A stretch of 64,000 nucleotides of DNA, from contig NZ_WBKP01000005.1 of assembly GCF_009602465.1 (NCBI RefSeq), forward strand, positions 62,001-126,000. Direction: 5' to 3'. A program made the position numbers and the translations under genes. Below the pieces are notes generated by a model. That model had not been told where the DNA came from. It ran no database searches and saw nothing but the letters and a program-made list of their open reading frames with translations. The stretch is from Cumulibacter manganitolerans. Its GTDB lineage: Bacteria > Actinomycetota > Actinomycetes > Mycobacteriales > Antricoccaceae. Below, in pieces: positions 1 to 64,000 of this stretch (position 1 is the first letter of the stretch; each line of letters begins with the position of its first letter).

Positions 1-10
1 TGCCAGCCAT
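1..10 (-). CDS. 5' end of an unidentified gene leaving the window
   Basis: Only the start codon and two further codons (Met-Ala-Gly) are inside the window. The start is supported by a perfect AAGGAGG ribosome binding site at 18-24 on the minus strand, seven bases upstream of the ATG. The product cannot be named. Confidence 0.6.
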
Positions 11-105
11 GGTGACCCCTCCTTGGGGGCGGTGGCCGGCACCGGTTGCGCCGGCCCTCACCTCGATATTCCCACCACAACTAACACCCACCAAACAATT
101 CGGCC

Positions 106-122
106 ATCTCATTATGTGAGAT
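106..122. promoter_or_regulatory. palindromic operator candidate upstream of the left-edge gene
   Basis: ATCTCA (106-111) and TGAGAT (117-122) form an exact inverted repeat around a 5-base AT-rich spacer, inside an otherwise gene-free leader (11-214). It lies about 95 bases upstream of the start codon at 10. TCTCA/TGAGA palindromes recall IclR-type operators such as those before leuCD in actinobacteria, but the downstream gene is not visible, so the regulator is a guess. I see nothing else in 11-214. Confidence 0.35.
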
Positions 123-214
123 ACGAGACAGTGAGGTGGACGCGAAAGCGGGGTCCGTCGGCCGCGGCGGGAAAACTTCCCCGCTCTAACCGTCGAACCC
201 CGCTTATCGTGCGG

Positions 215-287
<73 letters not shown>

Positions 288-450
288 GCGCTCATTCTCA
301 TGAGCAACAGCGACAAACGATACCAGGCACCCCATACCTGCGAAAGCGCGGGTGGCGGCCGAGGAGTGTGACGCCTGTTGCATCGTGCGGCGTGCGCGCC
401 CGCCGCCGGGGGCGGTGCTCGGCCGCGTCGGCATGAGACAGGATGGAGGC

Positions 451-1983
451 ATGACCGCGCCGGAACAGAGCCTGCCCCGTCCCCCTCGCCTGAGCGCCCG
501 CGAGCTCATCGAGCTCACGCTGGACGACGGGTCGTTCGTCTCCTGGGACGTCCCGCTGCGCTATCCGCAGGACGCCGCGCCGGGGGCGTCGGAGGAGTAC
601 GTCGAGCAGCTCATCGCGGCCGCCGCCAAGGCCGGCACCGACGAGTCGGTCATCACCGGCGAGGGGCTGCTGTCGGGACGCCGGATCGCGATCATCGCCA
701 GCGAATTCCGGTTCCTGGCCGGCTCGATCGGCAAGAACGCCGCCGACCGGATCGTCGCCGCGGTAAACCGGGCAACCGCGCAGGGCCTGCCGCTGGTCGC
801 CGCGCCCAGCTCGGGCGGCACCCGGATGCAGGAGGGCACCCCGGCGTTCCTGCAGATGATCGACATCTCGAAGGCGGTCACGGCGCACAAGGCCGCCGGG
901 CTGTCCTACCTCGTGTACCTGCGCAACCCCACGACCGGCGGAGTCATGGCGTCGTGGGGATCGCTGGGCCAGGTCACCGCGGCTGAGCCGAAGGCGATGC
1001 TGGGCTTCCTCGGGCCGCGGGTGTTCGAGGCCATCTACGACAAGAAGTTCCCGGACGGCGTGCAGGTCGCCGAGAACCTCTACAAGCGCGGCATCATCGA
1101 CGCGGTGGCGACACCGGAGCAGATCGGCCGGCTGCTCGACAAGGTCCTGCGCATCACCTCGCCGGCCGACGGCCCGGTGGAGGTGCCGCGCCCCGAGCTC
1201 ACCACCCAGGACGCCGCGGACCTGCCCGACACCGACGTCTGGGCCAGCGTGCTCGCCTCGCGGCGCCTGGAGCGGCCGGGAGTGCGCGACCTGCTGCGCA
1301 TCGCGGCCGCGGACGTCGTGCCCCTCAACGGCACGGGGCAGGGCGAGCGCGACCCCGGCCTGCTGCTCGCGCTCGCCCGGTTCGGCTCGTACGCGTGCAT
1401 CGTCCTCGGCCAGGACCGGCGGATGCAGACCCAAAACCACCAGCTCGGCCCCGAGGGCCTGCGCGTCGCGCGACGTGGGATGAACCTGGCGACCGAGCTC
1501 GGGCTGCCGCTGGTCACCGTCATCGACACTCCCGGCGCGGCCCTGTCGGCCGAGGCCGAGAACGGTGGCCTGGCCGGGGAGATCGCCCGGTGCCTCGCGG
1601 ACCTGTCGACGGTGCGGACGCCGACCGTCGCGATCATGCTCGGGCAGGGCACCGGCGGGGCGGCGCTTGCGCTGCTGCCCAGCGATCGGGTCATCGCCGC
1701 CCAGAACTCGTGGCTGTCGCCGCTGCCGCCGGAGGGGGCGAGCGCGATCATCCATCGAACGGTCGACCGCGCCGACGAGATGGCCCGCTCGCAGCGGATC
1801 TCCTGCAAGCAGATGCTCGCCGCCGGCGCGATCCACACCGTCGTGCTGGAGAACCCGGACGCCGCCGACGAGCCGGTCGCGTTCTGCAACCGGCTCTCGC
1901 AAGCCCTGCAGGCGGAGCTGTCGAGCCTGACGCGACGTCCGCTGCAGGCGCTGCTCACCGCCCGCGGTGTGCCCTGGGCCTAG
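451..1983 (+). CDS. fused acyl-CoA carboxylase carboxyltransferase (beta+alpha, AccD3-like)
   Basis: The 510-residue protein carries both halves of a biotin-dependent carboxyltransferase on one chain. Residues about 40-250 resemble the AccD (beta) crotonase fold, with an SSGGTRM oxyanion-loop motif near residue 121. Residues about 270-500 resemble AccA (alpha), with a GQGTGGAAL motif near 398. The AccD zinc-ribbon cysteines are absent. This architecture matches mycobacterial AccD3, whose acyl-CoA substrate is unsettled. The ATG at 451 follows a GGAGG site at 445-449; the open frame upstream lacks such a site. The gene converges on csoR with a 10-base gap. No biotin-carrier or biotin carboxylase gene is adjacent. 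Confidence 0.9.
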   Translation: MTAPEQSLPRPPRLSARELIELTLDDGSFVSWDVPLRYPQDAAPGASEEYVEQLIAAAAKAGTDESVITGEGLLSGRRIAIIASEFRFLAGSIGKNAADRIVAAVNRATAQGLPLVAAPSSGGTRMQEGTPAFLQMIDISKAVTAHKAAGLSYLVYLRNPTTGGVMASWGSLGQVTAAEPKAMLGFLGPRVFEAIYDKKFPDGVQVAENLYKRGIIDAVATPEQIGRLLDKVLRITSPADGPVEVPRPELTTQDAADLPDTDVWASVLASRRLERPGVRDLLRIAAADVVPLNGTGQGERDPGLLLALARFGSYACIVLGQDRRMQTQNHQLGPEGLRVARRGMNLATELGLPLVTVIDTPGAALSAEAENGGLAGEIARCLADLSTVRTPTVAIMLGQGTGGAALALLPSDRVIAAQNSWLSPLPPEGASAIIHRTVDRADEMARSQRISCKQMLAAGAIHTVVLENPDAADEPVAFCNRLSQALQAELSSLTRRPLQALLTARGVPWA

Positions 1984-1993
1984 TCGAACGGCC

Positions 1994-2287
1994 CTACGAC
2001 TTGACCAGTCGCGCGATGGCCGCGCTCGCCTCGGCGATCTTGTCGTCCGCCGTGGCTCCGCCCTCGGCGACGGCATGCCGCACGCAGTGGCCGAGGTGCT
2101 CGTCGAGCAGGTTCAGCGCGACAGACTGGAGCGCCTTCGTGGCGGCCGACACCTGGGTGAGGACGTCGATGCAGTAGGTGTCCTCTTCGACCATGCGGGC
2201 GATCCCACGCACCTGCCCCTCGATGCGGCGCAGCCGCTTGAGCACGGCGTCCTTGTCGTCGCTGTAGCCGGGTGTCGTGTGCTCCAT
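1994..2287 (-). CDS. csoR: copper-sensing repressor CsoR
   Basis: This 97-residue all-helical protein belongs to the CsoR/RcnR/FrmR family (DUF156). Its copper ligands are in place: Cys39, His64 and Cys68 match the C-H-C triad that binds Cu(I) in the thiolate site of Mycobacterium CsoR and releases the repressor from DNA. It is expected to repress copper-resistance genes until Cu(I) rises. The ATG at 2287 is chosen because the family starts about 15 residues before the first helix. A copper-type operator lies just upstream (2299-2313), suggesting autoregulation, and two matching boxes precede copZ-copA at 35.4 kb. Confidence 0.93.
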   Translation of the reverse strand: MEHTTPGYSDDKDAVLKRLRRIEGQVRGIARMVEEDTYCIDVLTQVSAATKALQSVALNLLDEHLGHCVRHAVAEGGATADDKIAEASAAIARLVKS

Positions 2288-2298
2288 GCGCTCGATGG

Positions 2299-2313
2299 TA
2301 CCCGGGAGGGGTA
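2299..2313. promoter_or_regulatory. CsoR operator of csoR
   Basis: TACCC-GGGAG-GGGTA is a 15-base inverted repeat 11 bases upstream of the csoR start codon. It has the same TACCC-N5-GGGTA layout as the two boxes in front of copZ (35445-35459 and 35479-35493) and fits the G/C-tract palindromes known for CsoR. It probably mediates autorepression. Confidence 0.7.
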
Positions 2314-2390
2314 TGCCGGGCCAGCCCTCGCCGCAGACACGACGACCGCGCATCGGCGGGGCCGGTGCGCGGTCGTGGATGGCGGCGGGG

Positions 2391-2678
2391 CTACTCGTCG
2401 AGCAGGTTGTAGCGGTACAGCAGCTCGAGGTTGCGCTCACGCTTGTTCTTCTTGGCCAGGGAGATGCGACGTCCCACCAGGTAGACGACGAGCGCGCCGG
2501 CGCCGGCGATGACGGCCTTGCCCTTGGGGCTCTCGAAGAAGTTCTGGACCTGCGACTTGCCGTTGTCGATGAGCCGCTTCGGGTGCGCGCGCTCGACGAT
2601 CTGGTCGAGGGTGCCTGCTAGTGCGTCGCGGGTGCGATCGATGTCGCGCTGGATCTCGGCGGGCGTGCGCTCGGCCAC
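2391..2678 (-). CDS. DUF3618 small membrane protein
   Basis: The 95-residue protein starts with the DUF3618 signature (I-Q-R-D-I-D-R-T-R-D), a charged helix thought to be coiled-coil, followed by one membrane helix at about residues 55-70 and a basic tail. Family members are small actinobacterial membrane proteins of unknown function, often near phage-holin-like proteins. The start is GTG with a GGAG site. It stands alone between csoR and the peroxidase gene. Confidence 0.75.
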   Translation of the reverse strand: MAERTPAEIQRDIDRTRDALAGTLDQIVERAHPKRLIDNGKSQVQNFFESPKGKAVIAGAGALVVYLVGRRISLAKKNKRERNLELLYRYNLLDE

Positions 2679-2769
2679 GGGGTTCTCCTCCGACTCGTGA
2701 ACAGGTCTGCCGCGATGCTATCGCTCACGGCCTCGCGATGTGCGCTCAACGAGCACCGCGCGCAGCGCC

Positions 2770-4011
2770 TCAGCCGGACTCGATCATCGACTGGCCGACG
2801 TAGCCGCCCTGGGCGGGGCCGGGGAACGCGAAGAAGAAGCCGCCGCCGTTGGTGATCACGAACTGCTCGAGCGGCTCGCCCTTCAGCCGGGCCTGCGCCT
2901 CGAGGAAGGCCGACATGGTCCGCTGGTAGCTCAGGAACAACAGGCCCTGATCGAGCGTGCCGCTCGCGTCGATGCCGCGGCTGTAGCTCATCGAGCGGCG
3001 TAGCATGAGCCGGGCCTTGCCGTCGCGCGGGTTGGCCAGGCGGATGTGGGAGGTGAGCGGCACCTTCGCCCCGGCGGGGTCCTTCGGGTAGACGGGGACG
3101 TCGGTCTCCTTGGTCCCGTCCAGCGGTGCCCCGGACACCTTCGCGCGCCCGAACACCTTCTCCTGGTGATCGAGCGTCTCGGCGTCCCACGCCTCGACCT
3201 GCATGCGCAGGGTGCGCGCGACGAGGTAGCTGCCGCCGGCGCACCACGTCGGCTCGCCGTCATCGGCTCCGGCGCTCCAGACGACGTCCGCCATGAGGTC
3301 GTCGACGGTCGGGTCGGGGTTGGCGGTGCCGTCCTTGAACCCCATGAGGTTGCGGGTCGACGTACGGTCGGGCGCCTTGGTGGTGTCCGGCCGGAGGAAC
3401 ACGTCGAGCAGCCAGCGGATCCGCGCGCCGGAGCCGGTGGCCCGCACGAGGCGGCGGACGGCGTGCGTCACGACGTCCCGGTGCGGGCCCTGCAGGATCA
3501 GCAGCAGGTCGCCGTGGGTGCGTTGCGGGTCGAGCTCGTCACGGGCGAGGCCGTCCGGCATCGTGACGAGGCCGGCCGGTTTGACCGAGGCGAGGCCGAA
3601 CCTGTCGTCGAACAGCGACGCCCCGGCGGCCACGGTTCCGCTGACGAGGAGGTCCTCGTGGCCGGTGAGAATCCCGTTGTCCTCGGGCGTGGCCAGCTTG
3701 TCGGACGGCGTCGGCGACGTCGTCGCGGTCAGGTCGCGGATGGTGCCGGAGATCGTCTGCAGGACGCCGGTGAGGCCGTCGCGGCCGGACGCCGTGACGT
3801 CCAGCGCGACGGCGGCCGCGTACTCGGCCGGCCCCGGAAGGATGCCCATCTGGTGGGCGCCGAAGAAGCTCTGAGGCTGCTGGCCCGCGCCGTTCCCCGC
3901 GGCTGCCGGCCGGTCGTCGCGGTCGCAGCCGGCCAGGGCGACGCCGGCGGCCGCGGTCCCGGTTGCTGCCGCGGCCAGGAACCCGCGCCTGCTCAGACTC
4001 ACCCGTGCCAC
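2770..4011 (-). CDS. Tat-exported Dyp-type peroxidase (EfeB/deferrochelatase-like)
   Basis: This 413-residue haem peroxidase of the DyP family begins with a twin-arginine signal (SRRGFLAAAA), so the folded, haem-loaded protein is exported. The distal motif GFKDGTANP holds the catalytic Asp, and SHIRLANPR lies in the region supplying the proximal haem His. Arg in LSYQRT is also conserved. Relatives oxidise dyes and phenolics, or release iron from haem (EfeB). The EfeU and EfeO partners are not nearby, so an iron-uptake role is unproven. GTG at 4011 is preferred because an AGGAG site lies just upstream; GTG at 4002 is an alternative. It is divergent from bcp. Confidence 0.88.
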   Translation of the reverse strand: MARVSLSRRGFLAAAATGTAAAGVALAGCDRDDRPAAAGNGAGQQPQSFFGAHQMGILPGPAEYAAAVALDVTASGRDGLTGVLQTISGTIRDLTATTSPTPSDKLATPEDNGILTGHEDLLVSGTVAAGASLFDDRFGLASVKPAGLVTMPDGLARDELDPQRTHGDLLLILQGPHRDVVTHAVRRLVRATGSGARIRWLLDVFLRPDTTKAPDRTSTRNLMGFKDGTANPDPTVDDLMADVVWSAGADDGEPTWCAGGSYLVARTLRMQVEAWDAETLDHQEKVFGRAKVSGAPLDGTKETDVPVYPKDPAGAKVPLTSHIRLANPRDGKARLMLRRSMSYSRGIDASGTLDQGLLFLSYQRTMSAFLEAQARLKGEPLEQFVITNGGGFFFAFPGPAQGGYVGQSMIESG

Positions 4012-4157
4012 TACCTCTCCTCGGCTCCGAGAAGGATAGTCCGCGATGACCGCGCCCTGGTTCCCGAACGCACGGACCTCGGCGCCAACGAGGACGCCGG
4101 TCGGACGGCGGCCGCGGTTAGCATCGACGCGATGGCATCCCCGCACGAGGAGGAACG

Positions 4158-4634
4158 ATGAGCGAGAAGGTCATTCTCGAAGCCGGCGACACCGCTCCCG
4201 GGTTCACCCTGGCCGACGACACGGGCCAGCAGGTGTCCTTGTCGGATTTCACCGGCTCACAGGTCATCCTGTACTTCTACCCCGCCGCGATGACGCCCGG
4301 CTGCACGAAGCAGGCCTGCGACTTCACGTCGTCCTACGACGAGCTCAAGGGGGCCGGGTTCCGGGTCATCGGCATCTCACCGGACAAGCCGGAGAAGCTG
4401 GCCAAGTTCCGCGAGAAGGAGCAGCTGACCATCACGTTGCTCAGCGATCCGGACAAGGCGGTCGCGACCGCGTACGGCGCGTTCGGCGAGAAGAAGATGT
4501 ACGGCAAGACGACGGAGGGCATCATCCGCTCGACGTTCGTCATCGATGCCTACGGCAAGATCGCCCAGGCGCAGTACAACGTCAAGGCGACCGGGCACGT
4601 CGAACGGCTGGTCAAGAGCCTCGAGCTCGCCTAG
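4158..4634 (+). CDS. bcp: peroxiredoxin, BCP/PrxQ type
   Basis: The 158-residue thioredoxin-fold protein has the PxxxTPGCT motif, with peroxidatic Cys49 and resolving Cys54 five residues later in the same helix, as in atypical two-Cys bacterioferritin comigratory protein. It reduces hydrogen and alkyl hydroperoxides in the cytoplasm using thioredoxin. The length is typical. A GAGGAGG site precedes the ATG. It diverges from the exported DyP peroxidase, so the 146-base gap serves two peroxide-metabolising genes. Confidence 0.92.
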   Translation: MSEKVILEAGDTAPGFTLADDTGQQVSLSDFTGSQVILYFYPAAMTPGCTKQACDFTSSYDELKGAGFRVIGISPDKPEKLAKFREKEQLTITLLSDPDKAVATAYGAFGEKKMYGKTTEGIIRSTFVIDAYGKIAQAQYNVKATGHVERLVKSLELA

Positions 4635-4690
4635 CAACCGCCCGGCCGATCGCTCGCCGTGGACGGCCGCCCCTCTGCCGGAGCGCCTCG

Positions 4691-4764
4691 TAGGGCCGGA
4701 GAGACTCGAACTCTCACTGGCACGGACCTAAACCGTGTGCCTCTGCCAATTGGGCTACGGCCCC
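4691..4764 (-). tRNA. tRNA-Leu(TAG) with a short (class I) variable loop
   Basis: The minus strand folds into a cloverleaf: acceptor GGGGCCG/CGGCCCT, anticodon stem CACGG/CCGTG, loop TTTAGGT with anticodon TAG, and T-arm GAGAG-TTCGAGT-CTCTC. TAG reads CUA (Leu), and G37 fits a CUN-leucine tRNA. The variable loop is only five bases (CCAGT), whereas bacterial tRNA-Leu is normally class II with a long variable arm. All arms pair well, so decay is not obvious. The first acceptor pair is G-U. CCA is not encoded. Confidence 0.85.
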
Positions 4765-4803
4765 ACCGCCGCACCGACGCGGCTGGTCAATCGTACGCGG
4801 CGG

Positions 4804-5445
4804 CTAGTACTTCCTCGCCAGGACGCCGATCGAACCGATCAGCACGGGAATGAACGACAGCCCGAAGACCCAGACGCCCAGCGCCATCTCATGGGTCGCG
4901 CCGAGCGCGAGGTATCCGACGATGGTGCCCAGAGTGGCCAGGATGCCCAGGATCGCGCTGATCAGCGCGAGGACGCCGAGCCCGCGACCCGGGTCGCGAG
5001 CCGTCAGCGTCCCGATGGCGGCGACGAGCGATCCGACGCAGGCGACGAGCGCGACGACGAACGCGACGAGCATGAGCGCGCCGTAGAACCGGCCGTTGTC
5101 CATGTTGATCGTCATCTGGTCCAGACCGTTCCACGGATCGCCGTCCGCGAAGCCGTAGCCGCCGCCCGGCGTATCGACCGGCACGAGCTCGTAGTTCCAG
5201 GGCAGGAAGACGCCCACCACGCACGCGATCGTCCCCAGGAGCATGAGCACCGGACCCGCCGGCCGCGTGCGGCGACGGGCCGCTGCTGCTGGGCTCCACC
5301 CGGGTGGCCGGCCGCCCGGCCCCCACGGGGCAGGCTGCTGGGCCGGCCCCCACGGAGCCGGCTGGTTGGTGGGATTCCACGTCGGCGGCCGCGGCGCGGA
5401 GGTCGGGGGGCCGGCGAGATCGGGGCTCTGGTGCGGATCGGTCAT
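4804..5445 (-). CDS. proline-rich four-helix membrane protein, unknown
   Basis: The 213-residue protein has a disordered Pro/Gly-rich N-terminus (to about residue 65) and then about four hydrophobic helices, with a Gly/Asp-rich extracytoplasmic loop between the first two. This layout is common in uncharacterised actinobacterial DUF4190-like proteins. The ATG at 5445 is preferred over upstream in-frame codons because AAAGG lies just before it and the sequence upstream is not membrane-like. It lies downstream of and co-directional with the MFS gene (58-base gap). No function is assigned. Confidence 0.7.
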   Translation of the reverse strand: MTDPHQSPDLAGPPTSAPRPPTWNPTNQPAPWGPAQQPAPWGPGGRPPGWSPAAAARRRTRPAGPVLMLLGTIACVVGVFLPWNYELVPVDTPGGGYGFADGDPWNGLDQMTINMDNGRFYGALMLVAFVVALVACVGSLVAAIGTLTARDPGRGLGVLALISAILGILATLGTIVGYLALGATHEMALGVWVFGLSFIPVLIGSIGVLARKY

Positions 5446-5503
5446 GGGTCGCCTTTCGGTACGGATCACGAACTGCTCGACCGAGCCCGGCGTCCGACCC
5501 GGC

Positions 5504-6919
5504 CTAGGCGGGCCCCGACAGGGGCGATCGCCTGCGGTCCAGGGAGCGATCGAGGGCAACGGCCACCGCTACGACCACGCCGACGCCCGTCAGGATCCAT
5601 CCGACCAGATGCAATCCGGCATCGGTCGGCCGGGCGCCGAACGCAAGAGCGATGATCCCCGAGCCGATGATGGCGCCGAGGTACTGGGCCGTGCGCGACA
5701 GGCCCGAAGCCATGCCGATCTGGTCGGCCGGCGCCTGCACGTAGATGGCCATCTGGTTGGCCAGCATCGACAGGCCCGCGGACGGCGCGTGGGCCAGGCA
5801 CATCAACGCGAAGAGCCAGACCGCCGAACGCGAGTCCACGCCGACCATGAGCAACGAACCGGCGATCATGCCCGCCGCCCCGATGACCAGCGGGGTGCGG
5901 ACGGCCGTGAACCGCGAGCCGATCGTCGACAGGAACGCCCCGACACCGAAGATCAGCAGCATGAGCAGCCCGACCTGTATCGGCGACAGGCCGCGTGCCT
6001 CCTCGAACCACTGCGACAGGCCGAACATGGCGCCGTACAGCACCACGAAGCTGGCGACGATCCGCCCGTAGGTGATCAGCAGGGCGCGGTTCCCGGCGAG
6101 CATCCGGACGTCGACGAACGGATGCTCGCGGCGGCGTTCGTAGTACACGAGGGCGATGATGACCACCACGGCGACGCCGAGGATCCACCACCGCGGGCTG
6201 CGCAGCTGCATCAGGAAGAACAGCAGCGCGACGATCGTCACCCCGAACAACGCGATGCCGCCGGCGTCGAGGTCGGCGCGCTCCCCCGGCGCACGCGGGT
6301 CGTCCGGCGGGGCGAAACGAAGCACCAGCACGAGGCACAGCAGCGCGAGCGGAAGGTTGACGATGAAGATCCACTGCCAGCCGACGGTCTGCACCAGCAG
6401 CCCGGCGAGCAGCGGGCCGATCGTCAGAGTGGTCAGCGACGCGGTGGAGAGCCAGCCGAGCACCCGGTTCGGCGGGGGCAGCCCGAGCGAGTCGGCGCGG
6501 CGGCGGACCATCGCCATGGCCGCCGGGTAGACCGCGCCCGTGCCGGAGCCGATGAGCGCGCGCAGGGCGACCAGCCCCCACAGGGTGTGCACGAAGATCC
6601 CCGCGACACCCGCCACCGCAACGATGACGCTGCCGGTGACGAACACCTTCCGGGGTCCGATCCGATCGGCGATCCGGCCGGCCACAGGCTGGCTGATCGC
6701 GCTCGTCAGGTACAGCACCGAGATCAGCCATACGGTCTGGTCCGCGCCCGCATGCAGCCGCTCTCCGATGGTGGCGAGCGCGGTGGCGACCATCGTCGAG
6801 TTGATCGGGTTCAACGCCGCACCGATGCACAGCGGCGCGACGAAGCGCCAGCCGAAGGCGGTCCGCTCCCCGGCCCGCTCCTCGACGGCGCCGGGCCGGC
6901 TCGATCGCTGCGACTGCAT
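5504..6919 (-). CDS. MFS multidrug-type transporter (DHA2-like)
   Basis: This 471-residue membrane protein belongs to the major facilitator superfamily. The A-like loop RIADRIGPRKV follows the second helix, and the overall pattern of helices fits the 14-segment drug:H+ antiporter group. The substrate is unknown. The start ATG at 6919 gives a short cytoplasmic N-terminus, as usual for the family. It diverges from the DUF1622 gene across a 125-base gap in which I see no clear operator. Confidence 0.82.
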   Translation of the reverse strand: MQSQRSSRPGAVEERAGERTAFGWRFVAPLCIGAALNPINSTMVATALATIGERLHAGADQTVWLISVLYLTSAISQPVAGRIADRIGPRKVFVTGSVIVAVAGVAGIFVHTLWGLVALRALIGSGTGAVYPAAMAMVRRRADSLGLPPPNRVLGWLSTASLTTLTIGPLLAGLLVQTVGWQWIFIVNLPLALLCLVLVLRFAPPDDPRAPGERADLDAGGIALFGVTIVALLFFLMQLRSPRWWILGVAVVVIIALVYYERRREHPFVDVRMLAGNRALLITYGRIVASFVVLYGAMFGLSQWFEEARGLSPIQVGLLMLLIFGVGAFLSTIGSRFTAVRTPLVIGAAGMIAGSLLMVGVDSRSAVWLFALMCLAHAPSAGLSMLANQMAIYVQAPADQIGMASGLSRTAQYLGAIIGSGIIALAFGARPTDAGLHLVGWILTGVGVVVAVAVALDRSLDRRRSPLSGPA

Positions 6920-7044
6920 CGTCCCAGTTGATCAGACGCTCCGTTAGCTGTGCAAAGCACCTGCCCGACGCGACGATTCGAGAAGCCTGCCGCTGGGTAC
7001 CGGACCGGTGGGCATCGGACGGCCCACCGACCGAAGGAGGATGT

Positions 7045-7440
7045 ATGACGTTCCAGGAAGCCATGGAGGTCGTCGGCAAGACCGTCGACGCGGCGGGTGT
7101 GGTCGCGATCGTGCTCGGCGTGCTCGCCGCCACCCTCATCGCGGCGGCGGCCTTGCTGCGCCGGTCGGACACGGACGTCTATCACCGTTACCGGAGGCTG
7201 CTGGGCCGCTCGATCCTGCTCGGCCTGGAGCTGCTCGTCGCGGCCGACATCATCCGCACCGTGGCCGTCACTCCGACCTTCCGCTCGGTGGGCGTCCTGG
7301 CCGTGATCGTCATCATCCGGACGTTCCTGAGCTTCTCGCTGGAACTGGAGATCACCGGGCGGTGGCCCTGGCAGAAGGAGCCGGACGATCGGGACGGGGC
7401 CGCGGTCAGCCGCTCGACCACCGGCGCGTCTGCCGCCTGA
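7045..7440 (+). CDS. DUF1622 membrane protein
   Basis: The 131-residue protein has three hydrophobic helices (about 18-38, 55-75 and 80-95), with a conserved LLGLELLVAADIIRTV segment and a WPW motif near the end, as in the DUF1622 family of small bacterial membrane proteins without known function. The ATG at 7045 has an AAGGAGG site at 7034-7040. The ATG four bases earlier is out of frame. It converges on rdgB. Confidence 0.85.
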   Translation: MTFQEAMEVVGKTVDAAGVVAIVLGVLAATLIAAAALLRRSDTDVYHRYRRLLGRSILLGLELLVAADIIRTVAVTPTFRSVGVLAVIVIIRTFLSFSLELEITGRWPWQKEPDDRDGAAVSRSTTGASAA

Positions 7441-7474
7441 CGCCCGGTGCCGAGGCGGCGCGGGCGACGGTCGG

Positions 7475-8068
7475 CTACAGGTACGGCGCGATGCGCCGGG
7501 CGAGCTCCCGCATCGCCTGGCCGCGGTGGCTGATCGCGTCCTTCTCCGCCGGCGGCAGCTCGGCCGCCGTGACGCTCTTCCCGTCCGGCTGGAACAGCGG
7601 GTCGTACCCGAACCCGCCGGAGCCGGACGGCTCGCGACGCAGCCGGCCGGTCATCTCGCCGTGCGCGACGACCTCGCGTCCGTCGGTGCCGACGTACGCC
7701 GCCGCGCACGTGAAGTGCGCGGTGAGCCGCTCGTCGGGAACGTCCTGCAGCTGGGCCAGCAGCAGGGCGTTGTTCGCCGCGTCGTCGCCGTGCCGGCCGC
7801 ACCACCGGGCCGAGAAGATGCCGGGCATGCCGTTCAGCGCGTCCACGCAGATGCCGGAGTCGTCGGCGATCGCCGCGATCCCGGTGTGCCGCACCGCTTC
7901 ACGCGCCTTCAGCAGCGCGTTGTCCGCGAACGTCGCACCGTCCTCGGGGACCTCGTCGTACGCCGGGACGTCGTCCAGGCCGACGACCTCGACGTCCGCG
8001 CCCGCCATGATGCGCCGTAGCTCGGCGAGCTTCTTGGCGTTGCGGGAGGCCAGCAGGATCCGGCTCAT
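7475..8068 (-). CDS. rdgB: non-canonical purine NTP pyrophosphatase (RdgB/HAM1)
   Basis: The 197-residue HAM1-family enzyme hydrolyses ITP, dITP and XTP to the monophosphates, keeping deaminated purines out of nucleic acids. Family motifs are visible: [11 protein letters not shown] at the N-terminus (substrate loop), [11 protein letters not shown] around the catalytic Asp, and [12 protein letters not shown] near the C-terminus. The start ATG overlaps the rph stop codon by four bases (ATGA), so it is translationally coupled as the last gene of murI-MFS-rph-rdgB. Confidence 0.95.
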
Positions 8069-8799
8069 GCGTCGAGGGCGGCGCGCTGCATGCGGGTGAG
8101 GTCGGCGCAGCCGGCCAGGGCCAGATCGAGCAGCGCGTCGAGCTCGGCGCGGGAGAACGGGGCGCCCTCGGCCGTGCCCTGCACCTCCACCAGCGCGCCG
8201 TCCCCGGTCGCGACGACGTTCATGTCGGTCTCGGCGCGCACGTCCTCCTCGTAGTGCAGGTCCAGCCGCGGCTCGCCGTCGATGATGCCGACCGAGACGG
8301 CCGCGACCGATCCGGTCAGGGCATCGGCCTTCGCCAGGGAACCGCGGCCGCGCAACCACTCGATCGCGTCGGCGAGCGCCACGTACGCGCCGGTGATCGC
8401 CGCGGTCCGGGTCCCGCCGTCCGCCTGCAGGACGTCGCAGTCGATGTCGATGGTGTTCTCGCCCAGCGCCGCGAGGTCGACACAGGCCCGCAGCGAGCGA
8501 CCGATCAGCCGCGAGATCTCGTGCGTGCGGCCACCGATGCGCCCCTTGACCGACTCCCGCGCGGAGCGGTCGTGGGTCGCGCGCGGCAGCATCGCGTACT
8601 CGGCCGTCACCCAGCCGAGCCCGGAGCCCTTGCGCCACCGGGGCACGCCCTCGGTCACGCTCGCCGCGACCAGCACCCGGGTGCGGCCGAACTCGACCAG
8701 CACGGAGCCCTCGGCGTGGTCGAGCCAGTTCCGGGTCATCCGGACCTCGCGGAGCTGCTGCGCGGTGCGGCCGTCGCTGCGTACCTGGGTGTCTGTCAT
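8065..8799 (-). CDS. rph: ribonuclease PH
   Basis: This 244-residue phosphorolytic 3'-5' exoribonuclease trims tRNA 3' ends. The N-terminal signature [11 protein letters not shown] and the phosphate- and substrate-binding block [16 protein letters not shown] are intact, as is the [18 protein letters not shown] core. The start overlaps the upstream MFS gene's stop and the end overlaps rdgB by four bases each. The rph-rdgB pairing is common in actinobacteria. Confidence 0.96.
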
Positions 8800-10220
8800 A
8801 TCTGCCAATCCGGGTCGGGGTCGTCTGCCTGGGGGCTCGAGGGTACCGGGGTCTGCCGCCGGCCCCGCTCGCGCTCCCGCGCCTGCCGGGCGCGGTACCG
8901 GGCCCAGTCGCGGCGGATCGCCGAGCGCAGCGGCGGCACGATGACGTCCTCCTGGGCGAGCAGGCGGCGGGTGCGGTGCCGGTTGCGCAGGATCATCACG
9001 ATGCCGAGTGCCCACATCACGTACTGGAAGGCGAACGCCCACTTGAACGCGGTGAGCGAGTAGCTCCCGCGGGCGGTGGACAACGCGTCGAGCACCAGGC
9101 CCATCGCGAACATCGTCGTCAGGGCGGCGGCGAACCCGCCGACGTTCACGATGCCGGTGGCGGTGCCGAGCCTGCTCGACGGGTTGAACGTCCGCGCGAA
9201 GTCGAACCCGACCATCGATCCCGGTCCCCCGAGCGAGATCAGCACCATGAGGACCGCGAGCACCCAGGGCGGGGCGGTACCCGGCCACGCGATCACGACG
9301 GTCCAGCCGGCGGCCGCGGCGACCGCGCAGGCCAGCACGATGGTCGACCGGCGCAGCGGGTGCCGGGCCACGAACCGCCCCATGAGCGGTGCGGCGAGGA
9401 TCGCCACGAGCACGCTGATCGTGAGCATCGCGGAGGCCGTTCCGTGGCTGTAGCCGAGCCCGACCGTCATGAACGGGAAGCCCCACAGCATCGCGAACGT
9501 GGTCACGCTGAACGGGGTGACGAAGTGGCTCCAGAAGCCGAGCCGGGTGCCCGGGTGCCGCCAGGCGCTGGCGATCTGCCGCCCGACGTCGCTGGGACGC
9601 ATCTCCTGCAGCTTGTGCGGCGCGCTCGGGCCCCCGCGGAAGAACGCGAAGGCGAGCACCCAGGCGAGGACGGCGGTCGCCGCGACGACGAGGAACGACG
9701 TCGTCCACGACGTGCTGCCGACGAGCAACGCGAACGGGATGGCGGAGATCAGCTGGCCGACCTGGCCCAGCAGGCCGGTGAGCTGGGTGATGTGCGGGAC
9801 CATCCGGGGCGGGAAGACGTCGGCGACCTTGCGAAGCACGCAGGCGAAGATGAACGCGTCGCCGCCGCCGATGAGAATGCGCGCTATCAGCGCCGGGCTG
9901 ACGGAGGTCGCCACCGACAGCAGCGCCTGGCCCACGGCCATCGTCAGGGTTCCGATGACGACCAGCCGCCGCGGTCCGTACCGGTCGACGAGGACGCCGA
10001 CGGGGATCTGCATGCCGGCGTACACCAGCAGCTGCACGACCGCGAACATCGAGATGTCGGACGCCGAGGCGTGGAAGCGCTCGGCCGCGGGGATCGCGGC
10101 GACACCGAAGGAGGTGCGGTTGAAGACGGCCACGATGTAGGCGAACACGCCGGCGGCGTACAGCGTCCAGATCGCGCGCGTCGGGCGACCCACGGGCTCG
10201 GCGTGGCTCCGGCTAGGCAC
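8796..10220 (-). CDS. MFS transporter inside the murI-rph operon
   Basis: The 474-residue protein has twelve predicted membrane helices and the MFS loop motif VDRYGPRR after helix 2. The C-terminal tail of about 60 residues is charged and cytoplasmic. The substrate is unknown; the sequence resembles the broad nitrate/nitrite- or sugar-phosphate-like MFS groups. It overlaps murI by eight bases and rph by four, so it is expressed with them. A transporter between murI and rph is not part of a standard operon and may be a lineage-specific insertion. Confidence 0.82.
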
Positions 10221-11022
10221 GCGCCGCTCCGACGCTGTCGATGAGCGGCCCGAGGAACCGCCGCGCGAGCTCCAGGAACTGGTCGGGATCGCCGGTGGCG
10301 AGGAAGCGCCGGTCGCCCTCGCCGTCCCGGTCGGCGTACAGGTCCTGGGCGAGCAGCACCCGGTACAGGTCCTTCGCGGTCTCCTCGGCCGAGTTGACCA
10401 GCGTCACCTGCTCCCCCATCACCACGCTGAGCGCGCCGGTGAGCATCGGGTAGTGCGTGCAGCCGAGCACCAGGGTGTCGATGCCGTCGTCCTGCAGGGG
10501 CTGCAGGTAGGCCTGGGCGAGACCCATGATCTGCCGGCCCTTGGTGATGCCGCGCTCGACGAAATCGACGAACCGCGGGCAGGCCGCGCTGCTCAGCCGC
10601 ACCTGCGGCGCGGCGGCGAACGCGTCGTCGTAGGCCCGGCTCGCGATGGTCGCCGCGGTGCCGATGACGCCGATCCGCTGGTTCCGGGTTGCGGCGAGCG
10701 CGCGGCGGACGGCCGGCTGGATCACCTCCACCACGGGGACGTCGTACCGCTCGCGGGCATCGCGCAGGCTCGCGGCACTGGCGGTGTTGCACGCGATGAC
10801 GAGCGCCTTCACGCCGTCGGCGACAAGGCGGTCGAGACACTCCAGGGCGTACTCGCGAATCTGCGCGATCGGGCGCGAGCCGTAGGGCACGTGCGCGGTG
10901 TCGCCGAGGTAGGTGATGGACTCCGAGGGCAGCTGATCGATGATCGCCCGGGCCACCGTGAGGCCGCCGGCGCCGGAGTCGAACACCCCGATCGGCGCGT
11001 TGCGGTCAGCGGGGGTGGGCAC
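10213..11022 (-). CDS. murI: glutamate racemase
   Basis: The 269-residue enzyme makes D-glutamate for peptidoglycan. The cofactor-independent catalytic pair is present: Cys78 in ACNTAS and the second Cys in GCTHYP (about residue 190), with Asp15 in GVFDSGAGG. The length is typical. It is first in a minus-strand run with the MFS gene, rph and rdgB, and its start lies three bases from the end of the rhomboid gene, so transcription may enter from there. Confidence 0.96.
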
Positions 11023-11025
11023 GAA

Positions 11026-11685
11026 TTACAGGGTAGGGCGTGACCCAGCCAACGAGACCTCCGCGTCGGCCGGCTTCCTGCGCGCGCCCCGCGACAGCAG
11101 CCACGCCATGAGCAGACCCGCGAGGGCGCCGCCGAGGTGGCCCTGCCAGGAGATGCCGGCGCGACCGGGCAGCACGCCGAACAGGACGCTCCCGTACAAC
11201 GCCAGGACGACGACGCTGATCACGATCTGCCGCGCGTTGCGGGTGAAGATGCCGCGGGCGAGCAGGTACGTCAGCAACCCGAACACCCATCCGCTGGCCC
11301 CGACGACGACCTGGGTGCCCGGCCCGAACGTCAGCGCCCACGCGAAGAGCCCGGAGATCAGGATGATCCCGATGCTGGCCAGCACGAACCGCTTCAGGCC
11401 GCCGAGGAGGGTGAGCCAGCCGAGGACGAAGAACGGGACGGCGTTGGACCACAGGTGCGCGAAGCCGTGGTGCAGGAACGGCGCGACCAGGATGCCGGGA
11501 AGCCCGTCGGCCTCCTGCGCGTGGATCCCCCACAGGTCGAGGTCGGCAGGTACGGCGGCGTCGATGGCCTCCAGCACCACCATCACCAGCAGCAGCCCGG
11601 CGACGATGATCGCCGCGGGCAGGGGGCGCGACAGCCGCTCGTCGAGCGAGCGCCGGGCGGGAAGGATGGGCGTTGCACTGCTCAT
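11026..11685 (-). CDS. rhomboid-family intramembrane serine protease
   Basis: The 219-residue polytopic protein has about six membrane helices. The catalytic dyad is intact: Ser131 in GASG and His182 in the QGHLGG helix, with Asn in the HLWSN motif stabilising the oxyanion. It would cleave membrane-anchored substrates within the bilayer; no substrate is evident. ATG at 11685 is preferred because GGAG lies five bases upstream; ATG at 11694 is possible. It is followed closely by murI. Confidence 0.9.
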   Translation of the reverse strand: MSSATPILPARRSLDERLSRPLPAAIIVAGLLLVMVVLEAIDAAVPADLDLWGIHAQEADGLPGILVAPFLHHGFAHLWSNAVPFFVLGWLTLLGGLKRFVLASIGIILISGLFAWALTFGPGTQVVVGASGWVFGLLTYLLARGIFTRNARQIVISVVVLALYGSVLFGVLPGRAGISWQGHLGGALAGLLMAWLLSRGARRKPADAEVSLAGSRPTL

Positions 11686-11736
11686 GGTCTCCATGATGCC
11701 TGAGCAGCGTGATCCGGCGGCTACGATCGGAGCACC

Positions 11737-12069
11737 ATGCCCATGCTGCTGACAGTCGTGACCTCGGTCCTGGCCCTCGCCGGGATCGTGCTCGGTGCAC
11801 TGACCGTGCGCACCTGGAATCCCGACAACGACCCCGACCAGATGCGGGACGTCGTGCAGCAGGGCGTCGTCGCGTTCTTGCGCCTCGGCCTGCTGCTCCT
11901 GCTGGTGACGACCGCGGCCGTCGCGGTCGTCGGGTCGCTGGCGGCTCACCGTGGGAACGCCAGCATCCCGCGCGGGGTGTGGGTCAGCGCGGTGACCGCC
12001 TGGCTGCTGGCGATCGGGTTCGTCGCCACGTACCTACGCCAACGGGCGCGGCGCGGCGGCGCCGCCTAG
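11737..12069 (+). CDS. small three-helix membrane protein, unknown
   Basis: The 110-residue protein contains three hydrophobic helices (about 3-25, 46-68 and 80-100) and a hydrophilic first loop with several Asp residues. I do not recognise a family. It diverges from the rhomboid gene by 51 bases and its stop overlaps the end of the converging DUF2017 gene by four bases. Confidence 0.6.
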   Translation: MPMLLTVVTSVLALAGIVLGALTVRTWNPDNDPDQMRDVVQQGVVAFLRLGLLLLLVTTAAVAVVGSLAAHRGNASIPRGVWVSAVTAWLLAIGFVATYLRQRARRGGAA

Positions 12070-12650
12070 ATCGCGTCGTCGACCTCGACGACGGCCTCCA
12101 GCAGCTCCTCCTGCACGCCGCCGGTCCAGAAGTAGATGGCCAGCGCCTGATCCTGCTCGTTCTCGATGGACGCCGGGTACGGCGTGTCCTCGGCGATCTC
12201 CAGCCGAGCACCGAGGCTGAGCCGGACGTCGTTGAGTGCCCGCAGCAGCGTCGTCGCGTCGTCCAGGCCGAGGTCGGTCTGCTCCGCGACCAGCCGTTCG
12301 GCGACCTCCGCGTCCGCCATCTTGCCGGTGCGCAGCTCCTGCTCGGTGAGCCTGCGGAACTCGATCGCGCTCTCGCCCGCTCCGGGCACCTCGTCGCGGC
12401 GTCCGGACGGCAGCAGCCGCGCGATCGCCGGGTCGTCCGGCGGGGGCAACGGCCGGCTGCGCTGCTCGAGCGAGGCGAGCAGCGACTCGGCGTCGTCGCC
12501 GGACTCGCCGAAGGTACCGGCCTGACCGGTCTCTGCGGTTCGTTCGTGCAGGATCGCGCGCACCTGCCCGAAGAACCCGGTCAGGATCTCGCGTTCGATC
12601 TCCTCGAAGCTCATCGCGATCCGGGAGCCCTGCACCGTGAAGTAGCGCAC
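12066..12650 (-). CDS. DUF2017 protein, ClpS partner gene
   Basis: This 194-residue soluble acidic protein belongs to DUF2017, a family nearly confined to actinobacteria and almost always encoded next to clpS. It lies three bases downstream of clpS here. The sequence is mostly helical with an acidic C-terminal tail ending in VVEVDDAI. Function is unknown, but constant linkage with the N-end-rule adaptor suggests a role in Clp-dependent proteolysis. Confidence 0.85.
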   Translation of the reverse strand: MRYFTVQGSRIAMSFEEIEREILTGFFGQVRAILHERTAETGQAGTFGESGDDAESLLASLEQRSRPLPPPDDPAIARLLPSGRRDEVPGAGESAIEFRRLTEQELRTGKMADAEVAERLVAEQTDLGLDDATTLLRALNDVRLSLGARLEIAEDTPYPASIENEQDQALAIYFWTGGVQEELLEAVVEVDDAI

Positions 12651-12653
12651 CGG

Positions 12654-12962
12654 CTAGTCCTGCTGGAAGGTGGCCCACAGGCCCATCGCGTGCAGCCGGG
12701 CGGTGTCGTGCTCCATCGACTCCTTGCTGCCGGTCGACACGACCGCTCTGCCTTCGTGGTGCACGTCGAGCATCAGCTTCGTCGCCTTCTGGTCGTCGTA
12801 TCCGAACAGCTTCTTGAAGACGTAGGTCACGTAGCTCATCAGGTTCACCGGGTCGTTCCAGACGATCGTCACCCACTGCTTCTCGGGCTCGCGTACCTCG
12901 TCGGCATCCTGCTGCTGCAGCTGCTCGGGCAGCGATCTGGCCGTCATCCGTGGCGCGTCCAT
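12654..12962 (-). CDS. clpS: ClpS, adaptor for the ClpAP/ClpCP protease
   Basis: The 102-residue adaptor binds proteins with destabilising N-terminal residues and delivers them to Clp unfoldases. The core is conserved: [16 protein letters not shown] forms the substrate-binding face and [12 protein letters not shown] matches the HxxG-containing strand. The first 25 residues are the flexible tail. ATG at 12962 has an AAGG site; Met at 12947 is an alternative. It diverges from pncB across 96 bases. Confidence 0.92.
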
Positions 12963-13058
12963 GCCTTCATGGTCCCAGACATCCGGGTGGCGTGGGTACT
13001 TGTCGCGCGAGGCGGCCGACGGCCGCGTGCGCAGCACCACGGCCCCTAGGATCGGGGC

Positions 13059-14372
13059 ATGACCTCCACGTCCGCCGCAAACAGCAGCGCGCTGCTGACC
13101 GACCACTACGAGCTCACGATGATCGCCGCCGCGCTGAAGGACGGCACAGCCGGCCGGCCGTGCGTGTTCGAGGCGTTCGCCCGTCGGCTGCCCGAGGGCC
13201 GGCGGTACGGCGTCGTCGGCGGCACCGGGCGGCTGATCGACGCGATCGAGCGGTTCCGCTTCGACGACGACCAGCTGCGGTTCCTGGCGGACGCGAAGGT
13301 GGTCGACGCGCAAACCCTGCGGTGGCTCGAGGGCTACCGGTTCAGCGGCGACATCGTCGGCTACCGGGAGGGTGAGATCTACTTCCCGGAGTCCCCGATC
13401 CTTACCGTCCGGTCGTCGTTCGCCGAGGGCGTGATCCTCGAGACGCTCATTCTGTCGATCCTCAACCACGACTCGGCCATCGCGGGCGCCGGGGCCCGGA
13501 TGATCTCCGCGGCCGGCGACCGGCCCTGCATCGAGATGGGCTCGCGGCGCACCCACGAGGAGGCCGCGGTGGCCGCGGCCCGCGCCGCCTACCTGGTCGG
13601 CTTCGCCTCGACCTCCAACCTCGAGGCGGGACGGCGGTTCGGTGTGCGCACTGCAGGGACCGCCGCGCACGCGTGGACACTGCTGCACGAGCGCGAGGTC
13701 GACGCGTTCTCTGGGCAGGTCGCGGCGCTCGGCGCCGGCACCTCGCTGCTGGTGGACACCTACGACGTCATGGACGGAATCCGCAACGCGGTCGCCGCCG
13801 CTGGTCCGCAGCTCGGCGCGATCCGCCTGGACTCCGGCGATCTCGGCTCGCTCGCCCACGAGGCCCGCGAGCTGCTGGACTCCCTCGGCGCCCGCGCCAC
13901 CAAGATCATCGTCACGAGCGACCTGGACGAGTACGCGATCGCCGCGCTGCGCGCGGCACCCGTGGACGGCTACGGCGTCGGCACGTCGCTGGTGACCGGC
14001 TCGGGGGCGCCGACCGCCGGCATGGTCTACAAGATCGTGGAACGCGACGGCGTACCGGTCGCCAAGACGGCGTCCGGCAAGGTCTCGGTCGGCGGCGCGA
14101 AGACGTCCGTGCGCCGCCTCGACGCCAAGGGCAAGATCACCGAGGAACGGGCCGCGGTCAACGGGCGGCCGGCGCACGACGACAACGACGTCGTGCTGCA
14201 GGTGGACTTCGTCCGCAACGGCGAGTTCGTCGACCGCGCCGACCTGGAGCAGTCACGCGCCTACCACCGGCAGGCGATGCGGTCGCTGCCGCGCGAGGCG
14301 TTGAAGCTGCTGCGCGGCGACGCTGCGATCGATGTGGACGTCTACGACGCGAACGAGGGAGAGAGCTCATGA
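13059..14372 (+). CDS. pncB: nicotinate phosphoribosyltransferase
   Basis: The 437-residue enzyme forms nicotinate mononucleotide from nicotinate and PRPP, the committed step of the Preiss-Handler NAD salvage route. Typical motifs are YELTMI near the N-terminus, [11 protein letters not shown] around residue 160, the phosphate-binding LDSGDLGSL segment, and GVGTSLVTG. Its stop overlaps the pncA start by four bases (ATGA), coupling the two consecutive salvage steps. Confidence 0.95.
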
Positions 14373-14953
14373 ACGACACCACCGGACGCACGCTGATCGT
14401 CGTCGACGTGCAGAACGACTTCTGCGAGGGCGGCTCGCTGGCCGTCGCCGGCGGCGGCAAGGTCGCACGCGACGTGTCGCTGCTGGTGAAGAGCTCGCAG
14501 TACGCCCACGTGGTGGCGACCCGTGACGCGCACGTCGACCCGGGCGCGCACTTCAGCGAGCAGCCGGACCACGTGAGCACCTGGCCGGTGCACTGCGTCG
14601 TCGGGACGCGCGGCGCGGCGTTCCACCCGGATCTCACCACCGGCCCGCTCGAGGCGATCTTCGACAAGGGCGCGTACACCGCCGCGTACTCGGGGTTCGA
14701 AGGCGTCAGCGACGACGGCGTGACGCTCGCGGACTGGCTTCGGGCGCACGACGTGATCCGAGTGGACGTCGCAGGCATCGCCACCGACCACTGCGTCCGC
14801 GCGACGGCGCTCGACGCGGCGCGTGAGGGGTTCGCGACGCGGGTGCTGCTCGACTACACGGCGGGCGTCGCGCACGACACGACCGCGGCCGCGCTCGGCG
14901 AGCTCCGCGCCGCGGGCGTGGAGGTCTACGAGGACGCCCCCGCCTGCGACTGA
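14369..14953 (+). CDS. pncA: nicotinamidase
   Basis: The 194-residue isochorismatase-fold hydrolase deamidates nicotinamide to nicotinate, the substrate of the preceding pncB product. The catalytic triad is visible: Asp in VDVQNDF (about 11), Lys in FDKGAYT (about 98) and Cys in ATDHCVRAT (about 140). Metal ligands fall in the DAHVDPGAHF segment. It converges on serB with a 40-base GC-rich gap containing a weak inverted repeat. Confidence 0.95.
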   Translation: MNDTTGRTLIVVDVQNDFCEGGSLAVAGGGKVARDVSLLVKSSQYAHVVATRDAHVDPGAHFSEQPDHVSTWPVHCVVGTRGAAFHPDLTTGPLEAIFDKGAYTAAYSGFEGVSDDGVTLADWLRAHDVIRVDVAGIATDHCVRATALDAAREGFATRVLLDYTAGVAHDTTAAALGELRAAGVEVYEDAPACD

Positions 14954-14993
14954 CCGCACGCCCCCGGCCGGCCCCGCGACGGCGGCCGGCGGG

Positions 14994-15896
14994 TCACTCG
15001 ACCTCGACGAACGCCGCGCGGGGGATGCCCAGCAGCAGCAGGACACCCTCCAGGGTCGGCAGGTTGAGGGTGGCCGGCGCCTCGAGCTGGACGACGGGCT
15101 TGGCGTTGAACGCGATGCCCACGCCCGCGGCGGCGAGCATGTCCAGATCGTTCGCGCCGTCCCCCACCGCGACGGTCTGCGCGCGGTCCAGGCCGTTGGC
15201 CTCGGCGAGCCGCCGCAGGTGCGCCGCCTTCGCGGCGCGGTCGACCACGTCGCCGACCACCCGCCCGGTCAGCCGGCCCTCGGTGACCTCCAGCAGGTTG
15301 GCCGCCGCGAAGTCCAGGCCGATCTCGTCGGCGAGCGGGTCGAGGATCTGGCTGAACCCGCCGGAGACGGCCCCGACGACGGCGCCGTCCGACTGCAGGG
15401 TTGCGATGAGGGTGCGCGCGCCCGGGCTGAGCCGCAGACTACGGCGCACGTCGTCGATGACCTCCGCGGGCAGCCCGGCGAGCGTCGCGACCCGCGCGTA
15501 CAGGCTCTCGCGGAAGTCCAGCTCGCCGCGCATCGCCCGCTCGGTGACGGCCGCGACCTGCTCGCCCTTGCCGGCGTACGCCGCGAGCGAGTCGATCACC
15601 TCGCCGGCGACGAGCGTGGAGTCGACGTCCATCAGCAGCAGCCCGTGCCGGGGACGGGCGTCCGCGATCGCGTCCTCGGCGCACAGGTCGACGCCCGCCT
15701 CGCGGGTCCGGTCGCCGACCACCCGGCGTACGGCGCTCGCGTCCAGGCCGGCGATCCGCAGCTCGAGCGCCGCCGGCTGCTCGTCGAGCACCTTCAGCCC
15801 CTCGATGCGGCCACCGGCGTCGTCGATCGCGCGCTCGAGGTCACGCAGCAGATCCGTGTCGAGCTCGGCGCCCAGCAGGACGACGAAGCAACCCAT
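14994..15896 (-). CDS. serB: phosphoserine phosphatase with N-terminal ACT-like domain
   Basis: The 300-residue HAD-family enzyme catalyses the last step of serine synthesis. Residues 1-75 form an ACT-like regulatory region. The HAD nucleophile motif is DVDSTLV (Asp near residue 90), the Ser of motif II is in VSGGFS, and motif III/IV is VGDGANDLDM. Val replaces the Met often seen in DMDST, as in several actinobacterial enzymes. It follows ctaD but is separated by a strong hairpin. Confidence 0.93.
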   Translation of the reverse strand: MGCFVVLLGAELDTDLLRDLERAIDDAGGRIEGLKVLDEQPAALELRIAGLDASAVRRVVGDRTREAGVDLCAEDAIADARPRHGLLLMDVDSTLVAGEVIDSLAAYAGKGEQVAAVTERAMRGELDFRESLYARVATLAGLPAEVIDDVRRSLRLSPGARTLIATLQSDGAVVGAVSGGFSQILDPLADEIGLDFAAANLLEVTEGRLTGRVVGDVVDRAAKAAHLRRLAEANGLDRAQTVAVGDGANDLDMLAAAGVGIAFNAKPVVQLEAPATLNLPTLEGVLLLLGIPRAAFVEVE

Positions 15897-15916
15897 CCTC
15901 AGCTCCTTGGAAACGA

Positions 15917-15946
15917 CTCATGGCCGCCCGGGCGGGCGGCCATGAG
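15917..15946 (-). terminator. hairpin terminator after ctaD
   Basis: Thirteen-base arms (15917-15929 and 15934-15946, CTCATGGCCGCCC and its complement) pair perfectly around a 4-base loop, 12 bases after the ctaD stop codon and before serB. No U-tract follows, as is usual in high-GC actinobacteria. Confidence 0.75.
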
Positions 15947-15957
15947 AACGGTTGCGA

Positions 15958-17802
15958 CTAGGCGTGCTCGGGATTGTGCGGGTCACGCTTCGAGGTCGAG
16001 CGCGGCACGTCGTCGCGGTCCAACGGGGCGCTGTCGTCGCGATCGAGCACCGCGGTGCTGCCGCCGTCGCGGTGCCGCGCCGCTACCGCTGCGGCCGCGT
16101 GCTCACGCCCGCGCTTGCCGGCGTGCGCCTCCAGCTCGAGCCGCTCGAGCATGTGCGGGTAGTGCAGCTCGAACGCCGGACGCTCGGAGCGGATGCGCGG
16201 CAGCGACAGGAAGTTGTGCCGCGGCGGCGGCGACGTGGTCGCCCACTCGAGCGAGTTGCCGAAGCCCCACGGGTCGTCCGCGGTGGTGACCTCTCCGTAC
16301 TTGTAGGAGTGGTAGAGGTTCCACATGAACGGCAGCACCGACGCGCCGAGCACGAAGGCGAACACCGTCGAGAACTGGTTCAGGCCGGCGAAGCCGTCGC
16401 TGAGCAGGTAGTCGCCGTAGCGGCGTGCCATGCCCTCGTTGCCGAGGTAGTGCTGCACGAGGAAGGTGCCGTGGAAGCCGACGAAGGTCAGCCAGAAGTG
16501 CCACTTGCCGAGCCGCTCGTTCATGAACCGGCCGGTGAACTTCGGGAACCAGAAGTAGGTGCCGCCGTACGCCGCGAAGGCCACGGTGCCGAAGAGCACG
16601 TAGTGGAAGTGCGCGACGACGAAGTAGGTGTCCGAGACGTGGAAGTCGATCGGCGGGGCGGCCAGCAGCACGCCGGTGAGTCCGCCGAAGAGGAACGTCA
16701 CGACGAACCCGACTGCGAACAGCATGGGTGTCTCGAATGTGATCGCTCCTCGCCACATCGTCAGCACCCACGTGAAGAACTTCAGGCCCGTGGGCACCGC
16801 GATCAAGAAGGTCATGAAGGAGAAGAACGGCAGCGCCACCGCGCCCGTCGCGTACATGTGGTGCGCCCACACGGCGATGGACAGGACGGCGATGGAGACC
16901 GTCGCGAAGACCAGTCCCTTGTAGCCGAACACCGGCTTGCGGCTGAACACCGGGATGATCTCGGTGACGACGCCGAAGAACGGCAGCGCGATGATGTACA
17001 CCTCGGGGTGGCCGAAGAACCAGAACAGGTGCTGCCAGAGGATGGCGCCGCCGTTCTCCGGTTCGAACACCACCGCCCCGAGCTGTCGATCGGCCAGCAG
17101 GACCAGGAACGCCGAGGTCAGGATCGGGAACGCGACGAGGATCAGCAGCGAGGTGATCAGCGAGTTCCAGGTGAAGATCGACATCCGGAACATCGTCATA
17201 CCGGGCGCGCGCATGCACACGATCGTGGTGATGAAGTTGACCGCGCCGAGGATCGTGCCGAGGCCGGAGATGCCCAGGCCGATCAGCCACAGATCCGCGC
17301 CGACACCGGGCGAGTTCGCGGCGTTCGACAGCGGCGTGTAGGCGAACCAGCCGAAGTCGGCGCCGCCGCTCGGGGTCAGGAAGCCGGAGAGGTTGGTGAT
17401 CGACCCGAACAGGAACAGCCAGAACGACAGCGCGTTCAGCCGGGGGAACGCGACGTCGGGGGCGCCGATCTGCAGCGGAACGACCAGGTTGGCGAACGCG
17501 AAGAACAGCGGGGTCGCGAACATCAGCAGCATGATCGCGCCGTGGTTGGTGAACAGCTGGTTGTACTGCTCCGGCGACAGGAACTGGTAGCCCGGGTACG
17601 CCAGCTCCGCACGCATCAGCATGGCCATCAGGCCGCCGATCATGAAGAAGCCGAACGAGGCGGCGAAGTACATCTTGCCGATGGTCTTGTGGTCGGTCGT
17701 CCGCAGGACGTTCGAGAACATCGACCCCGGCTTCGCCACGTGTGGCGGTGCTGGGGTCGTCGTCGCAACGACCGGACGTTCGGGCGCGAGGGTCACTGTC
17801 AT
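15958..17802 (-). CDS. ctaD: cytochrome c oxidase subunit I (aa3 type)
   Basis: The 614-residue protein is the haem-copper catalytic subunit of the respiratory oxidase, with twelve helices. Ligands are conserved: TNHGAIM (low-spin haem a His), WFFGHPEVY with the CuB His-Tyr crosslink pair, the AHHMYATG CuB histidines, and AHFHYVLFG with the haem a3/a His pair. A charged C-terminal tail of about 60 residues is actinobacterial. GGAGG abuts the ATG at 17802 with no spacing, so the GTG two codons later (17796) is the better-spaced start. ctaC/ctaE are not adjacent. Its copper supply links it to the Sco/PCuAC genes at 38-40 kb. Confidence 0.96.
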
Positions 17803-17893
17803 CCTCCGGATAGGTGGTCTCCCGGCGTACGGCGCCCGCTCCCCGATGTGCAGGGCGCGTGAGGGCGCACGTATGTGTCGAGAATAGTGCCTG

Positions 17894-18826
17894 TCACCGG
17901 CGTTCGGAACGCGGGTAGCCGTTTTGAGACGACCGCGCGTCGCCGGTGTGCGGCCCGCGCCGGGCCCGGTCGGAGCGCAGCGTGGTGAGGGCCCGCTCGC
18001 CGCAGCCGTGCAGCGGATGCTCGGCCTCGAGCAGCAGCATGAACGACGCGTAGACCGCGGCGCAGCCGCGCGCCCGCCGACGCAGCTGCGGGCCGGCTCC
18101 GTACGAGTCCAGGAAGTGTCGCAGGCCACTCGGGGTGAAGTGCAGCCAGCCGACGCCGACGTCGCAGGCGGGATCGCCCGCGCCGAGGTCGCCGAAGTCG
18201 ATCAGCGCGCTGAGCCGGGTGCCGTCCACGAGCGTGTTGAAGGGGTGCGGGTCACCGTGCAGCCACCGCGGAGCGCCGCGGTACGCCGGCGCCTCGAGCG
18301 CGTCGTCGAGCGCCTGCCCCAACGGCGCGGCCGGCGTGCCCAGGCGCGCGAAGCGCTCCCGCGCGTACGGCGCCCGTTCGGCGAGCGGACCGCCCCGCAC
18401 CGGGTTCACCGGCGCGTCGGCGGGCGCGGCCCGGTGCAGCTCGCGCAGCGCCTTCGCGAGCCGGTCGGCGTAGCCGTCGCGCTCGACCGGCGGCAGGCCC
18501 GACGCGGGCGAGCCGGGCAGCCAGCGGGTGACCGCCCACGGGTACGGGTAGCGATCGTCCGGCCGGCCGGCGAACAGCGGCTGCGGAACCGGCAGGCTGA
18601 TCCGGCTCGCCAGCAGCGGCAGCCAGCGGTTCTCCTTCTCGATCAGCCCCGCGCCCTCGCGTCGCCGCGGGAGCCGCAAGGCGAGGTCCGCACCGAGCCG
18701 CCAGATCTCGTTGTCCCAGCCCTCGGCGGCGAATCGCGCGGGCAGCCCGGCGTACCGCGGCGCCTGCGCGAGCAGCCCCCGCACGATCTCAGCCGTGATC
18801 TGCACGTCGGCGGGTGGGCTGCTCAC
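17894..18826 (-). CDS. APH-family small-molecule kinase
   Basis: The 310-residue protein has the aminoglycoside-phosphotransferase/choline-kinase fold. The catalytic loop is [10 protein letters not shown] with the catalytic Asp, and the Mg-binding loop is DFGDLGAGD, followed by DVGVGW. The N-terminus holds the nucleotide-binding lobe. Such genes are abundant in actinobacteria and mostly do not confer antibiotic resistance; the substrate cannot be deduced. The C-terminal 40 residues are basic and poorly conserved. Confidence 0.82.
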
Positions 18827-18870
18827 CGGTCGAGCCTACGGCCGCGCACCGGCTGGGCCGCTGCGGCGGG

Positions 18871-20298
18871 TCAGGTGAGGGTGACCGCGACGCCGCCGCG
18901 GCGCGGGTCGGCCCCGGCCCCGGTGCGGGAGATGGCGGAGACGCCCCCGAAATAGGGATGGCGCATCTCCGAGACGACCAGCCGCTCCCCCGCCGCGCGG
19001 AGCTCGGCGATGACCTCGTGGGCGAACCCCGGCTCGATACGCACCAGGTCGTCGACGGGGTTGAGCCGGGGCGCGCTGATCGCCTCCTGCACCGGGCGGC
19101 CGCCGGCGAGCACGCCCAGCAGGACCTGGGCGAGCGAGCTGCGGATCCGGCTGCCGCCCGCCGCGCCGGCGGCGAGCACGGGGCCGTCGTCGTCGGTGAT
19201 GATCAGCGGCGACATCATCGAGCCCATCCGCGACCCGGGCAGCGCGCCCGGCCGGATCAGCTCTCCCTCGCCGAGCATCGAGTTGGGGTGCAGACCGTAT
19301 TCGGGCACCCAGACCCCGGCCCCGAGCCCGAGGCTGGTGGTGATGACGCAGACGTTGCCGTCGGTGTCGCAGGCCACCAGGTTCGTCGTCTCGGTGCGCA
19401 GCGCACCGGCGCGGAGGGCACCGACGAGCGCCGTCGCCGCCCGGGGCGTGCTCCACGCCTCCCCGGCGCTGCCGGAGGCCTCGAGGCGTTCGAGGGTGCC
19501 GAGCAGGTCGTCGAGATCGTCACCGCGGGCGTGCACCCGGCCGCCCCGGACCTCGCTGACCCGCGGGACCGTGTCGAGCACCCGGTAGGCGGCGAGGTCT
19601 TCGGGATCGATGGCGCCGTCCCGGCCGAATGCGTGCAGCATCGCGTGCGCGACGTCGCCGGAGTAGAACGCGTCCGGGCCGTCGACGCGCAGTCTCTCCA
19701 GCGCCTTCCAGAGGTTCGGGATGCGCAGCGTGTCGCCGGCGGTCACGATCGCGCCGTCCGGCCGACGATGCACCCGGTCGCCGAAGCCCATCCCCATGCA
19801 CGGCCAGATCGAGTCCAGGGTCAGCTTGTGCTCTCGGGTCAGGACCACCCCGTGCCGGGCCGCCTCGATGGCCGGGCGGCACACGGCGTCCCACGACAGC
19901 GATCCCCAGCGCTCGTGAAGGTGCGCCGCGCCGCGCGGCACTCCGGGTACGGCCGCGGACGCCGCACCGATCGCGTACGGCAGCAGCTGGCCGCCGAACC
20001 TGATCGTCACCGGGACCGTCGGGCCGGGTGGACGGCCCGACAGCCCGGGAATGGCGACGAAGAAGTCCACGCAGGCGACCTCGCCGGACGCAGCGTCGTA
20101 CACGGTCGCGAAGCCGCCCCCGCCCAGGCCGGTGTAGACGGTCTCGGCGACGCAGCTCGTCAGCATCATCGCCACCGCGACGTCGACCGCGTTGCCGCCG
20201 GCCTCGAGGACGTCGATCCCGGTGGCCGCCGTCGCGGGATGCCCGGCAGCGACGCCCGGGGCCAGGCGCGCGCGGGTCGGCGAGTCGGCATGCATCAC
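18871..20298 (-). CDS. gamma-glutamyltransferase family protein
   Basis: The 475-residue Ntn-hydrolase precursor would self-cleave before a Thr in the ETTNLVACDTDGNV segment (about residue 305), the position of the catalytic Thr in TTHxSxxD of classical enzymes. N-terminal motifs AGGNAVDVAVA and GLGGGGF are typical. It transfers or hydrolyses gamma-glutamyl groups, for example of glutathione-like thiols. There is no signal peptide, unlike secreted relatives, and His after the catalytic Thr is replaced by Asn. It diverges from the nuclease-helicase gene. Confidence 0.85.
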   Translation of the reverse strand: MMHADSPTRARLAPGVAAGHPATAATGIDVLEAGGNAVDVAVAMMLTSCVAETVYTGLGGGGFATVYDAASGEVACVDFFVAIPGLSGRPPGPTVPVTIRFGGQLLPYAIGAASAAVPGVPRGAAHLHERWGSLSWDAVCRPAIEAARHGVVLTREHKLTLDSIWPCMGMGFGDRVHRRPDGAIVTAGDTLRIPNLWKALERLRVDGPDAFYSGDVAHAMLHAFGRDGAIDPEDLAAYRVLDTVPRVSEVRGGRVHARGDDLDDLLGTLERLEASGSAGEAWSTPRAATALVGALRAGALRTETTNLVACDTDGNVCVITTSLGLGAGVWVPEYGLHPNSMLGEGELIRPGALPGSRMGSMMSPLIITDDDGPVLAAGAAGGSRIRSSLAQVLLGVLAGGRPVQEAISAPRLNPVDDLVRIEPGFAHEVIAELRAAGERLVVSEMRHPYFGGVSAISRTGAGADPRRGGVAVTLT

Positions 20299-20402
20299 TC
20301 CAGTATCACCGGTCGCCGTCGGCGGTCCTGACCGCAGCGGGTGTCGCGCGAGTTGTCGGAGGCCTGCGGCATGCTGGGCGGCGACCGATCCCAGGAGGAG
20401 AC

Positions 20403-23400
20403 ATGGCGCTGATCCGAGCCGGTGGAGTCGTGCTCAGCCCGAGCGACCTGACCCACTCGGCCGAGTGCGAGTTCGGCTGGCTGCGCGGCATCGACGTGCA
20501 GCTGCGCCGCGCCTCGCGCGTCGAGCAGGCCGATCCGCTGCTGCGCCGGATCGCCGCTCTCGGCGACGCCCACGAGGCCCGCGAGCTCGATCGCCTGCGG
20601 GAGGCCCACACCGTGGTGCAGATCGAGCGTCCCGCGCCGTACACCCCCGAGTCGCTGCAGCACGCTGCCGACCGCACGCGGCAGGCGCTGCTCGACGGCG
20701 CGGAGGTCGTCGCGCAGGGCGTGCTGTACGACGGTGCCTTCGGCGGCATGGCCGACTTCCTGGTGAAGGACGACGACGGCCGGTACCAGGTGTGGGACGC
20801 GAAGCTCGCGCGGCGGGCTCGGGTGTCGGCCGTGCTGCAGATCGCGGCGTACGCCGATCAGCTCGACCGGATGGGCGTCCCGCGGGCCGACGACGGCTAC
20901 CTGCTGCTGGGTGATCGCACCCGCCACGGGCAGCGGCTGGACGACGTGATTCCGGTCTTCCACCGCCGTCGCGACTATCTGGCCCGGTTGATCGACGCGC
21001 ACCTGGCGCAGCCGGACGCCGCCCGGTGGGGAGACGACCGCTACCGCATCTGCGGCGGTTGCCCGGTCTGCGAGAGCGAGGTCGAGGCGGCCGACGACCT
21101 GCTGCGGGTCGCCGGTCTCACCCGGCGGCAACGGGACCGGCTGCGGGCCGGCGGCATCCGCACGATGACGGACCTCGCGCGCTCGAGCCGCACCGTCGCG
21201 GACCTCACCGAGCGCACGTGGCAGCGCCTGCGGGCTCAGGCGGCGATGCAGTCCGGAGCGGTGGACGGAGAGGTCGCCTACGAGATCATCGACGCCGCGT
21301 ACCTCGATCAGCTGCCGCCGCCGGACCCCGGCGACATCTTCTTCGACTTCGAGGGCGACCCGCTGTGGACCGACGCCGACGGTCTCGCGTCCGGCCTCGA
21401 GTACCTGTTCGGTCTGGTCACCCTCGACGAGCCGGACGGCGCTTTCACCCCGTTCTGGGCGCACGATCGGGTCGAGGAGCGTCAGGCGCTGGTCGAGTTC
21501 TTCGACTTCGTCGCCAAGGGTCGCGCCGAGCATCCGGGCTTGCACATCTACCACTACGCGCCGTACGAGCCGACGGCGCTCAAGCGGCTGACCGCGCGGC
21601 ACATGTACGGCGAGGACCAGCTCGACGACCTGTTGCGCGCGGGCGTGTTCGTCGACCTGTACGCCGCCGTCCGCCAGTCGGTGCGGGTGTCCGCGCCGTC
21701 CTACAGCATCAAGAAGCTCGAGCCGCTGTACATGGGCACGCGGCTGCGCACCGAGGACGGCGTGACGACCGCCGCCGACTCCGTGCTGCAGTACCACGAG
21801 TTCACCGCCGCCCGCGCGCGTGGTGACGAGCCGGAGGCGAGCCGGCTGCTGGGCGAGATCGGCGACTACAACGAGTACGACTGCGTCTCGACCTGGAAGC
21901 TGCGCGACTGGCTGCTCGCCCATCGCTCCGGTGCGCCCATTGCGGCGGCCGACGACTCCCCCGGCGAGCGCGAGCCGTCGCGGCTGGACGAGCTGCAGGG
22001 CCTCGCCGAGCGGCTGCTCGCTCCCCTTCCACCCGACCGCGCCGACCGTGATGCGGAGCAGCGCGGCATCGCGCTGCTCGCGGCGGCCCTCGGCTACTTC
22101 CGGCGCGAGGACAAGCCGATGTGGTGGGCGTACTTCGACCGCGGGATCTCCCCCGTCGACGAGTGGCTCGACCCGCGCGGCACGATCGTGCCCGAGAGCG
22201 TCGAGCCCGTGGACGACTGGGCGAAGGCGACGCGACGGTCGAGCACCTTCACGCGGCGGCTGCGGCTGACCGGGCCGCTGGATCCGGGCACCGCTCTGGG
22301 CGAGGGCACGAAGGTGGCCCTCGTCTACGAGGACATCCCACCGGTGCTCACGTGCGATCCCGGCGCCCATCGCGCGATCGCGAAGGAGGCGAAGATCGTC
22401 TCGCTCGAGCCGCTCGCCGACGGTCGATGGGCCGTCACCCTGGACGAGCGGACGCGCAAGGGCCAGGAGCCGTATCCCCACCTGCCCATGGCCGCGTTCC
22501 AGTTCGACCTGATTCCGGCGGCGCCGCTGGAGGCCGCGATCCGGGCCCTCGCGGAGCGCGCCCTGGCTACCGGGTCGCTGCCGCGCTGTCCCGTCGGCGA
22601 CGTCCTCGCGCGCCGCCCTCCCCGGCTGCGCTCCGGAGTGCTCGCTGCCGGCGGGGCGGGCCGGTCGCCCTCGACCGATGACCTGGTCGCGACCGTGCGC
22701 GGCCTCGATGACTCCTACATCGCCGTGCAGGGTCCTCCCGGCGCCGGCAAGACCTACCTCGGCTCGCGCGTGGTGGCCCAGCTCGCGACGAGCGGGTGGC
22801 GGGTAGGCGTGGTCGCCCAGTCCCACGACGCCGTCGAGCACTTCCTGGACAAGGTCGTCGAGGCGGGCGTCGACGCGGCCCGGGTCGCCAAGAAGCCCAA
22901 GGACGCCGCGGCCGTGCACCGTTGGACGCCGTTGAAGGACCCGAAGGACATCCCTGGCTTCCTCGACGCCGGCGCCGGTGGCGTGGTGGGCGGTACGGCG
23001 TGGAACCTCGCCGGCCTCCCGGAGGACAGCCTCGACCTGCTGGTGATCGACGAGGCGGGCCAGTTCTCGCTGGCCCACACCGTTGCCGCCTCCGGAGCGG
23101 CCCGGCGGCTGCTGCTGCTCGGCGATCCACAGCAGTTGCCCCAGGTCAGCCAGGGCAGCCACCCGGAGCCGATCAACGAGTCCGCGCTCGGCTGGCTCGC
23201 CGAGGGACACGACACGCTACCCGCGGAGCGCGGGTTCTTCCTGGGCCGGTCCTGGCGGATGCACAGCGCGTTGACCGAGCCGGTTTCCGCGCTCGCCTAC
23301 GAGAGCCGGCTGCGGTCGCAGGTGGACACGACGGACGTCCGCGAGCTCACCGGCCTCGACCCGGGACTGCACGCGGTCGAGGTGCAGCATGCCGGGAACA

Positions 23401-23843
23401 GCGTCGTGTCGGTCGAGGAGGCCGAGGTGGTCGTCGGCCTGGTGCGGCGGGTGCTGGGGTCGACCTGGCGCGGGTCGCCGCAGGACCCGCCGCGGCCCAT
23501 GACCGCAGGCGACGTCATCGTGGTGGCGCCCTACAACGCGCAGGTGGCGGCGATCCGGCGCGCGTTGGACGACGCCGGTTACCGGGCCGCCCAGGTCGGC
23601 ACGGTCGACAAGTTCCAGGGCCGCGAAGCACCGGTCACCATCGTGTCGCTGGCTGCGTCGAGCGCCGACGACGTGCCGCGCGGGCTGGAGTTCCTGCTCG
23701 ACCGGCGGCGGCTCAACGTGGCGATCTCTCGAGCCCAATGGGCGTCGTTCCTGGTGCACAGCCCGGCGCTCGGCGACACGTTTCCCACCAGCGTCCCGGC
23801 GTTGACGCAGCTCGGCGCCTTCCTGCGGCTGGTGAACCGGTAG
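20403..23843 (+). CDS. TM0106-type RecB-like nuclease / DEDD exonuclease-like / SF1 helicase fusion
   Basis: The 1146-residue protein joins three units. Residues about 1-230 are a RecB-family nuclease: ADFLVK and the D-x-K motif WDAK near 132 form the active site, followed by a CGGCPVC cysteine cluster at about 217-223 and a helix-hairpin-helix-like stretch. Residues about 310-510 resemble a DnaQ/RNase-H-fold 3'-5' exonuclease, with FDFEGD and YNEYDC. Residues about 740-1146 are a Dna2/Upf1-like SF1 helicase: Walker A GPPGAGKT (about 777), VIDEAGQ, GDPQQLP, and NVAISRAQ at the end. The ATG has AGGAGGAG upstream. It probably processes DNA ends; the physiological role is unknown. Confidence 0.88.
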   Translation: MALIRAGGVVLSPSDLTHSAECEFGWLRGIDVQLRRASRVEQADPLLRRIAALGDAHEARELDRLREAHTVVQIERPAPYTPESLQHAADRTRQALLDGAEVVAQGVLYDGAFGGMADFLVKDDDGRYQVWDAKLARRARVSAVLQIAAYADQLDRMGVPRADDGYLLLGDRTRHGQRLDDVIPVFHRRRDYLARLIDAHLAQPDAARWGDDRYRICGGCPVCESEVEAADDLLRVAGLTRRQRDRLRAGGIRTMTDLARSSRTVADLTERTWQRLRAQAAMQSGAVDGEVAYEIIDAAYLDQLPPPDPGDIFFDFEGDPLWTDADGLASGLEYLFGLVTLDEPDGAFTPFWAHDRVEERQALVEFFDFVAKGRAEHPGLHIYHYAPYEPTALKRLTARHMYGEDQLDDLLRAGVFVDLYAAVRQSVRVSAPSYSIKKLEPLYMGTRLRTEDGVTTAADSVLQYHEFTAARARGDEPEASRLLGEIGDYNEYDCVSTWKLRDWLLAHRSGAPIAAADDSPGEREPSRLDELQGLAERLLAPLPPDRADRDAEQRGIALLAAALGYFRREDKPMWWAYFDRGISPVDEWLDPRGTIVPESVEPVDDWAKATRRSSTFTRRLRLTGPLDPGTALGEGTKVALVYEDIPPVLTCDPGAHRAIAKEAKIVSLEPLADGRWAVTLDERTRKGQEPYPHLPMAAFQFDLIPAAPLEAAIRALAERALATGSLPRCPVGDVLARRPPRLRSGVLAAGGAGRSPSTDDLVATVRGLDDSYIAVQGPPGAGKTYLGSRVVAQLATSGWRVGVVAQSHDAVEHFLDKVVEAGVDAARVAKKPKDAAAVHRWTPLKDPKDIPGFLDAGAGGVVGGTAWNLAGLPEDSLDLLVIDEAGQFSLAHTVAASGAARRLLLLGDPQQLPQVSQGSHPEPINESALGWLAEGHDTLPAERGFFLGRSWRMHSALTEPVSALAYESRLRSQVDTTDVRELTGLDPGLHAVEVQHAGNSVVSVEEAEVVVGLVRRVLGSTWRGSPQDPPRPMTAGDVIVVAPYNAQVAAIRRALDDAGYRAAQVGTVDKFQGREAPVTIVSLAASSADDVPRGLEFLLDRRRLNVAISRAQWASFLVHSPALGDTFPTSVPALTQLGAFLRLVNR

Positions 23844-23859
23844 CGGCCCCGTCGTCGCC

Positions 23860-24291
23860 CTACGCAGGATTCGGCGTGTTCTCCAGGATCCGTTCCCACT
23901 GCGGTCCGTCGAGCGAGACGACCGCCGCCGGGAACAGCCCGTTCTCCTCGTGGTCGATGTGGCGCCGCAGCGCCTTCTCGAAGTCTTCGTACTCGTCGTG
24001 GGCGCCCTCGGCGATCCGGGTGAGCTGCTCGTCGAGCTGCTCGTGCTCGGCGCACAGCGAGTCGATGGTCGCGGTGTACACCTCGTCGGTGCGCAGCTCG
24101 CGGAACAGCCCGACCTCCTCGGCCTCCGTGTGCGGGAACAGCACCACGTCCAGTGCCTTGGCCGCGTCGAGGACGCCATCACCGGACTCGATCGCCCGCT
24201 TCAGGTCGCCGCAGAGGTTGACGATCCGGTAGTGCTCCTCCGAGAACCGGCCGATCAACGGCACGGACCTACAGCCGCAGTACTCACACAT
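23860..24291 (-). CDS. hemerythrin-domain protein with N-terminal Cys cluster
   Basis: The 143-residue four-helix HHE protein carries diiron-type ligands: SEEH (about 20), FPHTEAEE (about 53), EHEQLD (about 82) and RHIDHEENGLF (about 111). Such domains bind O2, NO or iron. The N-terminus holds a CEYCGC cluster that could bind another metal or be redox-active. Its start overlaps the MarR gene's stop by eight bases, so the two are co-expressed and the hemerythrin may act with, or be induced through, that regulator. Confidence 0.85.
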   Translation of the reverse strand: MCEYCGCRSVPLIGRFSEEHYRIVNLCGDLKRAIESGDGVLDAAKALDVVLFPHTEAEEVGLFRELRTDEVYTATIDSLCAEHEQLDEQLTRIAEGAHDEYEDFEKALRRHIDHEENGLFPAAVVSLDGPQWERILENTPNPA

Positions 24292-24736
24292 GACCCGACC
24301 GTACGCCCGCCGGCTCCATGGCCGCCCACAGGTCCTCCAGCGAGCGCCGCAGCTCGAGCATGCGTCGCTCTCCGAGCACCTGGGCCCAGTCGGCGTCGAT
24401 CCGCTGCTCCTCGGTCCGCGCGACGGGGATCGCCCGCTGTCCGCGTTCGGTGAGCTTGATCAGCCGGGCGCGACCGTCACTCGGATCGGGGGTCCGTTCG
24501 ACGATGCCCGCCGCCTCGAGCCGGTCGACCAGCGAGACCGCCGTCTGCTTCGCGATGCGGGCGCGATCGGCGAGCACCAGCAGCCGCGTCCCGTCGGGAT
24601 CGAGCCCGGCGAGCAACCGGCCCTGCGCCCGGGTGAGCCCGCTGAAGCCGGCATCCTCGACCGCGTCGAAGATGCGGTCCTCGGTCGCGCGGTACAGCAC
24701 GAACATCAACAGGCTCGTCGGCCACTCGCGCTCCAC
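24284..24736 (-). CDS. MarR-family transcriptional regulator
   Basis: The 150-residue winged-helix protein has the family's DNA-recognition helix (ARIAKQTAVSLVDRLEAAGIVER) and the wing DPSDGRARLIKLTERG. It would act as a dimeric repressor sensing a small molecule or oxidant. Start is GTG at 24736 with GGAGG four bases upstream. It is first in a two-gene unit with the hemerythrin gene and diverges from the DinB-fold gene; a palindrome lies in the shared gap. Confidence 0.9.
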   Translation of the reverse strand: MEREWPTSLLMFVLYRATEDRIFDAVEDAGFSGLTRAQGRLLAGLDPDGTRLLVLADRARIAKQTAVSLVDRLEAAGIVERTPDPSDGRARLIKLTERGQRAIPVARTEEQRIDADWAQVLGERRMLELRRSLEDLWAAMEPAGVRSGHV

Positions 24737-24773
24737 ATTTCCTCCCCGTTCGCCACTTTCCCGCTTCCCAAAG

Positions 24774-24792
24774 TAGTCCTATCATCGTACTA
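24774..24792. promoter_or_regulatory. candidate MarR operator between divergent genes
   Basis: TAGT (24774-24777) and ACTA (24789-24792) bracket an 11-base core rich in A/T, a contrast to the GC-rich surroundings. MarR dimers typically bind 16-20-base palindromes in the gap to a divergent gene, and this one sits about 38 bases from the regulator start and 21 bases from the opposite start codon. Confidence 0.4.
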
Positions 24793-24812
24793 ATTGGGGG
24801 AAGGGGAAGGCC

Positions 24813-25457
24813 ATGAACGACAACGAGGTGTGGGCGGCGGTCGACGATCGCCGGGCCGCGCTGGCGGACGTGCTGGCGGGGGCGTCCCCGGAGCAGTGGC
24901 GCCATCCGTCGCTGTGCGAGGGATGGACCGTGCGCGACGTCGCCGCCCATCTGACGATGCCGTTGCTGTCCACCGGGGAGCTGCTCCGGCTCGCGATGCG
25001 CTACCCGGGGAGCACCAACCGGCTGATCCGCGACGGTTCCATCGCCTTGGCCGCGCGCTACAGCACCGACGAGATCGTCGCGCGACTGCGCAGGCTGGTC
25101 GGCTACCACAAGCCGTTTCCGGGGTTGACCTGCCGCGAGGCGCTGATCGACGTCGTGGGGCACACCCTGGACATCGCCATCCCGCTCGGGCTCCCGGTGC
25201 AGCTGCCGCCGGAGCAGGTGGCCGAGGCGGCACGCCACGTCTGGTCGTACGGCGGCAGCAGGAAGAGCAAGGTCTTCAAGAAGCTGCCGTACGGCGGGCT
25301 TCGCCTGTCCGCCACGGACACCGCGTGGTCGGTCGGCGAGGGCGCCTCGGTGGAGGGCAGCATGACGGACCTGTTCCTGGTGCTGACCGGCCGTCCCGCG
25401 GGGCTTCCCGGGCTGCGGGGAGCGGGCACCGCGCAGCTGGCCGCGCACGCCGGGTGA
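24813..25457 (+). CDS. TIGR03083/DinB-fold maleylpyruvate isomerase-like protein
   Basis: The 214-residue protein starts with the WAAVDDRRAALADVL...LCEGWTVRDVAAHL pattern of the mycothiol-dependent maleylpyruvate isomerase N-terminal fold (TIGR03083), a four-helix bundle with metal-binding His. His in AAHLT and in VVGHTLD are the likely metal ligands. Family members include mycothiol-dependent detoxification enzymes. Divergence from MarR suggests it may be that regulator's target. Confidence 0.78.
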   Translation: MNDNEVWAAVDDRRAALADVLAGASPEQWRHPSLCEGWTVRDVAAHLTMPLLSTGELLRLAMRYPGSTNRLIRDGSIALAARYSTDEIVARLRRLVGYHKPFPGLTCREALIDVVGHTLDIAIPLGLPVQLPPEQVAEAARHVWSYGGSRKSKVFKKLPYGGLRLSATDTAWSVGEGASVEGSMTDLFLVLTGRPAGLPGLRGAGTAQLAAHAG

Positions 25458-25463
25458 CGCCGA

Positions 25464-25504
25464 GGGCCGTACGCCGCCGCGACTTTCGCGTCGGCGTACG
25501 GCCC
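25464..25504. terminator. bidirectional terminator hairpin
   Basis: GGGCCGTACGCCG (25464-25476) pairs exactly with its complement at 25492-25504, and inner GCGA/TCGC pairing extends the stem. It fills the gap between two convergent genes (stops at 25457 and 25509) and so probably ends transcription in both directions. Confidence 0.8.
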
Positions 25505-25508
25505 GGTG

Positions 25509-26471
25509 TCAGGCGAGGCAGGTCAGCGGCTTCCCGCCGTTGTACTGCACCATGTCGCCGATGGCGGCGAGCGTATCGATCTCGGCGCCGCGTTCGCCGC
25601 CGTCGAGCTCGGCGTACGCGCGGTGCAGGTTGCCGACGATGCGCTCGGAGTCGCCGAGGCCCGCGAACCTGCCGAGGTCGGTCTGCCGAGCGAGCTCCAG
25701 CGGAGGGACCCCGTCGGCGTGTCCCCGCACCGCCAGGTCGTTGACGAAGTGCAGGTAGTCGAGCACGTCGTCCACCACGGACATCGTGCACACGTCGCCG
25801 TGCCCCGGCACCACCACCTCGGCGTCGAACTGCTTGAGGCTCTGCACCACCTCGATCGCGCCGACGACGGAGCCCATCAGCAGGAACGGAGTGCCGCCGT
25901 TGAACAGCAGGTCGCCGCTGAAGAGCACCCGCCGTTCGGGGATCCACACGATCGAGTCGTTCGTGGTGTGCGCCGGGGAGCCCAGATGGCGAACCTCGCA
26001 CCTGAGGTCGTCGACGTACAGATCCACGCCGTCGCGGAAGGTGAGGAACGGTGGAGCCGGCTCGATGTCGCCCCAATCGGGCCCTCCGTCGGGGTTGACG
26101 AAGATACCGGCGTTCTGCAGCCGCTTGATGCCCTCCTCGCCGTCCTCGACGATCAGCCGGCGGGCCTCCTCGTGCGCGACGATCGTGGCGCCGTCGAGCA
26201 TGAAGTTGCCGTTGGTGTGGTCGCCGTGGTGATGGGTGTTGACCAGCGTGGTCACCGGGACGTTGGCGGTCCGGGCAATCGCCTCCTGGAAGGCGCTGGT
26301 GCGGGCGACCGTCGACGTGGTGTCGACCGCGATGGTGTGCTTCCTTCCCGCGAGGAACCCCATGTTGTTGATCCACCAGGAGCCGTCCGGCTGGATGTAG
26401 GCGAAGACGCCGTCGGAGACCTCCTCGACCCGCGCCGGGCCGAGTGGTGCGTGTGCATGTCCAGAGCTCAT
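25509..26471 (-). CDS. MBL-fold metallo-hydrolase
   Basis: The 320-residue protein has the full metallo-beta-lactamase-fold zinc site: THHHGDHTNG (about 79-85), SPAHT (about 165), SGDLLF (about 184) and PGHGD (about 226). Substrates in this family include lactones, thioesters and sulfates. It lies 25 bases after the aldehyde dehydrogenase and across a divergent promoter from a Baeyer-Villiger-like monooxygenase, so a lactonase role in ketone breakdown is plausible but inferred only from context. Confidence 0.85.
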   Translation of the reverse strand: MSSGHAHAPLGPARVEEVSDGVFAYIQPDGSWWINNMGFLAGRKHTIAVDTTSTVARTSAFQEAIARTANVPVTTLVNTHHHGDHTNGNFMLDGATIVAHEEARRLIVEDGEEGIKRLQNAGIFVNPDGGPDWGDIEPAPPFLTFRDGVDLYVDDLRCEVRHLGSPAHTTNDSIVWIPERRVLFSGDLLFNGGTPFLLMGSVVGAIEVVQSLKQFDAEVVVPGHGDVCTMSVVDDVLDYLHFVNDLAVRGHADGVPPLELARQTDLGRFAGLGDSERIVGNLHRAYAELDGGERGAEIDTLAAIGDMVQYNGGKPLTCLA

Positions 26472-26496
26472 GACGCCTCCTGGGCGGTGGTGCCGG

Positions 26497-27960
26497 CTAG
26501 CTGATCGAGATGCCGACCAGCTTGGTGTCGAGGTACTCCAGGATGCCCTCCTGCGCGCCCTCGCGTCCGAGGCCGGACTCCTTCACCCCGCCGAACGGCG
26601 CGGCCGCGGACGTCGGGTTGATGTCGTTGATGCCCACCATGCCGAACCGGAGCCCCTCGGCCACGCGCAGCGCGCGACCGATGTCGCGGGTGTAGATGTA
26701 CGACGCCAGGCCGTAGTCGGTGTCGTTCGCCATCTCGATGACCTCCTCCTCGTCGTCGAACACGATGATCGGCGCGATCGGACCGAACGTCTCCTCGCGG
26801 TAGATGTCCATGTCGGGAGTGACGTCGGCGAGCACGGTTGGCTCGAAGAAGTAGCCCTCGGCGTACTCGTCGCCGGCGACCCGCTTCCCGCCGGTCGCCA
26901 GGGACGCGCCCTTGTTGACGGCGTCGCGCACCTGGCGCTCCATCCGGTCGTGTGCATCCTTGTCGATCAGCGGTCCGATGCTGCTGCCCTCCGCCAGGCC
27001 GTGCCCGACCTTCATCTTCTCCAGGCGAGCGGTCAGCACCTCCAGGAACTTGTCCTTGATCGACGAGTGCACGAAGATCCGGTTCGGGCTGATGCACGCC
27101 TGGCCGGTGTTGAGCACCTTCACCATCGCGGCGCCGGTCGCCGCGTGCTTGGGGTCGGCGTCCCCGAACACGATGAACGGCGCGTGCCCCCCGAGCTCCA
27201 GCGAGACCCGCTTCATCTGGTCGGCCGCGCCGCGCGCCAGCAGCTTGCCGACCGCCGTCGAGCCGGTGAACGTCAGTTTGCGCACGGCCTTGTTCGAGAC
27301 GAACTCGTCGCCGACCGGGACCGGGTCCAGGCACGGCACGAGGTTGATGACGCCGGCCGGCACCCCGGCCTCCTCGAGGATCTTGAACACCTCGATCGCG
27401 CAGATCGGGGTCTGCTCGGCGGGCTTCAGGACGACGGTGCACCCGGCCGCGAGCGCCGGCGCCACCTTGCGGGTGATCATCGAGATCGGGTAGTTCCACG
27501 GCGTCACCGCGCCGACGACGCCGACCGGTCCGTGCATCACGAGGAACCGCTGGTCGGCCCGCGCCGACGGGATGGTCTGCCCGTACACGCGCTTTCCCTC
27601 CTCCGCGAACCACAGCAGGAAGTCGGCCGCGTACTTGACCTCGATGGACGCCGCCCGCAGCGGCTTGCCCTGCTCGGTCGACATCAGCCGGGCGAGCTCG
27701 TCCTGGCGCTCCATCATCAGCGCGTACGCCTTGTACAGCACCTCCGAGCGCTGGTACGCCGTCAGCTTCGACCATGCGGGCAGCGCGCGGCTCGCGGCGT
27801 CGACGGCCGCGCGGACGTCCTCCCGTCCGGCGTCCGACACGCGGCCGATGAGCCGGCCGGTCGCCGGGTCGGTGACGTCGAAGGTCTTCCCGGAGTCGGC
27901 GTCCCGCCACTGTCCGTCGATGTAGATGCCTTGGACCGTGCCGTAGTCGAGGTCGCCCAC
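26497..27960 (-). CDS. NAD(P)-dependent aldehyde dehydrogenase (GabD-like)
   Basis: The 487-residue enzyme oxidises an aldehyde to the acid. Conserved elements are TPWNYPIS (cofactor site), the FTGSTAVGK glycine loop, the general-base Glu in LELGGHAP (about 254) and the nucleophile Cys in [10 protein letters not shown] (about 288). The sequence is closest in style to succinate-semialdehyde dehydrogenases, including the C-terminal [13 protein letters not shown] motif. GTG start at 27960 has AAAGGAG upstream. It is first in an operon with the MBL hydrolase and divergent from the monooxygenase. Confidence 0.92.
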
Positions 27961-28070
27961 GGGGACTCCTTTGGGTCGGCGCGCGCTCGCGCGAAGAAAA
28001 TCGTTTCGACCAAGATAGCCACCCGGCGCGACCCCTCGAAGTTGACACTGCCGTCACGTACGGTGGAGTG

Positions 28071-29726
28071 ATGACGACCACTCATGCCCAACAACGCAGC
28101 GCCCGGCCGGAATCGGCCGATCTCGACCACGAGGTGATCATCGTCGGCGCCGGGGTCTGCGGCATCTACCAGCTGTACCGCATGCGGGAGCTCGGCATCG
28201 ACGCGACGATCCTCGAGGCCGCGCCGGAGGTCGGGGGCACCTGGTACTGGAACCGCTACCCCGGCGCCCGGTTCGACTCCGAGTCCGTCACCTACAGCTA
28301 CTCGTTCTCCGACGAGCTGCTGCAGGAGTGGGACTGGAAGGAGCGCTTCTCGGGCCAGCCCGAGAACCTGCGCTACCTGCAGTACGTCGTCGACAAGTTC
28401 GACCTGCGCCGCGACATCCAGCTCGGCGTCAACGTCGACGGCATGACCTGGCGCGAGGACTCGCACAGCTGGGCGGTCCGCACCTCCGACGGCCGTGAGC
28501 TGACCAGCCGGTTCGTCGTACTGGGCATCGGCCTGCTGTCGGTGCCCACGCCGCCGAGCTACCCGGGGCTGGACACCTTCGCCGGAAAGTCCTCGCACAC
28601 CTTCGATTTCTCGCTGCGTCCCGAGGACTGGGAGGGCAAGCGCGTCGGCGTCATCGGCGCGGGCGCCACGTCGATCCAGCTGGTCCCGGAGATCGCCAAG
28701 ACCGCGGGCGAGCTGCACGTGTTCATCCGGCGACCCAACTGGATCGCCCCGCTGAACAACAGCGAGATCAGCCCGGAGGAGATGGCCGAGCTCAAGTCCC
28801 GGTACACCGAGATCTTCGAGGCGTGCGCCAAGACGCCGGGTGGTTTCGTGCACGACCCTGACCGCCGGCCCTTCTTCGAGGTTCCCCGCGAGGAGCGCCT
28901 CGCCCTCTGGGAGCGGCTCTACACCGAGCCGGGCTTCGGAATCTGGCTGGCGAACTTCCGTGACACCTTCATGAACGAGGAGGCAAACGCCGAGCTCTCG
29001 GAGTTCATGGCCGACAAGATCCGCGGCCGTATCGACGACCCGGAGGTCGCGGACTTCCTGGTGCCAAAGGACCACGGCTTCGGCGTCCAGCGCGTCCCGA
29101 TGGAGACCAACTACCTGGAGGCGTTCAACCGCGACACCGTGCACCTGGTGAACCTGCAGAAGACCCCGATCCAGCGCATCACCCCCACCGGCATCGAGAC
29201 GACGGACGGGGAGATCGAGCTCGACGTGATCATCTACGCGACCGGCTTCGATGCGGTGACCGGCGCGTACGAGCGCATGGACATCCGCGGCGTCGACGGA
29301 CTGCAGCTCAAGGACGCGTGGGCCGACGGCCCGGTCACCTACTTCGGTCTCGAGGTTCCCGGCTTTCCCAACATGCTGATGCCGACCGGCCCGCAGAGCG
29401 CGTCCGCATCGACGAACTTCCCCCGCGGCATCGAGTACGGCGTCGACTGGGCGACCGACCTGATGAAGCACATGTGGGACAAGGGACTCACTCGCGAGGA
29501 ACCGACGCGTGAGGCCGCCGAGGCGTGGGACGCGCACGTGAAGGAGCTGTACGGGTTCATGCTGATGCGCAAGGCGCAGGGCTGGTTCACCGGCTACAAC
29601 TCCAACGTCGCCGGGCACGAGAAGGGCACCATCCGCTACGTCGTCTACAACGGGGGCGCGCCGAAGTTCCGTCGGCTGACCACCGAGGAGGCGGACGCCG
29701 GCTACCCCGGCCTGACGTTCGGCTAG
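28071..29726 (+). CDS. flavin monooxygenase of Baeyer-Villiger type
   Basis: The 551-residue FAD/NADPH enzyme has two Rossmann loops, GAGVCG (about 28) and GAGATS (about 200), the ATG motif in IYATGFDAVTG, and the GGTWYWNRYPGARFD segment typical of cyclohexanone-monooxygenase-like enzymes. The Baeyer-Villiger fingerprint FxGxxxHxxxW is present as FAGKSSHTFDF, with Phe where Trp is usual. It would insert oxygen next to a ketone to give an ester or lactone. Start may be ATG 28071 or the adjoining GTG 28068. It diverges from the dehydrogenase/MBL operon and precedes a transporter by 24 bases. Confidence 0.87.
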   Translation: MTTTHAQQRSARPESADLDHEVIIVGAGVCGIYQLYRMRELGIDATILEAAPEVGGTWYWNRYPGARFDSESVTYSYSFSDELLQEWDWKERFSGQPENLRYLQYVVDKFDLRRDIQLGVNVDGMTWREDSHSWAVRTSDGRELTSRFVVLGIGLLSVPTPPSYPGLDTFAGKSSHTFDFSLRPEDWEGKRVGVIGAGATSIQLVPEIAKTAGELHVFIRRPNWIAPLNNSEISPEEMAELKSRYTEIFEACAKTPGGFVHDPDRRPFFEVPREERLALWERLYTEPGFGIWLANFRDTFMNEEANAELSEFMADKIRGRIDDPEVADFLVPKDHGFGVQRVPMETNYLEAFNRDTVHLVNLQKTPIQRITPTGIETTDGEIELDVIIYATGFDAVTGAYERMDIRGVDGLQLKDAWADGPVTYFGLEVPGFPNMLMPTGPQSASASTNFPRGIEYGVDWATDLMKHMWDKGLTREEPTREAAEAWDAHVKELYGFMLMRKAQGWFTGYNSNVAGHEKGTIRYVVYNGGAPKFRRLTTEEADAGYPGLTFG

Positions 29727-29750
29727 CCACCGCTGCGGCAGGATCGAGGC

Positions 29751-30983
29751 GTGCAGCCGCTGACCGTTCATCGAACCGCCGTCGTCTACCGACGGCGGTT
29801 CGCCGTGCTCGCCGCGGTGATGGCCGTGAACTTCTCGATGCAGCTGCTCTGGATCGGCTACGCGCCGATCACCACGCAGGCGGCGGCGTACTACGGCGCG
29901 AGCGAGCTGCAGATCGGCCTGCTGTCGCTGGTCTTCATGGCGGCGTTCGTGCCGCTCGCGATCCCGGCGTCCTGGCTGCTGGACACTCGTGGGTTCCGCT
30001 TCGCCGTCGGCATCGGCTCGGTCGCGACGGCCGTGGCTGCGCTGGCCAGAGGTGCCGTCGGCGGCTCGTACGCCGGCGTCCTCGCGAGCACGATCGTGAT
30101 CGCCTGCTGCCAGCCGCTGCTGCTGAACGCATGGTCGCTGGTGGCCGGAAACTGGTTCCCGGAGCGTCGGCGCGCCTCGGCGATCGGCCAGATCACGCTC
30201 GCCAACCTGCTCGGCACGGCTGCGGGCATGGTGGCGACGCCGCTGCTGGTCGAGTCGATGTCGATCGCGGCGGTGCAGCTCTGCTACGGGGCCGTCGCTG
30301 CGCTCAGCGCCGCGCTGTTCCTGACGGTCGCGCGCGAGCACCCGCCGACCCCGCCGGAGCCCGGCGAGATGCGAGTGCGCACGCAGATGCTGGCCGGGCT
30401 GCGGACCGCGATCACCACGCGCGGGATGGGGCTGCTGCTGGTCGCGGTGTTCGTCGGCATGGGGGTGTTCAACGGCATCGCCACGTGGATCGAGCAGATC
30501 GTGGCGCCGCGCGGGATGGACGCCGAGCAGGCCGGCCTGGTGGGCGCGGCCATGCTCGGGGGTGGTCTCGTGGGCGCCGTGCTGCTGTCCTGGTTGTCCG
30601 ACCGGCTCCGCCGCCGGGTGGCGTTCCTCGTGGCCGGGCTGATCGGGGCCGCCGTCTCGCTCACCGGCTTCGCGTTCTCCTCGCTGCCCTGGCAGTTCTT
30701 CGTCTGCGCCGGGGCCCTCGGCTTCTTCCTCGCTGGTCTGCTTCCCCTGGTGATGCAGTACGCCGCGGAGGAGACCTATCCGGTCCCGGAGGCGACGTCC
30801 AACGGGCTGCTGCAGCTCGCCGGCCAGTGCGGGCTCGTGCTGGCGCTGCTGATGTCCGCGCTGCGCACCGCTGCCGGCTCCTACGTCGTCAGCCTGTCGT
30901 CCTTCGCGATCGCGCTGCTGCTGCTCGGCGGCCTGGTCGCCCGGCTGCGCGACCCGCGCATCCTGCGCGCGGCGACGGACTGA
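29751..30983 (+). CDS. MFS transporter
   Basis: The 410-residue, twelve-helix transporter starts at GTG 29751, 24 bases after the monooxygenase, and is likely in the same transcript. The loop after helix 2 (LDTRGFR) is a degenerate form of the MFS motif, and FPERRRASA follows helix 4. It resembles FLVCR/UNC93-like or CynX-like carriers. Uptake of the monooxygenase substrate is a reasonable inference from position only. Confidence 0.78.
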   Translation: MQPLTVHRTAVVYRRRFAVLAAVMAVNFSMQLLWIGYAPITTQAAAYYGASELQIGLLSLVFMAAFVPLAIPASWLLDTRGFRFAVGIGSVATAVAALARGAVGGSYAGVLASTIVIACCQPLLLNAWSLVAGNWFPERRRASAIGQITLANLLGTAAGMVATPLLVESMSIAAVQLCYGAVAALSAALFLTVAREHPPTPPEPGEMRVRTQMLAGLRTAITTRGMGLLLVAVFVGMGVFNGIATWIEQIVAPRGMDAEQAGLVGAAMLGGGLVGAVLLSWLSDRLRRRVAFLVAGLIGAAVSLTGFAFSSLPWQFFVCAGALGFFLAGLLPLVMQYAAEETYPVPEATSNGLLQLAGQCGLVLALLMSALRTAAGSYVVSLSSFAIALLLLGGLVARLRDPRILRAATD

Positions 30984-31027
30984 CCGAGCCGTCGCGATTG
31001 TCGGTGCGTTGTCGTAGCGTCACCGGC

Positions 31028-31537
31028 ATGACCGGTATCCCGACCTCCACCCGCCCGACGTTCCCTGACGGCTACGGGCTCCCGGCGTCCACCGACGGCC
31101 TGCTGTCGTGGTCGGACGTCGAGCCGCGGCTGGTCGCCGCGCAGCACTACTGGCTGGCCAGCGTCCGCCCCGACGGCCGCCCGCACTCGGTTCCCCGCTG
31201 GGGAGTGTGGGTCGACGGGCGCTTCTACTACGACGGCGCACCGACGACGCGGCACACCCGCAACGTCGAGCACAACCCGGCGATCACCCTCACCCTCGAG
31301 AGCGGCACCCAGGTCGTCATCGTGGAGGGCGAGTCGCACGCGACCCGCGCGGACGCCGAGGATCTCGGCGCGCGGCTCGCCGAGGCGTTCACGAAGTACC
31401 ACGACGCGGGCTACGCACCGGGTCCCGGCTCGTGGGCCGGCGCGGACGGCGGCGGCCTGCGGGTCATCGCACCACACCGCGCGCTCGCCTGGTTCAGCTT
31501 CCCCGCCGACTGCACGCGCTTCACCTTCGCGCGGTAG
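31028..31537 (+). CDS. pyridoxamine-5'-phosphate-oxidase-fold (FMN/F420) protein
   Basis: The 169-residue split-barrel protein carries HYWLASVRPDGRPHSVPRWGVWVDGRFYY, matched in pieces to the flavin-binding face, and a HTRNVEHNPAI loop with the arginine that contacts cofactor phosphate. In actinobacteria such proteins commonly use F420 or bind haem or FMN. Substrate unknown. ATG at 31028 lies 44 bases after the transporter stop and the VOC gene follows six bases after its own stop. Confidence 0.8.
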   Translation: MTGIPTSTRPTFPDGYGLPASTDGLLSWSDVEPRLVAAQHYWLASVRPDGRPHSVPRWGVWVDGRFYYDGAPTTRHTRNVEHNPAITLTLESGTQVVIVEGESHATRADAEDLGARLAEAFTKYHDAGYAPGPGSWAGADGGGLRVIAPHRALAWFSFPADCTRFTFAR

Positions 31538-31542
31538 CGCCC

Positions 31543-31896
31543 ATGAAGGTCACCAGGGTCATCGCGGATCTGCACGTCGACGACATCGCGTCCGCCCGGG
31601 AGTTCTACGCCGGATTCCTCGGTCTGCGCCTCGAGGAGTTCAACCTCGGCTGGGTCGCCCGCCTCACCTCACCGGAGACCGGCGCGCACCTGCAGCTGGT
31701 GACCGAGGACGCGACCGCGCCCGCGGTGCCGGCCGTCTCGGTGATGGTCGACGACGTCGACGAGGCGTACGCCGAGGCGCTCCGCCGCGGCTACGAGATC
31801 CTGCACCCACTGCAGGACGAGGAATGGGGCGTCCGCCGGTTCTACCTCCGCGCGCCCGACGGCACCGTCCTGAACGTCGTCCGCGAGCGCCAGTAG
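31543..31896 (+). CDS. VOC (glyoxalase-fold) protein
   Basis: The 117-residue protein consists of one vicinal-oxygen-chelate module pair: ADLHVDDIASAREFYAGFLG at the start in the family pattern and APDGTVLNVV at the end with the metal-site-like acid. It could be a glyoxalase, dioxygenase or resistance-type protein; the metal ligands His and Glu are only partly evident. It is the last gene before a large palindromic terminator. Confidence 0.8.
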   Translation: MKVTRVIADLHVDDIASAREFYAGFLGLRLEEFNLGWVARLTSPETGAHLQLVTEDATAPAVPAVSVMVDDVDEAYAEALRRGYEILHPLQDEEWGVRRFYLRAPDGTVLNVVRERQ

Positions 31897-31904
31897 CACC
31901 TCCC

Positions 31905-31960
31905 CCGTTGTGTTGTGACGACTTCGGGCGTCGTCGCCCGAAGTCGCCACAACACAACGG
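31905..31960. terminator. 56-base palindromic terminator, family copy 1
   Basis: Two 26-base arms (31905-31930 and 31935-31960) pair with a single mismatch around a 4-base loop. It separates the convergent VOC and copA genes. A close relative, sharing the CCGTTGT end and the CTTCGGGCG core near the loop, lies at 48597-48654, also between convergent genes, which shows that this is a repeated element and not merely a local hairpin. Confidence 0.85.
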
Positions 31961-31987
31961 TCCGCCGCGGCGAGGTCGGTGACCCCG

Positions 31988-34246
31988 CTACCGGACGACG
32001 CTGCGGAACCGGCGCAGCCGGAGGCTGTTGGCGACGACGAAGACGCTCGAGAAGGCCATCGCCGCGCCGGCGAGCATCGGGTTGAGCAGGCCGAGCGCTG
32101 CGATCGGGATCGCCGCGACGTTGTACGCGAACGCCCAGAACAGGTTCGACTTGATCGTCCCGAGGGTCTTGCGCGAGAGCCGGATGGCGTCGACCGCGCT
32201 GCGCAGATCGCCTCTGACGAGTGCGATGTCGGACGCCTCGATCGCGACGTCGGTACCGGTGCCCATCGCCAGGCCGAGGTCGGCCTGGACCAGCGCGGGC
32301 GCGTCGTTCACGCCGTCGCCGACCATGGCGACCGTCTTGCCGGCCTTCTGCAGACCCGCGACGACGTCCACCTTGTCCTTCGGCAGCACCTCGGCGATGA
32401 CCTCGTCGATCCCGACCTCCGCGGCGATCCGCTCGGCCACCGCCCGGTTGTCACCGGTCAGCAGCACCGGGGTCAGGCCGAGCTGTCGCAGCCGGGCGAC
32501 GGCCTCGGCGCTGGTCGGCTTCACGGTGTCGGCGACCACGAGCACGCCGCGCGCCCGGCCGTCCCACCCGGCGACGACGACCGTCTTGCCCGCCTGCTCC
32601 GCGTCGACCTTGGCGGCGGCGACATCGCTCGACAGGCGCTGCGACCAGTCCTCCAGAAGCGACTCCCGGCCGACCACGACGGCGGCGCCGTCGACCACGC
32701 CCTGCACGCCCTTGCCCTCGACGTTGGCGAACTCCACCGGCGTCGGGAGGGAGCCGACCTCGGCCGCCGCTCCTGCCGCGATCGCCTGGCCGATGGGGTG
32801 CTCCGACGCGTTCTCCAGCGCACCGGCGTACCGCAGCAGCTCGGCGCGGTCCGTCCCCGGCTCGGTGACCACGTCGACAAGCGTCATCTTGCCCGTCGTC
32901 ACGGTGCCGGTCTTGTCGAGCACGACCGTGTCGACCTTGCGGGTCGACTCGAGCACCTCGGGCCCCTTGATCAGAATGCCCATCTGCGCACCGCGTCCGG
33001 TCCCGACCAGCAGCGCGGTCGGCGTGGCGAGGCCCAGTGCGCACGGGCAGGCGATCACGAGGACCGCGACCGCGGCGGTGAACGCGGCGGATGCCGGGAA
33101 GCCGGCACCGAGCCAGCCACCGAGCACGACGACGGCGATAGCGATCACGACGGGCACGAAGACGCCGGAGATCCGGTCGGCGAGCCGCTGGACCTCGGCC
33201 TTGCCGGCCTGCGCGTCCTCGACGAGCCGCGCCATCTGGGCGAGCTGGGTGTCGGCGCCGACCCGGGTCGCGCGCACCACCAGACGGCCGCCGGCGTTGA
33301 CGGTGGCGCCGGTGACCGCGTCCCCCTCGCCCACCTCGACCGGGACCGACTCGCCGGTGAGCATCGAGGCGTCGACCGCCGAGGAGCCGGAGACCACGAC
33401 GCCGTCGGTGGCGATCTTCTCGCCGGGCCGGACGACGAACTCGTCGCCCACCCGCAGCTCGTCGATCGGGACCTTGACCTCGGCGCCGGCGCGCAGCACC
33501 GACACCTCGCGGGCGCCGAGCTCGAGGAGCGCCCGGAGCGCGGCCCCGGCCTGCCGCTTGGACCGCTTCTCGAAGTACCGCCCGGCGAGGATGAACATCG
33601 TCACCCCGGCGGCCGCCTCGAGGTAGATGTTCGCGGCGCCGTCCGACGGCGCCAGCGAGAACTCGAAGGGATGCACCATGCCGGGGGTACCCGCGGTCCC
33701 CAGGAAGAGCGCGTACAGCGACCAGAGGAAGGCCGCCCCCACACCCATCGAGATCAGGGTGTCCATGGTGGCGGTGCCGTGCCTGAGGTTGGCCCATGCG
33801 GCCTTGTGGAACGGCCAGGCGGCCCAGACCACGACCGGGGCGGCGAGCACCAAGGAGGCCCACTGCCAGTAGGTGAACTGCAGTGCCGGGACCATCGACA
33901 TGGCGATCACCGGCACGGTGAGCAGGACGGCGCCGATCAGCCGCCGGCGCAATGCGGTCAGCTCCGGATCCGCCTGCGGGTCCTCGGCACCGGCCCCGGG
34001 GTCCGACGGGGGCGCCGGCAGTGCCGCGGTGTATCCCGTCTTCTCCACCTCGGCGACGAGCAGCGCCGCGTCATACCCGTCGGGCACGGTGACGCGGGCC
34101 TTCTCGGTCGCGTAGTTCACCGTCGCGGTCACACCGTCGAGCTTGTTCAGCTTCCGCTCGATCCGGTTGGCGCAGGAGGCGCAGGTCATCCCGCCGATCT
34201 CGAGCTCGACACTTCTTCCATCGACCGGTGGTGCCGAGGCACTCAT
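31988..34246 (-). CDS. copA: copper-exporting P1B-type ATPase
   Basis: The 752-residue pump exports Cu(I). It has one N-terminal heavy-metal domain (GMTCASC, residues 19-25), the actuator TGES, the transmembrane CPC metal motif near residue 400, the phosphorylation site DKTGT near 442, the nucleotide-binding SEHPIG, and GDGVND. The MxxSS-type sequence at the last helix fits P1B-1. It is the third gene of a copZ - His-rich protein - copA run whose promoter carries two CsoR-type boxes. Confidence 0.95.
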
Positions 34247-34289
34247 CGCATCCTTCTCTCAGCTGGTGGGTCGTCACGGACCGTGCCGG

Positions 34290-35213
34290 TCAGTGACCTC
34301 CGTCGGAATCGTCGTGGGCCTGGGCGCCGTGCTCGGCATCGAGCACGAATTGCGCGGTGTGCACCTGTCCGTCGACCTGGAAGTCCAGGTACAGCAGGTA
34401 CCGCCCGGCGGTGGGCGGCTCCGCCGTGAATGCGATCTGCGGGCCGGCGGTCTGTCCTGGTGCCGGCTCGGCTCCCTGCGCGTGCGTGTGCAGGTAGGCC
34501 AGGTCGCCCGCGCGCAGCACGACCAGGTGGCCGTAGGCCCCCAGGTACGGCTGGAGCGTCGTCACCGGCTGGCCGTCACGCGTGACGCTCAGGGCCAGGT
34601 CGCCGGGCTGCCCGGCGGTGAGGTCACCCGTCAGCGTGACAGCGAAGCCGGCCACCTCCGCCGTACGGGTGGGAGCGGGCGGCGCCGCGGTGACGCTGCC
34701 CGAGACGTCGACGGTGCGGGTCAGGGTGATGGCGGTGGCGTCCTTGCCGGTGGGCGTGAAGTCGGCGAACACCCGGTAGCTGCCGGCGGCGGTCCAGGTC
34801 CACGGCATCGACCACGTGCCGGTGCTCGCGTCGAGCACCGGGTGCACGTGACGGAACTGCGTGCCGTCGGTGCGCACCACGATCAGGTGCAGCTCCTTCT
34901 CGTGCGCCGTCGCGAATGTCGTGAGCGGAGCGCCTGCGGTGTCGAGGATCTGGAAGCTCAGCAGGCCGTCGGTGCCGGTGGTCGCGGGCGCGTCGATGGG
35001 CGAGAGCGCGAATCCATCGGCCGCGAGCGACAGCCCGGGCGGCTGCTGGTCGGCGCCGGCGGCGTGCTCGGCACCGTGCCCGCTGTCCGCTGCGTGCCGC
35101 GTCCAGGAGGCCACCGCGCTGTCGGGGACGACCGCTCCGGCGATTCCGTACGCGGCGGCGAACGCCACCGCCAATCCCCCCGCGTACGCCGCGAGGCGGC
35201 CACCGGCGTTCAT
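34290..35213 (-). CDS. membrane-anchored His-rich protein of the copper operon
   Basis: The 307-residue protein has an N-terminal membrane helix (about 9-30), a His-rich linker (RHAADSGHGAEH), then beta-rich extracytoplasmic sequence with HVHPVL and LHTHAQG motifs, and a His/Asp-rich C-terminus (HDDSDGGH). It shares no named copper-protein domain I can identify but sits between copZ (TGATG overlap) and copA (43-base gap), so it is probably an exported copper binder or chaperone receiving Cu from CopA. Similar unnamed genes accompany copA in other actinobacteria. Confidence 0.8.
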   Translation of the reverse strand: MNAGGRLAAYAGGLAVAFAAAYGIAGAVVPDSAVASWTRHAADSGHGAEHAAGADQQPPGLSLAADGFALSPIDAPATTGTDGLLSFQILDTAGAPLTTFATAHEKELHLIVVRTDGTQFRHVHPVLDASTGTWSMPWTWTAAGSYRVFADFTPTGKDATAITLTRTVDVSGSVTAAPPAPTRTAEVAGFAVTLTGDLTAGQPGDLALSVTRDGQPVTTLQPYLGAYGHLVVLRAGDLAYLHTHAQGAEPAPGQTAGPQIAFTAEPPTAGRYLLYLDFQVDGQVHTAQFVLDAEHGAQAHDDSDGGH

Positions 35214-35422
35214 CAGACGCGCACCGCGGAGTAGCCGGCCTCCTCGACCGCGGCCAGCACCTCGGCGTCCTCGATCTGGCGGTCGGACGTCACCACCAGC
35301 TTGCCGGTCTCGGCGCTCACCTGGATGTCCTGGACGCCGGGGATCTCGCCGACCTCTTCGCGCACCGACATCTCGCAGTGCCCGCAGGTCATGCCGGTCA
35401 CCTGATACTCGCTCGCTGCCAT
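35213..35422 (-). CDS. copZ: copper chaperone CopZ (HMA domain)
   Basis: The 69-residue ferredoxin-like heavy-metal domain binds Cu(I) through MTCGHC (residues 11-16) and hands it to CopA. The Tyr in EEAGYSAV near the end is the conserved metal-site neighbour. It is first in the operon, directly after two CsoR-type boxes, and its stop overlaps the next start (TGATG). Confidence 0.94.
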   Translation of the reverse strand: MAASEYQVTGMTCGHCEMSVREEVGEIPGVQDIQVSAETGKLVVTSDRQIEDAEVLAAVEEAGYSAVRV

Positions 35423-35444
35423 CGGATATCCTCCTTCGACGGGA

Positions 35445-35459
35445 TACCCCTAGTAGGTA
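35445..35459. promoter_or_regulatory. CsoR box 1 of the cop operon
   Basis: TACCC-CTAGT-AGGTA differs at one position from TACCC-N5-GGGTA and is embedded in a longer perfect repeat, GGATACC/GGTATCC (35442-35448 and 35456-35462). It lies about 23 bases upstream of the copZ start. Confidence 0.7.
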
Positions 35460-35478
35460 TCCGCTTGCACCAAACTTA

Positions 35479-35493
35479 TACCCCCCTAGGGTA
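35479..35493. promoter_or_regulatory. CsoR box 2 of the cop operon
   Basis: TACCC-CCCTA-GGGTA is a perfect TACCC-N5-GGGTA box, 34 bases (about three helical turns) from box 1. An AT-rich TATAAG element on the minus strand overlaps its edge and could be the -10 region of the copZ promoter. The opposite gene, a depolymerase at 35543, shares this gap. Confidence 0.7.
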
Positions 35494-35542
35494 CCCCGCA
35501 AGGCAGATCGCCTTGTCAGCGACCGCGAGCGAGGCGGGCACC

Positions 35543-36346
35543 ATGACCGAGAGCACCCAGAACCTGCAGGTAGGAGACCGCTCGATCCGGGTCGCGGTCC
35601 GCGAGGGCAGCGCCGACCGGCCGCCGCTGGTCCTGTGCAACGGCATCGGGGCGCGGCTCGCGCTGCTGCAGCCGTTCGTCGACGCACTCGATTCCGAGAT
35701 CGGCGTGATCCGGTTCGACGTCCCGGGTGTCGGCAGGTCATCGGCCCCCGGCATGCCGTACACGTTCGCCTCGGTCGCTCGGCTGCTCGGCGAGGTGCTC
35801 GACGAGCTGGGAGTAGACCAGGTCGACGTGCTCGGCTTCTCCTGGGGCGGCGGGCTCGCGCAGCAGTTCGCCCTGCAGAACCCGCGCCGCTGCCGTCGCC
35901 TGGTGCTGGTGAGCACGACGACCGGATCGCTGATGGTGCCCGCGTCGCCCCCAGCGCTGCTCGAGATGGCGGCCGCGTTGCGCGACCGAGAGCCCGGCTA
36001 CGCGTCCCGCATCGCGGCAACCCTGTACGGGGGACGGCTGCGCGATGAGCCGCGCCTTGCCCGCCGCTACGTCTTCGGCCACTTCCCGCGCGCCAACGAC
36101 GCCGGCTACCTGATGCAGGTGCTCGCGGCGGCATGCTGGACGAGCCTGCCCGCGCTGCCGCTGATCCGCCAGAAGACACTGATCCTGGCCGGGGACGACG
36201 ACCCGATCATCCCGGTCGTGAACGCCCGGATCATGCATGCGCTGCTGCCCAACGCCGAGCTCGATGTGTTCGCGGACGGCCACCTGGGGCTGATCACCGG
36301 CGCTCGCGAGCTGGCCCCGCGCGTGGCGGAGTTCCTGGACGACTAG
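35543..36346 (+). CDS. alpha/beta hydrolase, intracellular poly(3-hydroxyalkanoate) depolymerase type
   Basis: The 267-residue hydrolase has the nucleophile elbow GFSWGG (Ser near 103), an acid in GDDDPIIP and His in DGHLGL. The sequence around RFDVPGVGRSSAP and PYTFASVARLLGEVLDELG follows the TIGR02240 PHA depolymerase pattern, which would mobilise stored polyester granules. No PHA synthase is nearby. ATG at 35543 is chosen because the sequence upstream in frame is the cop promoter. It diverges from copZ. Confidence 0.8.
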   Translation: MTESTQNLQVGDRSIRVAVREGSADRPPLVLCNGIGARLALLQPFVDALDSEIGVIRFDVPGVGRSSAPGMPYTFASVARLLGEVLDELGVDQVDVLGFSWGGGLAQQFALQNPRRCRRLVLVSTTTGSLMVPASPPALLEMAAALRDREPGYASRIAATLYGGRLRDEPRLARRYVFGHFPRANDAGYLMQVLAAACWTSLPALPLIRQKTLILAGDDDPIIPVVNARIMHALLPNAELDVFADGHLGLITGARELAPRVAEFLDD

Positions 36347-36483
36347 CGCTCCACGGGCCGGGCGCGGTCCTCGGCCCAAAGTCCCTGTCGTCGTCCCGAC
36401 GCCCAGCGCAGACTGGTGTCCAGACGTTCGATCATCGCACCGCGGGCGCCACGCCTCGGGCTGCAGCGGAGGAGGGACGGGCC

Positions 36484-36651
36484 ATGACCGTGATCTGGTT
36501 CATCGTCTGGTTGATCGCGAACAACGTGGGCACCCACGAGCCGTTGCTGTTCGACCCGGTGAACGTATGGACCGCGACGCTCATCGCCGCCATCGCGCTC
36601 GACCTCGGCGCCGCTCACGCGCGCCCGACGTCGCGGCGCCGCGGCGGTTGA
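36484..36651 (+). CDS. 55-residue membrane protein, unknown
   Basis: A short gene encodes one or two hydrophobic segments (residues 3-12 and 28-45) and a basic tail. The support is a strong GGAGG site 11 to 15 bases before the ATG and its position 47 bases upstream of another membrane gene. I do not recognise a family. Confidence 0.5.
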   Translation: MTVIWFIVWLIANNVGTHEPLLFDPVNVWTATLIAAIALDLGAAHARPTSRRRGG

Positions 36652-36698
36652 GCGGGAGCGCCTCGGCCCTCGGCGTCCGGGACCATCGAGGGATCCCG

Positions 36699-37160
36699 GT
36701 GCGGTCCCCAGCCGCGCACTCCTCGCGGCGATTGTCGTCCACCGCGTATCTGCTCATGATCACGTTCCGGGTGTGGCTCATCGAGGTGCCGGTGGCTGCG
36801 CTGAACGCGTTCGTGCTGATGGACCGGGTGTACGCGCCACGGCTCGGCGCGCTGGCCGCGCACCAGATCGCGATGGCGACCCGGATCGGCTGGATCCTGG
36901 TGCTTGCCGGCGTCATCGTGCACTTCGCCGACACGTACGCCGCGCGCAGCCTGTTGCTCGCGGGCGCGTTCTGGACGGCCCTGTGGCTGGCGTTCGAGTG
37001 GGCCGGCAGCCTGCTGATCGGGCGTCCCGTCCACGAGATCCTGGTCGGCTGGCACGTCGAGCGCGGCTACTTCTGGCCGTATGTGCTCGTCGCGTATCTG
37101 CTGGCTCCGCTGCTGGTCGGATCGATCGTGCGGGCGATCGGGCGGCGCTCGTCAAGGTGA
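36699..37160 (+). CDS. four-helix membrane protein, unknown
   Basis: The 153-residue product has about four membrane helices, with a conserved-looking GWHVERGYFWPYVLVAYL segment between the third and fourth. GTG at 36699 is chosen because GAGGG lies seven bases upstream; ATG at 36756 gives a shorter but still complete four-helix protein and has no ribosome site. It follows the 55-residue gene and may be co-transcribed. No function is assigned. Confidence 0.6.
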   Translation: MRSPAAHSSRRLSSTAYLLMITFRVWLIEVPVAALNAFVLMDRVYAPRLGALAAHQIAMATRIGWILVLAGVIVHFADTYAARSLLLAGAFWTALWLAFEWAGSLLIGRPVHEILVGWHVERGYFWPYVLVAYLLAPLLVGSIVRAIGRRSSR

Positions 37161-37207
37161 CCGGTGGACCTGCTGCGGATCCTGACCGACGTCCTGGCGC
37201 CGCGAGC

Positions 37208-37245
37208 AAAAGGGCCCCCGCCGCTCTCGCGGCAGAGGCCCTTGC
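37208..37245 (-). terminator. terminator after tRNA-Ala
   Basis: AAGGGCC (37210-37216) pairs with GGCCCTT (37237-37243), with inner GCCGC/GCGGC pairing. Read on the minus strand it ends CCCTTTTGC, a short U-tract, five bases downstream of the tRNA 3' end. It may also stop the membrane gene on the plus strand. Confidence 0.75.
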
Positions 37246-37249
37246 ATTC

Positions 37250-37325
37250 TGGTGGAGCTAAGGGGACTCGAACCCCTGACCCCCTGCATGCCATGCAGGT
37301 GCGCTACCAGCTGCGCCATAGCCCC
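37250..37325 (-). tRNA. tRNA-Ala(GGC)
   Basis: The cloverleaf is complete: acceptor GGGGCTA/TAGCTCC, anticodon stem CCTGC/GCAGG with loop ATGGCAT (anticodon GGC, reading GCC), and T-loop TTCGAGT. The terminal CCA is encoded (37250-37252), unlike the other two tRNA genes in the window. Confidence 0.95.
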
Positions 37326-37343
37326 GTACTGCGAGAGATGACT

Positions 37344-38567
37344 CTACACCTGTTGCTCGGGCGCCGCACGGCGGGGTGGCGCACGTCGCGTCCCGCGTAC
37401 CGCCAGCCCCGAGGTGATCTCCGCCAGCTCCTCGTCGCTGGCGATGTCGACGGACCGGACGTCGCGCGTCTCCTGCGGCGTACGCCGCACCGAACGCGCC
37501 ACCATGCCGATCAGCAGCCCGAGGCCGAGGCCGACCACGCACGCCACGATCAGGCGCACCAGCCACTCCGGACCGGTGTGCTCGAGCTGGGAGCGGGTGA
37601 TCGCCGGAAGGTCCGAGGTGCCCTGCAGCGCCGCGAGGGCGCCCGCTCCCCCGATCAGGTAGCGCGCTGCGGCGGATCCTCTGCGCAGCGCGGCGACGCC
37701 GAGCGCGCAGAGCCCCGCGACCGCGAGCGCCGGTACGGCGGCGGAGGCCAGTACGAAGCCGAGGCTGCCCTGGTAGGCGTCCTCGGGCAAGGGAGTGAGC
37801 GCGGCCTGCCCGATCGCCGCCGCGCCCAGCACGCAAGCGGCCACCACGAGCGGCGCGTCACCCGCACCGCGCGAACCGTTGGTTAAGGCGGAGCGGCGAC
37901 CCGCCACACCGGCGACCACGCCGGCCAGCCCGAATCCCGCGGTCGCCAGCCACCAGGGTGCGGGGCTCGCGGGCACCCAGTACAGCTGCCCGGTGATCGT
38001 CGACTCCGGACGGTCGCCCTGGGTCGCGTAGATGTGCCAGTCGCGGATCACGTGGTGCTCGGTACCGGGATCGTCGCTCACCGCCGCCGGCGGCTCGGGG
38101 AGCATCCAGTGGATCCGGTGGTCGTGCCATCGGTAGACGCCGGTGTCGGAGACCTTCTTCCAGACGGGCGCACCCTCGCCGCGGTCGTCCGCCAGCCGAG
38201 CGGGCACGTCGCCGCCCATGCGGCTGGCGTTCAGGTAGGCCGCCTGGCTCTCCGTGTTGACCCACACGCCGTCCACGCTGGCCTTCAGATAGGGATCGCG
38301 GTCGCCGGGCTCCTTGTGCTGGTAGCCGTAGACGATCACCGGCGTGCGGGACGTCGATCGCACCTCGATGCGGTCCGCGGCGTCGGTGAGCCGGAACGTG
38401 ACACCGTCGAGCGCCGGGCTGACGCTGGTGATCTCGCCGCGGTAGCTCGACGGCTCGCGTCCGCCGCCGAAGTGTGCGGCCGCGACGTCCGCGCCGCCGA
38501 TCACCAGGCAGACGAGGGCGAGCGCCATCACCACCACGTCGGCGAACCGGCGCAGCAGCAGGGTCAC
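37344..38567 (-). CDS. exported/membrane protein of the Sco-CopCD cluster with mature N-terminal His
   Basis: The 407-residue protein begins with a signal peptide predicted to end ADVAAA, leaving His as the first mature residue (HFGGGREPS). An extracytoplasmic domain of about 170 residues follows, with YQHKEPGD and a WHDHRIHWM motif, then about five membrane helices and a basic cytoplasmic tail. It is the last gene of the anti-sigma - CopCD - PCuAC - Sco run and overlaps sco by four bases (GTGA). N-terminal His is a hallmark of copper sites in CopC and LPMO-like proteins, so a copper-binding role is likely. No named family is recognised. Confidence 0.8.
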   Translation of the reverse strand: MTLLLRRFADVVVMALALVCLVIGGADVAAAHFGGGREPSSYRGEITSVSPALDGVTFRLTDAADRIEVRSTSRTPVIVYGYQHKEPGDRDPYLKASVDGVWVNTESQAAYLNASRMGGDVPARLADDRGEGAPVWKKVSDTGVYRWHDHRIHWMLPEPPAAVSDDPGTEHHVIRDWHIYATQGDRPESTITGQLYWVPASPAPWWLATAGFGLAGVVAGVAGRRSALTNGSRGAGDAPLVVAACVLGAAAIGQAALTPLPEDAYQGSLGFVLASAAVPALAVAGLCALGVAALRRGSAAARYLIGGAGALAALQGTSDLPAITRSQLEHTGPEWLVRLIVACVVGLGLGLLIGMVARSVRRTPQETRDVRSVDIASDEELAEITSGLAVRGTRRAPPRRAAPEQQV

Positions 38568-39202
38568 TTCACGCCGATCGGCAGGTCGTGCCCGATGTCG
38601 TCGGCGTTGGTGTTCGCCAGCCACGCCACGTGCGCCTCGTTCGATGTGCCGTAGTAGATCGCCATCGTCGAGTGCGTCTTGCCGCCGTCCTCGGCGACCG
38701 GGACGCCGGTGGTGCTCTGCGCGGCCTCGACCGACGCGACGTCGCCGGTCAGCCCGACGTACTTCACCGGCAGCGCCCCGTCGAACTTCGACAGGTACGA
38801 GGCCAGCACCGGCGGCGTGTCGGTCACCGGATCGGTGCTGACGAAGACCACCTGCAGCTTCGAGCGGATGTCCTTCGGCGCCGCGTCGATCGCCGCGGAG
38901 AGCTGGCCCATGATGAGCGGGCACACGTCCGGGCAGTGCGTGTAGCCGAAGTAGAGGATGGTGGGGACGCCGGTCGTCCGGGCCTTGAAGTCGTACGGCT
39001 GACCGGTCTGGTCGGTGAGCGTGAAGCTCGGCCGCTGCCATTCGGGGTTCAGCTCGACGCCGCGGTACGCCGAGTCGTTGGCGACCTGCGAGACGCTCGC
39101 GACACCACCGCCCTGATCCGATGCGGCGCAGCCGGTCAGCGCGAGGGATGCGCCCACGAGGAGCGCGGCGGTCGAACGAAGTCGGCGGAGCATGATGTCC
39201 AT
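38564..39202 (-). CDS. Sco1/SenC-type copper metallochaperone lipoprotein
   Basis: The 212-residue protein has a lipobox (LALTGC, lipidated Cys25) and a thioredoxin fold with the copper ligands CPDVC (Cys90, Cys94) and His in GKTHST (about 177). Sco proteins reduce and load the CuA site of cytochrome oxidase subunit II. ATG at 39202 is used; ATG at 39193 is also possible. It lies between the PCuAC gene and the unknown membrane gene and complements ctaD at 16 kb. Confidence 0.93.
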   Translation of the reverse strand: MDIMLRRLRSTAALLVGASLALTGCAASDQGGGVASVSQVANDSAYRGVELNPEWQRPSFTLTDQTGQPYDFKARTTGVPTILYFGYTHCPDVCPLIMGQLSAAIDAAPKDIRSKLQVVFVSTDPVTDTPPVLASYLSKFDGALPVKYVGLTGDVASVEAAQSTTGVPVAEDGGKTHSTMAIYYGTSNEAHVAWLANTNADDIGHDLPIGVK

Positions 39203-39228
39203 TCTCTCGTGTTTCCGTGGTGGCTTGG

Positions 39229-39774
39229 TCACGTCGACGGCGCCCGCTCGGTGAGACCGACCACCGGCGCCTTCACGGTGATCGTTCCGGCGTGCTCGAG
39301 CACCAGCTTCAGGTTCACCGTCGAGCCCGGGACGATCGTCCCAGTGACGCCGTCGAGCATGAGGTGCCCGGACCCCGGCTGCAGGGTGACCACGTCGCCG
39401 GGCTCGAGCACCACCGTGGGGCTCGGCACCATCGACCCGGAGTCCATCGGCCCCTCGTCCGACATCGGCTTCTTGCCGACGTCGTGCAGCATCGCCGACT
39501 TCGCGACCGGGCTCGACACCGCGACCACGGTGTCGGCCGTGTCTCCGATGTTGCGGATGGTGAAGTAGGCCGCGGCGGTGTCCGTCGCGGGCTCCCGTAC
39601 GTAGGCGCCGTACACCGCGATGCCGCCCTGCGTCACCGCGTCGGAGGGCAGCCGCGGGCTCCGGTCGCCGCCGCGCAGCCCCATCACGAGGGCGGTCGCG
39701 CCCAGCACCACCGCGAGCAGCGCGATCACCAGCCGCCACGGCAGCCGTCCAGGATCGACCTGATCAACCGACAT
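39229..39774 (-). CDS. PCuAC copper chaperone, membrane-anchored
   Basis: The 181-residue protein has an N-terminal anchor helix (about 14-33) and a PCuAC domain with the H-x10-M...H-x-M style Cu(I) site: MLHDVGKKPM and GSGHLML. PCuAC works with Sco to deliver copper to cytochrome oxidase outside the membrane. Its start overlaps the CopCD gene by 11 bases and sco follows after 26 bases. A short Met/Ser/Gly insertion (SDEGPMDSGSM) between the ligand motifs adds further Met residues. Confidence 0.9.
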   Translation of the reverse strand: MSVDQVDPGRLPWRLVIALLAVVLGATALVMGLRGGDRSPRLPSDAVTQGGIAVYGAYVREPATDTAAAYFTIRNIGDTADTVVAVSSPVAKSAMLHDVGKKPMSDEGPMDSGSMVPSPTVVLEPGDVVTLQPGSGHLMLDGVTGTIVPGSTVNLKLVLEHAGTITVKAPVVGLTERAPST

Positions 39775-41434
39775 CGATGCTCCCCTCCGCGCTCACCACG
39801 CCGAAGCCGGCCTCGGTGAACGTCACCGAGACCGTCCAGCCGCCGGACGCCGGCAGCTCGACACCGCTCGCGATGAAGTGTCCGGTGCCCACATTGCGGG
39901 CGGTGACGTCGAGCGGGCCGATCTGCGCCGCCGCGTTCTGCACGGTCACCGTGACCGCGTCGAGGTCGGCGAGCGCGTTGCTCCGGTCGAAGACGTACAG
40001 GTGCAGCGTGTTGGGTCCCTTGCGCGCCGGATCGAGGCTCGCTTGCGCCACATAGCCGTTGTCGAAGGAGATCTGCGCATCCCGGGCGACCGCATAGGTG
40101 TCCCGGGCCGGCGGCGTGGCGACGAGCACGGCCGCGACCGCGATCGCCGCCAGGCCGGCCACGGCCTCCGCGACCAGCGGACGCCGCAGCCGCGACAACG
40201 CCTGCCGCGCGTCATCGTCCGGCAGCGGGGACGACCGGCTCCGCAGCAACCGCCGGGTGAGCACGGCCGCGCCGAGCGCGACCGCGAGCAGGGTCGTCTT
40301 GGCCACCAGCAGCCGGCCGTACGCCGTCCCGAACAGCGCTCCCCAGGAGCCAACCCGGACCCACGCCTCGGCCACGCCGGTCACGACGATGACGCTCACC
40401 AGGGCGGCCGCGACCGGGGAGAAGCGCAGCGCTACCGCGCGCTGCTCGTTGGCGCTCAGGCCGGCCGCGCCGAGCACGGCCAGCAGCAGGACCGCGAGGC
40501 CGCCGATCCACGCCGCGGCCGCCGACAGGTGCACCGTGCCGCCGAGGACGGCCAGCCACGGGAGGCCGTCGGAGACCGCGTGCCCACTCGCCGCGTACGT
40601 CGCCGCGGTAGCGACCACGGTCCCCGCCGCTGCCCAGGCCACCGGCCTGCGGTCGCGGTCGGCGTCGTACCACTCCCACAGCAGCACCCCCAGGACGCCG
40701 AGCAGCACGAGGCGCACGGCGCTCATGCGACCCACCTCCGTCTCGAGCGTCGCCGACATCAGCGTGGGATCGAGAACCGAGCCGACGCCTCGACCGGCGG
40801 CGTACGGGCCTTGCAGCAGACCACCGAGCACCGTCGCGCCCAGCGCCCCGTCGAACCCGATCCACGCCCACCGACGCAACCGCGCGACTGCCCGCATCGC
40901 CGGATCGAGCAGCGCCAGCAGCACGGCTCCGGCGAGCAGCGCGAGCCCGCTGTAGCCGATCCACCGCACGAGCGGGTACAGCACGCCGATCACCGGGTCG
41001 TCGCCCGCGCCGTCCAGCCGCGTGCCGTTGGAGTCGATCTGCGGAGGCGTCGCGTTGCCGACGGCGAAGGAGATCGCGCCGGCCACCGGATGCGAGTCGT
41101 CCGACAGCACGCGATAGGTCGCGACGTAGCCGCCGTCACCGAGCGCCGACGGCAGCGACACCTGCACGGCGCTGCCGTCGACCGACACGTTGCCGGTGTC
41201 GACGCGCTCCCCGGCGGCGTCCAGCACCCGCAGGTATCCGGCGGACAGGCTCACCGACTCCGAGAACTCGATGCGTACCGACGTCGGCGCGGTGGCCAGC
41301 ACGTCGCCGTTGCCCGGCGTCGAGGTGACGAGGGAGGCGTGCGCCCAGGCGGCGGTTCCGGTGCCGAGGACGGCGACGACGGCGAGCAGCACGGCCAGGA
41401 CCGTCCGCCGCACCCGGCAGATCAGCTGGGTCAC
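39764..41434 (-). CDS. CopC-CopD fusion copper transport protein
   Basis: The 556-residue protein joins a secreted CopC domain and an eight-helix CopD domain. After the signal peptide (ending AWA) the mature protein begins HASL, giving the N-terminal His of the CopC Cu(II) site; DDSHP supplies a further ligand. CopD helices contain conserved His in AASGHAV and GGTVHLSAAAAW. A C-terminal beta domain of about 110 residues follows the last helix. Proteins of this type import copper for cuproenzymes. GTG start overlaps the anti-sigma stop (GTGA). Confidence 0.92.
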   Translation of the reverse strand: MTQLICRVRRTVLAVLLAVVAVLGTGTAAWAHASLVTSTPGNGDVLATAPTSVRIEFSESVSLSAGYLRVLDAAGERVDTGNVSVDGSAVQVSLPSALGDGGYVATYRVLSDDSHPVAGAISFAVGNATPPQIDSNGTRLDGAGDDPVIGVLYPLVRWIGYSGLALLAGAVLLALLDPAMRAVARLRRWAWIGFDGALGATVLGGLLQGPYAAGRGVGSVLDPTLMSATLETEVGRMSAVRLVLLGVLGVLLWEWYDADRDRRPVAWAAAGTVVATAATYAASGHAVSDGLPWLAVLGGTVHLSAAAAWIGGLAVLLLAVLGAAGLSANEQRAVALRFSPVAAALVSVIVVTGVAEAWVRVGSWGALFGTAYGRLLVAKTTLLAVALGAAVLTRRLLRSRSSPLPDDDARQALSRLRRPLVAEAVAGLAAIAVAAVLVATPPARDTYAVARDAQISFDNGYVAQASLDPARKGPNTLHLYVFDRSNALADLDAVTVTVQNAAAQIGPLDVTARNVGTGHFIASGVELPASGGWTVSVTFTEAGFGVVSAEGSIDVG

Positions 41435-42111
41435 CGCGGCATCAACCCACCCAGCCGTGCAGATGCGGACGGCTCGGCGGCCGGCACCGGCCGCCAACCG
41501 CGACGCCGCCGCATCAGCCACGCCACCACCGCCACCAGGAGCAGCCCGAGAGCGACCAGCGCGTGCGAGAGCACCCGCTGCACCGAGACCGCCCCGTCGG
41601 CCAGGTCGCGCACCGAGGCATAGCCGAGGACGGCCACCAGGCCGCCGATCGTCGGCAGCAGGGCGAACGCGGCGTGCGGGCGCAGCGCGGCCGTAGCGAG
41701 CCCGAGGCCGATCGCGATGTTCCACGCGCCGGACTCCGCGGCGGCGTGCAGGCCCTCGTCGTGCGAGCTGCCGAGCAGCAGCAGGACGCCGACGACGAGC
41801 TGTGCGATGGCCACCGCCATCAGTGCGGCGCGCGCCAGCGACAGGCCGAAGGACGGCCGCGGGACGCTGCCGAGAATCGCCGAGAGGATCCGCTCGGTCA
41901 GGTCAGGGACGTCGTCCGCGGCGCGCATCCGCAGCGGACGCAGCAGGCTCGGCACGTCGCGGGCCCACGCGGCACACTGCGCGCAGCGCGCCAGGTGCAG
42001 GGACGTCTCGACCGGCGCCGGCTCGCCGTCGAGCTGCGCCGACAGCGCCTCGCGGCACGTCGCGCAGGTCACGTCGAGCCCCGCACTACCCTGGTCGTCA
42101 GCTGTCCGCAC
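41431..42111 (-). CDS. zinc-finger (ZAS) anti-sigma factor, membrane bound
   Basis: The 226-residue protein has an N-terminal anti-sigma zinc module, His39-x3-Cys43-x2-Cys46 with Cys16/Cys19 upstream, followed by about five membrane helices. It would hold the divergently encoded SigC-like factor inactive at the membrane and release it on a periplasmic or copper signal. It heads the operon containing CopCD, PCuAC and Sco. GTG start at 42111. The number of membrane helices is higher than the single one usual in such proteins. Confidence 0.85.
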   Translation of the reverse strand: MRTADDQGSAGLDVTCATCREALSAQLDGEPAPVETSLHLARCAQCAAWARDVPSLLRPLRMRAADDVPDLTERILSAILGSVPRPSFGLSLARAALMAVAIAQLVVGVLLLLGSSHDEGLHAAAESGAWNIAIGLGLATAALRPHAAFALLPTIGGLVAVLGYASVRDLADGAVSVQRVLSHALVALGLLLVAVVAWLMRRRRGWRPVPAAEPSASARLGGLMPR

Positions 42112-42141
42112 CGTCGCCTGCTTTCTCCCTCGGAGGGGGTA

Positions 42142-42168
42142 GTCGACCTGCCGGCACCGAAAGTTCCC
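42142..42168 (-). promoter_or_regulatory. candidate ECF-type promoter of the anti-sigma/CopCD operon
   Basis: On the minus strand GGGAAC (42163-42168) is followed after about 17 bases by CGAC (42142-42145), spacing and composition like ECF promoters (GGAAC...CGTC). It lies about 30 bases before the anti-sigma start, in the gap shared with sigC. If real, the sigma factor would autoregulate the copper operon. Confidence 0.35.
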
Positions 42169-42185
42169 GACCCGAAGCGAGCCCG

Positions 42186-42737
42186 ATGAACAACGCGCCT
42201 ACCTCGGCCGAGGTCACGCGGTGGGCGATCCGGGCCGGCAAGGGCGACATGACGGCGATGGCGTTGTTCGTGCGCGCCACCCAGGGCGAGGTGTGGCGGG
42301 TGTGCGCGCACCTCGGCAACCGATGGGCCGCCGAGGACCTGACGCAGGAGGTCTACCTGCGGGCCCACCGGTCGCTGCCGAGGTTCCGGGGTGACTCCTC
42401 CGCGCGAACCTGGCTGCTGACCATCGCCCGGCGCGTGTGCGCCGACCACGTGCGCGAGCAGCAGCGCCGCCCCAAGACCGCTCCGCTGGACGAGGCCGCC
42501 GAACCCGTCGACGAGGGCGGCGACCCCGCGTCGTACGCCGCGCTGCGCGGCCTGCTGGAGACCATCGACCCCGACCGCAAGGAAGCTTTCGTGCTGACCC
42601 AGTTGCTTGGGCTCGGCTACGCCGAGGCCGCGGACGTGTGCGGGTGCCCGGTGGGAACGATCCGGTCGCGGGTCGCCCGAGCCCGCGACGACCTGGCGAG
42701 CGCCGTCCGCGCCGCGGAGGACGTCGCCGCCGGCTGA
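42186..42737 (+). CDS. sigC: ECF RNA polymerase sigma factor, SigC-type
   Basis: The 183-residue protein has sigma region 2 (EDLTQEVYLRAHRSLPRF, followed by SSARTWLLTIARR) and region 4 (GLGYAEAADVCGCPVGTIRSRVARARDDL). The CGCPVGTIRSRVARARD segment and overall layout closely follow Mycobacterium SigC. It diverges from an operon of anti-sigma, copper import and Sco genes. ATG at 42186 is chosen because it starts just ahead of region 2, as in the family. A 19-base tandem repeat spans its stop codon. Confidence 0.93.
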   Translation: MNNAPTSAEVTRWAIRAGKGDMTAMALFVRATQGEVWRVCAHLGNRWAAEDLTQEVYLRAHRSLPRFRGDSSARTWLLTIARRVCADHVREQQRRPKTAPLDEAAEPVDEGGDPASYAALRGLLETIDPDRKEAFVLTQLLGLGYAEAADVCGCPVGTIRSRVARARDDLASAVRAAEDVAAG

Positions 42738-42766
42738 GGCCGATACCGCCGGCTGAGGCCGATACC
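42729..42766 (+). repeat. 19-base tandem repeat across the sigC stop codon
   Basis: GCCGGCTGAGGCCGATACC occurs twice head-to-tail (42729-42747 and 42748-42766). The first copy contains the sigC stop codon. The rest of the gap to the next gene (42767-42952) contains a GC-rich stretch with a CCCCGGGAAAAA run but no feature that I can identify. Confidence 0.8.
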
Positions 42767-42952
42767 GCCGCTGTGCTGGGGATATGGCCGCCTGCGCAGC
42801 CCCCGCAAAACCCCGGGAAAAATCTTCGGATCCTTGAGGAACCTGGCGGCACGGGTGAGCATCAACTAGAGGCACAACCTGATCGTGCCGATGCGGCACC
42901 CCCCTGATCATCCACTCAGACACTCAAGTGCCTTTTCCACAAGGAGACCATC

Positions 42953-43603
42953 ATGGAGTACTTCGACACTGACGGCAACGGCGTTGCCGACTCGGTCGGC
43001 TACGACACCAACGGGGACGGTGTCCTCGACACCTTCGAGGTCGACACCGACGGCGACCAGTGGGCCGACACCACCGTCACCGACTTCAACAACGACGGCT
43101 ACGCGGACGGCTACGCCGCCGACCCCTCGGCGCCCGGCGGTGACTACTACGCCGGCGGAGAGACCACCGCGGCCGGTGGCCACACCTACGACTCGGACGG
43201 CGACGGCGTCGCCGACCAGGTCGGCTACGACACCAACGGCGACGGCGTCGACGACACCTACAACATCGACACCAACGGCGACCAGTGGACCGACACGACC
43301 GTGACCGACTTCGATCACGACGGCTACGCGGACGCCGGTTCGTCGCAGCCCTACGCCAACCAGTACGACACCGGTGGCTCGGCCGGCGGCTCGACGTCCT
43401 CCGGCTCGTCGGGGTCGGCCGCGGCGTCGTCCGGCCCGCACTACTACGACTCGGACGGTGACGGCGTCGCCGACCAGATCGGCTACGACACCGACGGGAA
43501 CGGCGTCGACGACGTGTACGAGGTCGACACGGACGGCGACCAGTACACCGACACCACCGTCACCGACTTCGACGAGGACGGCTGGTCGGACCAGCAGGTC
43601 TAG
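42953..43603 (+). CDS. acidic protein with twelve calcium-type loops in three 48-residue blocks
   Basis: The 216-residue protein has three blocks of exactly 48 residues (5-52, 80-127, 166-213), joined by Gly/Ser/Ala/Tyr-rich linkers. Each block holds four D-x-[DN]-x-[DN]-G-x-x-D loops starting every 13 residues (5, 18, 31, 44; 80, 93, 106, 119; 166, 179, 192, 205). The fourth loop of each block begins TVTDF. Such loops bind calcium in EF-hand, dockerin and thrombospondin type-3 proteins. No signal peptide or membrane helix is visible, so it appears cytoplasmic or exported by an unusual route. AAGGAG precedes the ATG. It lies after sigC and ends at a strong terminator. Confidence 0.85.
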   Translation: MEYFDTDGNGVADSVGYDTNGDGVLDTFEVDTDGDQWADTTVTDFNNDGYADGYAADPSAPGGDYYAGGETTAAGGHTYDSDGDGVADQVGYDTNGDGVDDTYNIDTNGDQWTDTTVTDFDHDGYADAGSSQPYANQYDTGGSAGGSTSSGSSGSAAASSGPHYYDSDGDGVADQIGYDTDGNGVDDVYEVDTDGDQYTDTTVTDFDEDGWSDQQV

Positions 43604-43617
43604 CCACATCGCACGTC

Positions 43618-43649
43618 AAGAGGGGCCAGGCAGCTGCCTGGCCCCTCTT
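43618..43649. terminator. perfect 32-base palindromic terminator
   Basis: Sixteen-base arms (43618-43633 and 43634-43649, AAGAGGGGCCAGGCAG and its complement) meet without a loop and end in CTCTTC. It lies between the calcium-loop gene and the converging YjbR gene, so it serves both. Confidence 0.88.
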
Positions 43650-43657
43650 CGCGTGTG

Positions 43658-44065
43658 TCAGCGAGCCTCGTCGAGGGCACGTACGAGACGCGTCGACGCG
43701 GTGTTGCGGTACGACGACTCGACGAGCTCGCCGACCTCGTCCCAGTCGGGCTCGGCGGTACGGAAGTCCAGCCCCAGCCAGCCGGCCGGCCCGTAGTAGC
43801 CGGGCACGAAGAAGCGCTCGTCCTGCAGCAGCGCCTCATGCTCGAGCTGGTCCGGCAGGAACAGCACCGACTGGGCGTACCGATCGCTCGCGTGGTCACC
43901 CTTCACGACGCCGCCGAAGACGGCGAACACCTTCTTGGTGTGGAACACGGGGTGTCCGTGCGAGGTCTTCTCGGTCGCCTCCGGCAGCGCGAGGCACACC
44001 TCGCGCAGCCGCGCGAGATACGGATCGTCGTCGGTGAAGCGCGGCGGATGTGCCATACCGGCCAC
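43658..44065 (-). CDS. MmcQ/YjbR family protein
   Basis: The 135-residue protein matches the YjbR/DUF419 fold (cytidylate-kinase-like alpha/beta, DNA-binding-like). LREVCLALPEATEKTSHGHPVFHTKKVFAVFG and GYYGPAGWLGLDF are family segments, given here in part. Function in the family is unknown. GTG at 44065 or ATG at 44056 could start it. It lies downstream of ssrA beyond a long hairpin. Confidence 0.85.
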   Translation of the reverse strand: MAGMAHPPRFTDDDPYLARLREVCLALPEATEKTSHGHPVFHTKKVFAVFGGVVKGDHASDRYAQSVLFLPDQLEHEALLQDERFFVPGYYGPAGWLGLDFRTAEPDWDEVGELVESSYRNTASTRLVRALDEAR

Positions 44066-44101
44066 GGTAGCCGACGGCCGGACGAGCTCCGGCCAGAAAC
44101 G

Positions 44102-44164
44102 AGTTCTGCGGGGCAGTAGGACACGCTATCGGGTGATTAGCGTGTCCTACTGCCCCGCAGAACT
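44102..44164 (-). terminator. 27-bp perfect inverted repeat after ssrA
   Basis: Arms of 27 bases (44102-44128 and 44138-44164) are perfectly complementary around a 9-base loop, starting eight bases past the tmRNA 3' end. The position fits the ssrA terminator, but the stem is unusually long and exact. Its sequence differs from the 31.9/48.6 kb palindrome family. Confidence 0.75.
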
Positions 44165-44171
44165 GGGGAAC

Positions 44172-44541
44172 GGTGGAGGTGGCGGGAATCGAACCCGCGT
44201 CCTATGGCGGTTTGACAGGGCTTCTCCGGGCGCAGTGCACGTGGTCGCTACTCGGCCCCAGGATTCATGTGCACAAGATCCTGTGACGGGCCCAGCCACT
44301 GTGAGATGTCCCGCGCGACCCCGTGGCCGGGTCGGTTGGTGATCCTCCTAGTCGATGCCAGGGTCCGGGCCGGAGGCCTCCCGGTCTGACAGACTCGCCT
44401 ACTGCTTAGGCAGCGAGGGCGAAGTCGCGCTGATTAGATTCGGCGCTTATTGGTTTACGACGCATGGTTAACGAGATCATCGTCGCCTTCCTCGGCCCGC
44501 TTCACCTGTCGCGACGTCCACAGTCGAGACCATTCACCCCC
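44172..44541 (-). ncRNA. ssrA: transfer-messenger RNA
   Basis: The roughly 370-nt RNA rescues stalled ribosomes with SmpB. Its 5' end GGGGGTGAATGG and 3' end GATTCCCGCCACCTCC form the tRNA-like acceptor, and the T-loop is TTCGATT. The tag frame at 44406-44444 encodes AESNQRDFALAA followed by TAA, close to actinobacterial tags ending RDFALAA. CCA is incompletely encoded. smpB lies 8.3 kb away at 52861 instead of adjacent. Confidence 0.96.
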
Positions 44542-44547
44542 GTGATG

Positions 44548-44581
44548 GGGATGACGCCGGTGAAAGCGTCATTGTCATCCC
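44548..44581 (-). promoter_or_regulatory. inverted repeats in the ssrA leader
   Basis: Two alternative hairpins overlap: GGGATGAC (44548-44555) with GTCATCCC (44574-44581), or ATGACGC (44551-44557) with GCGTCAT (44566-44572). They lie just upstream of the mature tmRNA 5' end, within the region where RNase P would cut. They may shape the precursor or mark the promoter; the remaining gap to 44657 shows only a possible -10 near TACATA. Confidence 0.35.
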
Positions 44582-44657
44582 TATGTAGTTGTCGGCCGTT
44601 CAGTGTACGTCGAAGGAACGGTCCCCCGCGAGCGGATATTCCCGCGGCGATGTCGGC

Positions 44658-45914
44658 CTAGAGATCGAGCAGCAGCCGGGCCGGCGCCTCGACGCAGTCG
44701 GCGACGTACCGCAGGAACCCGCCGGCCACCGCCCCGTCGCACACCCGGTGGTCGAACGCGAGCGTCAGCTGGGCGACCTTGCGGACGGCGAGCGTCCCGT
44801 CGAGGACCCACGGACGGTCGATGATCCGGCCGATCCCGAGGATGGCCACCTCGGGGTGGTTGATGATCGCGGCTGAGCCGTCGACCCCGAACACGCCGTA
44901 GTTGTTCACCGTGAAGGTGCCCCCGCGCAACGCCTCCGGCGGCAACCGGCCGTCGCGGGCCTGCTCGGTCCGCCGGGACAGCGCCTCGTCCAGCTCGGCC
45001 AGCGACATCGCGCCGGCGCCCTGCACGACCGGTACGACGAGTCCTCGTTCGGTCTGCGCGGCGAAACCGAGGTTGATCGCGTCGTACTGCGAGATGACGC
45101 CGTCGGCGACGCACGCGTTCAGCTCGGGGAACCGCCGCAGACCCGCGATCGCGAAGCGCGACAGCAGTGCGAGCACACTCAGCGGGTGCTCGGTCGAGCG
45201 CAACGCCGCGAGGGCCTCGAGGAACGCGGTCGCATCGACGTCCACCCAGACGGTCGCCTCCGGGATCTCGCGCCGCGAGCGGGAGAGCTTGTCGGCGGCG
45301 AACCCGCGGGCGCCCGCGAGCGGGATCCGCCGCACGCCGCGGGTCTCGGCACGGTCGGCGGCCGGCGCGCCCGCCGGCTCGGCGGCCGGCTCGTCCGCCG
45401 GCGCTAACGCCGCGTGCCGCGCGGCGATCGCCCGCTCGACATCGACGCGGCAGATCACCTCGCCGTCCTGCGGCACAACGTCCTCCAGCGCGATGCCGGC
45501 ATCACGGGCGAGCCGCCGTACGACCGGCGAGATGACCCCGCGGGTGGCGGTTCCCGGCCTCTTGGCGCTCGATGCACGACGGCGCCGCCGCGCCGGCTCG
45601 TCGGGGACGCCGAAGCCGACCAGCACCCTCCCGCCGTCGGTGTCCTCCTTGCTGCTGGCGGCGACCGCGTCCTCGCCGGCGACCGGCTCCACCTGGATCA
45701 GCAGCTGACCGACCGTCGCGGTCTCGCCCTCCGGGACGGCGATCCGGGTGACCACGCCCGCGTACGGGATCGGGATCTCCACCACGGCCTTGGCGGTCTC
45801 CACCTCGACGACCGGCTGGTCGATCACGACCTCGTCCCCCACTGCGACCAGCCAGCGCAGCACCCGCGCCTCGGTCAGCCCCTCGCCGAGGTCGGGCAGC
45901 GTGAGCTCGGCCAT
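44658..45914 (-). CDS. bkdC: 2-oxoacid dehydrogenase E2 (branched-chain acyltransferase)
   Basis: The 418-residue enzyme has one N-terminal lipoyl domain with Lys in the VETAKAVVEI motif (about 43), a peripheral-subunit-binding segment (ISPVVRRLARDAGI, about 125-140) and the catalytic acyltransferase domain ending DHRVCDG with the active-site His. It transfers acyl groups to CoA. Cys replaces the Val or Ile common in DHRxxDG. Its start overlaps the E1-beta stop (TGATG), so it closes the bkdABC operon. Confidence 0.92.
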   Translation of the reverse strand: MAELTLPDLGEGLTEARVLRWLVAVGDEVVIDQPVVEVETAKAVVEIPIPYAGVVTRIAVPEGETATVGQLLIQVEPVAGEDAVAASSKEDTDGGRVLVGFGVPDEPARRRRRASSAKRPGTATRGVISPVVRRLARDAGIALEDVVPQDGEVICRVDVERAIAARHAALAPADEPAAEPAGAPAADRAETRGVRRIPLAGARGFAADKLSRSRREIPEATVWVDVDATAFLEALAALRSTEHPLSVLALLSRFAIAGLRRFPELNACVADGVISQYDAINLGFAAQTERGLVVPVVQGAGAMSLAELDEALSRRTEQARDGRLPPEALRGGTFTVNNYGVFGVDGSAAIINHPEVAILGIGRIIDRPWVLDGTLAVRKVAQLTLAFDHRVCDGAVAGGFLRYVADCVEAPARLLLDL

Positions 45915-46912
45915 CAGTAGGCCACCTCCTGGACGGCGCGATCGTGCCACTGCAGACGGTCGACGGCGTCGAGGATCCGGTCGACGTTCGGCAGGTGGTG
46001 CTCCTCGAGCCGCGGCGGCGGGTACGGGACGTCCCAGCCGGTCACCCGCAGGACCGGGGCCTGCAGGTGATGGAAGCACTGCTCGGACAGCCGGGCCGCG
46101 ACCTCCGCGCCGTAGCCGCCGAACCGCGCCGCCTCGTGGACCACCACCGCGCGACCGGTCTTGCGGACGGAGTGGGCGGCGGTCGCGTCGTCGAACGGCG
46201 ACAGCGACCGCAGGTCGACCACCTCGATCGACACTCCGTCTGTCGCGGCCGCCTCGGCGGCGTCCAGCGCCGTGGCGACGGTTCCGCCGTACGCGACGAG
46301 CGTGACGTCGGAACCCGCCCGCCGCACGACGGCGGCGTCGAACGGGGCGACCGGCCGGTCGCCGACCTCCCCCGTCGTCCAGTACCGCCGCTTCGGCTCG
46401 AGGAAGACCACCGGATCGTCGCACGCGATCGCCTGCCGCAGCAGGTGGTAGCCGTCGTCCGCGTCGGACGGCGAGACCACCGTCAGCCCGGGAGTGTGCG
46501 CGTAGTACGCCTCGGACGAGTCGCTGTGGTGCTCCACTCCTCCGATCCCACCCCCGTAAGGGATGCGGATCACCATCGGCAGAGCGACCGCGCCACGCGT
46601 GCGGTTGCGCAGCTTCGCGGCGTGGCTGGCGATCTGCTCGAAGGCCGGGTAGGCGAAGGCGTCGAACTGCATCTCGACGACCGGGCGCAGGCCGTTCATC
46701 GCCATCCCGATCGCGGTGCCCACGATGCCGGCCTCGGCGAGCGGTGAGTCGAAGACGCGGCGCTCTCCGAACCGCGCGGCGAGCCCGTCGGTGACCCGGA
46801 AGACCCCACCCAAGGTCCCGACGTCCTCCCCGAACACCAGCACGGAGTCGTCGGCCTCGAGCGCGTCGGCGAGGGCGTGGTTGATCGCCCCGGCCAGGCT
46901 GATCCCCGTCAT
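45914..46912 (-). CDS. bkdB: 2-oxoacid dehydrogenase E1 beta subunit
   Basis: The 332-residue transketolase-like subunit carries VFGEDVGTLGGVFRVT near residue 27 (the thiamine-activating Glu region), PLAEAGIVGTAIGMA and the C-terminal domain with GYGAEVAARL. With E1 alpha it decarboxylates branched-chain or related 2-oxoacids. It overlaps E1 alpha by four bases (ATGA) and E2 by one base. Confidence 0.92.
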   Translation of the reverse strand: MTGISLAGAINHALADALEADDSVLVFGEDVGTLGGVFRVTDGLAARFGERRVFDSPLAEAGIVGTAIGMAMNGLRPVVEMQFDAFAYPAFEQIASHAAKLRNRTRGAVALPMVIRIPYGGGIGGVEHHSDSSEAYYAHTPGLTVVSPSDADDGYHLLRQAIACDDPVVFLEPKRRYWTTGEVGDRPVAPFDAAVVRRAGSDVTLVAYGGTVATALDAAEAAATDGVSIEVVDLRSLSPFDDATAAHSVRKTGRAVVVHEAARFGGYGAEVAARLSEQCFHHLQAPVLRVTGWDVPYPPPRLEEHHLPNVDRILDAVDRLQWHDRAVQEVAY

Positions 46913-47988
46913 GACTGCTTCGACTCCTCCAGCACCATCGCTCGCTGCGCGCGCAGGGCCGCGCGGGGCGTGCCGTAGACGTGATCGAACATGGCCGCGG
47001 GGTCGATCGGACGATCGGCGTTCAGTGCCGAGCGAGTCTGGGCGGCGAGCTGCTCGGCGGCCTCGGCGAGCTCGCGCTCGGCGGTGTCGTCGAGCAGGCC
47101 GCGGTCGCTCAGGTAGATCCGCAGCCGGTCGATCGGGTCCCGGCGACGCCACGCGTCGACCTCGGACTGCTCGCGGTAGCGGCTGGCGTCGTCCGCGTTG
47201 GTGTGCGCCTCCATGCGGTAGGTGATCGCCTCCACCAGCGTCGGCCCCTCTCCCGCGGCTGCCCGGTCGCGGGCGAGCTCCAGGGCGGCGTACACCGCGG
47301 CGGCGTCGTTGCCGTCGACGATCATCGACGGGACGCCGCAGCCGATTCCCTTGTATGCCAGGGAAGCGGCAGCGGTCTGCTTGGCCAGCGGGACACTGAT
47401 CGCATACCCGTTGTTCTGGATCAAGAACACCACGGGCGCCTTCCAGACACCCGCGAAGTTGAGCGCCTCGTGGGCGTCGCCCTCGCTGGTGGCGCCGTCG
47501 CCGGTGAGCACCAGGCACACCGAGTCCTCGCCGCGGAGCCGGGCGGCGTGGCCGACCCCGACCGCGTGCAGCCCGTTGGTGGCCAGCGGCGTGCACTGTG
47601 GCGCCGTACGCCGCTCGATAGGGTCGTAGCCGCAGTGCCAGTCACCGGCCAGCAGCGTGAGCACCTCGAGCGGCGGGAGGCCCCGGCTGACGAGCGCGAC
47701 GCTGTCGCGGTAGGTGGGGAACAGCCAGTCCTCCGCCCGCAGCACCCGCGCGGCCGCCACCTGGCACGCCTCCTGCCCGCGCGACGACGGATACACCGCC
47801 AGGCGTCCCTGCTTGGTCAGCGCGGTCGCCTGCTGGTCGAACCGACGTCCGATCACCATCGCCTCGAAGAGACCGACGAGCACCTGCTCGTCCGGCAGCT
47901 TGAGCTGGTCGCTGTCCGCAGCGTGGCCGTCGGCGTCGATCAGGGTGATCGGGCGCCCGGTCGGTGGGAGCAGATTCTCGGTGGTCAT
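46909..47988 (-). CDS. bkdA: 2-oxoacid dehydrogenase E1 alpha subunit
   Basis: The 359-residue subunit binds thiamine diphosphate and Mg2+ through the GDG-x(26)-NN motif, seen as TGDGATSEGD...IQNNGYAIS. YRMEAHTNADD is the conserved phosphorylation-loop-like region with His. The length and operon structure (alpha-beta-E2, without E3) fit branched-chain complexes that supply acyl-CoA primers for fatty acids. ATG at 47988 has AGGAG upstream. A divergent Lrp regulator suggests control by amino acids. Confidence 0.92.
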   Translation of the reverse strand: MTTENLLPPTGRPITLIDADGHAADSDQLKLPDEQVLVGLFEAMVIGRRFDQQATALTKQGRLAVYPSSRGQEACQVAAARVLRAEDWLFPTYRDSVALVSRGLPPLEVLTLLAGDWHCGYDPIERRTAPQCTPLATNGLHAVGVGHAARLRGEDSVCLVLTGDGATSEGDAHEALNFAGVWKAPVVFLIQNNGYAISVPLAKQTAAASLAYKGIGCGVPSMIVDGNDAAAVYAALELARDRAAAGEGPTLVEAITYRMEAHTNADDASRYREQSEVDAWRRRDPIDRLRIYLSDRGLLDDTAERELAEAAEQLAAQTRSALNADRPIDPAAMFDHVYGTPRAALRAQRAMVLEESKQS

Positions 47989-48105
47989 GGCGAGCTCCTG
48001 ACGAGACGGCGTCCTCATCAGTGTGATCGGGGCCATAGCCATCCGTCCAGAGCGGCGGCGGATACGCTGGAGCATCTGCAACCAGATCGCACGGTCGGAG
48101 GCAAC

Positions 48106-48579
48106 ATGCCTGAATCGGAGCCGAAGGACGCGGGGCGGACCGGACGAACGGTCGATCTCGACGCGACCGACCGGCGCCTCATCGCGGCCCTCGAGGCCGA
48201 CGCGCGCATCTCCATTCGCGCGTTGGCCGAGAAGCTGCGGATCTCCCGGGCGACGGCCTACGACCGCATCGAGCGCCTGCATGCCCGCGGCGTCATCACC
48301 GGCTACACGGTGACCACCGACCCGGACAAGCTCGGCGTCGGGTTGTCGGCGTACATCTACCTGCGGATCACGCAGCAGTCGTGGAAGTCGGTCCGCGAGC
48401 AGGTGCGGGTGATCCCCGAGGTGGCGCACGCGGCTCTCGTCAGCGGCGAGTTCGACCTCATCCTGATGGTGCGGGTCTCCGACGCTGTCGCGTTGCGCAC
48501 GCTGGTCCTCGACCGCCTCCAGGCGATCCCCGAGGTGCAGGCCAGCCAGACCGTGCTGGTGCTCGACGAGATGCGCTGA
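48106..48579 (+). CDS. Lrp/AsnC-family regulator (BkdR-like)
   Basis: The 157-residue protein has an N-terminal helix-turn-helix (DATDRRLIAALEADARIS, then LRISRATAYDRIERL) and a C-terminal RAM domain (AYIYLRIT...GEFDLILMVRV) that binds amino-acid effectors and forms dimers or octamers. It diverges from bkdABC, matching BkdR-type regulators in other bacteria. GGAGG lies before the ATG. I could not pick a specific operator in the 117-base gap. Confidence 0.9.
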   Translation: MPESEPKDAGRTGRTVDLDATDRRLIAALEADARISIRALAEKLRISRATAYDRIERLHARGVITGYTVTTDPDKLGVGLSAYIYLRITQQSWKSVREQVRVIPEVAHAALVSGEFDLILMVRVSDAVALRTLVLDRLQAIPEVQASQTVLVLDEMR

Positions 48580-48596
48580 TCGACGGCGTCCCCCCG

Positions 48597-48654
48597 CCCG
48601 TTGTCTTGTTGCGGCTTCGGGCGACGTCGCCCGAAGTGGTCACAGCACAACGGG
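48597..48654. terminator. palindromic terminator, family copy 2
   Basis: A 58-base imperfect palindrome, perfect for the 12 bases next to the centre (CTTCGGGCGAC pairs back) and again at the CCCGTTGT ends, separates the convergent Lrp and oxyR genes. It clearly resembles the element at 31905-31960 in ends, core and length. Confidence 0.82.
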
Positions 48655-48668
48655 CCGGGGGCATCCCG

Positions 48669-49577
48669 TCAGGGCAGCGGCCGGACGTCGGCCGGCAGGG
48701 CGCCGCGCAGGACGCCCGCCATCTCGTCGATGAGGTCGCGCTGCACGCTGGAGGCGCGGCGAACCAGCGCGATCTCGCGGTACGGCGCCGGCGCCTGCAG
48801 CTCACGCAGGGCGATGCCGGGATTGCGCACGACCGGCGGTGCGACGGACAGCCGCGGCATCAGTGTGACGCCGACGCCGGCTGCGACCATGAGGCGCAGT
48901 GTTTCCAGGCTGGTGGCCTGGAACCCCTTGCGCTCCTGCACACCGGACATCCGGCACACCTCGAGGGCCTGGTCGCGCAGGCAGTGCCCATCGGCCAGCA
49001 ACAGCAGGTCGTCGGCGGCCTGGGCGCTCCGCAGCGGTCCGGGGAGCTCGGCGAGCCGGTGACCCACCGGCGTGGCGAGCACGAACTCCTCGCGAAAAAG
49101 CGGCTCCACGTGCAGGGCGGCGTCGTCCTGCGGCAGCGCGACCAGCGCCGCGTCGAGGCTTCCGGCGCGCAGCTGCGCCAGCAGCTCCTCCGTCTTCTCC
49201 TCGACGAGCAGGATCTCCAGATCGGGGAATCCGCGCGTCAGCGACCCGATGACGTGCGGCAGCAGGTACGGCGCGAGCGTCGGGAACGCGCCCAGCCGGA
49301 TCGTTCCTCCGTTCGGGCTATGCACCTGGCGGGCGATCTCCCGGATCTCGCCCGCCTCGGCGAGGATCCGCCGAGCGCGCCGCACGATCCGCTCCCCCAC
49401 GGCGGTGAACAGCACCTGCCGCGATCCACGCTCGACGAGCTCGACGCCGAGCTCGGTCTCGAGCTTGCGCACCTGCGTGGACAGCGTCGGCTGGCTGCAG
49501 TCACTGGCCTCCGCGGCGCGACCGAAGTGCCGGTGCTCGTGCAGAGCCACCAGGTACCCCAGGTCGCGGATGTTCAT
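48669..49577 (-). CDS. oxyR: hydrogen-peroxide regulator OxyR
   Basis: The 302-residue LysR-family activator has an N-terminal winged helix ([22 protein letters not shown]) and, in the sensor domain, Cys199 and Cys208, the same numbers as the disulfide-forming pair in E. coli OxyR, with [12 protein letters not shown] between them. It senses peroxide and should control ahpCF. It overlaps the ahpF stop by four bases and is the last gene of the ahpC-ahpF-oxyR run, instead of being divergent from its target. Confidence 0.93.
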
Positions 49578-51178
49578 ACCCCGCTCCGCGCCCCGATGTC
49601 GGCCGGCTCGGATGCCGGCACCTCCTGGCGGATCAGGTGGTCGAAGGCGCTCAGCGCCGCAGTCGCGCCGTCGCCCATGGAGATGACGATCTGCTTGTAC
49701 GGCGCCGTGGTGGCGTCTCCGGCCGCGAAGACGCCCGAGACGTTCGTGGCGCCGCGGTGGTCCACCTCGATCTCCAGCCGCTCCGACAGCGTCACGCCCG
49801 AGTCCTTCAACCACTCGGTGGCCGGCAGCAGACCGATCTGGACGAACACGCCGCTGACGTCGAGCCGTCGGCGCTCACCGCTCGCGCGGTCCTCGTACAG
49901 CAGGCCGGTGACCTCGTGGCCGTCACCGGTGATCTCCGTCGTCCGCGCCGACCTGATGACCTCGACGTTCGGCAACGAGCGCAGCTTGCGCAGCAGCACG
50001 TCGTCGGCGCGCAGCTCGTCGAGGAACTCGATCACGGTCACGTGGTCGACGACGCCCGCGAGGTCGATGGCGGCCTCGATCCCGGAGTTGCCGCCGCCCA
50101 CGACGGCGATCGGCTTGCCCTTGAACAGCGGGCCGTCGCAGTGCGGGCAGAACGTCACGCCCTTGTTGCGGTACTCGGCCTCACCGGGGACGTCGAGGGT
50201 GCGCCAGGCCGCGCCGGTCGCGAGCACGATCGTCCGCGCACGCAGCGATCCGCCGCCTTCGAAGGTGACCTCGTGCAGGCCGCCGTCCCGCGCGCGCCGC
50301 AGCGACGCGGCCCGGACGTTCTTGATCTGGTCGATGTCGTACCGCGCCATGTGCTCGGCGAGCGCGGCCGCCATCTGCCGTCCCTCGGTGTGCGGCACCG
50401 AGATGAAGTTCTCGATCGCCATCGTGTCGAGGATCTGGCCGCCGATCCGCTCGCCGGCCAGGCCGGTGCGGATGCCCTTGCGCGCGGCGTAGACCGACGC
50501 CGCCACCCCGGCGGGCCCACCGCCGACGACCAGCACGTCGTACGGGTCGCGCTCGTTCAGGGCCTCCGCGGTGCGTGCGCCCGCGGTCTCGTCGAGCTTG
50601 GCGACGAAGTCGGCGATGTCCATCCGCCCGGAGGCCAGCTCCTCGCCGTTGAGGTAGACGGTCGGCACGGCGCGGATCTTGCGCGCGTTGACCTCGTCCT
50701 GGAACAACGAGCCCTCGACCGCGGTGTGCTTGATCCGCGGGTTGAGCACCGCCATGGTGTTGAGCGCCTGGACGACGGTCGGGCAGTTCTGGCAGGTCAG
50801 CGACATGTAGGTCACGAACTCGTAGTCGCCGTCGAGGTCGCGCACGGCGTCGATGAGCGCCTGCTCCTCCTTAACCGGGTGGCCGCCCACCTGCAGCAGC
50901 GCGAGCACCAGCGAGGTGAACTCGTGCCCCAGCGGCAGCCCGGCGAACCGCACCGAGATGTCGGTGCCCGGGCGGACGATCGCGAAGGACGGCGCCCGGT
51001 CGTCGTCGTCGGTGCGGACGTGGCTGACCTTCGCCGAGCAGGCGGCGATCCCGTCGAGCAGCTCGGCCATCTCCCGAGACTTCGGCTGGCTGTCGTCGAG
51101 CGTGCTGCGCAGCTCGATGGGCTCGCGCACGAGCTCGAGGTACTGGGTCAGCTGGGCGGTGAGGTCTGCGGTGAGCAT
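49574..51178 (-). CDS. ahpF: alkyl hydroperoxide reductase subunit F
   Basis: The 534-residue flavoprotein reduces AhpC with NAD(P)H. Residues 1-200 are the tandem thioredoxin-like domain with CQNC (about 130); the rest is thioredoxin-reductase-like, with the FAD loop [10 protein letters not shown], the redox pair CPHC (about 346) and the NAD loop [10 protein letters not shown], ending GVFAAGDAT. Having AhpF is notable in actinobacteria, where AhpC often works with AhpD. It lies 86 bases after ahpC, with a GC-rich hairpin between. Confidence 0.93.
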
Positions 51179-51216
51179 GCGGTTTCTCCGGGGTCGCGGG
51201 TGCGGAAGGTGGCGGG

Positions 51217-51244
51217 CCCGAGGCCGGCAGCGGCCGGCCCCGGG
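51217..51244 (-). terminator. hairpin between ahpC and ahpF, possible attenuator
   Basis: GGCCG/CGGCC and flanking CCCG/CGGG tracts form a GC-rich stem in the 86-base ahpC-ahpF gap. As AhpC is usually needed in large excess over AhpF, partial termination here is plausible. Pairing is imperfect, so confidence is low. Confidence 0.35.
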
Positions 51245-51264
51245 CGTCGGGTCTGCGCCGAGCG

Positions 51265-51840
51265 CTAGATCTTGCCGACGAGCTCGATGCTCGGGGTGAG
51301 CGTCGCGGAGGCCTCGTCCTCTTCCCACTTCGCCGGGCAGACCTCGCCCGGGTGGTTGCGCACGTACTGCGCGGCCTTGACCTTGCGCATCAGCTCCGCC
51401 GCGTTGCGACCGACACCCTCGCAGGTCGTCTCCATGAACTGGATGACGCCGTCCGGGTCGATCAGGAAGGTGGCGCGGTCGGCGAGGCCCTGGCCCTCGC
51501 GCATGTTCTGGAAGTTGTTGGTGATCACGCCGTTCGGATCGCCGAGCATGTAGTACTCGATCTTTTTGATCTCGGCCGACGTGTCGTGCCACGCCTTGTG
51601 CACGAAGTGGGTGTCGGTGGAGACCGAGTACACCTCGACACCGAGCTTCTGCAGCTCGTCGTAGTAGTCGGCGAGGTCGGCCAGCTCGGTCGGGCAGACG
51701 AACGTGAAGTCGGCCGGGTAGAAGAAGAAGATGGCCCACTTGCCGAGCACGTCCTGCTCGGTGACCTCGACGAAGTCCTTCTCGGTCGCCTTGTACGCGC
51801 TGGCGGTGAAGGGCTGGATCTTGGTGTTGATCAGGGACAT
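51265..51840 (-). CDS. ahpC: alkyl hydroperoxide reductase subunit C (2-Cys peroxiredoxin)
   Basis: The 191-residue peroxiredoxin has peroxidatic Cys49 in FTFVCPTEL and resolving Cys in [10 protein letters not shown] (about 167), the typical two-Cys arrangement. It detoxifies organic peroxides, H2O2 and peroxynitrite. Length and motifs match the Gram-negative AhpC type that pairs with AhpF. A TATAG/CTATA palindrome at 51890-51904 upstream is a candidate OxyR site. Confidence 0.96.
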
Positions 51841-51889
51841 GTCTGGCGATTCTCCATTTCGGTTGAGTCCGCCGCAGCACCGGCGGCGT

Positions 51890-51904
51890 TATAGCCAACC
51901 TATA
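51890..51904. promoter_or_regulatory. candidate OxyR site before ahpC
   Basis: TATAG (51890-51894) and CTATA (51900-51904) form an exact inverted repeat around CCAAC, containing the ATAG...CTAT half-sites of OxyR/LysR operators. A further TTCTATCG element lies about 27 bases upstream of ahpC's side, giving a possible tandem site. It sits 50 bases before the ahpC start codon in an AT-rich patch. Confidence 0.5.
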
Positions 51905-51929
51905 TCAAATCCCCGCTTAACGAGAGGTT

Positions 51930-52850
51930 CTATCGATCGTTTGTGGCCGAACTCTCCACCTGCGGGTCGGGGATGCGCATCAGCCGCTTGCCGTTGTCCC
52001 ACAGCACCTTGCGCAGCCACTCGTCGCCGAAGCCGAAGCGGTCCAGGGCCTCGAGCTGGTGGGCGTACGGGTACGGGATGTTCGGGAAGTCCGAGCCCAG
52101 CACCACCTTGTCGCCCAGCGCCGCCAGCCGCCACAGGTACGCGTCGGGCATCGGCGCGAGCTGATTGGTGAAGTCGGTGCCGGCCATGGTGGTGTCCAGG
52201 TGCACGTTCTCGAACTCCTCGGCGAGGTCCGCGAAGGCGTCGTACTCCCCCATGCCCAGATGCGCGATCACCAGCGTCAGCCGCGGGTGCTTGCGCAGCA
52301 CCGCGCGTACCCGCTCGCTGCCGGTGTACTCCCCGGGCAACGGCGCCGATCCGGCGTGGATCACCACCGGGGCACCGGCGTCCTCGAGCATCTCCCAGGC
52401 CGGCCACAGCTGGTCGTCGTCCGGGGCGAACTGGCCGACCTGGACGTGCATCTTGAACAGCCAGGCGCCGCGCGCGAGCGCCCGGCGCACGTACCGCTCG
52501 ACGTCCGGCTCCGGGTAGAACGTGCCGCAGTGGACGGCGTCCGGCACCCGCTGCGCGAACTCCGCGCACCAGATGTTGAGCCACTCGGCCATGCCGGGCT
52601 TGTGCGGATAGCACAGCGCGGGGATCGCCTTCAGCCCGAAGAACCGGCACAGCTCCAGGCGCTTCTCCTCGGAGTAGCGGTAGGTGATCGGCCACTCGCG
52701 TCCGTAGTTGGAGCTGCCCTGGTCGAAGTACGCCCATACCTTCGCGAGCATGTTCTCGGGCAGGAAGTGCACGTGGATGTCGGCCAGCCCGGGGATCCCG
52801 AGACGCCTGACGTAGGCAGGGATCGCGCCGTCGTTCTTCGGAGGGTTCAT
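51930..52850 (-). CDS. amidohydrolase-2 family metal hydrolase
   Basis: The 306-residue TIM-barrel protein has DIHVHFLPEN at the N-terminus, VIHAGS (about 188), VIAHLGMGEYD (about 217) and GSDFPN (about 263), the metal and catalytic residues of the amidohydrolase-2 (ACMSD-like) family. Members decarboxylate or hydrolyse ring-derived acids; the substrate is unknown. ATG at 52850 lies 10 bases after smpB's end, so it may be read through from smpB. Confidence 0.83.
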   Translation of the reverse strand: MNPPKNDGAIPAYVRRLGIPGLADIHVHFLPENMLAKVWAYFDQGSSNYGREWPITYRYSEEKRLELCRFFGLKAIPALCYPHKPGMAEWLNIWCAEFAQRVPDAVHCGTFYPEPDVERYVRRALARGAWLFKMHVQVGQFAPDDDQLWPAWEMLEDAGAPVVIHAGSAPLPGEYTGSERVRAVLRKHPRLTLVIAHLGMGEYDAFADLAEEFENVHLDTTMAGTDFTNQLAPMPDAYLWRLAALGDKVVLGSDFPNIPYPYAHQLEALDRFGFGDEWLRKVLWDNGKRLMRIPDPQVESSATNDR

Positions 52851-52860
52851 TCCTCCGAAC

Positions 52861-53334
52861 CTACCGCCCCTTGAAACGGCGCCCCATCTCGCGGCGGATC
52901 TCCTTCTCGGCGTCCCGCTTGGCGATGTCCTGGCGCTTGTCCCATTCCTTCTTGCCCTTGCCGAGGCCGATCTCGACCTTGACCTTGCCGTCCTTGAAGT
53001 ACATCGACAGCGGGACGATCGACACGCCGCCCTCGTGCGTCTTCTGGGCGATCTTGTCGATCTCCCGGGCGTGCAGCAGCAGCTTGCGCGTCCGCCGCGG
53101 GAGGTGGTTGGTCCACGAGCCCTGGGTGTACTCCGGGATGTGCACGTGGTGCAGGAAGACCTCGCCGTCGGAGACCATCGCGAACGAATCGGCCAGGCTC
53201 GCACGCCCGGCGCGCAGCGACTTCACCTCGGTGCCCTGCAGCACGATCCCCGCCTCGTAGGTGTCGGTGATCGTGTAGTCGTGGCGGGCGCGCTTGTTGC
53301 TGGCGATCAGCTTGTTCCCGGTCTCCTTGGCCAT
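52861..53334 (-). CDS. smpB: SsrA-binding protein SmpB
   Basis: The 157-residue beta-barrel protein binds tmRNA and carries it to stalled ribosomes. Family segments are [27 protein letters not shown], and the basic tail [12 protein letters not shown], which acts in the ribosome A site. It follows ftsX by 17 bases, the usual actinobacterial order ftsE-ftsX-smpB. The tmRNA gene itself is 8.3 kb downstream. Confidence 0.96.
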
Positions 53335-53351
53335 TCGGCCATTCTCCCAGA

Positions 53352-54269
53352 TCAGGTGCGGACGTAGAGCCGCAGCGTCAGCCAGGCGGTCAGGCCGGCC
53401 AGCACGATGCCGGCTCCGGCGATCAGCGGCGACACCGCCCAGATGTCGGAGGCGTAGACCGGCGGGATGGTCCCGTGCTCGACGACGCTGGCGAAGGCGC
53501 CCTCGAACAGCAGCCGCTTGAGCATGAACAGGCCGCCGATCGCCAGGCCGGCGCCGATCAGGCCGGCAACCGCCGCCTCGATCACGAACGGCACCTGGGT
53601 GTACCAGCGCGAGGCGCCGACCAGGCGCATGATGCCGGTCTCGGTGCGCCGCGTGAACGCCGCTAGCTGCACGGTGTTCGAGATCAGCAGCAGCGCCGCC
53701 ACGGCGCCGGCGATCGCGATGGCGATCACCGCGCTGCGCAGGCCGTTGAGCACCGAGAACAGCCGGTCGAGGATCTGGCCCTCGTCACGCACCGAGTCGA
53801 CGCCCTTGTCGAAGGTGGGCACGCCGCCGTTCGTCGACACCGTGAACGCCTTGGCGATGGCCTCGTAGTTCTCCGGGTTCACCAGGCTCACCCGGTAGGA
53901 CGCCGGGATGGCCTCCTTCGGGGTGTTCTTCACGAGGTCGGGCTGCGACTCGAACTGCTTCTTGAACCGCTCGTACGCCTCGTCGCGCGACTCGTAGGTG
54001 ACCGCCTTCACCTCGCCCTTGTCCTTCAGCCCGTCGAGCTTGTCCTGGATCGCGGACTTGTCCTGGTCGCTGATGTCGTTGGTCAGGAAGATCGAGACCT
54101 GGACCTTGTCGTAGTAGATGGTCTTCATCTCGTCGATCTCGCGCTTGATCAGCAGACCGGTACCGAGCAGGCCGAGGGAGATCGCCGTCGTGAGGATCAT
54201 GGCGATGGTCATCGTCAGGTTCCGACGAAGACCTGCCACTACTTCGGACAGGATGAACTTCAGACGCAT
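53352..54269 (-). CDS. ftsX: cell-division protein FtsX
   Basis: The 305-residue permease-like subunit has a cytoplasmic start, helix 1 (about 18-42), a large extracytoplasmic domain (about 43-175) and three further helices, the FtsX layout. With FtsE it activates peptidoglycan hydrolases (RipC-type in actinobacteria) at the septum and lateral wall. It is separated from ftsE by a 60-base gap and followed by smpB. Confidence 0.95.
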
Positions 54270-54329
54270 TGGTTCCTCAGGGGTTCGTGGCTACGAGGTG
54301 TGCAGGCCAGCGGGAAGAAGGTTGTGGGG

Positions 54330-55019
54330 TCAGCGGCCGACGCCGTAGACGCCGCGGCTCTGGTCGCGCATCAGCCGACCGTTGTCGAGCTCGATGACAC
54401 GACGGCGCATGGCGTCGACGATGTTGGAGTCGTGGGTGGCCATCAGCACCGTCGTGCCGGTGCGGTTGATGCGCTCCAGCAGCAGCATGATGTCCTGGCT
54501 CGTCTCGGGGTCGAGGTTGCCGGTGGGCTCGTCGGCGAGCAGCACGAGCGGACGGTTCACGAACGCGCGGGCGATCGCGACGCGCTGCTGCTCACCGCCG
54601 GAGAGCTCGTGGGGCATGCGGTCGGCCTTGCCCTCGAGACCGACCAGATCGAGCACCTCGGGCACGACCTTGCGGATGGTGCTGCGCGGCTTGTTGATGA
54701 CCTGCAGCGCGAACGCGATGTTCTCCGCGACGGTCTTGTTCTTCAGCAGGCGGAAGTCCTGGAAGACGCATCCCATGGTGCGGCGGAGCTTGGGCACCTG
54801 CCACTTGCTCATCTTGTTCAGGTGCCGGCCGCCGACGTACACGTCCCCCTTCGACGGCGTCTCCTCGCGGAGCAGCAGCTGCAGGAACGTCGACTTGCCC
54901 GACCCCGACGGACCGATCAGGAAGACGAACTCTCCCTTGTCGATCTCCAGCGACAGGTCGTCCAGGGCAGGCCGGGTCGACGTCGAGTAGAACTTGCTGA
55001 CGTTTTCAAGACGAATCAC
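54330..55019 (-). CDS. ftsE: cell-division ATP-binding protein FtsE
   Basis: The 229-residue ABC ATPase has Walker [10 protein letters not shown] (about 37), the signature LSGGEQQR (about 140), Walker [10 protein letters not shown] and the switch His in MATHD. It powers FtsX. The start at 55019 is followed by the family's [11 protein letters not shown]. In most actinobacteria prfB lies directly upstream; here a block of six other genes intervenes. Confidence 0.96.
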
Positions 55020-55125
55020 AACGGAGTATCCTACCGCGTCGTTATCAATTCGTAGTCAATTAGGCGCCGTCTCACAAAACGGGCGGCCGGCGGGGCGGCC
55101 GATCGCCCCTCGCTACTATCGCGCC

Positions 55126-55920
55126 ATGTCCGAGAGCATGACCGGTGTCGAGGCGTTCTACCTGCCCGCGGACGGCGGCCGCTACCAGCCGACGTACGCG
55201 ACGATGAGCCCGTGGGACGGCAGCGCCCAGCACGGCGGGCCGCCGTCCGCGCTGCTGGCGCACGCGATGACCGACCTGGTCGATCCCAGCCTGCGGCTGG
55301 CCCGCATCAGCGTGGACTTCCTCGGCGTGATCCCGCGCAAGCCGTGCGTGGTGCGCGCCGAGATCACCCGCCCCGGACGCCGCATCTGCCGTACCGAGGC
55401 GACGATGACGGTCGACGACCGGGTCGTCGCGGCCGCGAGCGCGTGGCACATCGTGACCGGCGCCGAGCCGCCCGCGCGCGGCGTGCACGACTACCGCGCC
55501 CCCGAGCTGCCGGACGAGCAGCCGCAGCGGTTCTTCGTCGGGCTGACCGACTGGGGCTACGGCGAGGCCATCGAGTGGCGGTTCACCCACGGCTCGCTCG
55601 ACACGCCCGGCCCGGCCGCTGTGTGGTCGCGGCTGCGGGTGCCCCTGGTGGCGAGTCGCGAGACGTCCGGGCTGGAACGGCTGATCGTCGTCGCCGACTC
55701 CGCCAACGGGCTGTCCAACGAGCTGCCGCTCGGCGACTGGCTGTTCATCCCGCCCACGCTGACGGTGACCGCGCTGCGCGCGCCGGTCGGCGAATGGGTG
55801 TTCGTCGACGCCACGACGACGCTGTCGGCCGACGGGCTGGGGCTCAGCACCGCCCAGCTCGCCGACTCCCAAGGGCTCTGCGGGACCGCCGCGCAGCCGT
55901 TGCTGGTCTCCGCGACCTAG
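55126..55920 (+). CDS. acyl-CoA thioesterase family (TesB-like) protein
   Basis: The 264-residue protein has a double hot-dog fold pattern, with GSAQHGGPPSALLAHAM at about 31-47 and the second module ending GEWVFVDATTTLSADGLGLSTAQLAD, given in part. Such proteins hydrolyse acyl-CoA or bind acyl chains. It diverges from ftsE across 106 bases and its stop overlaps the converging hydrolase end by four bases. Confidence 0.8.
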   Translation: MSESMTGVEAFYLPADGGRYQPTYATMSPWDGSAQHGGPPSALLAHAMTDLVDPSLRLARISVDFLGVIPRKPCVVRAEITRPGRRICRTEATMTVDDRVVAAASAWHIVTGAEPPARGVHDYRAPELPDEQPQRFFVGLTDWGYGEAIEWRFTHGSLDTPGPAAVWSRLRVPLVASRETSGLERLIVVADSANGLSNELPLGDWLFIPPTLTVTALRAPVGEWVFVDATTTLSADGLGLSTAQLADSQGLCGTAAQPLLVSAT

Positions 55921-56777
55921 GCCTGCGACCCGACGGTGCGGTCGAGGAACGCGAGGATGTCGGCGGTCACCTCGTCGCGGTTGGTCTCGTTGAGCAGCTC
56001 GTGCCGGGCCTGCGGATACAGCCGGACGGTCACGTCCTTCACACCGCCGTCCTGGTAGCGCTGCGCCACCGCCTCCACGAGCGCACCGCCTCCGGCGATC
56101 GGGTCGGCGTCGCCGGAGACCAGCAGCACGGGCAGATCGGGGCGCACGCGGGCCACCTCGGCGGGATCGGACGAGCGCTGCATGGTGTCGGCGCCCGGGA
56201 ACGGCGGTGCGAGGAAGCCGCAGGCCGGGTCGGCGACGTACTTGTCGACCTCGGCCTCGTCGCGCGAGAGCCACTCGTACCCGGTGCGCTGCTCGAACGG
56301 CGCGTTGAACGCCGACAGGTCGGACGGCTCGTCGGAGCCGAGGGACGCCGACAGCGGGCCGGGGTCGGTGGTGCCGGAAAGCACGAGCGCGTCGATGTCG
56401 CCGGAGTGGTCCAGGACGTACTGCTGGCTCGCGAAGGAGCCCAGGCTGTGGCCGAACAACGCGACCGGAAGCCCGGGGTTGTCCTCCTTGATGCGCCGGT
56501 TGAGCTCGCCGATGTCGGCGATCCAGCCGGGCCACCCGTCGGGGCCCCAGTTGCCGTAGTCGCCGTTCGCCGTCCGGCCCGAGCCGCGTCCGTCCGGCCC
56601 GTAGACCAGGTACCCCGCGTCGGTCAGCGCCTCGGCGAACCGGCGATAGCGCGCGGCGTGCTCGGCGAGCCCGTGCTGGACCTGCACGACGGCGCGCGGC
56701 TCGCCCTCGGGCGCCCAGCGGTAGACCTGCAGGACGGTGCCGTCGGGGACGGTGACAGTGATCGTGGTCTCATCCAT
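55917..56777 (-). CDS. alpha/beta hydrolase, monoacylglycerol-lipase-like
   Basis: The 286-residue serine hydrolase has the HGLAEHAARYRRFAEAL segment typical of lysophospholipase/monoacylglycerol lipase, the nucleophile elbow GHSLGS (Ser about 115), Asp in SGDADPIAGG and His in QARHELLNE. It probably releases fatty acids from glycerol esters. ATG at 56777. It lies downstream of a Nei-type glycosylase. Confidence 0.88.
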   Translation of the reverse strand: MDETTITVTVPDGTVLQVYRWAPEGEPRAVVQVQHGLAEHAARYRRFAEALTDAGYLVYGPDGRGSGRTANGDYGNWGPDGWPGWIADIGELNRRIKEDNPGLPVALFGHSLGSFASQQYVLDHSGDIDALVLSGTTDPGPLSASLGSDEPSDLSAFNAPFEQRTGYEWLSRDEAEVDKYVADPACGFLAPPFPGADTMQRSSDPAEVARVRPDLPVLLVSGDADPIAGGGALVEAVAQRYQDGGVKDVTVRLYPQARHELLNETNRDEVTADILAFLDRTVGSQA

Positions 56778-56839
56778 GCGCTCACTCTCGCACCCGGCGC
56801 CCGGCGGCGTGCGCGCGCCCCTCGCCCGGCGCAGCCCTG

Positions 56840-57661
56840 CTAGGTGCGGCGCTGGCAGCCGCCGCACCAGAAGAGGTTCCGGCCGGCGACCACCCGCGTC
56901 CGGATCCGGGCCCCGCAGCGCGGGCACGGCTGCCCGTCGCGCTGGTAGACGTAGTTGGGCCGGTCGTACGCCGGCTTGAGGGCGCCCTGCGCGATGTCCC
57001 GCTCGGCGTCGGCGACGTCCTCCTCGACCGTGATGATCCGCCCGGTGTGCACGCCGACGTGCATCAACCGCACCAGGTCGTGCCACATGGCCTCGACCGT
57101 GCCGCGCTTGATGCGCCGTCCGGCGTACGCCGGGTTGACCCGCTGCCGCCAGAGCACCTCGCAGCGGTAGATGTTGCCGACGCCCGCGATCACGCTCTGG
57201 TCCATCATCAGCTCGGCGATGCTCTTGCCGCTGCGGTGGATGCGCTCCCACGCGCGAGTCGGCTCGGCGCTCGGCTGCAGCGGGTCCGGGCCCTGCCGCG
57301 CCACCAGCGCGTCCACCTCGACGGGCGTCACCAGGGTGCACACCATCGGGCCGCGTAGATCGGCGACATACCGCTCGTTGAGCAGCCGCAGCCGGACGGC
57401 GCCCTGCACGGCCGGCTCGGCCCCGTCGGTGGCGTGCACCGCCAGCTTGCCGATCAACCCCAGGTGGATGTGCACCGTCTGGCCGCCGATCTCGACGAAC
57501 AGCAGCTTCCCGTGCGCCCAGGCGCGCTCGAACGGTCGGCCGTCCAGGATGGCCGCGCTCTCGGCGAACCTGCCCTGCGGGCTCGTGACCGCCGGCGCGG
57601 TGCCGGCGAACGCATCGGTCAGCTCGCGGCCGATCCGGTGCAGCGTGTGGCCCTCCGGCAT
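56840..57661 (-). CDS. nei: Fpg/Nei-family DNA glycosylase-AP lyase
   Basis: The 273-residue base-excision enzyme starts PEGHTLHR, with catalytic Pro2 and Glu3, has a HxTH-region helix-two-turn-helix (MDQSVIAGVGNIYRCEVL, about 165) and a C-terminal zinc finger (CPRCG...WCGGCQ). It removes oxidised pyrimidines and cuts the strand. The sequence follows Mycobacterium Nei1 (Rv2464c) closely. Its start adjoins the acyl-CoA dehydrogenase stop, so the two are transcribed together. Confidence 0.93.
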   Translation of the reverse strand: MPEGHTLHRIGRELTDAFAGTAPAVTSPQGRFAESAAILDGRPFERAWAHGKLLFVEIGGQTVHIHLGLIGKLAVHATDGAEPAVQGAVRLRLLNERYVADLRGPMVCTLVTPVEVDALVARQGPDPLQPSAEPTRAWERIHRSGKSIAELMMDQSVIAGVGNIYRCEVLWRQRVNPAYAGRRIKRGTVEAMWHDLVRLMHVGVHTGRIITVEEDVADAERDIAQGALKPAYDRPNYVYQRDGQPCPRCGARIRTRVVAGRNLFWCGGCQRRT

Positions 57662-58843
57662 CTAGTACGACCGCGGGAGCCCGAGCTCGCGCTCGGCGAT
57701 GTAGTTGAGGACCATCTGGTTGTTGACCGGCGCGATCCGCATCAGCCGCGACTCCAGGAAGAACCGGCCGATGTGGTACTCGCGCGCGAAGCTGTAGCCG
57801 CCGAAGGTCTGCATCGCCCGGTCGGCGCACTCGAAGGCGGCCTCGCTGGCGAGGTACTTCGCGGCGTTCGCGTAGGTGCCGACCTCGCCGGCGCCCCGCG
57901 CGGCGTACTGGGCAGCGCCGTCGTACAGCACGTTGGCGGCGGCGACCAGCTTGAGGAACGAGTCGGCCAGCGGGTGCGCGACGGCCTGGTTCTTGCCGAT
58001 CTGCCGGTCGAAGACCACCCGCTCCTTGGCGTACGCCGAGGCGGCGTCCAGCGCCCAGCGCCCCATGCCCAGCGACTCGCTCGCCAGCATCAGCCGCTCG
58101 GAGTTGAGGCTGTGCAACAGGTGGTAGAAGCCGCGGCCCTTCTCGCCGACGATGTCGGCCTCGGAGACCGGGTGGTCCTCGAAGAACACCTCGGCCGACG
58201 CGACGGCGTTGCGGGCGATCTTGTTGATCGGCCGGATGGTGACCGAGTCGGCCTTGAGGTCGGTGAGGAACAGGGTGAGCCCGAGCGCCTGGTTCTCCTC
58301 CGGTCCCGGCGTCGACGTGCGGGTCAGCACCATGATCTTGTCGCCGCGCAGCGCCCCGGAGTTCCAGACCTTGCCGCCGTTGATCAGGAACTCCCCCGGC
58401 GCGGTCTCCTTGGCGAAGGTGCGGATCTTCGTGGTCTGGGTCCCGGCGTCCGGCTCGGTGACACCGAAGGTCACATAGAGGTCGCCCTTGGCCAGTGCGG
58501 GCAGGATGCTCTGCTTCTGCTGCTCGGTACCGAATGCGGAGATGGCTGCGATGCTCAGCATCGGGATGTGCACGGTCGAGCATCCGTTCATCGCCGCGCC
58601 GCTGTATGCGATCTCCTCCAGAATCGCGCACATATCGGCGATCTGGCCGCCGTCGCCGCCGTACTCCTCGGGCACCAGCACGCCCATGAAGCCGGCGTCC
58701 GCGAAGGCCTGGAAGAACGCCTCAGGGAACTCGTGCTCACCGTCGTGCTGCTCCCAATACTCGAGCGGGAACTTTGAGCACAGTGCCCGAACCGCATCGC
58801 GAAGGTCGGAGTTTCCTTGCAGGTGTGGAAAGCGCGCGCTCAT
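57662..58843 (-). CDS. acyl-CoA dehydrogenase
   Basis: The 393-residue flavoenzyme oxidises an acyl-CoA to the enoyl-CoA. FAD and substrate motifs are present (TFGVTEPDAGTQT; MQTFGGYSFAREY). At the C-terminal position of the usual YEGT/catalytic Glu the sequence reads RIAPVNNQM, without a Glu. A Glu in NSERLMLASE lies where isovaleryl-CoA dehydrogenase keeps its base, so catalysis may use that residue. Start ATG 58843 overlaps the GATase/AraC stop by one base. Confidence 0.88.
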   Translation of the reverse strand: MSARFPHLQGNSDLRDAVRALCSKFPLEYWEQHDGEHEFPEAFFQAFADAGFMGVLVPEEYGGDGGQIADMCAILEEIAYSGAAMNGCSTVHIPMLSIAAISAFGTEQQKQSILPALAKGDLYVTFGVTEPDAGTQTTKIRTFAKETAPGEFLINGGKVWNSGALRGDKIMVLTRTSTPGPEENQALGLTLFLTDLKADSVTIRPINKIARNAVASAEVFFEDHPVSEADIVGEKGRGFYHLLHSLNSERLMLASESLGMGRWALDAASAYAKERVVFDRQIGKNQAVAHPLADSFLKLVAAANVLYDGAAQYAARGAGEVGTYANAAKYLASEAAFECADRAMQTFGGYSFAREYHIGRFFLESRLMRIAPVNNQMVLNYIAERELGLPRSY

Positions 58844-59835
58844 CAAACCGCCTCTCGGTGTGGATGCCGGGTGGACTCCGGTCCCCTGAACGTACGCCGA
58901 TAGCTCGCCGGTCCTACACCCGCCGTCCGCCGCATGTGCTGGCGCAGTGACGCGCCGGTGCCGAGGCCGGCCCGTTGGGCGACCAGGTCGATCGGCAGGT
59001 CGGTCGCCTCCAGCAGCCGCTCGGCCTCGCGGATCCGCTGCTGGGTGAGCCACGCGCCCGGGGTCTGGCCGGTCTCCTCACGGAACCGGCGAGCGAAGGT
59101 ACGCGGGCTCATGTGCGCGTGCGCCGCGAGGCTCGCGATCGAGTGCTTCTCGGCCAGGTGCTCGGCGAGCCACGCTCGGAGGGCCGCCGTGCTGCCGGCG
59201 TCGTCCAGCGGCACCGCGCGGTCGATGTACTGCGCCTGGCCGCCCTCGCGCCAGGGCGGGACGACGAGGTACCGGGCGACCTCGTTGGCGACGTCCGCCC
59301 CGACGTCCTTGCGGACGATGTGCAGGCACAGGTCGTTGCCCGCGGACAACCCGGCGCTGGTGAGCACGTCGCCGTCGTCCACGAACAGCACATTCGGGTC
59401 GAGGTCGACCTTCGGGTAGAGGCGGCGGAAGTCGGCCGCCTTGTCCCAGTGGGTCGTCGCCCGTCGCCCGTCCAGCAGTCCCGCGGCGCCCAGCACGAAG
59501 GCGCCGGTGCAGATCGACACCAGGCGGGTGCCCGGGCGGACGCCGGCGAGCGCCTCGGCGAGGTCGTCGGGGAGCCGACCCTCGCGGCGCGGGCCGGGCA
59601 TGACGGTGCCGGGCACGATCACCGTGTCGGCCGCGGCGAGGGCCTCGACGCCCGCCTGTGGCACGATCGCATAGCCGTGCACGCTGGTCACCGGGTCCGC
59701 GGTCACGCCGACCGTGCGAACGTCGTACTCGCGCCGGCCGAGCACCTCGTTCGCGACGCCGAAGACCTGGGGCGGGATGGCCAGGTCGTAGCCGATCACG
59801 GGCGACAGGGCGAGGATCGCCACCGAATGCGTCAT
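58843..59835 (-). CDS. GATase1-like/AraC-family transcriptional regulator (GlxA-type)
   Basis: The 330-residue protein has a DJ-1/PfpI-like N-terminal domain (to about 190) with the conserved Cys in SICTGAFVLG, and a C-terminal AraC double helix-turn-helix (HMSPRTFARRFREETGQ; LVAQRAGLGTGASLRQHMRR). Such regulators sense small metabolites. It is upstream of and overlaps the acyl-CoA dehydrogenase gene and diverges from a transporter; direct repeats lie in the gap. Confidence 0.9.
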   Translation of the reverse strand: MTHSVAILALSPVIGYDLAIPPQVFGVANEVLGRREYDVRTVGVTADPVTSVHGYAIVPQAGVEALAAADTVIVPGTVMPGPRREGRLPDDLAEALAGVRPGTRLVSICTGAFVLGAAGLLDGRRATTHWDKAADFRRLYPKVDLDPNVLFVDDGDVLTSAGLSAGNDLCLHIVRKDVGADVANEVARYLVVPPWREGGQAQYIDRAVPLDDAGSTAALRAWLAEHLAEKHSIASLAAHAHMSPRTFARRFREETGQTPGAWLTQQRIREAERLLEATDLPIDLVAQRAGLGTGASLRQHMRRTAGVGPASYRRTFRGPESTRHPHREAV

Positions 59836-59859
59836 GGCAGAATTCTTTCACAACTTGGC
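59835..59859. promoter_or_regulatory. direct-repeat site between AraC regulator and MFS gene
   Basis: TGGC occurs at 59835-59838 and 59856-59859, 21 bases apart (two helical turns), as expected for an AraC-family dimer or for tandem recognition helices. The first repeat overlaps the regulator start codon, suggesting autorepression. Only short cores match, so this is tentative. Confidence 0.3.
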
Positions 59860-59905
59860 GTTCCTGCCACTACCCGCGCTCCCGACCGATCGACAGAATC
59901 GACCC

Positions 59906-61222
59906 ATGACCGAACCACTGCTCGACGAGACCGCTCCTTCGCGGCGCCGCCGGCTGCCGCATCGCGCCTGGATCGTCGCCGTCGTCGCGTTCCTGACCCT
60001 GGTCGGCGCCGCCGCCTTCCGCTCCGTGCCGAGCGTGCTGATGGATCCGCTGAACAAGGAGTTCGGCTGGACGCACGGGACGATCGGGCTGGCGGTCTCG
60101 ATCAACCTGCTGCTGTTCGGGCTGATCTCGCCGTTCTCGGCGAGCCTGATGGACCGGATCGGCATCCAGCGGGTGGTCGCCGGCGCGCTGTTGCTGGTGG
60201 CGACCGGCAGCGGGCTCGCGGTGCTGATGACCGACGAGTGGCAGCTGCTGCTGCTGTGGGGCGTGCTGGTCGGCGTCGGCACCGGGTCGATGTCGATGGC
60301 GTTCGTCGCGACCGTCACCGGCCGGTGGTTCGTCGCCCGCCGCGGGCTCGTCAGCGGGGTGCTGACCGCCGCCGGCGCGGCCGGGCAGCTGGTGTTCCTG
60401 CCGTTGATCGCCTACCTGTCGGAGAGCTTCGGCTGGCGGGTCCCGTCGTTCACCGTCGCGGCGGTCGCCCTCGCGGTGATCCCGCTGGTGCTCACGCTGC
60501 TGCCGGACCATCCGCACGCCGTCGGGCTCGAGGCGTACGGCGCGACCGAATCGGAGCCCACTCCGCCCCGGGTGGCGCTGGCCAAGGGCACCGCCCGGTA
60601 CGCGTTCGACGTCCTGCGGGAGGCCGCGCGGACGCGGGTGTTCTGGCTGCTGGCGGGCGGCTTCGCGATCTGCGGCGCCTCGACCAACGGGCTGATCGGC
60701 ACCCACTTCGTGCCGGCCGCCCACGACCACGGCATGCCGACGACCGCCGCGGCGGGGCTGCTGGCGCTGGTCGGCATCTTCGACATCGCGGGGACCGTCG
60801 CCTCGGGCTGGTTCACCGACCGGTACGACCCGCGGATCCTGCTGGTCGTCTACTACACGCTGCGCGGCGGGTCGCTGCTGGTGCTGCCGATGCTGCTGGG
60901 ACCGTCGACGAACCCGCCGATGTGGGCGTTCATCGTCTTCTACGGGCTCGACTGGGTGGCCACCGTGCCGCCGACCGTCGCGCTGTGCCAGCGCACGTTC
61001 GGCGCGAAGGCGCCGGTGGTCTTCGGCTGGGTGTTCGCCTCGCACCAGGTGGGCGCGGCGGTCGCCGCGCTCGGCGCCGGGTTGATCCGCGATCACGCGG
61101 GCAGCTATGCGCCGGCCTTCGTGATCAGCGGCGGGCTGTGCTTCTTCGCCGCGGCGATGTCGTGGGCGATCCGGGCGCGGCGCAACGAGACGACGACCGT
61201 GCCCGAGCCGGTGGTCGTCTAG
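59906..61222 (+). CDS. MFS transporter, oxalate/formate or monocarboxylate type
   Basis: The 438-residue, twelve-helix carrier has the pattern of the OFA/MCT group: a long first extracytoplasmic stretch ([14 protein letters not shown]), the DRIG loop after helix 2, and [21 protein letters not shown] over helices 4-5. It diverges from the GlxA-type regulator and probably transports the carboxylate related to it. Its stop overlaps the converging prfB stop by four bases. Confidence 0.82.
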
Positions 61223-62334
61223 TCGGCGGACGCGGTCTCGCGCTCCTTGCGCCACTTGATGCCGGCCTGCAGGAACCCGTCGATGTCGCCGTCGAAGACC
61301 GCCTGCGGGTTGCCGACCTCGTAGTCGGTGCGCAGGTCCTTGACCATCTGGTACGGGTGGATGACGTAGGAGCGCATCTGGTTGCCCCAGGAGTTCCCGC
61401 CGTCCCCCTTGAGGGCGTCGATCTTCGCCTGCTCCTCCTGGCGCTGGCGCTCGAGCAGCTTCGCCTGCAGGACCGCCATGGCGGTAGCGCGGTTCTGGAT
61501 CTGCGAGCGCTCGTTCTGGCAGGAGACGACGATGCCGGTCGGCAGGTGCGTGATGCGGACCGCCGAGTCGGTCGTGTTGACGCCCTGGCCACCCGGGCCC
61601 GAGGAGCGGTAGACGTCGACGCGGATCTCGTCCTCGGGGATGTCGACCGCTTCGGACTGCTCGAGGACGGGCACCACCTCGACACCGGCGAACGACGTCT
61701 GCCGGCGCCCCTGGTTGTCGAACGGCGAGATGCGCACGAGCCGGTGGGTGCCCTGCTCCACCGACAGCGTGCCGTAGGCGAAGGGCGCGTGCACTGCGAA
61801 GGTCGTCGACTTGATGCCGGCCTCCTCGGCGTACGACGTCTCGTAGATGTCGGTCTTGTAGCCGTTGTTCTCCGCCCAGCGCAGGTACATGCGCTGCAGC
61901 ATCTCCGCCCAGTCGGCGGCGTCGACGCCGCCGGCCTCGGCGCGGATGGTGATCAGCGCGTCGCGCTCGTCGTACTCGCCGGACAGCAGCGTGCGGATCT
62001 CGAGGTCGCCGATCTGCTGGCGGACGGCGGCGAGCTCGGAGACCACCTCGGCCTGGGTGTCGGCGTCGTCCTCGGCCTCGGCCAGCTCGAGCAGGACGGA
62101 GATGTCGTCCAGCCGCTGCCGGATCCCCTCGGCACCGCGCACCTCGGACTGCAGCCGCGACAGCCTGCTGGTCACCTGCTGGGCGGACTCGGGGTCGTCC
62201 CAGAGGTCGGGGCGAGCGGCCTCGGTCTCGAGATCGGCGATCTGCGCGCGCTTGGCGTCGAGATCGAGCACGGCTTCGATGTTGCGAAGGGTGCTGTCGA
62301 GGTCGGCCAGCTCGGCGGGGATATCTATGGACAC
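61219..62334 (-). CDS. prfB: peptide chain release factor 2
   Basis: The 371-residue factor terminates at UGA and UAA. It carries SPF in RISPFDNQG, the RF2 tripeptide anticodon, and GGQ in [16 protein letters not shown]. No programmed frameshift is present; the frame is open from the start. GTG at 62334 (first residues SIDIPAE) matches the family start, but lacks a clear ribosome site. In actinobacteria prfB normally precedes ftsE; here 6 kb separates them. Confidence 0.95.
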
Positions 62335-62353
62335 AATCAACCAGAGTACTGCG

Positions 62354-62399
62354 GACACGGCAGTGGGGCGCCGCCAGTGCGACGCCCCACTGCGGTGTC
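62354..62399 (-). terminator. terminator after the CsbD gene
   Basis: Seventeen-base arms (62354-62370 and 62383-62399; core GCAGTGGGGCG and complement) pair with one mismatch around a 12-base loop, eight bases past the CsbD stop and ahead of prfB. Confidence 0.75.
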
Positions 62400-62406
62400 G
62401 AGGTGC

Positions 62407-62622
62407 TTAGCGGCCGTCGCCGTCCAGCTTCTCCTTGACGTTCGAGACCGCGTCGGCGGCCTTGTCCTTGGCGTTCTCCCAGCCTTCCTTGACGTCGCCC
62501 TTCGTCTGCTGGGCGGTGCCTTCGGACTGCAAGTCGGGGTTGCCGGTCGCGTCGCCGATGCCTTCCTTGGCACCGCCCACGACCTGGTCCTTCTTCGCGT
62601 CTACCTTGTCACCGAACGACAT
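62407..62622 (-). CDS. CsbD-like stress protein
   Basis: The 71-residue hydrophilic protein matches the CsbD family: DKVDAKKDQVVGGAKEGIGDATGNP then a KGDVKEGWENAKDKAAD repeat-like helix, given in part. Family members are general-stress proteins under alternative sigma factors, with no known biochemical activity. The length is typical. A GGGAG-like site lies before the ATG. Confidence 0.9.
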   Translation of the reverse strand: MSFGDKVDAKKDQVVGGAKEGIGDATGNPDLQSEGTAQQTKGDVKEGWENAKDKAADAVSNVKEKLDGDGR

Positions 62623-62739
62623 GTGCGTCTCCCTGTGTCGAATGACTGCCGAAACTGCGGCAGGTGTACACCCCTCACGCTATCCGGGATCGGCGCACGA
62701 GGGGCGGGAATGCCGAAATCGGCGGTCTCATAGAACTCG

Positions 62740-63114
62740 CTACAGCGCGTACTGGCCGATGAGCTGGCTAACAGTGCGAATGTCGACTCGTCCCTTGAAC
62801 TCGAGGCGCACCTTCCCGAGTGCACTGAACCAGAGCTCCAGCTCGGAGTCGAGGTCGAAGGTCCCCGCCGTCTCGACGCTCCACGCCTGTAGTTTCGCCA
62901 AAGGCAGCGATGTGTAGTCGCGCTTCTTCCCCGTCAAGCCTTGAACGTTGACAGTGATCAACCGCTTGTTCGTGAACGTGACCGTGTCCCGGCCGCCTTT
63001 GAAAGCCAGCACTACGTGCTCGTTCGGGACGAGCAATTCCGATAGCTCAGCCTGCGCATCGCTGGTGTCACGTTCCCCGAGTCGAAACACAGAACCGTTT
63101 GTGAAGTCAATCAT
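62740..63114 (-). CDS. PH-domain-like small protein, lower GC
   Basis: The 124-residue protein is beta-rich with a C-terminal helix and contains VTFTNKRLITVNVQGLTGKKRDYTSLP in pieces, the signature of bacterial PH-domain (bPH) proteins. Its likely role is in membrane or protein binding, unknown in detail. A hand count over 240 bases of the gene gives about 58% GC, below the roughly 70% of its neighbours, hinting at recent acquisition. It is isolated between CsbD and the TadE-like genes. Confidence 0.75.
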   Translation of the reverse strand: MIDFTNGSVFRLGERDTSDAQAELSELLVPNEHVVLAFKGGRDTVTFTNKRLITVNVQGLTGKKRDYTSLPLAKLQAWSVETAGTFDLDSELELWFSALGKVRLEFKGRVDIRTVSQLIGQYAL

Positions 63115-63160
63115 CGTTGCAGCGTAGGCGAGCCCGCGAGCGCCAAGAGAGGACTGCGCC

Positions 63161-63610
63161 CTAGCCCTGCAGCGGTGCGCGACTCGTCGCGGTGACGACC
63201 TGGTGGACGCCGCCGGGTGCGAACACCGTCTCGAACGGCACGTGCGCGGTCCGCGCGCAGCGCACGACCACCTGCTCCCCGACCACGTCGATCCCGATGT
63301 CGACCTGCGCGGCCTCGGCTCCCCATGCCTGGACGGCGTACGTCGCGACGGCCGCCCGCGCCGCGCCCGGATCGAACGGCAGCGCCTCGCCGAGGGTCGT
63401 GCCGCCCCGCTCGAAGCCGTTGGCGGCCGCGATCGCCGCGCCGTCACACGCGGACTGCAGCGAGCGCAGCTGCACGAAGGCCGCTCCGGCCACGACGCCC
63501 CCGGTCAGCAGCAGACCGGCGAGCATGAAGAACCCGATCAGCAGCGGGATGGTCGATCCCTGCTCGCTGTCGGGGGCGGCATGGCGGTGGGTGGACGGGT
63601 CGATCTTCAC
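63161..63610 (-). CDS. TadE/Flp-pilus-associated secreted protein (Rv3654c-like)
   Basis: The 149-residue protein has a short basic start, QGSTIPLLIGFFMLAGLLL as the N-terminal membrane helix of a TadE/TadG-like pseudopilin, and LQSACDGAAIAAANG, the conserved segment of actinobacterial TadE-like (Rv3654c) helicases-associated pilus genes. It is expected outside the membrane as part of a tight-adherence pilus. GTG start at 63610 overlaps the upstream TadE-like gene (GTGA). Confidence 0.75.
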   Translation of the reverse strand: MKIDPSTHRHAAPDSEQGSTIPLLIGFFMLAGLLLTGGVVAGAAFVQLRSLQSACDGAAIAAANGFERGGTTLGEALPFDPGAARAAVATYAVQAWGAEAAQVDIGIDVVGEQVVVRCARTAHVPFETVFAPGGVHQVVTATSRAPLQG

Positions 63611-64000
63611 CGGAACGCGTCCATCGCGACGACGTACTTTCCGGTGGCGGTGTTTGCGCTCAGCAGCTCGGGCAGCAGCGGGAGGCGGATCGGGATCTGC
63701 ACGCAGACCACGAACACCTCGCCGCTGCTCAGCGCGGCGTCGTACCGCTCGGTCGTCGACGCGCACGTCGCGCCCGGCGGGGCGGTCCATACCCGCATTC
63801 CCGCGACATCGACGTTCTGGCTCTCGGCCGCGAGCTGAGCGGCATAGCGAGCGCGCGACATCGCCTCGTCGCCTGACTGCGCGGTGGCGACGGCGCGGCC
63901 GGCCTGGCGGGCCGCGTCGGTGGCGGCGAGCACCGTGCGTTGCACCGCGCTGAAGGCGAGCACGCCGTAGGTGAGCGGCACGAAGACCACGACGACAAGC
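63607..64000 (-). CDS. TadE-like pilus protein, 5' end outside the window
   Basis: The frame is open to the window edge, so the start lies beyond 64000. The visible part begins inside a membrane helix (VFVPLTYGVLAFSAVQR), followed by the ARQAGRAVATA segment typical of TadE-like minor pilins, and an extracytoplasmic domain with two Cys (CAST, VVCVQ). It overlaps the next pilus gene by four bases. The rest of the tad locus should continue to the right. Confidence 0.75.
   Translation of the reverse strand, partial: LVVVVFVPLTYGVLAFSAVQRTVLAATDAARQAGRAVATAQSGDEAMSRARYAAQLAAESQNVDVAGMRVWTAPPGATCASTTERYDAALSSGEVFVVCVQIPIRLPLLPELLSANTATGKYVVAMDAFR

Follow-up and report, generated by a model that had tools for sequence, protein, structure and literature searches.

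The window analysed here, a stretch of 64,000 nucleotides from Cumulibacter manganitolerans (Mycobacteriales; Antricoccaceae), carries on its forward strand a gene for a 216-residue repeat protein with predicted calcium loops (42953..43603). A sequence-only reading had placed the open reading frame at these positions and had described three 48-residue blocks with a loop spacing of 13 residues, all of which proved exact. Block 1 covers residues 5-52 (42965..43108, loops starting at residues 5, 18, 31 and 44), block 2 residues 80-127 (43190..43333, loops at 80, 93, 106 and 119) and block 3 residues 166-213 (43448..43591, loops at 166, 179, 192 and 205), all on the forward strand. Twelve D-x-[DN]-x-[DN]-G-x-x-D loops had been claimed; nine match strictly, but in each block the third loop departs from the motif with Q for G (DTDGDQWAD at 31, DTNGDQWTD at 106 and DTDGDQYTD at 192), and 14 of the 15 third loops of the orthologues retain this Q. 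Composition-preserving shuffles gave a mean of 0.10 strict matches and a maximum of 3 (n=5000). The loop positions expected to supply calcium ligands are the most conserved columns among orthologues, and, linker residues apart, the alignment shows no domain outside the loops and no interaction surface that is conserved. A linker segment, YYAGGE (residues 65-70; 43145..43162, forward strand), includes a YxxxE motif, which every orthologue and one paralogue retain as YxxxD/E.

The protein is extremely acidic (pI ~4), with 47 Asp and 5 Glu giving 52 acidic residues, and has no Lys, Arg or Cys. Neither a signal peptide nor a membrane helix is present, as had been read from the sequence: the highest 19-residue mean hydropathy is -0.08, and the frame stays open for just 15 codons 5' of the start, so that no signal peptide can be hidden there. 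The start codon follows a Shine-Dalgarno sequence, AAGGAG (42941..42946, forward strand), and GAC serves for 46 of the 47 Asp codons; this codon usage and the strong ribosome-binding site are consistent with high expression. Just past the stop codon the sequence reads as a perfect GC-rich inverted repeat (43618..43649, forward strand), a possible terminator that has no T-run and was not picked up by the terminator scan. An antisense open reading frame (42908-43609) most likely arises as a side effect of the GC-rich repeat.

Is such a protein peculiar to one genome? Each of the five genomes of its family (five species, three genera) has an orthologue, with 71-80% identity to the window protein, two genera additionally have paralogues, and in one genome (G001) the orthologue is followed in tandem by two of them. 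Leaderless proteins with the same 13-residue loop period are common across the Mycobacteriales, and relatives are encoded on Rhodococcus and Prescottella plasmids. All orthologues and nearly all relatives lack a leader; one relative with the same loops (locus L014, genome G056) appears to start with a signal peptide, so that a secreted form also occurs. The protein could be assigned to no family in Pfam, NCBIfam, Rfam or the sequences of the PDB. The nearest Pfam family to the repeat proteins is DUF6802 (PF20615), of which the literature searched yielded no mention, and the likeness lies below the gathering cut-off of 27 bits throughout: the paralogue L026 scores 22.7 bits, other relatives 14-20 bits, and the window protein gives no match at E up to 1. 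The earlier statement that the arrangement was not recognised thus held for the named libraries but not for the order, in which it is common and has DUF6802 as its nearest curated family. A tblastn-based scan of genome contigs and a search for the exact GDQ[WY]-type DNA pattern gave no matches, in a collection from which close relatives may be missing and where low-complexity masking may hide repeats. No match was found in the phage collection, and the acidic repeats found in viral contigs were all unrelated. By these comparisons the repeat protein is not unique and belongs to a widespread family without a name.

DUF6802 proteins are also leaderless and acidic, with D-x-D-G-D-G-x-x-D loops every 13 residues, and the mycobacterial-type relatives have the SigM-type promoter too, whereas the window protein has three clean four-loop blocks and neither the MxYCL N-terminus nor the FGL-type middle. 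Its loops share residues D1, D/N3, D/N5, G6 and D9 with the Dx[DN]xDG calcium loops (Rigden and Galperin; PMC3123361) but are set in a leaderless tandem 13-residue array that appears to lack the helices of EF-hands and dockerins and the blades of propellers. An EF-hand has its loop flanked by two helices; the window protein has no Pfam EF-hand match, although paralogues at 7335 and 8324 of L021 exceed the EF-hand_5 cut-off. Thrombospondin type 3 repeats likewise have tandem acidic Dx[DN]xDG loops, in which calcium cores are expected; the window protein differs in its strict 13-residue period and in having no signal peptide and 0 cysteines for disulfide-linked repeats, and it gives no match to the TSP_3 profile. 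RTX proteins of type I secretion offer a parallel to the logic proposed below, in which disordered Asp-rich repeats would fold on calcium after export. However, the window protein has a period of 13 in place of GGxGxDxUx nonapeptides and no known ABC exporter or C-terminal signal, and since GGxGxD is absent on direct reading it is not classed as an RTX protein.

AlphaFold2 on the single sequence gave a pLDDT of just 43. A model of block 2 from a shallow six-row alignment reached pLDDT 73 and pTM 0.47, with only a short strand of four residues every 13 residues and nine-residue loops between. Foldseek against the PDB returned no convincing fold match for this model (best E 8.6), and the best VIA-align score (Z 4.3, 7vfk_B) is within chance. 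The model would fit a small solenoid of calcium loops without proving one. From the ligand pattern of the nine strict and three Q-variant loops, calcium binding appears very likely.

Calcium binding of this kind would also suit a cytoplasmic buffer or sensor (for calcium, Mg2+ or Mn2+) that acts under envelope stress, soaking up calcium that leaks in after the damage that induces SigM. The conserved absence of a leader, the lack of a transmembrane helix and a high capacity of up to 12 loops per 22 kDa speak for this, and EF-hands and calcium blades show that Dx[DN]xDG loops can function inside cells (PMC3123361). However, loops that stand alone, without a cooperative EF-hand pair, are usually weak binders and ill-suited to nanomolar calcium, and one relative (L014) bears the apparent signal peptide described above. 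We regard a buffer as unlikely, though a serious alternative, and the promoters described below bear on it further.

The repeat gene had been described as lying next to sigC. Its neighbour (42186..42737, forward strand) is indeed an ECF factor of SigC type, but its score against the NCBIfam SigC model, 169.6 bits, is below the cut-off of 219. With PCu(A)C, a CopC-CopD fusion and a candidate anti-sigma gene it forms a copper-linked locus of the genus (39229-42737). That the repeat protein is a target of this factor and part of the copper locus (CopC/CopD, PCu(A)C) is suggested by adjacency in the three genomes of the genus, the only ones in which the SigC-like factor and copper genes adjoin it. 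In the two other genera the orthologue is not beside sigC, its neighbours being NIPSNAP and helicase genes (G003) or a sodium:solute symporter (G004), and G004 has no sigC orthologue and an unchanged promoter; the promoter element is moreover absent 5' of sigC, the anti-sigma candidate and the copper genes. The sigC link implied by the earlier reading did not survive these comparisons, and a place in the copper locus is very improbable indeed. We do not judge the sigma factor gene to be part of the system: since the neighbours change between genera and the sigma orthologue is missing in G004, the repeat gene is a self-contained unit.

A different setting is found on Rhodococcus plasmids (L105 7779-9809; L106 7875-9906), where the repeat gene comes first in a conserved cluster that also encodes a C39-family peptidase, a small acidic protein, a sigma factor of ECF type and, farther on, a dynamin family protein. 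The adjoining peptidase raised the idea of a processing partner, which was rejected: no C39 peptidase was found in the five genomes of the family, and in the genomes checked none is close to a repeat gene.

What controls the repeat gene? Upstream of it lies a putative ECF promoter of SigM type, with a -35 element GGAACC (42838..42843, forward strand) that is kept 5' of each of the family's 10 repeat genes and, 16 nt past it, a -10 element CATC (42860..42863, forward strand). Most relatives have CGTC at the latter position, and the CATC variant recurs at L021, L022 and the mycobacterial-type locus L043. The motif GGAACC-N16/17-C[GA]TC was read off the aligned 5' regions of the five orthologues. 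In the form GGAAC[CT]-N16/17-C[GA]TC it stands 92-135 nt 5' of the start codon in 10 of 10 repeat genes of the five genomes and in none of 107 control genes, against a background expectation of ~0.006-0.011 per gene. Since the orthologues supplied the motif, the fair test is that of the five paralogues, all of which have it (5/5, p ~2e-10). The strict form occurs 26 times across the five genomes, not above the reversed control, and five of these occurrences precede repeat genes.

The same element is found at type VII secretion genes. The family has an ESX-4-like locus of EccD, EccB, a WXG100 pair and a mycosin, and the element lies ~90-97 nt 5' of the WXG100 pair in three of the five genomes (G000, G001 and G004; p ~1e-5); it is absent from this position in G002 and G003. 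Autoregulation of the cognate sigma gene through the element was considered and rejected, as no such site was found within 800 nt upstream of the ECF sigma genes scanned in G000 and G004, sigM included.

In Mycobacterium tuberculosis, esx-4 genes including esxU and eccC4 are activated by SigM (PMC10117145). Among 20 genomes of the mycobacterial-type family f7, 18 have GGAAC-N-CGTC exactly 34-36 nt 5' of the start of a DUF6802-type gene, a position at which it occurs in 2 of 981 control ORFs. In the remaining two genomes, the CATC variant lies at -35 in one and the element at -82 in the other. The 34-36 nt spacing from promoter to start implies a leaderless mRNA. In two mycobacterial-type genomes GGAAC-N-CGTC also precedes esxU and eccC4, so that promoters common to repeat genes and ESX-4 genes are seen in two families of the order. 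The DUF6802-type gene lies 8-10 kb from sigM in the four mycobacterial-type genomes in which both were located. Such DUF6802-type genes, for which the spacing implies leaderless SigM-type transcripts, are found at loci L010-L058 (e.g., L109 6538 and L118 6479). The window's own genome has a SigM equivalog (281.8 bits against a cut-off of 190) in a SigM-type neighbourhood, and that of G004, with which sigC is not shared, is 89% identical to it.

Taken with the element at ESX-4 and DUF6802-type genes and the proximity of sigM, this equivalog makes SigM the likely sigma factor of the window gene. The SigM consensus applied here is our reading of mycobacterial-type ESX-4 promoters. By a promoter common to ESX-4 genes and a SigM encoded in the genome, the window gene is a probable member of the SigM regulon, and its SigM-type coregulation with ESX-4 genes, well supported by the sequence statistics, is highly probable. 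The SigM link of the mycobacterial members may already be contained in published SigM regulon tables. Mycobacterial WXG100 matches from one search were set aside because they are not ESX-4 and have no bearing on the promoter question. Close to the 3' end of eccB-type genes, three mycobacterial-type genomes (L293 9076, L294 9267, L301 10388) conserve GGAACTGAG-N-GGCGTCA, which may reflect coding conservation or a promoter.

Repeat genes of other families (f4, f10, f12 and f15) have another, strictly phased element, TGGCAC-N6-GGGAT-N21-TANNNT. It occurs in 28 of 299 genomes scanned, the reversed control giving 3 matches in total, and at least 27 of the 60 unique sites (those with sequence) are 5' of repeat genes. 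Other sites stand 5' of WXG100 pairs, of dynamin-like GTPases, of a proline-rich membrane protein with a dGTPase-like gene after it, and of an operon with DcrB-like and Hsp70 genes, where dGTPase and Hsp70 were named by eye. These loci (L202-L271, e.g., L232, L246, L251, L257 and L237) define a small regulon with a rare element in several families of the order. The element is unrelated to the GGAAC promoter, so that two unrelated control elements join repeat genes with type VII substrates. In genus g17 (L217-L225) a variant (TGGCACGCCGGCGGGAT) stands 5' of a conserved protein of 279-294 residues without a Pfam match. At L239, L243 and L240 (f4) the element precedes large ESX-like proteins of ~790 residues with the N-terminus PDIPDTPADPGTIEA, which resemble export proteins of WXG type extended by a long C-terminal part.

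Promoters held in common specifically with WXG100 export substrates are left unexplained by a cytoplasmic buffer. They could also serve an intracellular self-assembling scaffold, a chaperone-like polyanion that aids assembly of the ESX-4 machine or its substrates and for which calcium would be structural or irrelevant. A regulon common to ESX-4 genes and, in other families, to dynamins and Hsp70 would suit such a role, as would blocks joined by Ser/Gly linkers, which fit a multivalent binder. However, beyond the linker residues neither an interaction surface nor a domain outside the loops is conserved, and the most conserved columns are the putative calcium-holding residues; we consider a scaffold quite improbable.

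Because the repeat genes carry the SigM-type promoter of ESX-4 genes, the repeat protein is probably a partner or cargo of ESX-4 and not an oddity standing alone. Of the roles proposed in the sequence-only reading, these promoters lend indirect support to that of a substrate of a leaderless export route. In the mechanism that we favor, SigM would switch on this leaderless, polyanionic Dx[DN]xDG-loop protein jointly with the ESX-4 type VII genes. In the cytosol, where free calcium is low, its Asp-rich repeats, which have no positive charge, would remain unfolded and soluble, and export would most likely proceed by or alongside ESX-4. Outside, millimolar calcium would fill the loops, and each 13-residue unit would close to a short strand and a calcium loop, giving three rigid rods with flexible Ser/Gly linkers at the cell surface or in the matrix. 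We give even weight to the repeat protein acting outside the cytoplasm and to its not doing so, and the whole model of a SigM/ESX-4-coregulated protein, exported and folding on Ca2+ outside, stands equally in the balance. Export by ESX-4 itself is a tentative proposal, since a common regulon does not prove a common export route and cytosolic members of secretion regulons exist. The GGAAC-N-CGTC promoters at ESX-4 and repeat genes recall the SigM/ESX-4 regulon of mycobacteria (PMC10117145), but the repeat protein itself belongs to none of the WXG100, PE/PPE and Esp groups. It has no WXG, helical hairpin or classic ESX secretion signal, and its YxxxE lies in a non-helical linker.

For the Mycobacteriales at large, it is conceivable, if rather doubtful, that a large class of leaderless 13-residue calcium-loop proteins serves as type VII cargo or surface partners that leave the cell unfolded and fold on the calcium outside, so that an RTX-like logic would have arisen anew for ESX systems. 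The exports and purpose of ESX-4 are still debated, and Dx[DN]xDG loops within bacteria are poorly understood. A family of 'function unknown', whose genes lie near sigM in mycobacterial-type genomes, is thereby given a specific place in the likely SigM/ESX-4 response. If exported and folded by calcium, the repeat proteins would add a new kind of cargo to type VII secretion, and their folding would explain how a leaderless protein stays competent for export.
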